Source: Methanobacteriota archaeon
GTDB lineage: Archaea; Thermoplasmatota; Poseidoniia; Poseidoniales; Thalassarchaeaceae
DNA length: 37,887 nt
Assembly: GCA_004195715.1 (NCBI GenBank)
Contig: PSPX01000020.1
Span: 1-37,887, forward strand
Direction: 5' to 3'
In this document: positions 1 through 37,887 of the stretch, piece by piece
Layout: each line of letters starts with the position of its first letter
Numbering within the stretch: position 1 is the first letter of the stretch
Notes under the pieces: generated by a model
What the model saw: only the letters and a program-made list of their open reading frames with translations
The model's database searches: none
Told to the model about the DNA's origin: nothing
Program-made: the position numbers and the translations under genes

Positions 1-126
1 ACCCGGTTTGGGGTTTCTAGTGAGCGATATTGACACAGTGACGGCACCATCTCCCGGAACCCCATCCGGCCATGCTGACTGTGACTACTGTGCGGGTTCC
101 CCTGTCCCGATGCTGCAGGTTCATAA

Positions 127-153
127 GTAGATCGGATAGAATAAGGTAGATCG
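127..153 (+). promoter_or_regulatory. Direct repeats upstream of the left promoter
   Basis: The 8-mer GTAGATCG occurs at 127-134 and 146-153, 19 nt apart start to start (nearly two helical turns), ending three bases before a -35-like TTGACA. This is the layout of an activator or repressor binding site. The repeat is seen directly; the regulatory role is inferred. The rest of 1-126 shows no gene or strong structure. Confidence 0.3.
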
Positions 154-156
154 TGG

Positions 157-186
157 TTGACAGGGTAGGCGATACCGTGGTCTATT
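157..186 (+). promoter_or_regulatory. Sigma70-like promoter for the left gene cluster
   Basis: A perfect -35 box TTGACA at 157-162 is followed after 18 bases by TCTATT at 181-186 (four of six matches to TATAAT). It lies about 40 bases before the first gene of the plus-strand cluster, whose start I place at 226. It would drive the run of small genes that follows. Confidence 0.45.
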
Positions 187-225
187 TGAGTAGTGGCAAT
201 GGTGCCACCGGAAGGCAGGTACAGA

Positions 226-588
226 ATGACACCGGAACCCGGCACAGTTGTGACGGTTCATATGAACCTAAACAATGTGAAGAGTGGCAAACCCCGATGG
301 TCGATCAAGCACAAGGGCAAGGTTGTCTGTAATGTCGATCATGTGACCTTGCGGGATTGCACCCCACTAGTCGCACCCGGTGGCCATCGTCGGATACTTA
401 GCAAGGGACATCGTGAGGTCTATGCAAGGGTCAAGGGAACCCTTGTTAGCACCGGAAGGCAGGAGACCGGACAGCAGGAGATTCACTTGAATCCGCATCG
501 CTGCCGTGATTTTACGATGGCCGATGGCACGGTCTACACCGGATCACCGATGGCATACTTCAATCAAGATAGTTTTTTCACCGTCTAG
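226..588 (+). CDS. Conserved phage protein of unknown function (120 aa)
   Basis: The frame is open from a GTG at 193, but ATG 226 is preferred because GGAAGGCAG, the leader found before many genes here, sits at 210-218, seven bases upstream. The stretch around residues 17-80, containing RWSIKHKGKVV, HVTLRD and GHREVYARVKG, resembles a small conserved protein common in phage early regions that I recall only as hypothetical. It is rich in His, Arg and Lys with no membrane segment or catalytic motif. It is the first gene of the cluster, 15 bases before the next. Function unknown. Confidence 0.75.
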   Translation: MTPEPGTVVTVHMNLNNVKSGKPRWSIKHKGKVVCNVDHVTLRDCTPLVAPGGHRRILSKGHREVYARVKGTLVSTGRQETGQQEIHLNPHRCRDFTMADGTVYTGSPMAYFNQDSFFTV

Positions 589-603
589 CAGGAAGGCAGC
601 GAC

Positions 604-846
604 ATGACAATTACATACATCAACAACGGGGAACCCGTCACACTGGAGGATCACCCGCTACAGTGGCACCTGCAGGGACTACAGCAGACTGCTACAGGCT
701 ACGGGCAACGGCTCACAACACGGCACAAGGTACGCCACAACGGGAGATTGTACCGTGTGTACGCCACTTGTTTTTCTAATGCGGCATCTCACTGGATCAT
801 CGCAGGGGGTGTGAAACTTCACATCGCAGATTACCAGGTTTCATAA
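604..846 (+). CDS. Conserved phage protein of unknown function (80 aa)
   Basis: Starts at ATG 604, four bases after the GGAAGGCAG leader (591-599), which begins just after the previous stop. The core TATGYGQRLTTRHKV followed by GRLYRVYATCFSNA matches a small family seen in many phage early regions, usually as T-A-S/T-G-Y-G, P-T, then G-R-W-x-R-V-Y and S-N (from memory). The C-terminus, WIIAGGVKLHIADY, looks like beta strand. Probably a small soluble all-beta or mixed protein, co-transcribed with its neighbours. No function known. Confidence 0.75.
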   Translation: MTITYINNGEPVTLEDHPLQWHLQGLQQTATGYGQRLTTRHKVRHNGRLYRVYATCFSNAASHWIIAGGVKLHIADYQVS

Positions 847-848
847 CA

Positions 849-873
849 GCCCACCGGGCAGGAAGGCAGCAAG
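849..873 (+). promoter_or_regulatory. Intercistronic hairpin plus start leader, copy 1
   Basis: GCCC (849-852) pairs with GGGC (856-859) around loop ACC. One base later comes GGAAGGCAG (861-869), then ATG 874. The hairpin begins two bases after the upstream stop codon. First of four such stop-hairpin-leader-start modules. Confidence 0.5.
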
Positions 874-1242
874 ATGTGTGACGCTTACATCGAACCCGAA
901 GGATGCGAATTCTTCTGTGAGGATTGTGCCCCCGAAGGGGCTGAGGGATACCCGGATGGCGGGGGTGAGGCAGATACACCGCAGCACTGCAGCGGATGTC
1001 ACTGTCCCCTCGACAATCCACTAACTGAGGAAGGAATTGCCTATGTTGTCGAGGCCGTAGAAGAGTCACTGGCGGCGGGTAACTACACGATGATGTGTGG
1101 CACCCCTTACAAGGGAACATGGTTCGAGGACTCCCGGCATTGTGAGATTGTCCGGGGTTGGGCCGAACAGGTGCAGAACTACAACCTGAGCGATGCCGAT
1201 GCGGATACGGTCGAGAAGTTTCTAGAAGTTTCAGAGAAGTAG
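874..1242 (+). CDS. Cysteine-rich, probable zinc-binding conserved phage protein (122 aa)
   Basis: The N-terminal third holds two cysteine clusters, CEFFCEDC (Cys11, 15, 18) and HCSGCHC (Cys39, 42, 44), separated by a Gly/Asp/Glu-rich loop, giving a likely four-Cys zinc site. It is followed by PLDNPLTEEGIAYVVEA and an acidic helical tail. The order (CedCApEGAEG, GGGEAD, QHCsgC, NPLT, YV) matches a conserved small phage family of unknown function that I recall from aquatic and other phages. Start ATG 874 lies behind the hairpin/GGAAGGCAG leader. A structural zinc fold, perhaps binding nucleic acid or protein, is the most that can be inferred. Confidence 0.8.
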   Translation: MCDAYIEPEGCEFFCEDCAPEGAEGYPDGGGEADTPQHCSGCHCPLDNPLTEEGIAYVVEAVEESLAAGNYTMMCGTPYKGTWFEDSRHCEIVRGWAEQVQNYNLSDADADTVEKFLEVSEK

Positions 1243-1269
1243 CCCTAACCAGGGCAGGAAGGCAGCAAG
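1242..1269 (+). promoter_or_regulatory. Intercistronic hairpin plus start leader, copy 2
   Basis: GCCCT (1242-1246) pairs with AGGGC (1251-1255) around loop AACC; the first G is the last base of the upstream TAG stop. One base later GGAAGGCAG (1257-1265) leads to ATG 1270. The stem is one pair longer than in copy 1 and both added bases match each other, which favours pairing. Confidence 0.5.
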
Positions 1270-1491
1270 ATGGACAAGTGCGTATACACTGGGTGCGACA
1301 ATTCACGGCGGACCCGTGGATTGTGTCATGGCCACTATCAGGTTCTGAGAACCTATATTCGGCAGGGTAAAACAACCGAAGCAGAGCAGGAGCAGAAGGG
1401 TCTGCTGATGTCTAAGGGTACCGGTCAGGGCCGAGTGCCAGCAGGACACGGCGACTTTCTGGATCCCGATGCGACCGGGGATGCGAAGTAA
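1270..1491 (+). CDS. Small zinc-finger protein (73 aa)
   Basis: The N-terminus reads C-x4-C-x8-C-x2-H within MDKCVYTGCDN and RGLCHGHY, a compact CCCH arrangement like the small zinc knuckle found in phage HNH-associated and regulatory proteins. The rest is hydrophilic and ends in an acidic Gly/Asp tail, with no nuclease motif. Start ATG 1270 follows hairpin and leader copy 2. Likely a small DNA- or protein-binding accessory factor; exact role unknown. Confidence 0.7.
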   Translation: MDKCVYTGCDNSRRTRGLCHGHYQVLRTYIRQGKTTEAEQEQKGLLMSKGTGQGRVPAGHGDFLDPDATGDAK

Positions 1492-1512
1492 AGTAGATAG
1501 TGAAAAAAGCTG

Positions 1513-1538
1513 GCCCGGAAGGGCAGGAAGGCGACAAG
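1513..1538 (+). promoter_or_regulatory. Intercistronic hairpin plus start leader, copy 3
   Basis: GCCC (1513-1516) pairs with GGGC (1521-1524) around GGAA, a GNRA-type tetraloop. One base later GGAAGGCGA (1526-1534) precedes ATG 1539. This copy sits in a slightly longer, otherwise A-rich gap after the stop at 1491. Confidence 0.5.
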
Positions 1539-1817
1539 ATGAAACAAGTGGAATTGCTGGCTCTATATTTGAGCCTGAAGCACGGCGACAAGGTGGCGAT
1601 GGATTTTTCGGGGTGCTGGTCTGGCGGCAAGACAACCCTGATTGTGACTAGTGCCCATCGAGTGGTGGGGAAGCGGAAGGTAGGCCGCATCATTTTCAAG
1701 CATCCCGACAATCTCAGGGGGTGCAAGTTTGTCTGGTACAACGATGATGGCAGGGTCTCGATGGCTCACGGCGACATGGCGGCGACTCTCAAGTCAGCGG
1801 AATTGGTACAAAACTAG
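1539..1817 (+). CDS. Hypothetical protein (92 aa)
   Basis: The frame is open from 1500, but the leader GGAAGGCGA at 1526-1534 fixes the start at ATG 1539. The first 20 residues look helical (KQVELLALYLSLKHGDK). The remainder alternates short beta-like stretches (TTLIVTSAHRVVG, GRIIFKH, CKFVWYNDD), suggesting a small beta-barrel or SH3-like fold. GCWSGGKT at about residues 25-32 fits the P-loop pattern formally, but the protein is too short and lacks a Walker B. Function unknown. Confidence 0.7.
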   Translation: MKQVELLALYLSLKHGDKVAMDFSGCWSGGKTTLIVTSAHRVVGKRKVGRIIFKHPDNLRGCKFVWYNDDGRVSMAHGDMAATLKSAELVQN

Positions 1818-1842
1818 CCCGGAAGGGCGGAAGGCGGACAGC
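1817..1842 (+). promoter_or_regulatory. Intercistronic hairpin plus start leader, copy 4
   Basis: GCCC (1817-1820, its G being the last base of the upstream TAG) pairs with GGGC (1825-1828) around loop GGAA. GGAAGGCGG (1829-1837) follows without a gap and leads to ATG 1843. Confidence 0.5.
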
Positions 1843-2127
1843 ATGGTAAATTTACGAGACCCCTACGCAGTGCATATTCTCCCGGCGGCAGTGGAGTACA
1901 AGGCGGCACCCTATGGGAAGATTGCCACGATCCCAGCGGGTACGAAGTGCCGACTGGCTACGAATCTCCCGGCAGCGGACGGGCTGAGGTACTGGGCCTT
2001 GCCTTGGGAAGGTATGACTGAGAAGGCACGAGGATGGCATCGTGGTTACGGGTTCCTGCTCACAGTGGAGGATGTACGAGGGAGCGATGCATCGCCCCTG
2101 TTCGCAACCTTGGAAGGGGGCGAGTGA
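1843..2127 (+). CDS. Conserved phage protein of unknown function (94 aa)
   Basis: Start ATG 1843 is set by hairpin/leader copy 4; the upstream extension to 1729 would run through the hairpin and is rejected. The order NLRDPYAV, YGKIATIPAGT, ATNLP, YWALPW, GYGFLL, VEDV matches a small family frequent in phage early clusters (iPaGT..pAtNLP...Yw..pW.....w.rnyGFl..a.DV, from memory). Probably a compact mostly-beta protein. The stop overlaps the next ATG by one base (TGATG), so translation is likely coupled. Confidence 0.75.
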   Translation: MVNLRDPYAVHILPAAVEYKAAPYGKIATIPAGTKCRLATNLPAADGLRYWALPWEGMTEKARGWHRGYGFLLTVEDVRGSDASPLFATLEGGE

Positions 2128-2333
2128 TGAAGGTAGCGATCCAAGAATTACGCTGTGCATTCAGGAGTTTTGACAAGTGGAAAACCTACGGATTCGCACG
2201 GGATCTGAAGAAGGCAGGGAAGGTGCGACAACTGGACATTTACGATGCTGCTGCCCTGGTGGGGATTCTCCCAAGCGTTGCGAGGATGCGGCTTGCTGAT
2301 CTAGAAAAACAGAAAGGGGGCAGTGATGCCTAA
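2127..2333 (+). CDS. Hypothetical small basic protein (68 aa)
   Basis: Start ATG 2127 overlaps the previous stop by one base (TGATG), with GGAAGGGGGCGAG just upstream acting as ribosome binding site; the longer frame from 2034 is an out-of-frame read into the neighbour. Basic and helical: FDKWKTYGFARDLKKAGKVRQLDIYDAAALVGILPSVA could form a helix-turn-helix-like bundle, but no known DNA-binding pattern is clear. It overlaps the next gene by eight bases. Confidence 0.6.
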   Translation: MKVAIQELRCAFRSFDKWKTYGFARDLKKAGKVRQLDIYDAAALVGILPSVARMRLADLEKQKGGSDA

Positions 2334-2496
2334 TCTCGAACTAAATTTCATCATGTCTGTGATATGCCAGAATCTCCCAGCGGTCAGCAATAAGACCCTG
2401 CTCTCCATTGCAGACCAGTTGGAACCACTCGATGACAAGACTGCTGAGATGGCTGACGATGAACTACTCGAAGCACTGGAAGGGGGCGAGCGATGA
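2326..2496 (+). CDS. Hypothetical small acidic protein (56 aa)
   Basis: Starts at ATG 2326 behind AAAGGGGGCAG, inside the end of the previous gene, and ends with TGA at 2494-2496, where it shares ATGA with the next start. Sequence begins MPNLELNFIMSVICQ and ends DDELLEALEGGER; predicted helical and acidic in the C-terminal half. The overlaps at both ends and the good ribosome binding site make it a probable gene. No family recognised. Confidence 0.6.
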   Translation: MPNLELNFIMSVICQNLPAVSNKTLLSIADQLEPLDDKTAEMADDELLEALEGGER

Positions 2497-2729
2497 GTGA
2501 CCCAGCAGCAGAGGCAGCCCGGGATCTGCTGGCCCGTGCGAGGGCAGCAGCAGAGGAGATGACTACTCAAGACGATGTAAGTGAGGAGGACATAGCGGTC
2601 GAGGTTTCCGTAGAAATTGAGAACTTAGAGCATGATGCGAGCGGCAATATCAGCAGGGGTATCGACCCTGCAATCGAGTACGCCTTTGTCGAGGCGGTCA
2701 AAGGTCACTTGAAAAGTTGGGGCTACTAG
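2493..2729 (+). CDS. Hypothetical acidic helical protein (78 aa)
   Basis: ATG 2493 overlaps the preceding stop (ATGA) behind GAAGGGGGCGAG. The first 25 residues form an Ala/Arg/Glu-rich helix (EAARDLLARARAAAEEM), followed by an acidic segment and a C-terminal part with YAFVEAVKGHLKSWGY. No motif recognised. Part of the chain of translationally coupled small genes at 1843-2729. Confidence 0.6.
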   Translation: MSDPAAEAARDLLARARAAAEEMTTQDDVSEEDIAVEVSVEIENLEHDASGNISRGIDPAIEYAFVEAVKGHLKSWGY

Positions 2730-2754
2730 CCCCTCAGAAAAGGAAGGCAGACAG

Positions 2755-3057
2755 ATGCTAAATGACAGTGATCCGCAATGGGAAACAATCGGCTGCATCT
2801 ATGTGGATGCAGGACTCTGCTGGCTTGGCGATCCCTGCTACATCATGGGGGATGAGGCGAGCAGCAGGGTCAAGGACTGGGGCAAATTTGTCGAGGCCCT
2901 GCACAAGGGTAGCGGCACCTCTGCTCCTCTAGGTGAGGGGGTAGGGGTTGCGGTGAGTACGGGCTGGGGGGATGGAAAGTACCCGGTGGAGGTGAAGAGG
3001 AGAGCGGGTCGAGTGGCAGAAGTTCGCATCGTATTCATAGCAGAGGGGGAGGAGTGA
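2755..3057 (+). CDS. Conserved phage 'GDPCY' protein of unknown function (100 aa)
   Basis: Start ATG 2755 follows GGAAGGCAG (2742-2750). The core is CIYVDAGLCWLGDPCYIM, a W-x2-F segment, then VAVSTGWGDGKYPVEV and GRVAEVRIVF. The arrangement V-D-(S/A)-G...GDPCY...T-G-x-G-D-G-x-Y-P-V...R-v-A-E-v-x-I-x-F is, from memory, a small protein family common in tailed phages and some bacteria, predicted all-beta, without assigned function. The stop overlaps the following GTG start (GTGA). Confidence 0.8.
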   Translation: MLNDSDPQWETIGCIYVDAGLCWLGDPCYIMGDEASSRVKDWGKFVEALHKGSGTSAPLGEGVGVAVSTGWGDGKYPVEVKRRAGRVAEVRIVFIAEGEE

Positions 3058-3404
3058 CCCGCACCGAAGAGATGCGTCTGTCCTGTCAGCGATTCCATGC
3101 TGCTCACCCTGAAGTATGGGAGCTCTTCGTGAAGTTCTCACGGCAGAAGATCCGGGAAGGCTTCGAGCATTACGGAGCGAAGGCCGTGATGGAGCGGGTC
3201 AGGTGGGAGACGGAGGCAGGTGGAGGTGAGTACCGCATCAACAATAACCATTGCAGATTCTATGCGGAAAGATTCAACAAGATCTGGAGGGAGGGGTTCT
3301 TCCGTTCGAGAAGGGGTCCAGCGTCCACGGAGACGGACGCTGATCCCTCCCCCCTCTCTCCACTATGGGGAAAGGCTGGAGGCGGCAGGGAAGGGCAAGG
3401 CTAG
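3054..3404 (+). CDS. Conserved phage protein of unknown function (116 aa)
   Basis: Starts at GTG 3054, overlapping the previous stop by four bases. Residues about 10-75 (FHAAHPEVWELFVKF, MERVRWE, YRINNNHCRFYAERF) match a widespread phage/prophage family with the frame FH..nP.v...l..la......G......M..EvvRWe....t...f+lNnny..rYar. It is predicted helical; the conserved R-W-E and N-N features suggest nucleic-acid or protein binding, but the function is not established. The C-terminal 30 residues are Gly/Pro/Ser-rich and unlike the family; they are encoded by a sequence with a strong hairpin (3319-3342). Confidence 0.75.
   Translation: MTRTEEMRLSCQRFHAAHPEVWELFVKFSRQKIREGFEHYGAKAVMERVRWETEAGGGEYRINNNHCRFYAERFNKIWREGFFRSRRGPASTETDADPSPLSPLWGKAGGGREGQG
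3319..3342 (+). other. Perfect 8-bp hairpin near the end of a gene
   Basis: CAGCGTCC (3319-3326) and GGACGCTG (3335-3342) form an 8-bp stem with loop ACGGAGAC; flanking GGG/CCC can extend it past a two-base mismatch. It lies within the last codons of the gene ending at 3404 and about 80 bases before a new promoter. There is no T-run, so it is not a standard terminator, but it could mark the end of the first transcript. Confidence 0.45.
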
Positions 3405-3419
3405 GTGGAATAGATCCTA

Positions 3420-3448
3420 TTGACATGGTAGTATGAGTAGGCTAGAAC
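3420..3448 (+). promoter_or_regulatory. Sigma70-like promoter
   Basis: TTGACA (3420-3425, perfect) and TAGAAC (3443-3448, four of six) are separated by an optimal 17 bases. It lies in the 122-base gap between the genes ending at 3404 and starting at 3527, one of the few real gaps in the cluster. It would initiate a transcript beginning with the leader hairpin at 3458-3506. Confidence 0.6.
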
Positions 3449-3457
3449 ATAGAAACA

Positions 3458-3506
3458 GAGGAGGGGTTGCCCCCATTGGCGGGCTACTGGCGGGCTTCCC
3501 CTCCTC
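3458..3506 (+). promoter_or_regulatory. 5' leader hairpin A
   Basis: GAGGAGGGG (3458-3466) pairs perfectly with CCCCTCCTC (3498-3506). The 31-base loop contains CATTGG and a doubled TGGCGGGCT. It lies about 10 bases after the predicted -10 box and 20 bases before ATG 3527, so it would form in the 5' untranslated leader. A second hairpin with a similar purine-first stem and CATTGG loop occurs at 36050-36095. Confidence 0.5.
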
Positions 3507-3526
3507 ACTACAAGGAAGGCAGTGAC

Positions 3527-3739
3527 ATGAGTAGTGACCTGGAAGGCTTGCGAGACCAGCAACAGGGGGAGGTTCATTACCTCTGGCAAGCAATCGAGAA
3601 GTTAGAGAAGCGTGTCGAGGTGCTGGAGTTGGAAGGCTCCGACAACCCCGACAACTACCCGAAGCAGAGCGTGGTCTCTCGTCTCCGTTGGAGGTGGGAA
3701 CAGTTCAAAGGAAAAAGGAAGGCGGTGCGGCGTGGGTGA
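3527..3739 (+). CDS. Coiled-coil hypothetical protein (70 aa)
   Basis: Start ATG 3527 follows GGAAGGCAG (3514-3522); a longer frame from 3467 would run through the leader hairpin and is rejected. Residues 3-38 (LEGLRDQQQGEVHYLWQAIEKLEKRVEVLELE) carry heptad-like hydrophobic spacing typical of a short coiled coil, followed by a Trp/Arg/Lys-rich C-terminus. First gene of the second transcript. Probably oligomeric; function unknown. Confidence 0.65.
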   Translation: MSSDLEGLRDQQQGEVHYLWQAIEKLEKRVEVLELEGSDNPDNYPKQSVVSRLRWRWEQFKGKRKAVRRG

Positions 3740-4079
3740 TAAAGTTTTCAAGTTCATCTTTCTGTTGATGGACATCGACACTGACCCCTCAGAGGAGGGG
3801 ATCAACAAGCCGGATGAGTTGGAGGAGTTCTGGAAGAGGTATCAGGATGACTTCGATCTGTGGCTAGAAGGCAAGGGCAGGTCACGCTTCGATTGGGAAG
3901 GGATCACCGTCATCCCGATTGAACACTACGACTTCGACAGTGCTGCCATATATGGGAGGTCGGAAGCCTTCCACCTGGGCTTGTCGAACCTCAACACCAT
4001 CAGCGTGATTCTCTCCGACGAGGCGGAAGGGGTCTATGTCCCTCGCCACCCCCTCGCAAGGGTGAGGAGGGAGGAGTAA
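3732..4079 (+). CDS. Hypothetical acidic protein (115 aa)
   Basis: The start is taken as GTG 3732, seven bases after GGAAGGCGG (3717-3725); it overlaps the end of the previous gene. An ATG at 3768 (MDIDTD) is the alternative. The protein is acidic, with PDELEEFWKRYQDDFDLWLEG and a C-terminal half of alternating hydrophobics (GITVIPIEHYDFDSAAIYG, LNTISVILSDEAEGVYVP). No family recognised. Its TAA stop overlaps the next ATG by one base. Confidence 0.6.
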   Translation: MGDKVFKFIFLLMDIDTDPSEEGINKPDELEEFWKRYQDDFDLWLEGKGRSRFDWEGITVIPIEHYDFDSAAIYGRSEAFHLGLSNLNTISVILSDEAEGVYVPRHPLARVRREE

Positions 4080-4369
4080 TGGTAATGGAATCATGGCAAC
4101 AAGACCTCTACGCAAGAGAGGCAGCAGAGGATGCAGCGGAGAAGGCCAGTGACGCTGCCTTTGCAGGGATCAGGGAGGAACTCCCGGCCTTGAGGAAGGC
4201 CATTGAGGTGTTCCCTGAGACATCATGCACTCAGGCTCAGTTCGACGAAGTAATGAATCAGTTTGACGCCATCTGGAGATCTCAAGACTTGGAAGATCCA
4301 GGGCTTGAGGAAGAAGTGAACGCTCTCCTCCTCGCCTTCGAGAAGAAGGTAGGAGAGGGGGAGAAATGA
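4079..4369 (+). CDS. Hypothetical acidic helical protein (96 aa)
   Basis: ATG 4079 overlaps the previous TAA (TAATG) behind GAGGGAGGAG; an in-frame ATG at 4085 is possible. The sequence is almost wholly helical and acidic (DLYAREAAEDAAEKASDAAFAG, LEEEVNALLLAFEKKVGEGEK). No motif. It is followed by an ATGA overlap to the next gene. Confidence 0.6.
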   Translation: MVMESWQQDLYAREAAEDAAEKASDAAFAGIREELPALRKAIEVFPETSCTQAQFDEVMNQFDAIWRSQDLEDPGLEEEVNALLLAFEKKVGEGEK

Positions 4370-4545
4370 TCCGCTTCATACTCATGCTGCTGCACCCAGG
4401 TTTCTGGCTGGACCTGTGGAATCTCCGCAAGGAGGACGACAGCCTCGACCTCACCGATACACCTGAATCTGCTGCGTATGCTGCAGCACAGGCAGAAGAA
4501 TACAAGGCGTGGGCGACACGCCAAAGAAAGAAAGGAAGGGTATGA
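4366..4545 (+). CDS. Small hypothetical protein (59 aa)
   Basis: ATG 4366 overlaps the previous stop (ATGA) and has GGAGAGGGGGAG directly upstream. The N-terminus (MIRFILMLLHPGFWLDLW) is hydrophobic and could be a membrane-associated or signal-anchor helix; the C-terminus is Ala/Glu/Lys-rich. The stop TGA 4543-4545 overlaps the start of the ATPase gene. Position and ribosome binding site support a real gene; the role is unknown. Confidence 0.6.
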   Translation: MIRFILMLLHPGFWLDLWNLRKEDDSLDLTDTPESAAYAAAQAEEYKAWATRQRKKGRV

Positions 4546-5282
4546 AACTACCGACAAAGCGGAAGGACATCCCACCCCCATCAATCGACGGGGATATGTT
4601 TTTGGTGATCGGTGAGCCGAAGTCAGGCAAGTCCACCTTCGTCAATCAGATCCCCAACTGTCTCGTGATCGACACGCAGCGGGGTCATGCCAAACTGGGT
4701 GGCATGGTCCTCGATCTGAGGGAGGCAGGTGCCGACCCCCTTGCCACCTTCGGAGAGGTGCTGGCAACGCTGCAGAAGGACTGCCCCTATGATGTGGTGG
4801 CAATCGACACCCTCGACGATCTCTCTGTCATGGCTGAAGAGTTAGCCACCCAGAGATGTAATGTAAAACTGAACATGAAAGAGACAGGGATTGCCAACTT
4901 CCCTCATGGTACAGGGTGGCTCCAACATAGGGAGATCATGATGAAGATGGTGACACAGATCAGGGCACTCCCATGTACCACCATCCTGGTGGCTCACAAC
5001 AAACGCATGATCGACGAGGAGACCAGCGAGGTGAGCAAGGTGCTGGATCTCCCCGGCAAGTTGGCCCATCACATACCCGGCGAGGTAGATCACATCGCCA
5101 TCGCCTCTCGCTCGAAGAAGGGGTACACGCTTTCCTTCGAGGGCTACGAGCATGAGAGGTCAGGCAAAAAGACTGTCATGCAAGCGGGGTCGAGGCTCAA
5201 GTGTCTCAACGGCAAGGTGATCGAGACCTCTTGGGCATCTCTCCAGAAGTCAGTGAAGGGGGGCAGCGATGGCTCTGCCTGA
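4542..5282 (+). CDS. Sak4-like RecA-fold ATPase (AAA_24 type), ssDNA annealing/recombination
   Basis: Start ATG 4542 follows GGAAGG (4534-4539) and overlaps the previous stop. Walker A GEPKSGKST is at residues 24-32, Walker B YDVVAIDTLDD near 83-93, and a sensor-like TILVAHNK near 147-154. This order and the 246-aa length fit phage nucleotide-binding proteins of the AAA_24/Sak4 group: single-domain RecA paralogues that, with an SSB, promote single-strand annealing in phage recombination. An SSB-like protein lies three genes downstream and a RuvC-like resolvase further on, supporting a recombination role. It lacks the N- and C-terminal RecA domains. Substrate details are inferred from the family. 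Confidence 0.85.
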   Translation: MKLPTKRKDIPPPSIDGDMFLVIGEPKSGKSTFVNQIPNCLVIDTQRGHAKLGGMVLDLREAGADPLATFGEVLATLQKDCPYDVVAIDTLDDLSVMAEELATQRCNVKLNMKETGIANFPHGTGWLQHREIMMKMVTQIRALPCTTILVAHNKRMIDEETSEVSKVLDLPGKLAHHIPGEVDHIAIASRSKKGYTLSFEGYEHERSGKKTVMQAGSRLKCLNGKVIETSWASLQKSVKGGSDGSA

Positions 5283-5715
5283 TAACTTTATACCCGACGA
5301 GAAGTTCCGGGCGTTGAAGGAGGATCTTTTGCCCCTCGACCAAGCGAGGGCGATGGCGAGTGATATATTGGTGAGCCACTCCTTGATCATCCAAGAGAAT
5401 GATTTGCCCAAGGAGTGGTGGAGGATTGCGTTGTCGAGGAAGGTCATCAAGAAGGGAGAAGATGGGGAGGATGTGACGCTAGGTGCGTACTTCATGATCT
5501 CACCGATCAACGCTGGCCGTCACGGCATGGGCTACATGATCGTGAAAACCGCCGACTTCGAGAGGAGGGTGCTGATAATGTGGGAGGCAGAGAAGGGCAA
5601 CCTGCCAGCCATGTTCCATTGGAAGGGTAGCGTGATTGGCTCTGCTATCGACGAGGAGTTAAGAGAGGGTGATCCAGGTGGGTCATTCGACGGGTTCGGA
5701 GGGTTCGATGAGTAA
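5269..5715 (+). CDS. Hypothetical recombination-associated protein (148 aa)
   Basis: ATG 5269 lies inside the last codons of the Sak4-like gene behind AAGGGGGGCAG, so the two are translationally coupled. The N-terminal 40 residues are helical; the middle (WWRIALSRKVIKKGED, LGAYFMISPINAGRHGMGYMIVKTADFERRVLIMW) is beta-rich. The C-terminus ends in an acidic aromatic tail (GGSFDGFGGFDE), reminiscent of the flexible tails by which phage replication proteins dock partners. No family recognised; the position between a Sak4-like ATPase and an SSB-like gene suggests a role in DNA recombination or replication. Confidence 0.65.
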   Translation: MALPDNFIPDEKFRALKEDLLPLDQARAMASDILVSHSLIIQENDLPKEWWRIALSRKVIKKGEDGEDVTLGAYFMISPINAGRHGMGYMIVKTADFERRVLIMWEAEKGNLPAMFHWKGSVIGSAIDEELREGDPGGSFDGFGGFDE

Positions 5716-5727
5716 GGAAGGCAAGCG

Positions 5728-5889
5728 ATGACAACCCCAGCAGACCAGATCGACAGCGACTCGATCAAGGAGTTGCTGTACACAGTGCTTAACAATGTCA
5801 ACGAGAACCATAGAGACTTGCAACGCCGCATAGCGGACTTGGAGTTTCAACTAGGAAGGAAGGCAAACAATGCCAGCATGGAACGGTAA
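5728..5889 (+). CDS. Small coiled-coil protein (53 aa)
   Basis: ATG 5728 follows GGAAGGCAA (5716-5724). The sequence (IKELLYTVLNNVNENHRDLQ, RRIADLEFQLGRK) has clear heptad spacing from about residue 13 to 43, so it is likely a short dimeric coiled coil. It overlaps the start of the next gene by 20 bases, and the leader of that gene lies within its coding sequence. Function unknown. Confidence 0.6.
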   Translation: MTTPADQIDSDSIKELLYTVLNNVNENHRDLQRRIADLEFQLGRKANNASMER

Positions 5890-6391
5890 ACCACCAGCGG
5901 ATACCAAGGGGGGGGGAGGCAGTATGCTCCGACCCGGCACCTATGAAGCGACGATCTCTTCCATCGAGGAAACCACCGGGTTCGACGACAAGACGCAAGT
6001 CTGCGTCACCTACGGGGCAGGGGGGCAGTCGATCAGGCAGTGGGTCACCGCTGAACTTGGCGATCCCGACAACAAGGGAGTGTGGATCTTCTGGAAACTG
6101 GTGGGGGCACTCGACTACCCCACTCAGGAATACTGGGAGACTCCCGCAGGGGAGCGAGAGGCAAGGGAGTGGAATCCCCTTGAAGACTTGAGGCAGTGCA
6201 TGGAAATAGGTCGCACCGTATTGTTAACGGTGGAGTCATACTCCAAGAAGTCTGGAGGCATGGCGACGAGGGTATCCTCCAGCAAACTGGCATCCCCTCG
6301 CCGGAACCCCGGTGCAGCGACACACACAGGCCCAGCAGAGGCGGCAGTGGAACCTAAAGGTTTCATCGCCAACGACGATGTGCCATTCTAA
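5870..6391 (+). CDS. Single-stranded DNA-binding-like protein (173 aa)
   Basis: ATG 5870 follows GGAAGGCAA (5858-5866). Residues about 20-135 (LRPGTYEATISSIEE, GGQSIRQWVTAELGD, GVWIFWKLVGALDYPT, MEIGRTVLLTVESYSKKSG) resemble the beta-rich core of DUF669/SSB-like phage proteins. A Pro/Ala-rich linker then leads to a C-terminus ending NDDVPF, closely like the acidic DDDIPF tip with which SSBs recruit partners. With the Sak4-like ATPase upstream this gives a recognisable annealing module. The OB-fold assignment is inferred; the tail is seen directly. Confidence 0.7.
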   Translation: MPAWNGKPPADTKGGGGSMLRPGTYEATISSIEETTGFDDKTQVCVTYGAGGQSIRQWVTAELGDPDNKGVWIFWKLVGALDYPTQEYWETPAGEREAREWNPLEDLRQCMEIGRTVLLTVESYSKKSGGMATRVSSSKLASPRRNPGAATHTGPAEAAVEPKGFIANDDVPF

Positions 6392-6404
6392 GTAACACCT
6401 CCTC

Positions 6405-6442
6405 GGGGTGGGGGAGAAGGAAATCGCTCCCTCCCTCACCCC
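6405..6442 (+). other. Hairpin in the gap before the gene at 6457
   Basis: GGGGTG (6405-6410) pairs with CACCCC (6437-6442), and GGGGAG (6411-6416) with CTCCCT (6427-6432), leaving a four-base bulge on the 3' side and a 10-base loop. There is no T-run, so it is not a classical terminator. It may separate or stabilise the transcript between the SSB-like gene and the next gene. Confidence 0.4.
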
Positions 6443-6456
6443 CTTCTTGGAGTGCT

Positions 6457-6873
6457 ATGACTTCCGAACTTTTTCTAAGTTATGACCCTGAGTGGGGCTG
6501 CTTCTCCAGCAGTGAGATCTTCAATGAACTATGCAAGGAGCATCTTCCTCTTAACTTAGAGGACTTGGATATCTGCGAGCAGATCAACCACCTACTCGAC
6601 CGTTCGTTTGAGTTAGAACTCTCAGCAGATCCAGAGATCCGTCAGTCTGGTCGTCGCCTACGCACTGCCGCCCGTCATGCGTGGCGTAAGGCACTCAAGA
6701 TAGAAGCTGCTGAGTTAGGTTGCAGTGGTCGCTACCCTGTGCGTTGGCGAGACCTGCGGGTGGACACTGGCCCTGGTGGCTATGCTATCAAGTCTTCAAT
6801 ACAAGACATTCAGAATCATGTTATGCTCCGCTACGACATAGCGGGGCCGAGGAGGATTACAGGCAATTGGTAA
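6457..6873 (+). CDS. Hypothetical protein (138 aa)
   Basis: ATG 6457 follows TTGGAGTG. The first 60 residues are acidic and helical (IFNELCKEHLPLNLEDLDICEQINHLLDRS); the middle is basic (RQSGRRLRTAARHAWRKALKIEAAELG); the end (VRWRDLRVDTGPGGYAIKSS) looks beta-rich. The acidic-to-basic switch suggests an RNA- or DNA-binding middle helix. No family recognised. Its codon choice (more TTA and CGT) looks slightly different from the neighbours, which may reflect recent acquisition, and it is preceded by a 65-base gap with a hairpin. Confidence 0.65.
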   Translation: MTSELFLSYDPEWGCFSSSEIFNELCKEHLPLNLEDLDICEQINHLLDRSFELELSADPEIRQSGRRLRTAARHAWRKALKIEAAELGCSGRYPVRWRDLRVDTGPGGYAIKSSIQDIQNHVMLRYDIAGPRRITGNW

Positions 6874-6883
6874 GGGGGGCACT

Positions 6884-7066
6884 GTGAAGATAGGGATCTG
6901 GTACGAGTTCACGAAGGAAGAGAAGAAGGTGGTGAGGAAGGAACTGCGAGGGCTGAAGGCCAACACAGGTCAGGCAACCCCTGAAGAACTCATGGAGTGG
7001 GCGAAGAAGGTGATTCGAGAAGCCCTCGACACTGCTGCTGAGTATCAAAAGGAATACATACGGTGA
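6884..7066 (+). CDS. Small hypothetical protein (60 aa)
   Basis: Start GTG 6884 follows AAGGGGGGC; the stop overlaps the next GTG start (GTGA, 7063-7066). Lys/Glu-rich and helical (TKEEKKVVRKELRGLKAN, EELMEWAKKVIREALDTAAEYQKEYI). Coupling to the PP-loop gene suggests a joint role, but none can be named. Confidence 0.6.
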   Translation: MKIGIWYEFTKEEKKVVRKELRGLKANTGQATPEELMEWAKKVIREALDTAAEYQKEYIR

Positions 7067-7857
7067 GCGACTACGACTACACCTACTTGAGTTACGGTTG
7101 CGGTGTGCAGTCCACCGCTCTGCTGGTTCTCTCTGCCCTTGAGCAGCGAGGTGTGCCGAAGGTGGACGCAGCGATCTTCGCTGACACTGGCGACGAGCCA
7201 CAATACATCTATGACTACCTGGAGATCGTGAAGCCTTGGGCAGAGGACCACGGGATCCCTCTGCATATCTGCTCTGCTGGCAAACTAAGTGCCGACTTGC
7301 TTGAGACTGACCGGACCTTTGTAGCAATCCCGGCCTGGAGACCAATGGATGATGGCCGTGAGATGCCCATGCGTAGGCAATGTACGAGGGAGTACAAGGT
7401 CACGCCAATCGAGAAGAAGGTGCGGGAACTTTTAGGCTACCAACCTCGCCAGCGAATCAAGGAGAAGGTTCGGTGCTTCTTAGGCATTAGCATGGACGAA
7501 GTTACCAGGGTCAAACCTTCACGCACTTCATGGGTGACAAACGAGTGGCCTCTCATTGACGCAAGGTTGAGAAGGCCGCAATGCGTAGACATTGTGGAAG
7601 AAGCAGGGCTACCAAAACCATCCAAAAGCAGTTGCCACTATTGCCCTTATCATTCAAATAAATACTGGGAGTGGCTAAAGAAAAATCATACTGCCGATTT
7701 CCAAAAGGCAGTGGACTTCGACATAGCAATCAGGGAGTTGCATAAGGACGACCCGATGTATGTTCACCGATCTCTAAAGCCTCTTGGTGAGGTTGACCTC
7801 ACCGACTACCAACTCTCTCTTTGGGATGAGGAATGCGAGGGCTACTGTGGGATCTAG
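7063..7857 (+). CDS. PP-loop enzyme, PAPS-reductase/adenine nucleotide alpha-hydrolase family (264 aa)
   Basis: Starts at GTG 7063, overlapping the previous stop. The N-terminal SYGCGVQSTALL (residues 10-21) is the PP-loop variant of this family, which activates substrates by adenylation. RRQCTREYKVTPIEK (from about 105), GISMDEVTRVKPS (141-153) and SSCHYCPYHSNKYW (189-202) are the family's later landmarks. Cys107, Cys174, Cys191 and Cys194 could bind an Fe-S cluster or metal. True PAPS reductases have a C-terminal ECG(L)H motif, which I do not see; DndC-like or other sulfur/nucleotide chemistry is possible. It directly precedes the split DNA methyltransferase, suggesting a DNA-modification island. 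Confidence 0.8.
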   Translation: MSDYDYTYLSYGCGVQSTALLVLSALEQRGVPKVDAAIFADTGDEPQYIYDYLEIVKPWAEDHGIPLHICSAGKLSADLLETDRTFVAIPAWRPMDDGREMPMRRQCTREYKVTPIEKKVRELLGYQPRQRIKEKVRCFLGISMDEVTRVKPSRTSWVTNEWPLIDARLRRPQCVDIVEEAGLPKPSKSSCHYCPYHSNKYWEWLKKNHTADFQKAVDFDIAIRELHKDDPMYVHRSLKPLGEVDLTDYQLSLWDEECEGYCGI

Positions 7858-7865
7858 GGGGGGAA

Positions 7866-8420
7866 GTGAATGAGCTGGCACTATTCTCAGGCACTGGTGG
7901 ATGCATTCTCGGAGCGAGGCTTGCTGGTCACAAGGTCATCGCAGCGGTTGAAAACGAACCGTACTGCATCGAGGTCTTGCTTCGGAGGCAAGAGGATGGG
8001 TCGCTCGACCCCTTCCCAGTCTGGGATGACATACGATCATTTAACGGTAAACCTTGGAATGGCATCGTCGATGTTGTGTCTGCTGGATTCCCCTGCCAAC
8101 CCTATGCCCAGTGCGGCCATCAAGGAGGGGTCGAAGATGAACGGAACCTCTGGCCCGATACCTGTCGAGTCATTGGCGAAGTACGACCACGATACATCCT
8201 CTTGGAGAATGTCCCTCCCGTTGTTCAACACCTGGGAGGAGTATTGTCCGGAGACTTGGCCCGTCTCGGCTATGACTGTCGGTGGACAACTATATCCGCT
8301 CGTTCCGCAGGTGCCCCACACCTTCGGAAGCGATGGTGGTGCGTGGCCTACTCCAACAGCCAACACGAGACCGAACGAGGGGAATGTAAGATTGCTGCGA
8401 AAGCAAGTTCTCGAAGGTGA
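7866..8420 (+). CDS. DNA (cytosine-5) methyltransferase, N-terminal catalytic part (motifs I-VIII)
   Basis: From GTG 7866 (right behind AGGGGGGGAA) the 184-aa product begins MNELALFSGTGG, motif I for S-adenosylmethionine. It carries motif IV VVSAGFPCQP with the catalytic Cys (residue 77), motif VI YILLENVPPV (ENV near 114-116) and motif VIII-like HLRKRWWCVAYS near the end. It then stops at 8418-8420 without a target-recognition domain or motifs IX-X. Those occur in the +1 frame in the gene at 8137-8814. Compared with intact m5C methyltransferases of 300-450 aa this is a half enzyme. It either works with the second polypeptide, as in two-subunit M.AquI, or the frames are joined by frameshifting. 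An upstream ATG at 7833 lies inside the previous gene and is less likely. Confidence 0.85.
   Translation: MNELALFSGTGGCILGARLAGHKVIAAVENEPYCIEVLLRRQEDGSLDPFPVWDDIRSFNGKPWNGIVDVVSAGFPCQPYAQCGHQGGVEDERNLWPDTCRVIGEVRPRYILLENVPPVVQHLGGVLSGDLARLGYDCRWTTISARSAGAPHLRKRWWCVAYSNSQHETERGECKIAAKASSRR
8122..8130 (+). promoter_or_regulatory. Shine-Dalgarno sequence inside the methyltransferase gene
   Basis: AAGGAGGGG at 8122-8130 encodes part of the first subunit and lies six bases before ATG 8137 of the overlapping +1-frame gene. Strength and spacing are those of a real ribosome binding site, which decides the start of the second frame. Confidence 0.65.
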
Positions 8421-8814
8421 TCTGACTGAAGCAGAAGCCACAAGTATGCTCAACGGTAAGTCTCCCTTCTCTGCTCAGGGTGTGATCCCCGCCATGCCAA
8501 CACAAAACGATTTGAATGATGCCGTAGATCTCAAGGAGGGGCCAGACAATGGTGGTCGATTGAACCCCGATTGGGTGGAATGGCTCATGGGCTGGCCTGT
8601 GGGCTGGACCTCCCTCGACCCCCTCCCTGAAGGAACGATGGAAGCGTGGGAGACAAGCGTAAAGGCTGGCACTTACTGGGACACTGATCCAGCGGACACA
8701 GGGGATGTCCCCCGGCTAACAGAGAAGAAAGAGAATCGAGCTTCACGCTTGAAGGCAATCGGCAACGGGCAAGTCCCTGCTCAAATCCTCTTGGCTTGGG
8801 AAGTGCTGGGATGA
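8137..8814 (+). CDS. Methyltransferase C-terminal part (TRD-like region and motif X) in the overlapping +1 frame
   Basis: From ATG 8137 (225 aa), preceded by AAGGAGGGG, this frame overlaps the first methyltransferase frame for 284 bases. It contains SLAKYDHDTSSWRMS, WEEYCPETWPVSAMT and AWPTPTANTR, then LNPDWVEWLMGWPVGWT and, near the end, RLKAIGNGQVPAQILL, a motif X. These landmarks (LaKyD..tssW, WPTPTA, LNP.WVEWLMG.P.GWT, aiGNgqVP) are typical of phage cytosine methyltransferase C-terminal segments. The frame is open back to ATG 7870, giving 314 aa, but the first 90 residues show no conserved features. The stop overlaps the RuvC-like start (ATGA). Likely the DNA-recognition subunit; whether a fusion also forms is unknown. 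Confidence 0.8.
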   Translation: MNGTSGPIPVESLAKYDHDTSSWRMSLPLFNTWEEYCPETWPVSAMTVGGQLYPLVPQVPHTFGSDGGAWPTPTANTRPNEGNVRLLRKQVLEGDLTEAEATSMLNGKSPFSAQGVIPAMPTQNDLNDAVDLKEGPDNGGRLNPDWVEWLMGWPVGWTSLDPLPEGTMEAWETSVKAGTYWDTDPADTGDVPRLTEKKENRASRLKAIGNGQVPAQILLAWEVLG

Positions 8815-9233
8815 ACAGAATACTGTGCTTGGATCTCGGCACCACTACCGGGTTCGCCTTCCACAGTGAAGGAGATGTAAGCCACGGGATAAAGAAGTTC
8901 CCCAAAGACCTGGGCGAAAGGCTCCATGAGTTCTATGACTGGCTGCACACCCTCAGACCTGACCAAGTGATCTATGAAAAACTGTTCAATGCACCGGGCA
9001 GGTCGGCCCTTACCCTCAATGCCATGACCGGGGTGGTGATCCTTGTAGCCACGCAACGGGGCTGGGAGATCTCCAGTGTCTCACCCATGACCATCAAGAA
9101 GGCAGTCACAGGGACAGGCAGGGCCAGCAAGAAGGACATGGTGGAGTACATCCAGAAGAGATACCCAGAGGTCACAGACCACAATGAGGCAGACGCACTA
9201 GGTATATGGCTATGGTGTTCGGAAGCCGAATGA
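8811..9233 (+). CDS. RuvC-like Holliday junction endonuclease (140 aa)
   Basis: ATG 8811 overlaps the preceding stop (ATGA). The RNase H-fold signature is complete: ILCLDLGTTTGFAF with Asp8, VIYEKL with Glu56, and DHNEADALGIWLW with acidic residues near 126-128. The basic stretch TGTGRASKKDM lies where RuvC contacts DNA. Length 140 aa suits compact phage resolvases. It probably cleaves branched intermediates during recombination or before packaging, with the Sak4-like and SSB-like proteins. Confidence 0.85.
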   Translation: MNRILCLDLGTTTGFAFHSEGDVSHGIKKFPKDLGERLHEFYDWLHTLRPDQVIYEKLFNAPGRSALTLNAMTGVVILVATQRGWEISSVSPMTIKKAVTGTGRASKKDMVEYIQKRYPEVTDHNEADALGIWLWCSEAE

Positions 9234-9478
9234 CTCTCAGGAAAGTAACAGGGTTCCCTGACTACAAGTACGACGACAAATGGATGGACGAAGAGGAAGC
9301 CCTGTACCTTATCAAGCACATACTGAAGAGTCAGAACCAAGCGGCCAGACCCTACGACCCGAACATGATTCACCATGTTTTGTTAAAGACAGCGGAGATC
9401 AGGGAGGGGATGCTAGAAAATGGGAGGCCAGGGGAAACACTATCCTCTGACCCCCATTACGGAAGAAGTATCGACTAG
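9230..9478 (+). CDS. Hypothetical protein (82 aa), last gene of the left plus-strand arm
   Basis: Start ATG 9230 overlaps the RuvC stop (ATGA); an open frame from 9206 is likely spurious. Acidic and helical: DDKWMDEEEALYLIKHILKSQ, IHHVLLKTAEIREGML. Resembles small phage proteins accompanying resolvases but cannot be named. Its TAG stop (9476-9478) overlaps the stop of the opposing gene in the sequence CTAG. Confidence 0.6.
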   Translation: MTLRKVTGFPDYKYDDKWMDEEEALYLIKHILKSQNQAARPYDPNMIHHVLLKTAEIREGMLENGRPGETLSSDPHYGRSID

Positions 9479-9657
9479 GACTTGCTCAAGCCATTGTCGT
9501 GGATTGCTCTGCCAAGGATGTAAGCCATCAAACCTTCAGCAGTCAGCGTGACCTGATCGGAGTCAAGGCCCACTTGCCCACCGAGCAGTACAACCAACAC
9601 GAGTAGCAACAAACCCTGAGCTTTGCGTGATACCAGAATGTCTTGAATCAACTTCAT
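9475..9657 (-). CDS. Small membrane protein, holin-like (60 aa)
   Basis: A short N-terminal cytosolic-type segment (MKLIQDILVSRKAQG) precedes one very hydrophobic helix (LLLLVLVVLLGGQVGL, residues 16-31), then a tail with TAEGLMAYILGRAIHDNG that could be a second amphipathic membrane segment. This matches small phage membrane proteins often annotated as putative holin or unknown. Last gene of the minus-strand operon; its start overlaps the preceding stop by four bases. A lysis role is inferred from size and position only. Confidence 0.65.
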   Translation of the reverse strand: MKLIQDILVSRKAQGLLLLVLVVLLGGQVGLDSDQVTLTAEGLMAYILGRAIHDNGLSKS

Positions 9658-9920
9658 TGTGTTTCCTCAACTTTCTTAGTGGCGACTGACCAACCAGTGG
9701 CCGCAGAAATGATAACGATCAATAACTCTTTCCAAGGTGACGGGAAGAATGGGACAGAATCCACTACAGCCTCACCAGCGGCTTGACCAGCAGCCTCAAT
9801 GGCAGTGCCCGTACCGACTGGCCCTTGTCCAGACAGCCCCCTCGTAAGCCCATCCCAGAAGGCACAGCCTGAGACAGTTACAAGCAGGAACAGAATTAGA
9901 ACCAACAGATTCCACTTCAT
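9654..9920 (-). CDS. Lipoprotein with C-terminal membrane segment, spanin-like (88 aa)
   Basis: The N-terminus (MKWNLLVLILFLLVTVSGC) is a classical lipoprotein signal with lipobox VSGC, predicting lipidation at Cys19 and, by the +2 Ala rule, outer-membrane sorting. A Gly/Ala-rich linker follows, then a C-terminal hydrophobic helix (LLIVIISAATGWSVA, about 66-80). A lipoprotein with a C-terminal membrane helix is the plan of a unimolecular spanin such as T1 gp11, though this one is shorter than usual. The upstream neighbour (N-terminal membrane helix plus coiled coil) offers an alternative two-component spanin pairing. Confidence 0.6.
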   Translation of the reverse strand: MKWNLLVLILFLLVTVSGCAFWDGLTRGLSGQGPVGTGTAIEAAGQAAGEAVVDSVPFFPSPWKELLIVIISAATGWSVATKKVEETQ

Positions 9921-10207
9921 CGTCGAGTCTCCTCTCTTAGTTTGCGAACCTCTACCAAAGTCTCACGATTTTCAGCCCGTGACTCCTTCAGCAAGTGTGT
10001 CTGCATGGTCAACAACTGATTCAGGTTGTTGATAGCATGGGACATCTTGCGGATCTCAGTCTCTAACATACCGATAGTTTTGCTTGTCTCGTAGGTGGTG
10101 CTAGTGCCATTCAATTTCTGTGACTTGAGAAACGAAAAGGTTTCCCTCAAGAGTAAGAGGGCTACCACTGCAGCAAGACCAATCTGGGATGCGTCTTCAA
10201 AGGGCAT
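9917..10207 (-). CDS. Membrane-anchored coiled-coil protein, possible i-spanin or holin accessory (96 aa)
   Basis: A hydrophobic stretch near the N-terminus (IGLAAVVALLLL, residues 9-20) is followed by a long helix with heptad spacing (TIGMLETEIRKMSHAINNL, then LLKESRAENRETLVEVRKL). An N-terminal anchor plus coiled coil resembles Rz-type inner-membrane spanins or XhlA-like holin partners. It is directly followed (ATGA overlap) by the lipoprotein gene, as Rz is by Rz1. Function by analogy only. Confidence 0.6.
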   Translation of the reverse strand: MPFEDASQIGLAAVVALLLLRETFSFLKSQKLNGTSTTYETSKTIGMLETEIRKMSHAINNLNQLLTMQTHLLKESRAENRETLVEVRKLREETRR

Positions 10208-10210
10208 GGA

Positions 10211-13200
10211 CTAATCCTGCTCCACTTCGACAGTGCTGCCGGGTACAGGCTTGACGAATCCTCGTTCTTTAGCCCACTCCAGAAGGTACATGATCGGGCC
10301 AGTGGTTGCGGCACCGGGCCTGAGTGGAATGGGGAAGGGTGCCCCGTAGTCTTTCAGGTATCTTCGCCATTCTCTTTCGTTTTTTGGCGTGTCAAAGAGC
10401 AATGTCCCCAACCCAACAATTGAGTTAAGTGCCCCTGCTGCACCGGGAGCGACTTGACGACCAACTTCCCATGCCCAATCTGCGGTCTTCATAGGTCTGC
10501 CTCCAGTAGACCTGCGGTATGTCCACCAGAAACTTTCGGCCCTTCCACCCCACTTACCACCAATGCCAGTGCCCATGAGTGTGTCAAGGAAGCGGTCGCC
10601 AACAGTACGCTTTGGTCTCCGCTCCAGATCGGGGATACCTGCTTCTCTTCCCCACTCCTTGATTGAATCAAGCGCCCACCACACCAAGAAGGCTTGACCA
10701 CCTCTTTTGGCAACCATAGCAGCATTGGCGATGCCACCAGCATTGACCAAAGATTGCACTGCTCGATCCCCGTACAACTTGCTAACTGTTGATGGGAATC
10801 CCTGAAGGGTGTTCGTTACCATTTCAATAGCACGATCAATATCGGTTCTTACAGCCCCTTCATTGCCGGGAGTCCTACTCTGTTGTGCCAAGTCTTCTTT
10901 CCTTGGTCGCACAGAAGTTTCTTCAACATGAACAATGACACCATTCTCGAACTTTTCACCGAGTGTTTGGTTCCTCCACATACCAGGAGAGGCTTCCCTC
11001 AATCCTGTAGCAGAGGTTTTGTTGTGATCGAAATGGCTCCACTGCAGATAGGACGAACCTAGTTCCTGTTCTGTCATGCCCATTCTCAAAACATAATGGG
11101 ATTCGTTGGGGGTAAGGACTTCACCAAGAGCAATCTTCTCACCAATATCGAGTGCCCTAGTCGTGTGAAGTCTTGCGGCAGTACCCCTTACCACTGGTTG
11201 AGCAAAGGCAAAGAGACTTCCGTATTTCCAAACTTCTCCAGACACACCCTCAAACTTACCCAAAGCTCCTTGCCCCTTGTGGGTCTCGGGTACAGCAATG
11301 GTCCCTTCAAGAGATGCACCGCCGGGATCTCTGGTAAACTGTGCTGCGTTACTCATTATCTCTTTTTCTGCAGCCTCAACCATCTGAGTTATAGTTCTCA
11401 TCTCGTCAGGGGTAGGAGCGTCACCCCATGTCCTCTTTGCTCTGGCAATGATTGCCCTAGTAGTTGCGTCTAGTCCACGGATCAAACCTGAATCACTGTT
11501 CGCTATGGCAACAGCAATATCCATTGACGAGTTTATTGCAATGTTGGGTGCGGTCATAACACCCGAACCAAATCGGTTCATTGCCCTCAACATTGCTATT
11601 GTAGTGCTGGTTGAACTGAACTCCTGACCTATCAGGGAATCCCTGAGTGCTGCCATTCTTGAAGCAGTCAGGTTCATTTCCCTTGTGAGGTCGTCCTTAC
11701 TCTTGACCCCCCTCATGCGGTCCTTGACGCTAACCTTTTCGGGTGCCTCTTCTATCCTCTTCTCAAATGATCTTTTGATCTTCCCACCAAAGCCGACATC
11801 CAAGAAAACATACTGACCATTCCGCTCTGCTACACCAAGGGACATGGCACCAATAGCACTGTCATGTCTGACGGTAGATATTTCCGTGTTGAGTTGACTT
11901 CGGGTGACTTCTTTGCCGGGTCTTCGACCAAAGGTTTCTCGATAATCCCCGTCAGCCTTACGCTTGTCTGCTCTGGCATCTCTTCTGGCGATCCCTGCCT
12001 CTTGTATCTCCACCCTGGTTGCAGCGATCTCATCTGTAAGACTCTTCACCCTTGGGTCAATAGTGTTCGCCTCTCGACGCAAGTAGCGTTGAAGTCTCTG
12101 GCCGTCTGTGTCTCTATCAAGTTTGCTTGTGAGTCTTTCGATGCGAGATTCTAGTTCAACAATCTCATTGTGGTTGGCACTGTTCTCAGACAGCAGATCC
12201 TCTCTCTTCTTGACAGCCCCGTCAAAGTCCAGAGCGTTCTTGCCCCTGCCTAACTTGTAGCCACCCCTTCTCCCTCCAATGTGTGCTAGTGCTTCGGGTG
12301 AAGGACTGAGCGGATCTCCCCATCCATCTATCAGTTTCCGTAATGCTTTGATTTGTCTGGATGTTTCAAGGTGTACCTTGTTACTCCACTGAGCAGGTGG
12401 TCTGCCTTGATATTCAATGTCAAGTTCTCTGAGGAAGTCCAATTCTCCGGTGAGTTCTTCAAGTTTCTTCAGGTCGGAAGGGCTGAGATCAGGTGCCTTG
12501 AAATCCTCCAAGTCCTTCTGGACCTTTTCAAGTTGTTCAGCAGCACGAGTAGCAGCCTTCTCCTCAGAGGGGAGCATCTTCTCATGGTCACGAGAGGCGA
12601 ACTTGCGAAGAGATTTCTCCGGCAGGTTTTCTTCTAGGTACTTAATGTCCTTGTTCGCATCTGCCCTCTTGTAGTCAGGTGTATCCTTCCGACCACCAAC
12701 TCGCCAGCGGAGAACCCTAACCCTTGCCTCTGAAACATTGACGCTTCTTTCGGAGTATAGAATTCTCCCTTCAGCCTTGTTCTTTGCAGACTCAATCCTC
12801 TTGAGTTTCCTGTTCATTAGAGTTTCGATCTTCTTCCCGACCTTCTCGATTTCAACTCGCAGTTCTACTTCAGGTACTTGCACACCCTCGTCTATCCTGG
12901 CGGCTTGCAAGTCAAGTTTGTTTACCAGTTCAACCTGTGCGTCTTCCTTGAGACCCTTAGCCCACACTTCAATGTCTGCTATTTGCCCAGCGTTTTCGTC
13001 ATAGGCATCTTCGAGATCAATGAGTCTGTTCTCTTCACCAACAACGGTGTTGTAAGAGTCAAGGATTTCCTGATCTCTTGTGTCGAACTGATTGCGAACT
13101 TCCTCGGTAAGTTCCTGCCTGACAGTCATTCTCTCTTGGACAAGTTCCTGCCTTCTCTCTCGTAGACGCTGATGGATTGATCCTGCATCTTTTGCTGTTT

Positions 13201-15913
13201 GAGTGGCAGCTTTATGGGCATCAATGTTTTCATTGAAGTCAGCAAGGTGATCCTGTGGGTTGCCACCCTCCATCCTACTCTTCCTGAGTGCGGCAGATTG
13301 GGGTATGACTTCGTAGTTGAGATCGTCGGTGTGGGTGGGGGTGCGGGGGGTGGGTGGATCTGTTCTGTTATATCCAATGAGTTTTTCAAACGACATCGGG
13401 CCGGGTTGGCTTTCTCCACCAGCGTAGTATTTTATATTCACTGGGATATGAGTAAGCCCTGCTTCCTTTGCCGCTCTGACACGGTGGTTGCCTTCATTTA
13501 TTCTTACGGAACCATCGAATTCAACATTGAGAAACACTGGTCTTTCGGGGTCAAAACCACTTTCCTCTATGCTCTTGGTTAGTTTCTGTATATTCGCTTG
13601 GCTCCTAGAACCTCCCATTCGAAGATGCTCACCAGTCATACCCTCCAGTTTCAGTAAATCTTCTACCGGAACTAAAACCTCATCTACCCACGCCGTAGTA
13701 GACCCACCTCTTTTATACGGTGTTACTCCTCCACCCGTGACTAATGGGCTTCGCTCGACCCCTTGTATATCCCCTGCCAACCACTCACCACCGGGGTTGT
13801 CTACCCGAACACTTCTTGCCCCGGTTGCTGCGGTTAGTTGTTCTCCTGACATCTCCAACGGGTCAACATTCACCTCAGGCACCACGCCCGGAGCCTCGCC
13901 CTCCACTGGAGCAGGGCGCAGTTTCGGTAGGGTGACTGCCGTACCCTCTTCGCTAAGGGCTGCCAGTATTACTGCATTGGTGTCGGCGTTACTTCGACGA
14001 AGATTGCCACGGAAGAGGGCACTTGGATCGTCATAGAACATATCCATGACCCTGTAAGGTAAGTCTATTGTCCGTTCCTTCGCAGTGCCCGGTTCCTCGA
14101 TACCCCTGTTGCTAATCTCTGCCGTGACATGACCGTCTTCGCCAAGATGGAAACCCAACTTTGCCGCTGGTGGTTCCGCACCACGAATGATAGCACTCAG
14201 CGATTTGAATGCGGCTTCATCCGCTTTCTCTGGGCTAAAACCATTCTCTTCGTAATACTTCTTTGCTTTCTCAAGGAACGCATCTTGTCGGTCTGGCATA
14301 TCAATCAGTTCTTTGCGACGACCAACATGGGGGAAATAGTTTTCTTTGGGAGCGGCAAGACCTACTGCTTCACCCAACTCTCTATATTCACCAAAGACCT
14401 TTCGATCTATTCGGGCAGCAAATTCTCTGAGTTGCTTTTTAACATCGTCTGGAATATGACTGAACTCGTCTGCATCAAGACGAGATGCCCCCTCGTCAAG
14501 AACCTGGATCAATGCTGAGTAGTATTGCTTCGAATGAAGAGGACTGTTCTTGGCAAGGATACTTGCCTCGTCAAACAGGCTGTTGATCCGCAGTAACCTT
14601 GCGGCAGAAAGTTCAGAAACATTCTGAACAACCGCTGGGTTCTCTGCTGCACGGAAAACATACTGTGATTCGTTGGGGATACGGATTTCTTCCGTAATAT
14701 CCTCTAGCCGGGGGACTTCATCGGCCCAATCGTATCGCCTCCCCGTTGGGGGAGTATCCCTTACCTCCGTCCATATGTCCACCATGTCGGCATGACGACC
14801 AAGTTGGAAGTATGTCGCACGGACCACTGGGTCGGTGGAGTGCTGCATATCTGAAATGGGTCCACGCAACCAGTAAGTGGAAGCGTTATCTAATGCTCGT
14901 ATTTTCCTTATGAGACCACCAGCAATGACACTGTAATCCTCACCATTGTCTAGTCTTCTCTGCATTTCAGTAACTGTTTTTTGAACATTCTCTATTGACC
15001 TGGCCCTTGATATTTCTTGAGGAACTTCAGGGGAAATACTGGGGTGGTGGAGAATGTCACGCCAATATCTATCACCAAGTTTTAGAACTTCATTCGTACT
15101 ATATTTAGCAAGGGCACCACCACCTACCATTAACCCGACAAGGGCAGCAGAAGTTGCACCAGCAAAGATAATGTCATTCCGTGTCACCTTGTCGTCAAAG
15201 TAGGACTCGAACCCCATACTTGCAACGCCAGCCAAAGCACCCTGAGCCAGTATCCCAGAAACAGGTGGCACACCATTGAGGCTTTTCCTGAAGGCAACCG
15301 CTTCTTCTGCAGTGAGAGTCCCACCTCTACTCTTGAGTACCTTCTTCACTCTCCTCGCTTGTTTGAACGCTGCCGATAACTGCAAAAGTTTAGGGCCAAT
15401 GAGTATGTTTGTTGGATCGGCAAGCATATTGGCAAGAAACCAACCACTCCAACCAGCGGCCCCTTGCTCACTGATGTTTTCAAAGTCTTCCATTTCTCCG
15501 AGAACAGAACTTATTCGTCTGTTCAGATCGACCGGACCCGTGGACTCCATGATGTAGTTTCTGTTGTCTGAATTTGCTTCAAAGATCTGAACCATAGACT
15601 CCGGTGAAATAACTCCGTCACCGAACCTAGTCCCCCCGGTCCTCTTTTTTAGTTGCTCTATTGGGTTCCAGTCTTTACCTGTGTCCTGTCGGTATTGTTT
15701 AGACCAGTCCCCGCTCCACTCGTCGTAAGGAATACCCTCGTCGTTCCACCAATCCACTACTTTCCCTATGGGACTCTGACGGAAGATTGCACCAATGTTG
15801 GAACCAAACTCTTCCCAAGCAGTGCCAATAACGCTGAAATCTTCTTGTGGAATAAGAGGGGGAGCTTCGCTATTGTCAATATCTGGAATGCTATCGTTTT
15901 GATCATCCAGCAT
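10211..15913 (-). CDS. Giant internal virion/ejection protein with embedded ParB-like domain (1900 aa)
   Basis: Last and largest of three successive big genes after the tail proteins, matching the position of T7 gene 16. Residues about 215-270 have two membrane-like Ala/Gly helices (GILAQGALAGVASMGF; IIFAGATSAALVGLMVGGG). KENYFPHVGRR in the first third recalls phage ejection proteins. Around residues 700-830 lies a ParB/sulfiredoxin-like module (V-P-V-E-D-L-L, IQKLTKSIEESGF, INEGNHRVRAAKEAG). Long charged coiled coils fill about 880-1400. The C-terminus includes NRFGSGVMTAPNIAINS and ends in hydrophobic and Pro-rich segments. No lytic transglycosylase motif seen. It likely enters the cell with the DNA and forms part of the trans-envelope channel. 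The start overlaps the previous stop (TAATG). Confidence 0.75.
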   Translation of the reverse strand: MLDDQNDSIPDIDNSEAPPLIPQEDFSVIGTAWEEFGSNIGAIFRQSPIGKVVDWWNDEGIPYDEWSGDWSKQYRQDTGKDWNPIEQLKKRTGGTRFGDGVISPESMVQIFEANSDNRNYIMESTGPVDLNRRISSVLGEMEDFENISEQGAAGWSGWFLANMLADPTNILIGPKLLQLSAAFKQARRVKKVLKSRGGTLTAEEAVAFRKSLNGVPPVSGILAQGALAGVASMGFESYFDDKVTRNDIIFAGATSAALVGLMVGGGALAKYSTNEVLKLGDRYWRDILHHPSISPEVPQEISRARSIENVQKTVTEMQRRLDNGEDYSVIAGGLIRKIRALDNASTYWLRGPISDMQHSTDPVVRATYFQLGRHADMVDIWTEVRDTPPTGRRYDWADEVPRLEDITEEIRIPNESQYVFRAAENPAVVQNVSELSAARLLRINSLFDEASILAKNSPLHSKQYYSALIQVLDEGASRLDADEFSHIPDDVKKQLREFAARIDRKVFGEYRELGEAVGLAAPKENYFPHVGRRKELIDMPDRQDAFLEKAKKYYEENGFSPEKADEAAFKSLSAIIRGAEPPAAKLGFHLGEDGHVTAEISNRGIEEPGTAKERTIDLPYRVMDMFYDDPSALFRGNLRRSNADTNAVILAALSEEGTAVTLPKLRPAPVEGEAPGVVPEVNVDPLEMSGEQLTAATGARSVRVDNPGGEWLAGDIQGVERSPLVTGGGVTPYKRGGSTTAWVDEVLVPVEDLLKLEGMTGEHLRMGGSRSQANIQKLTKSIEESGFDPERPVFLNVEFDGSVRINEGNHRVRAAKEAGLTHIPVNIKYYAGGESQPGPMSFEKLIGYNRTDPPTPRTPTHTDDLNYEVIPQSAALRKSRMEGGNPQDHLADFNENIDAHKAATQTAKDAGSIHQRLRERRQELVQERMTVRQELTEEVRNQFDTRDQEILDSYNTVVGEENRLIDLEDAYDENAGQIADIEVWAKGLKEDAQVELVNKLDLQAARIDEGVQVPEVELRVEIEKVGKKIETLMNRKLKRIESAKNKAEGRILYSERSVNVSEARVRVLRWRVGGRKDTPDYKRADANKDIKYLEENLPEKSLRKFASRDHEKMLPSEEKAATRAAEQLEKVQKDLEDFKAPDLSPSDLKKLEELTGELDFLRELDIEYQGRPPAQWSNKVHLETSRQIKALRKLIDGWGDPLSPSPEALAHIGGRRGGYKLGRGKNALDFDGAVKKREDLLSENSANHNEIVELESRIERLTSKLDRDTDGQRLQRYLRREANTIDPRVKSLTDEIAATRVEIQEAGIARRDARADKRKADGDYRETFGRRPGKEVTRSQLNTEISTVRHDSAIGAMSLGVAERNGQYVFLDVGFGGKIKRSFEKRIEEAPEKVSVKDRMRGVKSKDDLTREMNLTASRMAALRDSLIGQEFSSTSTTIAMLRAMNRFGSGVMTAPNIAINSSMDIAVAIANSDSGLIRGLDATTRAIIARAKRTWGDAPTPDEMRTITQMVEAAEKEIMSNAAQFTRDPGGASLEGTIAVPETHKGQGALGKFEGVSGEVWKYGSLFAFAQPVVRGTAARLHTTRALDIGEKIALGEVLTPNESHYVLRMGMTEQELGSSYLQWSHFDHNKTSATGLREASPGMWRNQTLGEKFENGVIVHVEETSVRPRKEDLAQQSRTPGNEGAVRTDIDRAIEMVTNTLQGFPSTVSKLYGDRAVQSLVNAGGIANAAMVAKRGGQAFLVWWALDSIKEWGREAGIPDLERRPKRTVGDRFLDTLMGTGIGGKWGGRAESFWWTYRRSTGGRPMKTADWAWEVGRQVAPGAAGALNSIVGLGTLLFDTPKNEREWRRYLKDYGAPFPIPLRPGAATTGPIMYLLEWAKERGFVKPVPGSTVEVEQD
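13420..13770 (-). other. ParB-like domain inside the giant ejection protein
   Basis: The coding stretch for about residues 715-830 has the ParB N-terminal-like pattern: WVDEVLVPVEDLLKLEG, then IQKLTKSIEESGF, PVFLNVEFDGS, INEGNHRVRAAKEAG and HIPVNIKYY. The E-G-N-H-R box corresponds to the nucleotide-binding/catalytic G-E-R-R box of ParB/Srx. Boundaries are approximate. Confidence 0.6.
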
Positions 15914-18327
15914 TACTGCCCACCAGTGCTAAAGGGATCGAAGAGTCCATCTATTTGTTCGCCCATAGCGTCTGGGAAGTGTTCAACCCAAAACTTGTTC
16001 CTGCCGGGGACTGGATGGAAGTTCATTTTGTCGTATTCCAGGCCAAGCACGGATCGGTTTCCATCCAGTGCCCACTGCTGGAAGTTGCTACGAACTCTTG
16101 AACTTGCTGTATCAATCCTTTCTGCAGTGGTGCCCGATAAAGTAGTAGCCAGCATGAGCATTGGGGATTTTTCTTTTGGGATAAGAGTTTCGCTACCGGG
16201 CCTCTTCTCAAATGCTAATGCCATCTGGTGGGCGAAGATTTCTGCTTGGTTTGAGATGTTTCTAAGTCCATACCACAACTCTGCTGCTTTTTCTTGGACA
16301 TCCTCATCGTCAAAGACAGACAGGTTTTTAGAAATCAGAACATCGTCTTCAGTTATGGTTTGCGAGGGAATTACTTTCCACCCATAATGCTCTGCCATTG
16401 CACTGTTCCAGTGGTTCCGAATATCCACAGTTGTGTATCGCCTTATTTGAGCAGCGGTCATTGCTTCACCAGGATTCTCGTCAAGATAAGCATCTTGGAA
16501 TAAGGTGTCTCCAAGCAAAAGAGACAGAGCAACGGGGTTATCCATCACTGAGTCCTTTATATCTTTCGGTGATATAACTCGATTGCCTTTGTCATCTCTA
16601 TGGTCGAGCAAGATGTCCAAGCGGCTCTCGATCTCCGTCTTGTTGTCGTAACCCATCTCGCCAATCACACCTCTCCATGCCGCCAGTTCCTCCTCTGGTG
16701 TCTTGGCTAGATTCAACAGAGACTTAGCAACTTGCTCCATCTCAGAAGTTTTTTCATACGCACCTTCGTCACCACCCAAGTTCCCCTCTGCCAAAGCAAG
16801 GCTTTCACCTTGCCCACTGATCGATGAAGAAAGATTGGTTGCCTCATCGCTAATAGCCGAAACAGCCAAACCAGTAGCATTGGCCCCTGCTTCTGTTCTG
16901 GCTGGGAGAGGTGCCACTTCAGGCCAATGAAGTCCAGGTTGCTTGATAAAACTTGAAACCTCTTGGACTGATTGGCCCAACTCTCCATAAAGCGTCTGAA
17001 AGAATACGCCAACCCTCTCACTCCAAGATGTAGGTCTTGTACCACCTTTACCGTCATCGACTTCTGGGATATTGGAAGTTGCTTTGTTGGCTCGCCGTAT
17101 AGCAGATCCCCAAGTCTCCTTGAATTGCGGGAGATCTGTCTTTTCATATTCCTTTGCTTCATCTACTTCAAACTTCTGCAAATGTGTTTCAACCAATGCA
17201 CGAACCTGTGGGCTAAGTTCTTTTCTGTTGTCGTAAAGGTAGTTGATAGCATCTCTGGGGATAGACGGTAAAACAGTATCCCTGATATTGGTCACATGGT
17301 CTCTTGCATCTCCATACTTCTTGAATGAGTCAAGATAGAGCGGATGGGATTCTTCAAGTTTCTCCTTTGTCGGAGCTGAACCGTCCGGGTTTGTACGGAC
17401 TGACTCTGCAGCGTCCCGTAGGTCTAGAACTTCTTGGAGTCGTACCCTCCCCCTGCCAGTTTTACCATTAAAAGCAATCCGTTCCCTACTCTTTTGCATT
17501 TCCCAGTCGTTGTCGGCTCGATAGTAATCTCGGTCTATCTCATCCAGTGCCCTGTTGTGCCTTCGCTCGCCTTCTATTTTATCTTCTTCGAGACTTTCGA
17601 TCTCGTGATCCAACTCGCCTTGACGAACTTCGATTGCCATCACTTCTACCTGGAGTTTGTTTACCTCATGTTCTAGTTGCTCTGCTTTTAGTTTGTTTCC
17701 TTCTTCTCTTGCAGTTTTAGCCTCTGCTTGTTTCTCTTGTATAAGTCTGTTTGTCTCATTCCGGGTCTTGCTAGTTTCAGTTAGTTTCTGTTTCTTGTAC
17801 TCTAAGTCTTTATCGAACTGCTCGTCCTGTTGTCCCCATCGTGTTACTTGAGCAGTTAATCTGTTTTGTCTGTCCTTAGATGCTATTCCTGCTCGCTTGG
17901 TACGCTCTTCTTCCTGATGTTCATTGAGAGAGATCTTGGCATACCCAAGTTGTCTCTCGGCTACTGCATTGGTGATTCTTCCCTCTTCGTGAGCCGTAGT
18001 AATTCTCAGTTTCTCTTCATCAAATGCCCTTCGGAGCCTTGTTTCTTCCCTGTCTAGTTCATTATCAGCGAATTGCTTCCCTCGCATTTTCTCATCGTGT
18101 GCCCGACGAACTGCTAGATCATTAAATTCTAATCTGCGAATAGCATTGGTGTCCTGATCCACAGTAATCTGGGCCATTTTGCCTTGGTGAGAGAGAAGGG
18201 CACGGGACTGCTGAAGGGCTAAGGCTTGCTGGTCTTGCAGGTACTTGAACCCTGCAGAGAAGTCTATGACCGGAAGAGGCTCTGCCCCAATCCCACCACG
18301 AGTAAAATCAAAACCTGGATCTGGCAT
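15913..18327 (-). CDS. Internal virion/ejection protein, coiled-coil rich (804 aa)
   Basis: The start is placed at ATG 18327 because GGGAGGGG lies eight bases upstream and the ATG overlaps the previous stop (TGATG); a TTG at 18345 is less likely. The first 270 residues are an almost continuous charged coiled coil (for example REEGNKLKAEQLEHEVNKLQ; EIESLEEDKIEGERRHN). The middle and C-terminal parts are globular and helical (MTAAQIRRYTTVDIRNHWN; AAELWYGLRNISNQAEIFAH). Size and position, second of the trio, match T7 gp15. No enzymatic motif seen. Confidence 0.7.
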   Translation of the reverse strand: MPDPGFDFTRGGIGAEPLPVIDFSAGFKYLQDQQALALQQSRALLSHQGKMAQITVDQDTNAIRRLEFNDLAVRRAHDEKMRGKQFADNELDREETRLRRAFDEEKLRITTAHEEGRITNAVAERQLGYAKISLNEHQEEERTKRAGIASKDRQNRLTAQVTRWGQQDEQFDKDLEYKKQKLTETSKTRNETNRLIQEKQAEAKTAREEGNKLKAEQLEHEVNKLQVEVMAIEVRQGELDHEIESLEEDKIEGERRHNRALDEIDRDYYRADNDWEMQKSRERIAFNGKTGRGRVRLQEVLDLRDAAESVRTNPDGSAPTKEKLEESHPLYLDSFKKYGDARDHVTNIRDTVLPSIPRDAINYLYDNRKELSPQVRALVETHLQKFEVDEAKEYEKTDLPQFKETWGSAIRRANKATSNIPEVDDGKGGTRPTSWSERVGVFFQTLYGELGQSVQEVSSFIKQPGLHWPEVAPLPARTEAGANATGLAVSAISDEATNLSSSISGQGESLALAEGNLGGDEGAYEKTSEMEQVAKSLLNLAKTPEEELAAWRGVIGEMGYDNKTEIESRLDILLDHRDDKGNRVISPKDIKDSVMDNPVALSLLLGDTLFQDAYLDENPGEAMTAAQIRRYTTVDIRNHWNSAMAEHYGWKVIPSQTITEDDVLISKNLSVFDDEDVQEKAAELWYGLRNISNQAEIFAHQMALAFEKRPGSETLIPKEKSPMLMLATTLSGTTAERIDTASSRVRSNFQQWALDGNRSVLGLEYDKMNFHPVPGRNKFWVEHFPDAMGEQIDGLFDPFSTGGQ

Positions 18328-19073
18328 CAGTATTGCCCCTCCCAAGGTGTGTTAGACGCAACTCCGGGCAGCGGTCCCCAGCCTTGGTGTCCACCTCCAC
18401 CGCCCCAACCGCCACCACCACTGGGGCTACCGGATGCAGCCGCTTGCTGCTGTCCCATCCCGCTCAGTATATCCAAGTACCGATTCCCCTGTGCCAACCC
18501 TTGACCCTGCATATAGGTGTTACCCATGCCAGAGATAGCGTTCATCATGTTGGCACGGTTGGATTGTGAAACCTGACGACGAGCAGCCATCTCTTGGAAG
18601 CCCAGATCCCCACGGATATTGCCCGTCATCATGGCGAAGATGTTACGAGCGGGTGACGCTTGCTCAACTGCCATGAGGTTGCCGAAGTCTTGCTGTCTCA
18701 TCTGCTCTTGGAACTGCAAGCCAGCGAAGGACTCCTTCAAGGCTGCAGCAGGTGATCGAATGGTTCCCCTCTGAGCTTGATTCCCTCTGGTGAACTTAGC
18801 CATGTCCTGAGCCAACTGGAACCTTCGGTTGTCGTCTCCGAACATCTGGCTTGCACTCTGAGCCAGTTGACCAAACATGGGAGACATCTGTGAGTAGGCA
18901 TCCATGTACTGCCCACCATACTGGTTGAGGTTCTGCACCCCATACCCCAGTTGTTGCTGGAACAGCCCTTGGTTTCTTCTGAGGATGTTGGCAAAGTTTG
19001 GCTTCTTCTGTCTGCCAAACAGGCCACCAAGAAGTTGTGCCCCCATCATTACCATTTGTGGAGTGATTGGCAT
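18327..19073 (-). CDS. Internal virion protein, T7 gp14-like in size and position (248 aa)
   Basis: ATG 19073 follows GGGAGACACA. The N-terminus (MPITPQMVMMGAQLLGGLFG) is a short hydrophobic, glycine-rich segment of the kind that starts podovirus internal proteins. The middle is Gln/Asn/Met-rich and helical (QNLNQYGGQYMDAYSQMSPM; FAGLQFQEQMRQQDFGNLM), and the C-terminus is very Gly/Ser-rich. First and smallest of three ejection-type genes; by analogy with T7 gp14 it may form the outer-membrane part of the DNA conduit. Confidence 0.65.
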   Translation of the reverse strand: MPITPQMVMMGAQLLGGLFGRQKKPNFANILRRNQGLFQQQLGYGVQNLNQYGGQYMDAYSQMSPMFGQLAQSASQMFGDDNRRFQLAQDMAKFTRGNQAQRGTIRSPAAALKESFAGLQFQEQMRQQDFGNLMAVEQASPARNIFAMMTGNIRGDLGFQEMAARRQVSQSNRANMMNAISGMGNTYMQGQGLAQGNRYLDILSGMGQQQAAASGSPSGGGGWGGGGGHQGWGPLPGVASNTPWEGQY

Positions 19074-19082
19074 TGTGTCTCC

Positions 19083-20417
19083 CTATCTCGTCACTATTTT
19101 GAAAGTAGGCTTTTGCATACCGAGGCTTGCGAAGGTCGTGGTCCCTGTTCGGTAATCTGACGGGGCTAGTATTCGGAAGTTGCCAGCGGCGTGTGTGCCA
19201 TGCCACCAAGCACGAACTTTGTAGGTTCCTGCAAATATCGGAGCGCAAGTATGTTCCAAATGCCTAAACCAAACTCCGTTGTTCCCCGAGCCAGTTGTCA
19301 AGTAGTTTGTTTGACCAAACCTTGTACTACCATTTGGATCTACATACTCACTCAGGCCAGACCACGACCCTTCCGAAACCACGAAATCAGCAGATAGCCC
19401 AACAACAGACGATGCCTCAATGGTTACACGCAAACCAATGCCACGATCCGCAGTGCTGGAATGACTGGAGACACACTTGATCGCTATATCGCTCAAGAAA
19501 ACATGAACCATTTGATTCGCTTGAAGAACAAACTCCCCTGACTCAACAACAACATCCTCAGACCCAGCATCGAGTGTCTCGTCCCACCATGTCAGTGGAA
19601 GCCAAGCGGATGTTGAAGGACTAGCCCCATCGTTACTTGTAGATGAGCCACCTGCCCCGTCCGTTCCTGGTATGCCATTAGGCGTTGTCATTGTTGGACT
19701 GTTAGATCCAAGATGGGCATTACCCACTCGATGGTTCTGCACCAATGCTACGGTCGTGGTCTTCTGAACATAGTCAACCGTGTGACCTGACAGAGCGACA
19801 AGCCACTGGTCTGTGGTCCCCGTGTCCTTGACTGCTATTCCAAAGGCTCCCGCCACTTGACTGGAGCCAAGACTCTTCGCCAACTTCACGGTATCTGAAG
19901 TGCCCAGGTAGTCCCCAAGAGTCACCGTGCCCGTAGTCTTCACCATTACCAAACCTGAACGAACCACTCGACCTTCATTACCGTTACCCACCACAGCAAG
20001 GCCGTCTGCAGCACTGGCAATCACACCAGCAACCTTGGTACTACCAGCCGAAGTCGTTGTTGTCACAGAGCGAGCCGCACTTGTGTCGAAGATAACCAGA
20101 TCCCCGTAAGTCAAGTCACCACCACTACTATTCAAGTAGTATTGCTCAACATTCTTGGCGACCGACTGCCAACGGGTGCCGTCATGGATCTTCAAGATGC
20201 CGTAACCATCTGCCTCTGGACCTGAAGTGTCCCACCAAGCATGACCAGCAGTAGCAGCAGCCGGAGCTGTTGTACCACTCGTTATGATATGAGAACCGTC
20301 AGCAAGTGCAGCCTCGGCAATGTTAGCAATAGAAGCAGAGTCTACCAAGTTGTGCAACTTGTCGGCTGTAACCAAATCCCCGCTACTGAATGTGTGACCT
20401 CTAGTTATATTAGCCAT
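19083..20417 (-). CDS. Tail fibre or other minor tail structural protein (444 aa)
   Basis: ATG 20417 overlaps the previous stop (TAATG). The N-terminal part (MANITRGHTFSSGDLVTADKLHNLVDSAS) is typical of the virion-attachment end of phage fibre or spike proteins. Residues 75-220 are Thr/Ser/Gly-rich beta repeats (GDLVIFDTSAA, AGVIASAADGLAVVG, GLVMVKTTGTVTLGDYL). The last 180 residues look like a jelly-roll or C1q/TNF-type trimeric head domain (FVLQANQMVHVFLSDIAIK; AGTYKVRAWWHGTHAAGNF). Likely a receptor-binding fibre; receptor unknown. Confidence 0.65.
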   Translation of the reverse strand: MANITRGHTFSSGDLVTADKLHNLVDSASIANIAEAALADGSHIITSGTTAPAAATAGHAWWDTSGPEADGYGILKIHDGTRWQSVAKNVEQYYLNSSGGDLTYGDLVIFDTSAARSVTTTTSAGSTKVAGVIASAADGLAVVGNGNEGRVVRSGLVMVKTTGTVTLGDYLGTSDTVKLAKSLGSSQVAGAFGIAVKDTGTTDQWLVALSGHTVDYVQKTTTVALVQNHRVGNAHLGSNSPTMTTPNGIPGTDGAGGSSTSNDGASPSTSAWLPLTWWDETLDAGSEDVVVESGEFVLQANQMVHVFLSDIAIKCVSSHSSTADRGIGLRVTIEASSVVGLSADFVVSEGSWSGLSEYVDPNGSTRFGQTNYLTTGSGNNGVWFRHLEHTCAPIFAGTYKVRAWWHGTHAAGNFRILAPSDYRTGTTTFASLGMQKPTFKIVTR

Positions 20418-22078
20418 TAGTCAAAGTTCTCCATTTCAGGCAATGCAGAGACAGAGAAGTACAGAATCTTTACCTTATTCTGCCCACTACTCCTGAACTT
20501 GAACTGCATCTCTCGACAAGCCTCAAACCTGTCGAGGTAAAATCTTTTCCTAAACAACCCGCCGTCCGACAGGATTGCCGTATCGTCCAGAACAAAACCA
20601 CTGTTAGCATCACCAGTTACTCCAAGTGCTAATCCACCGGAAGTGATCGTATAGGTATCAACAAGACTGAACGCTGCTTCATCCTTGCCCACATACAACT
20701 CGACAGCCCCGCCAGTGCCACCATAGACATAGAGGTCCAGGTATTGGAAATGCTTACGGAAGGTTGTCCCACCGAAACTGAACCGGGCAGTCTCTATGAT
20801 GGACTCAATGTTGGTTCCTGAATCAGTATCGGCACTGGACTCTAAAGCCTCATACAACTTACCAGTTGAGAGATCCCCGTAGTACAGTGCGTCCTCTTCC
20901 GTGAACCTAACAGGAAGGAAGGCAGATGGAGTCCAACCGTCAAAGATACTCCAAGCATCTTCAACCATATCGTAAACCAGGATATGAGAGTTGGTTGTAG
21001 CACTGTCCAGAGGAACAGCCAGCATATACAGATTGTCCCAGACCATGCCCACGCAATCATAGGCATAGGTCCAGTTGACCCGATCCATCGTTCCCTTGAT
21101 CTTATCTGAGATCGGGATCGTCACTCCAAGAGGACGGTCCCTTTCCGTCTTCGCCAACCTGTGGACTCCATGTCGGCTAAGAAAGAAGAAGTCATGCCCT
21201 GCTTGCACCACGGAGTCAGGGGCAACGGTGCCGATGTCTGTGTTGATAGGCATGATGCTAGTAGCGTCAAAGGTCAGGTCTCCGAAGTTGGCCTGATCTA
21301 TGTCCAGAATCCAGATTGAATCCCTTTGGAAAACCAAGAGACCATTCTGCATGAATGGGACAATACGCATGGTCTCGTCAGACGGGTTGATTAAGTAACC
21401 AGCGGATTTGTTGATACGATTAGGCTCACCTATTTGAGAGAAATAGATGTAACCGTTCTCTTCTTCTCCTCCACCTGCTATCCACAGACGAGATAGCCAG
21501 AACAAAGCGTCCCTGCCAGCAGCAGGGTCAAGACCACCAGAGCCAGATACCAGACTTAAAATACCACCAGACCATTTGAGAATCTTGGTGCTACCTTCTT
21601 CCAGTATGTATAACTGATCTTTGGTGGCTTCATTGAAATCAAACACCTGAACCATACGCATCTTTCCCCGTGTTGCAGGAAATGCAAAACCACCCGGTTT
21701 GGCTAACTGAGTCCAGTTACTTACTCCAGTCCCCTTGCCATCCCAAGCAAGGAACTCCTCACCCACATTCATCAATAGCCTGTTACCTAAAGATCCAGAT
21801 GTGGGGTAGTAATGACCCATAGCATAGGTCTTGCCAGTTGGCCTTGTCCCACCACCAGATACCGTGGTGCCAGACTTGTCTACGGAACCGGACCTCTTCT
21901 CCGCAAAGGCTCCCTGCTTGATAAGGAAGTTCTGGATCAGAGCTGCCTCATTGGGGCCGATCCTCGTCGGGTGAGCCTTCGTATTCATACCACCAGATAG
22001 GCTGTCGATCTCGAATGCCCCGATTGGAGAATCGAGCAGTTGAGATCTACGCTGGAAAACTCTGGGATCTACTGGCAT
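20417..22078 (-). CDS. Tail hub/nozzle beta-propeller protein (553 aa)
   Basis: The pattern of repeated beta blades with Trp and Asp (DQLYILEEGSTKILKWSG; FFFLSRHGVHRLAKTERD; TNSHILVYDMVEDAWSIFDG) fits the beta-propeller tail proteins of podoviruses (P22 gp10 'stabilisation', T7 gp12-like nozzle). The start MPVDPRVFQRRSQLLDSP and the early GGMNTKAHPTRIGPNEAALIQN section are also typical. It follows the tail adaptor gene, as in P22-like phages, and likely extends the portal-adaptor channel and closes it in the free virion. Confidence 0.75.
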   Translation of the reverse strand: MPVDPRVFQRRSQLLDSPIGAFEIDSLSGGMNTKAHPTRIGPNEAALIQNFLIKQGAFAEKRSGSVDKSGTTVSGGGTRPTGKTYAMGHYYPTSGSLGNRLLMNVGEEFLAWDGKGTGVSNWTQLAKPGGFAFPATRGKMRMVQVFDFNEATKDQLYILEEGSTKILKWSGGILSLVSGSGGLDPAAGRDALFWLSRLWIAGGGEEENGYIYFSQIGEPNRINKSAGYLINPSDETMRIVPFMQNGLLVFQRDSIWILDIDQANFGDLTFDATSIMPINTDIGTVAPDSVVQAGHDFFFLSRHGVHRLAKTERDRPLGVTIPISDKIKGTMDRVNWTYAYDCVGMVWDNLYMLAVPLDSATTNSHILVYDMVEDAWSIFDGWTPSAFLPVRFTEEDALYYGDLSTGKLYEALESSADTDSGTNIESIIETARFSFGGTTFRKHFQYLDLYVYGGTGGAVELYVGKDEAAFSLVDTYTITSGGLALGVTGDANSGFVLDDTAILSDGGLFRKRFYLDRFEACREMQFKFRSSGQNKVKILYFSVSALPEMENFD

Positions 22079-22971
22079 TAAACTCTCTCAGTCCGCTTGT
22101 TCATGTCGGGCATGAAGGCCCAAGTGCTATCAGATCCTAGCCTATCTCTAAGGAACCCCTCAAGGAGAGTCTGATACCGCAACTCCTCTGCTTCTGCTTG
22201 AGCAAACTGACGAAGATTCCTGAGCAGGTCACTGAAAGCACCAATCACCAAGATATGTTCGCAATCAAGGAGCAGATCATCCTCGTCGTCGTCCAGATCG
22301 CTAACCCTCGTAGAGTGCGTAATGTGCAGGGAGACAGAGGTGGGGATCGGGTGAAGTCTGATGACTGCGTATCGGGCTACCTTCTCTTCACGGGCTAATC
22401 GTGCATAGGTGCTGGCTTCTGTATTGTCCTTCAAAGAAATCACACCAGAGGTAGGGACACTCTTGCTGAAATGGAGAACCGAAGTGAAGATGCGATCCGT
22501 CACAGTCCCAATAGTTTTCTCGTCTTCAACCAACAGTCCATTAGCGTCATACCCACGGACCCTGTAAGTGCCCGAATCTGACCCGGCATCAGTTACAGCC
22601 ACGAGAGCAGTGGCTGCAGAGGGTTGTGTCAGAACCCCTCGATTGCCCAGACGAGAGTAATACTGAGGGTTACCAGCACTCCCAATATCCTTGATATACC
22701 TCTCGGTAAGATCCTGGTCAGGCAGTGGCATGACTACTCGATTGTTGGTCCTGTCATAGACCTTGATGATCTTAGCAACGCTCTGAGGAAGGCCCACTGT
22801 CTCAGTGGTAGCAGTTACGGTAGTCTCCTGAAGTAACTCAGGCCAGTTGTAGAACTGCAGGATCTCCTTGTATCTCCTGTTTATGGCTTCCTTGACGACA
22901 GTTTCCTTATCCAAGTCTGTCCGGTTGGCGAAACGCAGAACCTCTCCGGCTATGTCTCCAAATGTCTTCAT
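22078..22971 (-). CDS. Tail adaptor / head-tail connector (P22 gp4 / T7 gp11-like, 297 aa)
   Basis: MKTFGDIAGEVLRFANR followed by AINRRYKEILQFYNWPELLQ is the hallmark N-terminus of podovirus tail adaptor proteins: helices that bind the portal, then the conserved Y-x-x-I/L..y.W.el. The middle is beta-rich, and the last third is helical (CEHILVIGAFSDLLRNLRQ; AEAEELRYQTLLEGFLRD). It would form the ring beneath the portal. Position between capsid-side genes and the propeller gene agrees. Confidence 0.75.
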   Translation of the reverse strand: MKTFGDIAGEVLRFANRTDLDKETVVKEAINRRYKEILQFYNWPELLQETTVTATTETVGLPQSVAKIIKVYDRTNNRVVMPLPDQDLTERYIKDIGSAGNPQYYSRLGNRGVLTQPSAATALVAVTDAGSDSGTYRVRGYDANGLLVEDEKTIGTVTDRIFTSVLHFSKSVPTSGVISLKDNTEASTYARLAREEKVARYAVIRLHPIPTSVSLHITHSTRVSDLDDDEDDLLLDCEHILVIGAFSDLLRNLRQFAQAEAEELRYQTLLEGFLRDRLGSDSTWAFMPDMNKRTERV

Positions 22972-22972
22972 G

Positions 22973-25900
22973 CTATTTTGTCCTCTGTCGTAAGGTTGAA
23001 AGCTGCCTGAACGCTTTGTATCCCAAATGCTCCGGGTTTATCACGGCGTACTGGCAAAACACTTCAGCCGGAGTAGCCGCAAAAGTAACCCCTGTTATCC
23101 CATAGGAACCTGTTGCACTTACAGGAGTCCCCACCACTAATACCGCATACGAACCTGTTGCGGTAGTCACTCCAGATACGGTTACAGAGTAAGAACCAGT
23201 GGCCGTAACAGTCCCGGAAGTGGTCGAAGATACATCATAGGAACCAGTTGCGGTAACTGGAGACCCAGTAGATATGACCGCATAAGAACCCGTTGCCGAA
23301 GCAGTGCCCGTCGATGTCACCGCATAGGAACCCGTAGAGGTTACAGGGGTGCCTGTTGACGAAATGCTGTAAGCACCAGTGGCCGTGACTGCCGTTCCTG
23401 TGCTTGTAACAGCGTATGATCCCGTTGCCGAAGCAGTGCCAGAAGCACTCGAAGACACTTCATAACTGCCTGTTGCCGTGACACCCGCAACGGCGGGAAT
23501 CTCCCATTGGCTCATCCTTATTGTTCTATTAGCCTTGGGCAGGGTACCAGACGGGATGTTAAAGTTCGTGGTAATCTTTGACGAGTTGGTGGGACGGTTC
23601 CTTGGTAAGTCATAAGAGACATAAGCCGAAGCAAGAACTTGGTCATCAGCATCCGTGGTAGAACTGCCCTGTAGTGCCTCATCGTAAAGGTCGATATAAT
23701 AACCATCACTAAAGTGCGAGGTTTGGTATGTTTGCTTGCCGGGAGTTGGGTAACCACTATAAATCCGATTGTACCCAGCAATGAATAACGCTAGGTTGTT
23801 TTGACTTGACCATTGGTTTGTGCTATCGCCCATATTATAGGAGGTAATCGAAGTGCCTAATGAAACCGATCTATCTGAAAAGGCATCCACTAGAGACCAG
23901 TTTTTAGTTGACCCTGTGAGAGCGGGGACAACATTCCTGATCCTTAGTAGAACTCCACCTATTATATTTCCAGTAGCGGAGGTACTGGTGGTGTCTTCAC
24001 CCGCATCCCTTTGAAACTCCGCCTTGAACTCGTAGTCCGTTGGCTCGCCGGAAGCCGCAACGGTCCTAACACCCATCCAGGAGACAGTCCCTTGCCATAT
24101 CCCGGCTCCAGGGGACAAAACATCATGGGAAACATACTGACCGCCCGCCGTCACATCGACATATGCATCGAAGCCAGAGTGGGTGTATACGGCATCGTAA
24201 GTTGGGGATGGCGTTGTGGCTTCCATCGTGCCACCAACACCACCAATAATCATAACAAGTTGATCGCCCGGAGACAGACTTACAGTTGGAGTAAATGTAA
24301 TAGATGAATCATTGGTCTGATCGACACTTCCGACAGCAGTCATGGAGACCGAGGCAACTACTTCAACTGTTGGTGCTGGTACTCCCGTTGAGGTAACTGC
24401 ATAACTTCCTGTAGCCGAAACAGAACCACCAGCTGTCGAATCAACTGCGTAGGAACCCGTTGCCGTGGCGGTCGCTGAACTGGTGACTGAATAACTACCC
24501 GTGGCTGTTACCGGAGAGCCAGCCACCTGGACCGCATAAGAGCCTGTCGAAGTTACCGCCGTACCCGTGGAGGTAACGGCATAACTACCCGTTGAAGTAG
24601 TCGGAGACCCGGCAGTAAGGACGGCATAACTGCCTGTCGAGGTGATCGCCGTCCCCGTCGATGTCACTGCATAAGAACCAGTTGAAGTTACCGGAGAACC
24701 CGTGAGCAGGATCGCATAAGCACCAGTGGCGGTTACTGCTGTCCCCGCTGCGATAACTGCATAACTGCCTGTGGCTGAAGCGGAACCACCAGTTGTCGAA
24801 TCAACATCGTAGGAACCTGTGGCTGTAACTGCTGTCCCTGTAGAGGTGACGGCATAGGAACCTGTGGCTGTGGACACCGTGCCAGCCGCAGTAACGGCGT
24901 AAGACCCGGTTGCTGTTGTCACCGTTCCTGTCGAGGTAACGGCGTAAGATCCTGTGGAGGTCGCTACTGTTCCTGTTGAAGTAACTGCATAAGCACCCGT
25001 AGCGGTTGTGGCTGTTCCCGCAGAAGTGACTGCGTAAGATCCTGTGGCAGTAGCAATCGTTCCCGCAGACACAACAGCGTATGAACCTGTAGCCGAAACA
25101 GAACTGCTAGTCGTTGAGTCAACATCGTAACTACCTGTGGCTGTAACTGCTGTTCCAGTAGATGTCACCGCATACGAGCCAGTAGCAGTAACAGGAGTTC
25201 CCGTAAAGGTAACTGCGTATGAGCCTGTTGCGGTTGCCACTGTCCCTGTGGAGAGAACAGCGTATGAACCTGTGGCTGTAACAGCCAACCCGGTAGTGGA
25301 TACCGCATACGCACCTGTGGCTGTTGCTACCGTTCCCGTTGAGGTGACTGCGTAACTACCCGTTGCGGTGACAGCCCCCGTGGAAGTAACGGCATAGTCA
25401 CCCGTGGCAGTCGTCGGGGTTCCAGTGGAGGTTACTGCATAGGAGCCAGTGGCCGTGACCGGAGTTCCGGCAGTCTTGACGGCATACGATCCCGTGGCTG
25501 TTGAAGCAGTGCCCGTGGAAGTGACGGCATACGAGCCTGTGGCAGTGACGGGGGTTCCTGCGGTGGTGCCACCCGCATCCTCCCGAAGACCAACCTGTAT
25601 CGAACTCCACCGACGATTACCCGTTGCGGAACACGCAACACCCGTGACAAGGGAAGTTCCAGCCACCTGCACATAGTGCATAAGCCCCAAGGCACCATCC
25701 CCCCCGGTGCCAGAGAGTTGCCCGCCGAAAGCGAACCCAGTGGGGGCTGGACTGGAAAATGTCGAGTTCCTTGCATACGCCACCCACCCGAACTGAGCCA
25801 CATTGCTCGTTCCGGCAACGCTAGTTGGGTTTGTCCAGGTTATATTCCCGCTAGAGTTGGTACCTGCCCAGCCCGTTCCCTCGGCCCCGATAGTTACCGT

Positions 25901-26263
25901 GCCTCCCGATACACGGGAGATATGCATCTTGTTCCCCTGGCCCGACCAGCCAGAGCCTGTACTCACGGTCGTTCGGCTATTGCTCACATCGAGAGCGGTG
26001 ACTGTGTGGTAGTAGACAGACAACCGTGCGTCAGTCCCAGCACTGGGTTCGTAACCAATGAGGGTGAAGGCGACGCTCGATATCGGTGTCGCTGTGTTTT
26101 GTAGTTCAGGTTGGTCGGTACTATTGCTGGATGGGATACCGTTGGACTTCCTGCCCCCTGCACAGGCAACAAAAATAATGTCCCCAGCAGAGAGAGTTAT
26201 AAGGTTGGAAGTCGATGAGTTGCTGGCTGAAACAACCAGAGTGGTTTCCAGTACAACTGCCAT
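22973..26263 (-). CDS. Repeat-rich surface fibre/adhesin-like protein (1096 aa)
   Basis: Three kinds of region. Residues 1-235 form a beta-rich globular domain (LITLSAGDIIFVACAGG). About 241-631 hold 26 near-perfect 15-residue repeats of consensus ATGSYAVTSTGTxVT. About 632-925 are a second globular domain starting SVSMTAVGSVD and containing VSLSPGDQLVMIIGGVGG, which looks paralogous to the first. About 930-1058 hold nine more repeats, and the last 40 residues are basic with one Cys. The repeats predict an extended beta fibre. The gene sits between capsid genes and the tail adaptor, so it may be a head- or tail-associated fibre. There is no collagen or Ig signature and no enzyme motif. Start ATG overlaps the upstream stop (TGATG). 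Confidence 0.75.
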   Translation of the reverse strand: MAVVLETTLVVSASNSSTSNLITLSAGDIIFVACAGGRKSNGIPSSNSTDQPELQNTATPISSVAFTLIGYEPSAGTDARLSVYYHTVTALDVSNSRTTVSTGSGWSGQGNKMHISRVSGGTVTIGAEGTGWAGTNSSGNITWTNPTSVAGTSNVAQFGWVAYARNSTFSSPAPTGFAFGGQLSGTGGDGALGLMHYVQVAGTSLVTGVACSATGNRRWSSIQVGLREDAGGTTAGTPVTATGSYAVTSTGTASTATGSYAVKTAGTPVTATGSYAVTSTGTPTTATGDYAVTSTGAVTATGSYAVTSTGTVATATGAYAVSTTGLAVTATGSYAVLSTGTVATATGSYAVTFTGTPVTATGSYAVTSTGTAVTATGSYDVDSTTSSSVSATGSYAVVSAGTIATATGSYAVTSAGTATTATGAYAVTSTGTVATSTGSYAVTSTGTVTTATGSYAVTAAGTVSTATGSYAVTSTGTAVTATGSYDVDSTTGGSASATGSYAVIAAGTAVTATGAYAILLTGSPVTSTGSYAVTSTGTAITSTGSYAVLTAGSPTTSTGSYAVTSTGTAVTSTGSYAVQVAGSPVTATGSYSVTSSATATATGSYAVDSTAGGSVSATGSYAVTSTGVPAPTVEVVASVSMTAVGSVDQTNDSSITFTPTVSLSPGDQLVMIIGGVGGTMEATTPSPTYDAVYTHSGFDAYVDVTAGGQYVSHDVLSPGAGIWQGTVSWMGVRTVAASGEPTDYEFKAEFQRDAGEDTTSTSATGNIIGGVLLRIRNVVPALTGSTKNWSLVDAFSDRSVSLGTSITSYNMGDSTNQWSSQNNLALFIAGYNRIYSGYPTPGKQTYQTSHFSDGYYIDLYDEALQGSSTTDADDQVLASAYVSYDLPRNRPTNSSKITTNFNIPSGTLPKANRTIRMSQWEIPAVAGVTATGSYEVSSSASGTASATGSYAVTSTGTAVTATGAYSISSTGTPVTSTGSYAVTSTGTASATGSYAVISTGSPVTATGSYDVSSTTSGTVTATGSYSVTVSGVTTATGSYAVLVVGTPVSATGSYGITGVTFAATPAEVFCQYAVINPEHLGYKAFRQLSTLRQRTK
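23090..23476 (-). repeat. 45-bp tandem repeats, second block (9 units)
   Basis: About nine copies of the unit encoding ATGSYxVxSTGTxxT, with units of 14-16 codons. Last unit is degenerate. This block codes for the C-terminal fibre segment and matches the larger block at 24371-25543. Confidence 0.8.
24371..25543 (-). repeat. 45-bp tandem repeats, first block (26 units)
   Basis: Twenty-six in-frame units, mostly exactly 15 codons (two of 14, three of 16). Invariant core is T-G-S-Y-x-V; variable positions follow. Every seventh or eighth unit is a 16-codon variant with SYDVDST or SYAVDST, hinting at a higher-order repeat. Amino acids are more conserved than the third codon positions, so the array is under protein-level selection. 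Confidence 0.85.
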
Positions 26264-27411
26264 CAGGTGTAGTCAATCTTGATATAGACTATGCCGGGTT
26301 CGTTCATATCCTCGACAACGAACTGCACCACTTGATCTGCCGCAACAGAAAGCCCGGGAGAGGCCCACGCTTCTTTGGTAAAGACTGAAGCACCAACCTC
26401 CGTCAGTGCTGGCACGGAAGCCTCACTGAAGCCACTCACAATCGTAGACATCGGTGAGGAGAACTTCCTTACAGTGTGAGTCCCCTTGGAGTCTCTTGGA
26501 TCAGTGGTCACATAAGGATGGCCCGTGGACCCGTTGGCGTTTCGTAGTGCGGAATTCGTTTCCCACTTGTGAGCCAAGTACCCTTCGATCTCCTGCCTCT
26601 TGGTTGTTCCCATCGTGGAAGCATCTTCGTCGTATACCAGGATCTCGTTGATTTCAAAAGTCCCGCTGCCCTGATCTCCGTCTGTGGTGTTTGCCTTGTT
26701 GATGAAGTTGAAATTGAATGCGCTGGTGAAGGTGGATGTGTCTTCTAGTAGTTCGATACCATTCTCGTAGTCCCAAACCGTTCCGCTTGTGTTGTCGCCA
26801 GTCATTAGCGATCCAGACCAGAGTGCCTCATTGTTAGCGTTGTCGATGATTGCACACTTGTTGTTGTCGATGCCCCATATAGAAAGGAGGTCTCCCCTTG
26901 ATGGGTTCGTTCCTCCGAATAGGTATGCTTCTCTGGCAGAGTTCTTTGTGACAGCCTTAAATGAAACAAAGATGGTGAATGGGTCGGTGGATGCAAACTG
27001 GAACTGGGCAGATGGTAGACTCGCTATTTCGCCTTCATCGAAGAGCATCGTTGGTCGTGCTGCTTGACCTGTTCCGTTTATCAAGTAAGAAGGCTTCGTA
27101 GTTCCTGTACCAGTGACAGAGTTTGCTGGTCTGTACCACGACTTCCAACTGGAAATGTCTGTGCCGCTTGAGGATGGGTTGCCGAATGTCATCGGCTTAT
27201 CTGCAAGCAACGCAAATGTGAGGGAGTCACCGAAGATGTCCGTCTTCAGTTGGTCCAGCGTCATGTCTAGTGTCAGATCAGAAGCATTCTCTTTAGTGAC
27301 ATAGACATTGTGGATCTTGTGGGCAGCACTGCTTACATACGCAACAGTCGCAGGGAATCCGTCTGTCGGTATCGCTGCCCTCGTATCGAAGGACAGTGTT
27401 CTGAACGCCAT
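26263..27411 (-). CDS. LamG/concanavalin-like lectin-fold structural protein (382 aa)
   Basis: The middle contains PTMLFDEGEIASLPSAQFQF, FTIFVSFKAVTKNS and then EINEILVYDEDASTMGTTKR and RQEIEGYLAHKWET, the last being the characteristic C-terminal strand-plus-helix of LamG-type domains (E-I-L-V-Y-D...E-x-Y-L-A-x-K-W). Such domains in phages bind carbohydrate on fibres or capsid decorations. The flanking N- and C-terminal parts are beta-rich and of unknown fold. It precedes the repeat-rich gene with which it overlaps by one base, so the two may form one appendage. Confidence 0.7.
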   Translation of the reverse strand: MAFRTLSFDTRAAIPTDGFPATVAYVSSAAHKIHNVYVTKENASDLTLDMTLDQLKTDIFGDSLTFALLADKPMTFGNPSSSGTDISSWKSWYRPANSVTGTGTTKPSYLINGTGQAARPTMLFDEGEIASLPSAQFQFASTDPFTIFVSFKAVTKNSAREAYLFGGTNPSRGDLLSIWGIDNNKCAIIDNANNEALWSGSLMTGDNTSGTVWDYENGIELLEDTSTFTSAFNFNFINKANTTDGDQGSGTFEINEILVYDEDASTMGTTKRQEIEGYLAHKWETNSALRNANGSTGHPYVTTDPRDSKGTHTVRKFSSPMSTIVSGFSEASVPALTEVGASVFTKEAWASPGLSVAADQVVQFVVEDMNEPGIVYIKIDYT

Positions 27412-27423
27412 GTCACCACCCAG

Positions 27424-27735
27424 CTACTCCTCGTGAAGTACGATCTTGTCCCCGCCGAACTCCCACAAATGTCTCTTCTCACCCTGCTCCCACCCGAAGA
27501 AGTAACGGGTTGGACCCTTGGTCTCCGTGTCGCTTGGGTCGGTGCTGATAACAATCGAGTGACGCTCAAAGATCACGGGACTGGCTTCAATTGGGATCTC
27601 GACCATGAAGGGGATCTCAACACCCGGCCCCTTGATGACCAACGAGCGAAGCGAAAACTCTCGGGCAAAGGTTTGCCCCAGCCCATCTGAGTCAACCTTC
27701 TCGCCAGAGGTTGTGATCCCCTGCCAAGTGAACAT
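27424..27735 (-). CDS. Hypothetical structural-region protein (103 aa)
   Basis: Beta-rich and charged: SLRSLVIKGPGVEIPFMVEI, SPVIFERHSIVISTD, TRYFFGWEQGEKRHLWEFGG. No family recognised. One-base overlap with the previous gene's stop. Possibly a small virion component placed between decoration and fibre genes. Confidence 0.6.
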   Translation of the reverse strand: MFTWQGITTSGEKVDSDGLGQTFAREFSLRSLVIKGPGVEIPFMVEIPIEASPVIFERHSIVISTDPSDTETKGPTRYFFGWEQGEKRHLWEFGGDKIVLHEE

Positions 27736-28301
27736 TAGACAACTACATCAAAGGTAACTTGAATTCCCAACCCCACTCCAGCAACGGAATTTGCATTGGT
27801 GGTCACTTGCAACGCAAACAGTTGAGTCAAACCAGTTCCGGTATTAGTCAAGACAAGATCGGTGGTCAGCAACCCCTCGCTATTTGCCCCGTTGATTGAC
27901 AGAGCAGTTGGACCCGCAAGAACCGTTGTGTCTCCGGTGGTCGCTCCGACCCCAGTTGTGTATAAAGCGTCTGCCATTTCACCCTGGCTACTCACTGTTG
28001 CACCATTACCATCGGTGTCAGTTCCGGTCGCCCCTGCCGGTGTATTCGTTCTCTTGAGCAAGCAAGTGTTGGCAGTAATCGTAGAGCCAGAACCACCAAC
28101 CCCGTCATCGAGGAACGAAATCTTGAAGAACCTGCGAACACTACGAGAGCCATTAGTAATCGCATCGGCAAGAACTTCAGCAGTGCTGTTGGCAGTGTCG
28201 TCAGTTCCACCAAAACCGAAGGTTGCTCCGGTGTTTGCTGCGGTGGGAAGCGTAGCACTTGTCCCCGCTGTATATGATTTCCAAGTTGCTGCTGCACCCA
28301 T
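27735..28301 (-). CDS. Hypothetical virion protein, Ala/Gly/Thr-rich (188 aa)
   Basis: The composition (Ala, Gly, Thr, Val) and periodic short beta strands (STITANTCLLKRTN; LLTTDLVLTNTGTGLTQLF; GVGLGIQVTFDVVV) suggest a beta-sandwich structural protein such as a capsid decoration or minor head protein. No catalytic motif and no family recognised. Position shortly after the major capsid gene supports a head role, but this is inference. Confidence 0.6.
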   Translation of the reverse strand: MGAAATWKSYTAGTSATLPTAANTGATFGFGGTDDTANSTAEVLADAITNGSRSVRRFFKISFLDDGVGGSGSTITANTCLLKRTNTPAGATGTDTDGNGATVSSQGEMADALYTTGVGATTGDTTVLAGPTALSINGANSEGLLTTDLVLTNTGTGLTQLFALQVTTNANSVAGVGLGIQVTFDVVV

Positions 28302-28311
28302 TACTTACCCC

Positions 28312-28668
28312 TTACTTCGGGTCTTTCAGGTCGAACCTGGAAAACATCCGAATGAATTTCTTTGAACCACCAGTGTTCCAGAACTCGGGAAGCAATGCGT
28401 TCACGAGTATCCAAGGACGGGTGGGGATTAAAGCGGCCATCATCAGGTCGCCATTTATGCTCATGCCATTTGGCTGGTGTTTCGTCTGACGAAGCAGATC
28501 AACTTCCTTGAGAAATCGCTTTACCTCGTGAGGGTACTTCTTGAACCAAGTATCCATGATAGCCCGAAGAACTCTCTCTTCAGCCTGACCTTTGACATAA
28601 CTAGTAGGGACTGGACGGGGGGCCGCAACCTTGGCGACCCCCCTACCATTCGTAGACTTGCTAGTCAT
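28312..28668 (-). CDS. Hypothetical protein following the capsid gene (118 aa)
   Basis: The start is ATG 28668 (or TTG 28671), overlapping the end of the capsid gene. Basic overall: a disordered Lys/Arg/Pro N-terminus, then helical ERVLRAIMDTWFKKYPHEVK, FLKEVDLLRQTKHQPNG and a C-terminal WNTGGSKKFIRMFSRFDLK. No family recognised. By position it may be a head completion or connector factor. Confidence 0.55.
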   Translation of the reverse strand: MTSKSTNGRGVAKVAAPRPVPTSYVKGQAEERVLRAIMDTWFKKYPHEVKRFLKEVDLLRQTKHQPNGMSINGDLMMAALIPTRPWILVNALLPEFWNTGGSKKFIRMFSRFDLKDPK

Positions 28669-29689
28669 CAAGGATGTTTACCCAAGCACCAGCAGCACCG
28701 ACAGCAGCAACCTCAAGAGTCAGTTCATGGAGAACCATGCCACGCTCGGAGTCACCACTCTTCGGCAGACGCTCGGCAACAGTTGGACGCAGGGTCGCCT
28801 TGCGAAGATGCTGACGCTCGAAAGCGAAAGCAGTCTTTGAAAGAGCGACCGTAGCGATTCTTCCCAAGTCACCGTCAGGAGTTCCGTGACCCGTTGGGCC
28901 AAAACGCTCAAGAATAACATCAACAGTGCCGAAATCGCTTTCGTACCGCATGACATTTGAAACGAGATCGTTCTTGCCAACATTGAAACGAGCAATCGAA
29001 GAACCAGCGTATGCCGTGATGTCCTTCTTCGCTGCCGGAGAAGCAAGGATCGTGTCAGGTGCAACACCCGCCGTCCACATTCTCTGCAGCAGAGTGTTGA
29101 AGTCCTCTTCAGCAAGTTGAAGTGCCGTACCAAGAGTCGCCGGGGCACCAGTGCCATCTGTGCCGATCAGATCGAAGAGAAAGTTATCCGCTGCCACCGC
29201 CACATCAGCGTCCAAGATCTCGTGGTAGAGACCGTTCATGGTGCGAGCATTGCCAGCAATTAGAGTTCCTGCTGGAACAGTTTGATCCACCTGACACAGC
29301 AACGCTTGTTCAGTGTTGCGAGCCAACTCACGCAAAGCCTTCATCATCTGGTACGAGAACTGAGAAGCCATACCCGCATGGGTGACAGCCTCGTTCGTGC
29401 CCGTGACAGCAAAGTCCTTGCGAAGAATCTGCGTGTGGTTGTTTGAGCGAGTCGGATCAACCAGCGTAGCACCAGAAAACTGATCGCCCTCAACGGCACC
29501 AGCAGAAGTAGTCGCAGTGAGACTATCCCTGATCCACTCATGTTTTGTCGAAGTCGCTGCAACAGACTGCAGCATGGAGAAAAACGGTGTGTCATACGGC
29601 GAGATCATCGTGATGACATCAGAGAGATCTTCTCTGATAGTCGTTGTCAGATGATCAGCGGTATGTTCAGCACCACCAATAATAGCCAT
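28661..29689 (-). CDS. Major capsid protein, SU10/DUF5309 type (342 aa)
   Basis: The N-terminus (TTIREDLSDVITMISPYDTPFFSML, residues 15-40) followed by KHEWIRDSL, the RSNNHTQILRKDFAVTGTNEAV segment and the helix ELARNTEQALL are the landmarks of the SU10-like (DUF5309) HK97-fold capsid family. Later come APDTILASPAAKKDITAYAG, FGTVDVILERF and RHLRKATLRPTVAERLPKSGDS, as in that family. Directly downstream of the scaffold gene. AGGACATAAC gives a ribosome binding site before ATG 29689. Confidence 0.85.
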   Translation of the reverse strand: MAIIGGAEHTADHLTTTIREDLSDVITMISPYDTPFFSMLQSVAATSTKHEWIRDSLTATTSAGAVEGDQFSGATLVDPTRSNNHTQILRKDFAVTGTNEAVTHAGMASQFSYQMMKALRELARNTEQALLCQVDQTVPAGTLIAGNARTMNGLYHEILDADVAVAADNFLFDLIGTDGTGAPATLGTALQLAEEDFNTLLQRMWTAGVAPDTILASPAAKKDITAYAGSSIARFNVGKNDLVSNVMRYESDFGTVDVILERFGPTGHGTPDGDLGRIATVALSKTAFAFERQHLRKATLRPTVAERLPKSGDSERGMVLHELTLEVAAVGAAGAWVNILDD

Positions 29690-29716
29690 TGTTATGTCCT
29701 TTTATGGGCACTGGCT

Positions 29717-30526
29717 CTAACGAGAGTCTTTCCAGGGTTGATGTTTCTCCAAGTACCGCAACAACGAGTTTGGATCGCCCGGTTGAATGCCCGCCCGATC
29801 TGCCGCCTCTTCAGCCTGTGGTGTCGTCTGAGGGGCAGGGCGAACCCCACCTTCCAAACGCTGGCTACTAGAAGGGGCACCACCAGAACGAGACAATCTC
29901 GCAAAGGTCGATTCTGCTGCCCTCAACATTCCAGTCGGGAGTTCCTGAAGACCCGGATCACTGAGGTATTCCGCCTCAGATTCCTTGAAAAAATCCGACT
30001 TAGGATTGTTGAGTTCTGGGTACTCAGACCTTGCTTGGTCCCATGCTTGCTGCCTCTGCACATCAAACTGTTGAACAGCCGATGCCCTCGCTTGCTCTTG
30101 CATGAGTCCCTGTATCGTTTGGCTTGAGATCTGCGTTGCCCGCAACTTCGCAATGTTATCAGCAGCTTCAACAGACTTTCGAGGATCGTCGAAACTATCC
30201 TCTGCTATCTTTGTCCACCGACTGATCTCATCGTCGATTGCGTCAGGCACCGCACCCGCTGGTTGCTGTACTGGAATCCCTGGTTGGCTCTGTATCTGAG
30301 CCTCGTACCCTTTCATTTTGTCGTAAACTTCTTTGAAACGGTCATAAGGAATCCTTCGATCCCCTGTTCCCGGCGATGCGTCCGAGGCTGGTGCATCTTG
30401 ACCAAATTGCTTCGCAGGAGTTTGTGCCTCTACTGTGTTCGGGGGAACACTACTGGAATCCTGGGAGCCAGTTACGCCCGAGTTGGTGACGGGGACACCA
30501 CCTACGCCCGTGTTCGTATCGTCCAA
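29717..30526 (-). CDS. Scaffolding protein (269 aa), TTG start
   Basis: No ATG or GTG fits; TTG 30526 is used, with AAGGGGG four bases upstream. The N-terminal 60 residues are Gly/Ser/Thr/Pro-rich and disordered. RRIPYDRFKEVYDKMKGYEAQI starts a long helical charged region (ASAVQQFDVQRQQAWDQARSE). The C-terminus ends with LLRYLEKHQPWKDSR, a short basic helix of the kind scaffold proteins use to bind the coat. Position immediately before the capsid gene and after the portal is the standard scaffold place. Confidence 0.75.
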   Translation of the reverse strand: MDDTNTGVGGVPVTNSGVTGSQDSSSVPPNTVEAQTPAKQFGQDAPASDASPGTGDRRIPYDRFKEVYDKMKGYEAQIQSQPGIPVQQPAGAVPDAIDDEISRWTKIAEDSFDDPRKSVEAADNIAKLRATQISSQTIQGLMQEQARASAVQQFDVQRQQAWDQARSEYPELNNPKSDFFKESEAEYLSDPGLQELPTGMLRAAESTFARLSRSGGAPSSSQRLEGGVRPAPQTTPQAEEAADRAGIQPGDPNSLLRYLEKHQPWKDSR

Positions 30527-30554
30527 GTAACCCCCTTCAGGGTATCTAGGTTTT

Positions 30555-30583
30555 TGTTACACCCAAAGACGGGTACCTGTCAA
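30555..30583 (-). promoter_or_regulatory. Weak promoter candidate before the scaffold gene
   Basis: On the minus strand a perfect TTGACA (30583-30578) is followed after 17-18 bases by a poor -10 (GTAACA or TAACAA). It lies in the 59-base gap between the gene ending at 30586 and the scaffold start at 30526, one of the few gaps in the structural operon, and could boost scaffold and capsid expression. Confidence 0.25.
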
Positions 30584-30585
30584 TA

Positions 30586-30906
30586 CTAATCCTGATCTGC
30601 ACACACATTCAAGAGGTAGTTCTCAATATCCTCAAAGGCCATATACGCTCCACGGGCTTCGTAGATGTCCTTGGGGTCGCTGGCTGTCAGAGCAGATGAA
30701 AGATATTGCTCCCGAAGAGGCTGAAGGACTGCCATTAAAAAAGCCAAACTCTGGTCCCTGATAAGGGCTTCCAGCCTTCTCTGCTCCTCTGCCCTCTTTT
30801 GGCCCATTAAGGTTTGAGGAGTTCCATCCCCATCCAAGGCACTCCAGTACCCCCGAAACTCCTTGCTTTGAAGACCATGCTCCTCAATCACCTGCTCTAT
30901 TCTCAT
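30586..30906 (-). CDS. Hypothetical protein between portal and scaffold (106 aa)
   Basis: Helical throughout: EEQRRLEALIRDQSLAFLMA, LREQYLSSALTASDPKDIYE, YMAFEDIENYLLNVCADQD. ATG 30906 overlaps the portal stop (ATGA), so translation is coupled. Possibly a small scaffold-like or portal-associated factor; no family recognised. Confidence 0.6.
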   Translation of the reverse strand: MRIEQVIEEHGLQSKEFRGYWSALDGDGTPQTLMGQKRAEEQRRLEALIRDQSLAFLMAVLQPLREQYLSSALTASDPKDIYEARGAYMAFEDIENYLLNVCADQD

Positions 30907-33116
30907 GCCATTACCTCCCCTTCAGGCTGCGGTTCTTCTTGTGGCGGTGCCTCTTGTGGTGGCCCTTCTTGCGGTGGCCCTTGAGCCATCGGACCCTGCT
31001 CGGGGAAGGTCATGTAGATCCTTGTCCCCTGCTGCTGAACCTCTGCCCCCTGCTGCTGCAACTGTTCCACCACTGAGTTGTCTCCAAGCATGGACATATG
31101 CAGACCTATGTGGCCCGTCAAGAGTAAGACCAACTCCTGATCTTCCATGTTCGCCTGAATCGCTTGCTGCAAGACTTCCATGTGAATCTGGTGTGCGTCA
31201 CCCTGGTCCACCGGAGAAACCTGCTTCATCGTCTGCATGAACTGGATCTCTGTCAGTTGCTCACTGGCAGCGTCCTCCTCCATGACCCCCGGTGCCCGTA
31301 AGAACCTCCTCGAAGAACGGTAGTCACTGTTCTCGAAGTAGTCACGGACCAGTTCATAGGAGTTGATAAAGGGAGAGAAGTTCGGAGAAGAAGCCACCTG
31401 CATATCTGCCAGTGCCTTCTGGGACCGTGCCCTCGAATCCATGTTGTCCAATCGACCCGTTGGAATCAGGTCGAAGTCAGAGTAGAGATCCCAGCGGTTG
31501 AACATGACAGGCTCACGACCGTCAATGTTCACCATGACTGACATATCCCCATACTGACCCCAGAGGAACAAGGTCTGACGATGCAGCCTCCTCATAGACT
31601 CTTGGAAGATCTGGATGTCCAAGGCTCCCTGCATCTGGCTCATGCGAGAAATCTCCTGAACCTCCGCCGCAGTCCTCCTCTCCACCTTCTGGTTCACATT
31701 TGAGATTCCGAAATCCTGAATGCCGACATACTCCTCGGCGTAAGCCTTGAGAGTCCTCTCTTCAGCCTCGAATGAATAATCCATGACCTGATGCGTAATG
31801 GGCTGCACATCGTCCATACGCCTGACAGGAATGTATCCACCCGGACGGAAACGCAACTGAGAAGGATTGCGAACCGAACCCTCTCTAACCTTGAAGGTCA
31901 GAGCATTTTGAATCGTCATGCGGTCGAGCTTGGCATTGTGCTGGGCATTGATCTCTGCATTGAGGTCATGCAGTAGTTCAGGAATCCCACGAGGGGCATA
32001 CCAGCGAGGCTCAGTGATCTCGTAAACGAAACGAGTAAAGGGCCACTCACCATGCTCGTAGGGGTATTCGATCAGACGCAAGACTTCATTGCCCTTGGCA
32101 CTGATAGTCATCACGCACTTCTCTTCCAACCCGTCACCATTGATATCATGGTAGAAATAGATCTCGTAAACCTCAATGTGTGAACCGCTAGAGGAAGTGG
32201 AAGAGATGCCCTCTCGTGCCGTTCTAGATGTGTTCACATAGGAAGTGTCACGACTGGCAATCTCTGAAGTCTTGGACTCCTTCGCCACCTTCTGGGCAAC
32301 CTCGGAGTCATACATTCCTTGGATACCTCTGGTCCTGATCTCTGCTGGAGTCAGGAACATTCGGTGAGCGATCCAAGGCAAGTTGTCGATATCGTCGGAA
32401 GAATCGAAGGGAACCACAATGTCCCTCGAATCAACGAAGTGCCAAGCAGGAGCGTTCTGTTTCACCACTTGCAGGGAAACCTTCAGGAACTCCTTGCCGT
32501 CCCGGAACTGCTTGAGGACAGACTCAAAGGCAATGCGGTCCTCTTTGTTCTTGAGGTCCAACCCCATCTGTGGAGCCAGTTGAATGAAGTCCTCATCCGT
32601 CACTTCGCTCCGGTCCACATCTTCAGGCAAGAAAGAAAGGTCCAGAGTCCTGGTCTTCCTCTCAGTCTGGTGGTCCCAGACAGCCTTGATGTAAGACTGA
32701 CCGTAGGTAAGGAAGTGGTCTATTGAGTGGATCTGAGTCTCACGGCAATGATCCATCTTGTAGCGGATCAACCAATCATAGAAGTTCTCTATCCTTCTCG
32801 CTCTCTCAGGGGCAGCTTCCCCCAGAGTCTCAATCGACAACACAGGATTCACACCGAAAACCGCACTCACATAGAGGGGCTTCTGACGGCGTATCGTCTT
32901 GTCAATCAAGGGAATGTTGATGTTAGAAGAACCCGGCCAAGGGAAGTTCTTTTCCCCACGGATACCAAAGCGTCTCTCGTAAAAGACTCTTTGCTTGTTC
33001 TCCCACTGAGAACGATCTCCTATGGCTTTCTCGACCTGCTGAACCAGATCAATGACCGTCTCGTTTTTGATTTGAGGAGCAAGGTCTATACCCCTGCTCT
33101 CTGGATGTTTTTCCAT
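30903..33116 (-). CDS. Portal protein (737 aa)
   Basis: The signature W-E-N-K..Y-E-R-R-F-G...FPWPGSSNINIPLID (about residues 38-72) is the N-terminus of P22-like portal proteins. WIRYKMDHCRETQIHSIDHF, the beta/helix wing region and HDLNAEINAQHNAKLDRM (stem helix region) follow. The C-terminal 45 residues are Gln/Pro/Glu-rich. Length 737 aa agrees with P22-type portals (about 700). It forms the dodecameric DNA entry ring at the capsid vertex. The start follows the terminase stop without a gap (TAA then ATG). Confidence 0.85.
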   Translation of the reverse strand: MEKHPESRGIDLAPQIKNETVIDLVQQVEKAIGDRSQWENKQRVFYERRFGIRGEKNFPWPGSSNINIPLIDKTIRRQKPLYVSAVFGVNPVLSIETLGEAAPERARRIENFYDWLIRYKMDHCRETQIHSIDHFLTYGQSYIKAVWDHQTERKTRTLDLSFLPEDVDRSEVTDEDFIQLAPQMGLDLKNKEDRIAFESVLKQFRDGKEFLKVSLQVVKQNAPAWHFVDSRDIVVPFDSSDDIDNLPWIAHRMFLTPAEIRTRGIQGMYDSEVAQKVAKESKTSEIASRDTSYVNTSRTAREGISSTSSSGSHIEVYEIYFYHDINGDGLEEKCVMTISAKGNEVLRLIEYPYEHGEWPFTRFVYEITEPRWYAPRGIPELLHDLNAEINAQHNAKLDRMTIQNALTFKVREGSVRNPSQLRFRPGGYIPVRRMDDVQPITHQVMDYSFEAEERTLKAYAEEYVGIQDFGISNVNQKVERRTAAEVQEISRMSQMQGALDIQIFQESMRRLHRQTLFLWGQYGDMSVMVNIDGREPVMFNRWDLYSDFDLIPTGRLDNMDSRARSQKALADMQVASSPNFSPFINSYELVRDYFENSDYRSSRRFLRAPGVMEEDAASEQLTEIQFMQTMKQVSPVDQGDAHQIHMEVLQQAIQANMEDQELVLLLTGHIGLHMSMLGDNSVVEQLQQQGAEVQQQGTRIYMTFPEQGPMAQGPPQEGPPQEAPPQEEPQPEGEVMA

Positions 33117-34529
33117 TTAGCCCCCATACCCCGTAACTCCAAGATCCCTGGTTTCTTCAACACTTACTGATTGCCCCATACTGAACTGAGGCTCGAAGTC
33201 CAAGAGGTAGCGAAGCGTGTCAATCATGTCCTTGCCCGCATCCCCTGGTCTCTCCTTCGCCCCATACTCTGACTCCATGTCCTTCTGATTCCAAATGTAG
33301 TTCTCAAAAGCCCAGACCATATTCCGGCAACCCTCGAAGACCAGAAACTTTGGCTCACCAATATCTGTCCTCAAAGCCTCGTGAATCCTCTGGTGACCAA
33401 GTGACAGGTCGTTGTTGATCTCTGCGTAGAAATCAAGGTTGTGGTCCTCATACTCCTCTATCAGTGTCCTCCCTGTAAACACCGAAGGAGTCTTGCCGAA
33501 GTTTGGGTCAATGATCCTCTCATAGATAGACTCTTTCCCCTCCTCTGTACGGATAATCGAAACATAGTCACGGACAGAGTTGCGACAGGTCTTGATCGAG
33601 TGGAAAGGATCGTGAGGCCACTCACGGTAGCAAAACAACTGGTTCTTCGGATTGATCGCAAACCATGCCATGTAGCACGGACGACGATCATGCGGGTCCA
33701 TGACCAGGAAGCGAGGCCATGACTCTGGAATCTCGAACCCCCGAACCACATGAGTCTCACGGCTAAACTCAGGGAAGATCGAACCAGACAAGTGACTGAA
33801 CTTGCCGTGAACCCTTGATTCAATCTCTTCAGGAGTCAAATCCTCTATGAAGGAAAGTTTCTCCTTCTCGGGGATATATGGATTGTTCATCAAGTCTAGA
33901 TGGAAATCCGCAATCCTTATGCCGTCTGCCCTCGAAGCAATCTCGTTATAAATCCAAGGACAACTCAGTGGGGTCAGAGTAAACCAGATTCTCCCACCAT
34001 GATCCAAGCAACCACGGCGAACCGCCACGAACATCTTGCGAGGAGGAGGCTCGTCAAACCAAACACCATGCCAGTCGTGGCCCTCATAGGTGGAAGGGTC
34101 TTGCATATAAGAACCGATGTAGAGCCGTGAGCCGTTCGAGAAGCGGAGGATCTCCGGGTATCCGTCCGTCCCATTCTTCGTGTGTTCAATCCAACCCTTG
34201 GCAGAAAACTCCTTGATCTTCTTCATCAAGATCTTGTCTACCGCTTTCCTGCGATCATTGACCATAGCCAAGATATCCACAGGAGGGGTTGGAAGGTTCT
34301 TCCTCGTCCCGTCATGCCTGAACCCCATGCAATGAGCCAGCACCTCGACAACGCCAACCGTTGACTTGCCTGTACGGTTCCCTCCAGTAATCAAACGGAT
34401 CTGAGCAGGATGCTCCAAGAACTCTGTCTGTTGTCCGTAAGGTTCAAAGAAGAAGAAGGGGGCTTCCTTGAAGACTTGAGCTTGTTCCTTGAGTTGCTTG
34501 TATTCGTCAACCAGATCGCCATGTTCCAT
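33117..34529 (-). CDS. Terminase large subunit (470 aa)
   Basis: Walker A GGNRTGKST is at residues 49-57 and Walker B VWFDEP at 156-161 in the N-terminal packaging ATPase. The C-terminal RNase H-like nuclease has FLVMDPHD (Asp278), ERIIDPNF (Asp341) and KDMIDTLRYLLDF (Asp437), consistent with the acidic metal-binding triad. The ATPase docks on the portal, translocates DNA and cleaves concatemers. The length is typical of P22-like TerL. ATG 34529 directly follows the stop of the zinc mini-gene. Confidence 0.9.
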   Translation of the reverse strand: MEHGDLVDEYKQLKEQAQVFKEAPFFFFEPYGQQTEFLEHPAQIRLITGGNRTGKSTVGVVEVLAHCMGFRHDGTRKNLPTPPVDILAMVNDRRKAVDKILMKKIKEFSAKGWIEHTKNGTDGYPEILRFSNGSRLYIGSYMQDPSTYEGHDWHGVWFDEPPPRKMFVAVRRGCLDHGGRIWFTLTPLSCPWIYNEIASRADGIRIADFHLDLMNNPYIPEKEKLSFIEDLTPEEIESRVHGKFSHLSGSIFPEFSRETHVVRGFEIPESWPRFLVMDPHDRRPCYMAWFAINPKNQLFCYREWPHDPFHSIKTCRNSVRDYVSIIRTEEGKESIYERIIDPNFGKTPSVFTGRTLIEEYEDHNLDFYAEINNDLSLGHQRIHEALRTDIGEPKFLVFEGCRNMVWAFENYIWNQKDMESEYGAKERPGDAGKDMIDTLRYLLDFEPQFSMGQSVSVEETRDLGVTGYGG

Positions 34530-34700
34530 CTAGAACCACTCCCAATAGCCACAAGGCTTATCCCTGGTTGACAACTGACGACAGGAGCGAATCGGCCTTA
34601 ACCCTCTCCATCCACGGATTGTCGTGGTCTCAACATGGACAATAAGGAAACGACCTTTGCCTCGACCGGACCCTTGGCAGCGAGGGCACTCTTTAGTCAT
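34530..34700 (-). CDS. DnaJ-type zinc-binding mini-protein between the terminase genes (56 aa)
   Basis: ATG 34700 is preceded by GGAGGAG with ideal spacing and overlaps the previous stop by eight bases; its TAG directly abuts the terminase ATG. The sequence starts MTKECPRCQGSGRGKGRF, a CxxCxGxGxG zinc motif as in DnaJ, and has two further cysteines (CRQLSTRDKPC) that could complete a zinc site. The C-terminus is WEWF. A DnaJ-like zinc knuckle suggests nucleic-acid or protein binding, perhaps with terminase; function unknown. Confidence 0.7.
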   Translation of the reverse strand: MTKECPRCQGSGRGKGRFLIVHVETTTIRGWRGLRPIRSCRQLSTRDKPCGYWEWF

Positions 34701-35418
34701 CTGGCTCCTCCATTGTCACGGAAGTGTTCACCACTCCCATTTGCTTCTTCATCTTCTTGATATGGGCTAGTAGTTCCTCTTCTGTCATCACGGTCGGGTC
34801 TAGTTCCTTATCCCCACCAAGGTCTGCTTCTTTACGCTTCACATAGCGATAAAACAACTCAGTGTCCTTCACCGAACCCTCACTGGCACGGATCGCCACA
34901 CTCATAGCGATGTGGCCCTCTGACTCTTCTGCTGCCTTGAGCAAGAGCATATTGATAATGGTGTTGATGTCCCTGCGGGAAACACGGGAAAGGAGTACAT
35001 TGAGATCGACATTGAGTTTCTTGGCAACCAGCCCCCTGGCCTCTTCTTCGTCATGTCCCCTTCGCAGGTACTTGGTGTAGTAGTGGCAATACCTATGGGA
35101 CCACCATATCTCGTAGGGACCGAGCCAGCCCTGAATATCCCCCACCAGTCTCTTGAACATCTTCACTGCCGACTGGTAATGGCCCACACTTGCGAGTCGA
35201 GCGATGAACTCTTTCTCTGTTGATTGGCTCATGCTCATGGGGACCAGTTGCGAAAGTTGTCCGGCAAAGTCCACGAGTTGGTGTTTACGAATGGGGTCCA
35301 GCCCCATAAGCCACATGGCTCCTGCGTCAGACTTGTCCTTGAGTCTCTTCAGGACTTTGTTCGCAACTTTCTCTGGAGCCTTCAGTTCCTTGGGGGGGTC
35401 TTTCACTCTGATTGTCAC
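34693..35418 (-). CDS. Probable terminase small subunit (241 aa)
   Basis: Starts at GTG 35418. Mostly helical with basic stretches (EKVANKVLKRLKDKSDAG; FIARLASVGHYQSAVKMFKR; KKLNVDLNVLLSRVSRRDINT), the last possibly the DNA-binding region, and an acidic C-terminus. First gene of the minus-strand operon and next to the terminase large subunit, so small terminase is the natural assignment, although no sequence signature alone proves it. Confidence 0.55.
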   Translation of the reverse strand: MTIRVKDPPKELKAPEKVANKVLKRLKDKSDAGAMWLMGLDPIRKHQLVDFAGQLSQLVPMSMSQSTEKEFIARLASVGHYQSAVKMFKRLVGDIQGWLGPYEIWWSHRYCHYYTKYLRRGHDEEEARGLVAKKLNVDLNVLLSRVSRRDINTIINMLLLKAAEESEGHIAMSVAIRASEGSVKDTELFYRYVKRKEADLGGDKELDPTVMTEEELLAHIKKMKKQMGVVNTSVTMEEPDD

Positions 35419-35450
35419 TTTCTATTACTGACGAGTCAAATCCTACGCTA

Positions 35451-35478
35451 TTGAAAACGAAACCAAAAGATGTATATT
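35451..35478 (+). promoter_or_regulatory. Sigma70-like promoter of the right plus-strand arm
   Basis: TTGAAA (35451-35456) and TATATT (35473-35478) each match five of six consensus bases, separated by 16 bases. It lies in the divergent gap between minus and plus operons. Transcription from it would start near 35485, downstream of the ATG at 35470, which is one reason to place the first gene's start at 35503. No comparably clear promoter was found for the minus strand in the same gap. Confidence 0.55.
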
Positions 35479-35502
35479 GCCCACGAAGGCGAGGCAAAAC
35501 CA

Positions 35503-35892
35503 ATGGACAAGGACAAATCCGGGCTGGAAGTCTACCACCAGCACACCTATCAATCTTCCGAGGGCCAATCTTACAAACTGGGATTCTTCATTCCGTTCGA
35601 GAATGGGGCACTCAAGCCCTTGGAGTTCTGGGTCAAGTCCGAAAACAAGAAAACAATCTTTCGATCATCTGGGTACAATGACCCCACATGGGTCGTAGAC
35701 ACCTCTAGCAATGACGACTTCCGCTTTATCGACATCGTTAAAGAAGGGCTGAAGCTGCCCATTGAAACCAGTTCGTTCCTTATTTCACTATGGAGGGAGA
35801 TCCACGAAAAATGGCAAGGTCTAGAAAGAGAAGCAAGAAAAGAAATGCCAAAGTCGCCACGATTAAAAGAGTTCAAAAAGACACTGAACTGA
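35503..35892 (+). CDS. Hypothetical protein (129 aa), first gene of the right arm
   Basis: An open frame begins at 35470, but the promoter -10 box overlaps it and GAAGGCGAGG just before ATG 35503 resembles the GGAAGGC leader, so 35503 is chosen. Mixed alpha/beta: YHQHTYQSSEGQSYKLGFFI, LKPLEFWVKSENKKTIFRSS, FRFIDIVKEGLKL. The last 30 residues are basic and helical. No family recognised. The next gene starts inside it. Confidence 0.6.
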   Translation: MDKDKSGLEVYHQHTYQSSEGQSYKLGFFIPFENGALKPLEFWVKSENKKTIFRSSGYNDPTWVVDTSSNDDFRFIDIVKEGLKLPIETSSFLISLWREIHEKWQGLEREARKEMPKSPRLKEFKKTLN

Positions 35893-36035
35893 ACGACATA
35901 AAGAAATCGCTGGACCTTTGCCTTTTTGAAATCCATGAGCAACAGATCTCCAGCCAGAAGCAGAAGCACAGATTGCTTGAGGTCAGGAACATGATCCAGA
36001 ACCGACTACACAAGCAGCCAGGAATAAGCCTGTGA
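35811..36035 (+). CDS. Small basic coiled-coil protein (74 aa)
   Basis: Start ATG 35811 follows GGAGGGAGAT, which lies within the previous gene; the ATG at 35790 would place the ribosome site inside the product. N-terminus is strongly basic (MARSRKRSKKRNAKVATIKR), followed by an amphipathic helix (NDIKKSLDLCLFEIHEQQI; KHRLLEVRNMIQNRLHKQ). Overlaps the upstream gene by 82 bases. Possibly a nucleic-acid-binding dimer; unproven. Confidence 0.5.
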   Translation: MARSRKRSKKRNAKVATIKRVQKDTELNDIKKSLDLCLFEIHEQQISSQKQKHRLLEVRNMIQNRLHKQPGISL

Positions 36036-36049
36036 ACCTTGCCATTTCC

Positions 36050-36095
36050 CGGAGAGGGGGGTTTTCATTGGTGCGGCATTTGGCCTCCCTCTCCG
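36050..36095 (+). promoter_or_regulatory. Leader hairpin B before the HNH gene
   Basis: CGGAGAGGGGGG (36050-36061) pairs with CCTCCCTCTCCG (36084-36095) in a 12-bp stem with one G-U pair. The 22-base loop starts TTTTCATTGGTGCGGCAT. A ribosome-site-like AAGG and the expected start position (36112) follow after the hairpin. Shares the purine-first stem and CATTGG loop with hairpin A at 3458-3506. Confidence 0.55.
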
Positions 36096-36111
36096 CTTTC
36101 AAGGTAAACCC

Positions 36112-36594
36112 ATAGAAACCCTCCAGTGTAGTCAATGCCAACAAGTCCTGCCCCTGGACAAAAAGCACTTCCAGTTCTTCTGGGACCAGAAGGCCAACCA
36201 GACCCGACACCTGAAAATCTGCAAAATATGCAACAGGAGAAGGCTCAGGACGAATATCCAGCACAGGTCTTTGCGTCTCCTTCATGGGGCAAAAAGGAGA
36301 GCCAAACTCAAGGCTATGGAGTTCGGGCTAGATATCGAATGGGTCAAAAAAAGAATCCAACTTGGAACCTGTGAAGCCTCAGGAGTGCCCTTTGACCTTC
36401 AATCCAAGTCGGGCCAACTCTCCCCACGAACCCCCACTATTGATAGAATCATTCCAGAACTAGGGTACACGAAAGAGAACTGCCGAATCATCTGCATGGC
36501 ACTGAACACGCTGTTTGGGACATGGGGAGAAGGAGCGGCAATCGAGATAATCCTGCCCTATCTCACAAAAAGGGGAATCAAGACATGGAATTAA
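36112..36594 (+). CDS. HNH/His-Me finger-type endonuclease with zinc knuckle, no canonical start (about 160 aa)
   Basis: The frame is continuous from 36028 and encodes CSQCQQVLPLDKKHF and LKICKICNRRR (two CxxC pairs, a zinc ribbon), a basic helix, then CEASGVPFD, PTIDRIIPELGYTKENCRIIC and MALNTLFGTWGEG. This C-terminal pattern (C.asG.pFd...DRi....GYt.eN.rii...lN) is that of phage HNH-like nucleases, with D-R-I where a His often stands. No ATG, GTG or TTG precedes the first CxxC. ATA 36112, seven bases after AAGG, or ATT 36067 inside the hairpin loop are the candidates; TTG 36271 would lose the zinc ribbon. It may be a decayed start. Confidence 0.65.
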   Translation: METLQCSQCQQVLPLDKKHFQFFWDQKANQTRHLKICKICNRRRLRTNIQHRSLRLLHGAKRRAKLKAMEFGLDIEWVKKRIQLGTCEASGVPFDLQSKSGQLSPRTPTIDRIIPELGYTKENCRIICMALNTLFGTWGEGAAIEIILPYLTKRGIKTWN

Positions 36595-36836
36595 GCGAAC
36601 GAAACAGTTGGATGCAGCCAGCCGACAACGAACCCACCGAAGGAGTCGAGTTCTGGTTCAAGTATGATCCAGATACCGACAACTTCGCACTCCTGTTCAC
36701 CTCACCCTCCAACCGCAAGCAAGTGAAAATACACCTCTCAAGCAAACTCATGGAACGATTCATGGACGAAAGCCTAGCTTTCTTCATAGACATTATGAAC
36801 CGGGAAGAAAGGGAAGACGATGAGAATAGCCCTTGA
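36585..36836 (+). CDS. Hypothetical protein (83 aa)
   Basis: ATG 36585 follows AAAAAGGGGAATC and overlaps the end of the HNH gene. PTEGVEFWFKYDPDTDNFAL, PSNRKQVKIHLSSKLMERFM and an acidic C-terminus. No family recognised; overlaps the next start by 17 bases. Confidence 0.6.
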   Translation: MELSERNSWMQPADNEPTEGVEFWFKYDPDTDNFALLFTSPSNRKQVKIHLSSKLMERFMDESLAFFIDIMNREEREDDENSP

Positions 36837-37128
36837 CTATGACGGCACCATCACCAAGGCACCGCCATTCTGGGAAGATTTCGTAAAACTCTGCAAAACA
36901 CACAGCATCGAGGTCTGTGTCGTCACCGCAAGACCCCCTCGCAAAGCATACAAAGACGAAATACCCTACATCCTCGGGCACTCGGTCCCTGTCATCTTCA
37001 CCAGCGGAAGAGCCAAGAAGCCCTATTGCCGGGAACAAGGGGAAGAGTTCGACATCTGGATCGACGATAACCCCTGGATGGTACACATCAGCTCAGAGGA
37101 TCTGAAGAAACATGGAATCGAACCCTAA
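36820..37128 (+). CDS. HAD-like hydrolase/phosphatase (102 aa)
   Basis: HAD motif I is IALDYDGTIT (Asp6 nucleophile, Asp8), motif II VVTARP (Thr36), a lysine in SGRAKKPYC fits motif III, and IDDNPWM (Asp82, Asp83) is motif IV. At 102 aa it is the minimal core without a cap domain, a type frequent in phages, related to small nucleotide or 5'-phosphate phosphatases. Substrate unknown. Start ATG 36820 follows AAGGGAAG. Confidence 0.75.
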   Translation: MRIALDYDGTITKAPPFWEDFVKLCKTHSIEVCVVTARPPRKAYKDEIPYILGHSVPVIFTSGRAKKPYCREQGEEFDIWIDDNPWMVHISSEDLKKHGIEP

Positions 37129-37381
37129 ACCCGAACTCGTTGTCGTCATCTGGGAGGATACCGCCGCATTAGAGGAAACATGGAGCGATGAGGAAGAAGC
37201 ACGGGAACTCAAGCCAGGGATAATGCACTCAGTCGGCTGGATCCTCGCCAAAACACCCAAATACCTCACCATCACCTCCTCCGTTGAGTTCGACGGCGAA
37301 CTCGTAGGCGATGTCAATTGCATACCACTCGGTTGCATAAGAGAAATCAAACAAGTACGACCCCATGAGAAATCCACTTGA
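37112..37381 (+). CDS. Conserved phage protein of unknown function (89 aa)
   Basis: ATG 37112 overlaps the HAD gene by 17 bases. The pattern VVVIWEDTAALEETWSDEEE, SVGWILAKTPKYLTI, GDVNCIPLGCIREIKQ matches a small family common in phages (W.D......W.......... s.GwLl....+.l.la.s......v.....IP...I..i, from memory), all-beta with no known function. Confidence 0.75.
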   Translation: MESNPKPELVVVIWEDTAALEETWSDEEEARELKPGIMHSVGWILAKTPKYLTITSSVEFDGELVGDVNCIPLGCIREIKQVRPHEKST

Positions 37382-37415
37382 CCCACAGCAAGGCAACGGA
37401 TAGAACCTCTCCTGA

Positions 37416-37457
37416 CGACAGGAATCTGTCGGTGCCAAGTTTAGGGTCTTCGGCACC
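37416..37457 (+). other. Pair of adjacent hairpins
   Basis: CGACAG (37416-37421) and CTGTCG (37426-37431) pair around GAAT. Immediately after, GGTGCCAAG (37431-37439) pairs with CTT-C-GGCACC (37448-37457) with one bulged C and loop TTTAGGGT. Both stems are GC-rich and stack end to end. No T-run follows, so not a terminator; a structured RNA or processing site is possible. Confidence 0.45.
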
Positions 37458-37532
37458 CAGCATACGAAGGACTCACCAACAACTCAGGGTGAACAACCGC
37501 AAGAGCAGTGCTGGCAACAATCCACCGCTATT

Positions 37533-37563
37533 CCCCCATAAAAAAAAGGGGGGGTAGGGGGGG
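37533..37563 (+). other. C5-A8-G7-TA-G7 tract, potential hairpin or G-quadruplex
   Basis: C5 (37533-37537) can pair with the first G-run across an A-rich loop; alternatively the two runs of seven G (37548-37554 and 37557-37563) supply four GGG tracts with loops of one and two bases. Followed by TTTTG. Confidence 0.4.
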
Positions 37564-37658
37564 TTTTGACCAGCACCAAAGGATCTACCACAATCTAGGG
37601 AGTAAGTTGCCGAAAGCAGACCTGCTGAACAACCTACTCAAATTGAAAAAAGTGATGT

Positions 37659-37672
37659 GGTGCAGCTGCACC
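37659..37672. promoter_or_regulatory. 14-bp perfect palindrome
   Basis: GGTGCAGCTGCACC at 37659-37672 equals its own reverse complement and is followed by CTGCAGCAG. It lies 32 bases before the 19-aa peptide gene. It could be a dimeric protein operator or form a hairpin; function not known. Confidence 0.35.
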
Positions 37673-37703
37673 TGCAGCAGCCACTAACCACAGGAGAAGT
37701 TAT

Positions 37704-37763
37704 ATGCCAAAAGGACCAGGCACCTACGGAAGCCAAGTCGGCAGACCTAAGAAGAAGAAATAG
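37704..37763 (+). CDS. Tiny conserved basic peptide MPKGPGTYGSQVGRPKKKK (19 aa)
   Basis: ATG 37704 has AGGAG (37692-37696) seven bases upstream. The 19-residue product has a K-G-P-G-T-Y-G-S core and a basic R-P-K-K-K-K tail; near-identical short reading frames (MPKGKGTYGSKVGRPPKKK type) are familiar to me from many tailed phages. The terminator follows 26 bases after the stop, so it is the last gene of the arm. The basic tail suggests nucleic-acid binding; function unknown. Confidence 0.75.
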   Translation: MPKGPGTYGSQVGRPKKKK

Positions 37764-37789
37764 CCATACCAACATCTCGGCCTTCCTTG

Positions 37790-37839
37790 AACCGGATACC
37801 CACCGCCTTCCACATCAGCGGGTGTCCGGTTCTCTTTTT
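37790..37839 (+). terminator. Intrinsic terminator of the right plus-strand arm
   Basis: AACCGGATACCC (37790-37801) pairs with GGGTGTCCGGTT (37820-37831) in a 12-bp stem with one G-U pair, followed by TCTCTTTTT. A strong Rho-independent terminator shortly after the last small gene. Confidence 0.85.
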
Positions 37840-37887
37840 AGCCAGATAGCCACAGAACCACCGCAGGACGCTATTCGAGGAAAATGT

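Follow-up and report, generated by a model that had tools for sequence, protein, structure and literature searches.

Genes and features of the locus

The window, i.e., the whole stretch of 37,887 nucleotides that was analysed, is a phage genome, with terminase, portal and major head protein recognised on its minus strand. It matches the IMG/VR contig 3300001683_000060 and is also present as contig C14 of a 1.45-Mb genome bin (G000); G000:C14 is the whole window, a phage contig placed within a bacterial genome bin. Since the second reading frame described below (beta) was not found in 39 genomes related to this bin, the locus is probably phage-borne, the host being assigned by binning only. From its sequence, this bacterial virus appears to encode a DNA-marking enzyme as two halves that are read from the same DNA in two frames. 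The features of the locus are as follows.

7857-7863, plus strand: G-run GGGGGGG, Shine-Dalgarno-like, which could serve both starts (hexamer duplex energy down to -8.6 kcal/mol)
7866-8420, plus strand: alpha coding sequence, GTG start; predicted C5-cytosine methyltransferase catalytic subunit with motifs I-VIII, without IX and X
7875-7901, plus strand: motif I LALFSGTGG, cofactor binding, alpha frame (sequence and alignments)
8085-8099, plus strand: motif IV GFPCQ with the catalytic Cys, alpha frame; G74, P76 and C77 invariant in 72 alphas
8205-8213, plus strand: motif VI ENV, alpha frame; E114 and N115 invariant in 72 alphas
8325-8333, plus strand: motif VIII RKR, alpha frame; R154 and R156 invariant in 72 alphas
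7870-8814, plus strand: beta coding sequence, an open frame of 314 aa in the +1 frame of alpha, with an ATG 4 bases after the alpha start
7870-7932, plus strand: beta N-terminal segment MSWHYSQALVDAFSERGLLVT, conserved and dual-coded with alpha motif I (33.3 bits, set against shuffles)
7933-8136, plus strand: beta linker, kept open; amino-acid constraint not beyond that of alpha (real sequence equal to shuffles)
8122-8139, plus strand: Shine-Dalgarno-like AAGGAGGGG (8122-8130), 6 bases before ATG 8137; -11.9 kcal/mol, not conserved
8143-8400, plus strand: beta scaffold, SLAKYDHDTSSWR to WPTPTANTRP, conserved and dual-coded with alpha motifs VI-VIII (phrog_1008, shuffle test)
8344-8490, plus strand: beta putative target-recognition cassette 1, WPTPTANTRPNEGNVRLLRKQVLEGDLTEAEATSMLNGKSPFSAQGVIP; 58-72% identical cassettes occur beside distant alphas
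8491-8556, plus strand: beta degenerate second cassette, AMPTQNDLNDAVD... (alignment)
8557-8607, plus strand: beta motif-IX-like block RLNPDWVEWLMGWPVGW, 90% conserved columns
8746-8778, plus strand: motif X RLKAIGNGQVP, beta frame (frame tally; weak hhalign register to canonical motif X)

The first-pass annotation had described a frame with motifs I, IV, VI and VIII ending at 8420 and a +1 frame with WPTPTA and motif X running to 8814. Both were recovered, the latter being open over its full length. Alpha, to which an upstream in-frame ATG at 7833 is available besides the GTG, matched Pfam PF00145 (E=5e-33) over profile positions 4-168 of 324, i.e., over the N-terminal half only. Among the features of this superfamily, motifs I, IV (PCQ), VI (ENV) and VIII (RxR) and the Rossmann-type domain are found in alpha, and all invariant residues of these four motifs are kept; motif X (GN..VP) is also found, but it is read from the beta frame. 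The AlphaFold2 model of alpha (pLDDT 88) had M.HhaI as top PDB match (E=4e-14), and the modelled fold is that of the M.HhaI catalytic domain. Alpha is predicted to be the AdoMet-binding catalytic subunit.

Beta contains the landmarks SLAKYDHDTSSW, WPTPTA, LNPDWVEWLMGWP and motif X. It matched the PHROG family phrog_1008 ‘DNA methyltransferase’ (E=5e-26), most strongly within the overlap, and the same family was matched by all 72 betas scanned. No match was obtained with beta in Pfam, nor with the beta profile among PDB sequences, and the AlphaFold2 model of beta alone, of low confidence (pLDDT 67, pTM 0.42), matched no PDB structure. In hhalign comparisons with the C-terminal regions of canonical C5-methyltransferases, beta gave weak registers for motifs IX and X only. 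LNPDWVEWLMGWPVGW aligned in register with canonical motif IX, the match being weak (P=0.06), and this motif IX assignment is the weakest link of the reading. At the place of the degenerate second cassette of the window, a full WPTPQSRDWKSG cassette is retained in a related locus (L008).

The methyltransferase genes lie between a PP-loop/PAPS-reductase-like gene (7063-7857; phrog_424, E=1e-35), directly 5′ and ending at the ribosome site that both frames would share, and a RuvC-like resolvase gene (8811-9233), directly 3′ and beginning where beta ends. A RuvC-like gene is likewise found near the methyltransferase of Paenibacillus phage Shelly. Further downstream, the minus strand encodes a 1900-residue protein (10211-15913) with a short ParB-like stretch at about residues 770-830. 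The neighbouring genes of the window had no matches in related contigs, so that no synonymous-rate baseline was available from them.

Dual coding and the start of beta

Dual coding was assessed by permuting the synonymous codons of alpha, with alpha protein and codon usage preserved, and rescoring the +1 frame with a beta profile trained solely on loci outside the clade of the window. From alpha nucleotide 271 to its end, the +1 frame scored 90.0 bits versus 44.2±9.0 for 200 shuffles (maximum 69.9), none of which reached the real score. For the 8 other members of the clade, the real score was reached by at most one of 200 shuffles. Besides, the +1 frame contained no stop between the positions equivalent to 8046 and 8375 of the window, versus about 103 expected (45 unique loci; as the loci are related and not independent, probabilities in this work are indicative, and kinship inflates some statistics). 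The +2 frame of the same loci had no stop deficit. In canonical C5-methyltransferases of the same phylum, +1 stops occurred at the expected number and the beta profile gave -0.2 to 8 bits, with the exception of one control (L266, 65 bits) that appears to be a member of the two-frame family. Both frames show constraint in the clade of the window, and the overlap is dual-coding. The first-pass annotation had pointed to constraint on the second frame before 8420 as a check of its proposal, and such constraint is present in the window, the clade and the family (shuffles, stop deficit). Its central claim, namely that two overlapping frames encode a C5-methyltransferase in two parts and that the gene is not a broken one, is borne out by PF00145, phrog_1008 and the shuffle test. 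It had placed the dual-coded part at about 280 bases from 8137; the dual coding stands, and its extent is to be revised, probably starting from 7870.

The start of beta was addressed in 146 loci, divided according to whether the +1 frame was open to nucleotide 190 (112 loci) or not (34 loci). A start codon lay exactly 4 bases after the alpha start in 103 of the former versus 4 of the latter (Fisher P=5e-19, no strict probability since the loci are related). Of the 91 open loci with Asn at alpha codon 2, 90 use AAT, which creates the ATG, while alpha genes overall use AAC 528 times versus 212 for AAT. Synonymous codon bias in these twin-start loci was highest at codons 2-16 (0.78 bits), ranged from 0.27 to 0.34 at codons 17-76, was lowest at codons 77-91 (0.11) and rose to 0.30-0.64 from codon 92. 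The remaining 43 loci served as an internal control, with a bias of 0.04-0.09 in codons 2-61 followed by the same later rise. Of the 103 twin-start loci, 89 have a Shine-Dalgarno site; its median spacing is 4 from the start of alpha, which places it 8 from that of beta. Part of the constraint on alpha codons 2-16 may act at the nucleotide level, through initiation.

In the window itself, a first test of the N-terminal part of beta with a mixed training set gave no signal over nucleotides 1-270. When the region was split and the profile trained on twin-start loci, the N-terminal signal was limited to the first 21 residues (33.3 bits versus 13.9±6.9; none of 300 shuffles reached the real score). 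The following 68 codons were unconstrained beyond alpha and the remainder was constrained. Within the clade, omega over codons 2-20 was 0.44 for beta versus 0.83 for alpha, from few independent events. Beta probably starts at ATG 7870, 4 bases after the alpha start; hence, 551 of the 555 bases of alpha may be dual-coding.

The most serious competing reading keeps the same two-subunit enzyme and starts beta internally, either at ATG 8137 with its own ribosome site, as the first-pass annotation had it, or at the conserved ATGs 8059/8071, leaving about 280-360 dual-coding bases. The strong AAGGAGGGG site does lie six bases before ATG 8137, and a start with a site as strong arose in 17 of 1000 synonymous shuffles. 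Moreover, beta is constrained again at the amino-acid level only from about 8137 on, the family-wide stop-free stretch begins at about 8046, and the 43 relatives outside the twin-start group must start beta internally. However, the window is of the twin-start type, with its ATG at +4, its open frame and its N-terminal signal, whereas ATG 8137 is missing from the close relatives L008 and L009, where a Thr is encoded. Family-wide, Shine-Dalgarno energies pointed to no consistent internal start. The site before 8137 is where it had been described, but it is probably not the start of beta, and internal initiation in place of 7870 is rated as unlikely. As the linker 7933-8136 lacks beta-specific amino-acid constraint, an internal start near 8059-8137, also in addition to 7870, is nevertheless possible in the window. 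In another locus (L060), a long G homopolymer, a possible slippage site, lies inside alpha about 250-270 nucleotides after its start, just before a candidate internal beta start.

Spread of the family, exchangeable cassettes and the frame of motif X

Loci were collected by scans with alpha and with a beta alignment, together with phage and plasmid records. This yielded 219 unique loci with alpha, nearly all with beta in the +1 frame, and loci gathered by alpha alone, hence without selection for beta, also carry it. The long overlap is not confined to the window but typical of the family, with more than 200 loci in phages and prophages. Two layouts were distinguished. In the nested one (167 loci, of which 159 are open in every frame), the alpha frame includes motif X and beta lies inside a full-length alpha. 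In the split one (35 loci, 34 fully open), a short alpha is accompanied by a beta that contains motif X.

The variable middle of beta consists of cassettes that open with WPTP, with a median of 36 residues and up to 7 per protein. Cassettes at least 55% identical were found in 323 segment pairs from loci whose alphas are less than 55% identical. This is illustrated by the RPNEGNVRLLRKQVLEG cassette of the window, which recurs at 58-72% identity beside alphas only 31-35% identical. Such a distribution indicates exchange of the WPTP-bounded cassettes among distantly related alphas. Wherever the alpha frame, too, is open across the cassettes, beta-codon positions 1, 2 and 3 differ by 0.33, 0.27 and 0.62, respectively, and identity is 0.63 in the beta frame versus 0.27 in the alpha frame. 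According to this substitution pattern, the cassettes are coded in the frame of beta even where alpha stays open. Because variable, exchangeable cassettes precede motif IX/X, as in target-recognition domains, we infer that beta is the specificity subunit. Beta could instead be an unrelated protein, e.g., an inhibitor, overprinted on a methyltransferase, as its failure to match Pfam or PDB would allow. Yet motif X, needed in a C5-methyltransferase, sits in beta in 35 loci, the alphas have no recognisable target domain, and cassette-type variation is typical of target recognition, which makes an unrelated protein very unlikely. In L009, the gene directly after beta (L009:3570-4466) encodes a product with SPPYYGLRDYG-type motifs; it looks like a second DNA methyltransferase, of the amino type.

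On a tree of 202 alphas, the split state requires at least 17 changes, 10 of them forced by well-supported branches; motif X has therefore changed frame repeatedly. The window and 8 further loci form a clade of nine (support 97%), all split, within which the alpha stop varies from 492 to 579 nt. This bears on the suggestion of a programmed +1 frameshift near 8420, where alpha ends ...CGA AGG TGA: a single alpha-beta fusion would hold all motifs in canonical order, but the scattered stops leave no shift site common to all, a shift at 8420 would lose the conserved beta reading of 8137-8420, and nested relatives would require two shifts. The suggestion was set aside as highly improbable. An indel, whether a sequencing error or the split of a decaying pseudogene, is conceivable for a metagenome contig and an enzyme class that is mostly single-frame. 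The shuffle test and the conservation within the clade are regarded as refuting it, and its likelihood is negligible, since an indel cannot yield two conserved readings of the same bases, the layout is common to nine contigs and both frames are constrained.

Some members of the family are already annotated. The nested frame of Paenibacillus phage Shelly (g55/g56) is recorded as ‘g55 internal gene’, and in mycobacteriophages Eagle and Bora two ‘DNA methylase’ genes lie side by side. In these two mycobacteriophages (L247, L248), the annotated overlap is short and the beta frame is open upstream over a shorter distance than in other relatives, possibly a less-overlapping form. Acinetobacter phage ABMM1 is a relative of the twin-start type. 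Beta has probably been overlooked in many phage annotations, or called a second ‘DNA methylase’. In two further loci (L047:3001-3813 and L055:3001-3810), the motif-IX block is read from the alpha frame and motif X from a third frame, and a nearby glycine-codon repeat differs between these loci by one codon; this is possibly a frame-switching (phase-variable) state. No paper on the nested phage family was found in the literature searched, which does not include most subscription journals.

Proposed enzyme and known systems

Taken together, the locus is considered likely to encode a two-subunit orphan phage C5-cytosine methyltransferase in fully overlapping frames, with a catalytic alpha, a specificity beta and twin starts. 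Ribosomes recruited to a single Shine-Dalgarno site would initiate either at GTG 7866, giving alpha, or at ATG 7870, giving beta. Beta would comprise a conserved peptide at the N-terminus, followed by a free linker, a scaffold with exchangeable cassettes, a motif-IX-like block and motif X. Both chains would assemble as a heterodimer, i.e., one enzyme, that would methylate the phage genome, most likely protecting it against host restriction. Motif X belongs to alpha in most relatives, with beta wholly nested, whereas in the lineage of the window it has moved to the beta frame and alpha has become shorter. Translation, assembly, activity and biological role of the pair are predicted from sequence. 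The broader picture is held with less confidence but still considered probable: an ancient, widespread phage family whose subunits are overprinted nearly end to end and share a ribosome site, in which cassettes are exchanged in one frame without closing the other and motif X has jumped from frame to frame during evolution.

Long dual coding on the same strand has seldom been demonstrated in DNA phages, and these hundreds of loci constitute a natural experiment on the co-evolution of two frames, with an internal control in the relatives with a later beta start, which lack constraint in the same codons. They suggest a mechanism of start selection, in which twin starts 4 bases apart would set the subunit ratio, and an evolutionary step, the frame switching of motif X. 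They also suggest that cytosine methylation could be programmed from a library of cassettes, the specificity chain being detachable.

Multispecific phage C5-methyltransferases of the SPbeta/phi3T type have been described (Trautner et al., 1996, cited in PMC12707154). The cassettes of the window family, with a median of 36 residues and up to 7 copies, resemble their tandem exchangeable target units; however, those are single-chain, single-frame enzymes. The exchangeable target-recognition domains of these tandem arrays are reportedly about 40 residues long. The ‘DNA methyltransferase’ families phrog_363 and phrog_1008 correspond to the same family as the alpha/beta pair. So does Shelly g55/g56, but there beta starts internally and alpha contains motif X; among the records examined, none states that such a pair is one enzyme.

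The genes of the cyanobacterial M.AquI overlap slightly. This enzyme (CYCGRG) has motifs I-VIII in alpha and the distal variable region with motifs IX-X in beta (PMC3404938). The window shows the same division of motifs, but 284-551 bases overlap here versus little in M.AquI, which the first-pass annotation had cited as precedent for overlapping alpha and beta genes. M.EcoHK31I (E. coli, YGGCCR) is a two-polypeptide C5-methyltransferase in which alpha carries motifs I-VIII and a separate small chain provides motif IX only (PMC3404938). Lee, Kam and Shaw are said to have reported in 1995 that this beta is encoded in an alternative frame within alpha, and a second chain from an overlapping alternative frame is likewise what the window shows. 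In M.EcoHK31I, however, motif X and the published predicted target domain belong to alpha, whereas motif X and the cassettes of the window belong to beta. The pattern of motif X in alpha and motif IX alone in beta, absent from the window, is found in about 165 of its relatives. Another difference is that the frames of the window start 4 bases apart, M.EcoHK31I being compared by its description. The precedent closest to the nested arrangement is M.EcoHK31I, not M.AquI. The window combines an M.AquI-like partition with M.EcoHK31I-like dual coding and lacks one defining feature of each. A single enzyme of this general type had been known before, but the gene layout described here appears to be new, more extreme and common to a large unrecognised phage family.
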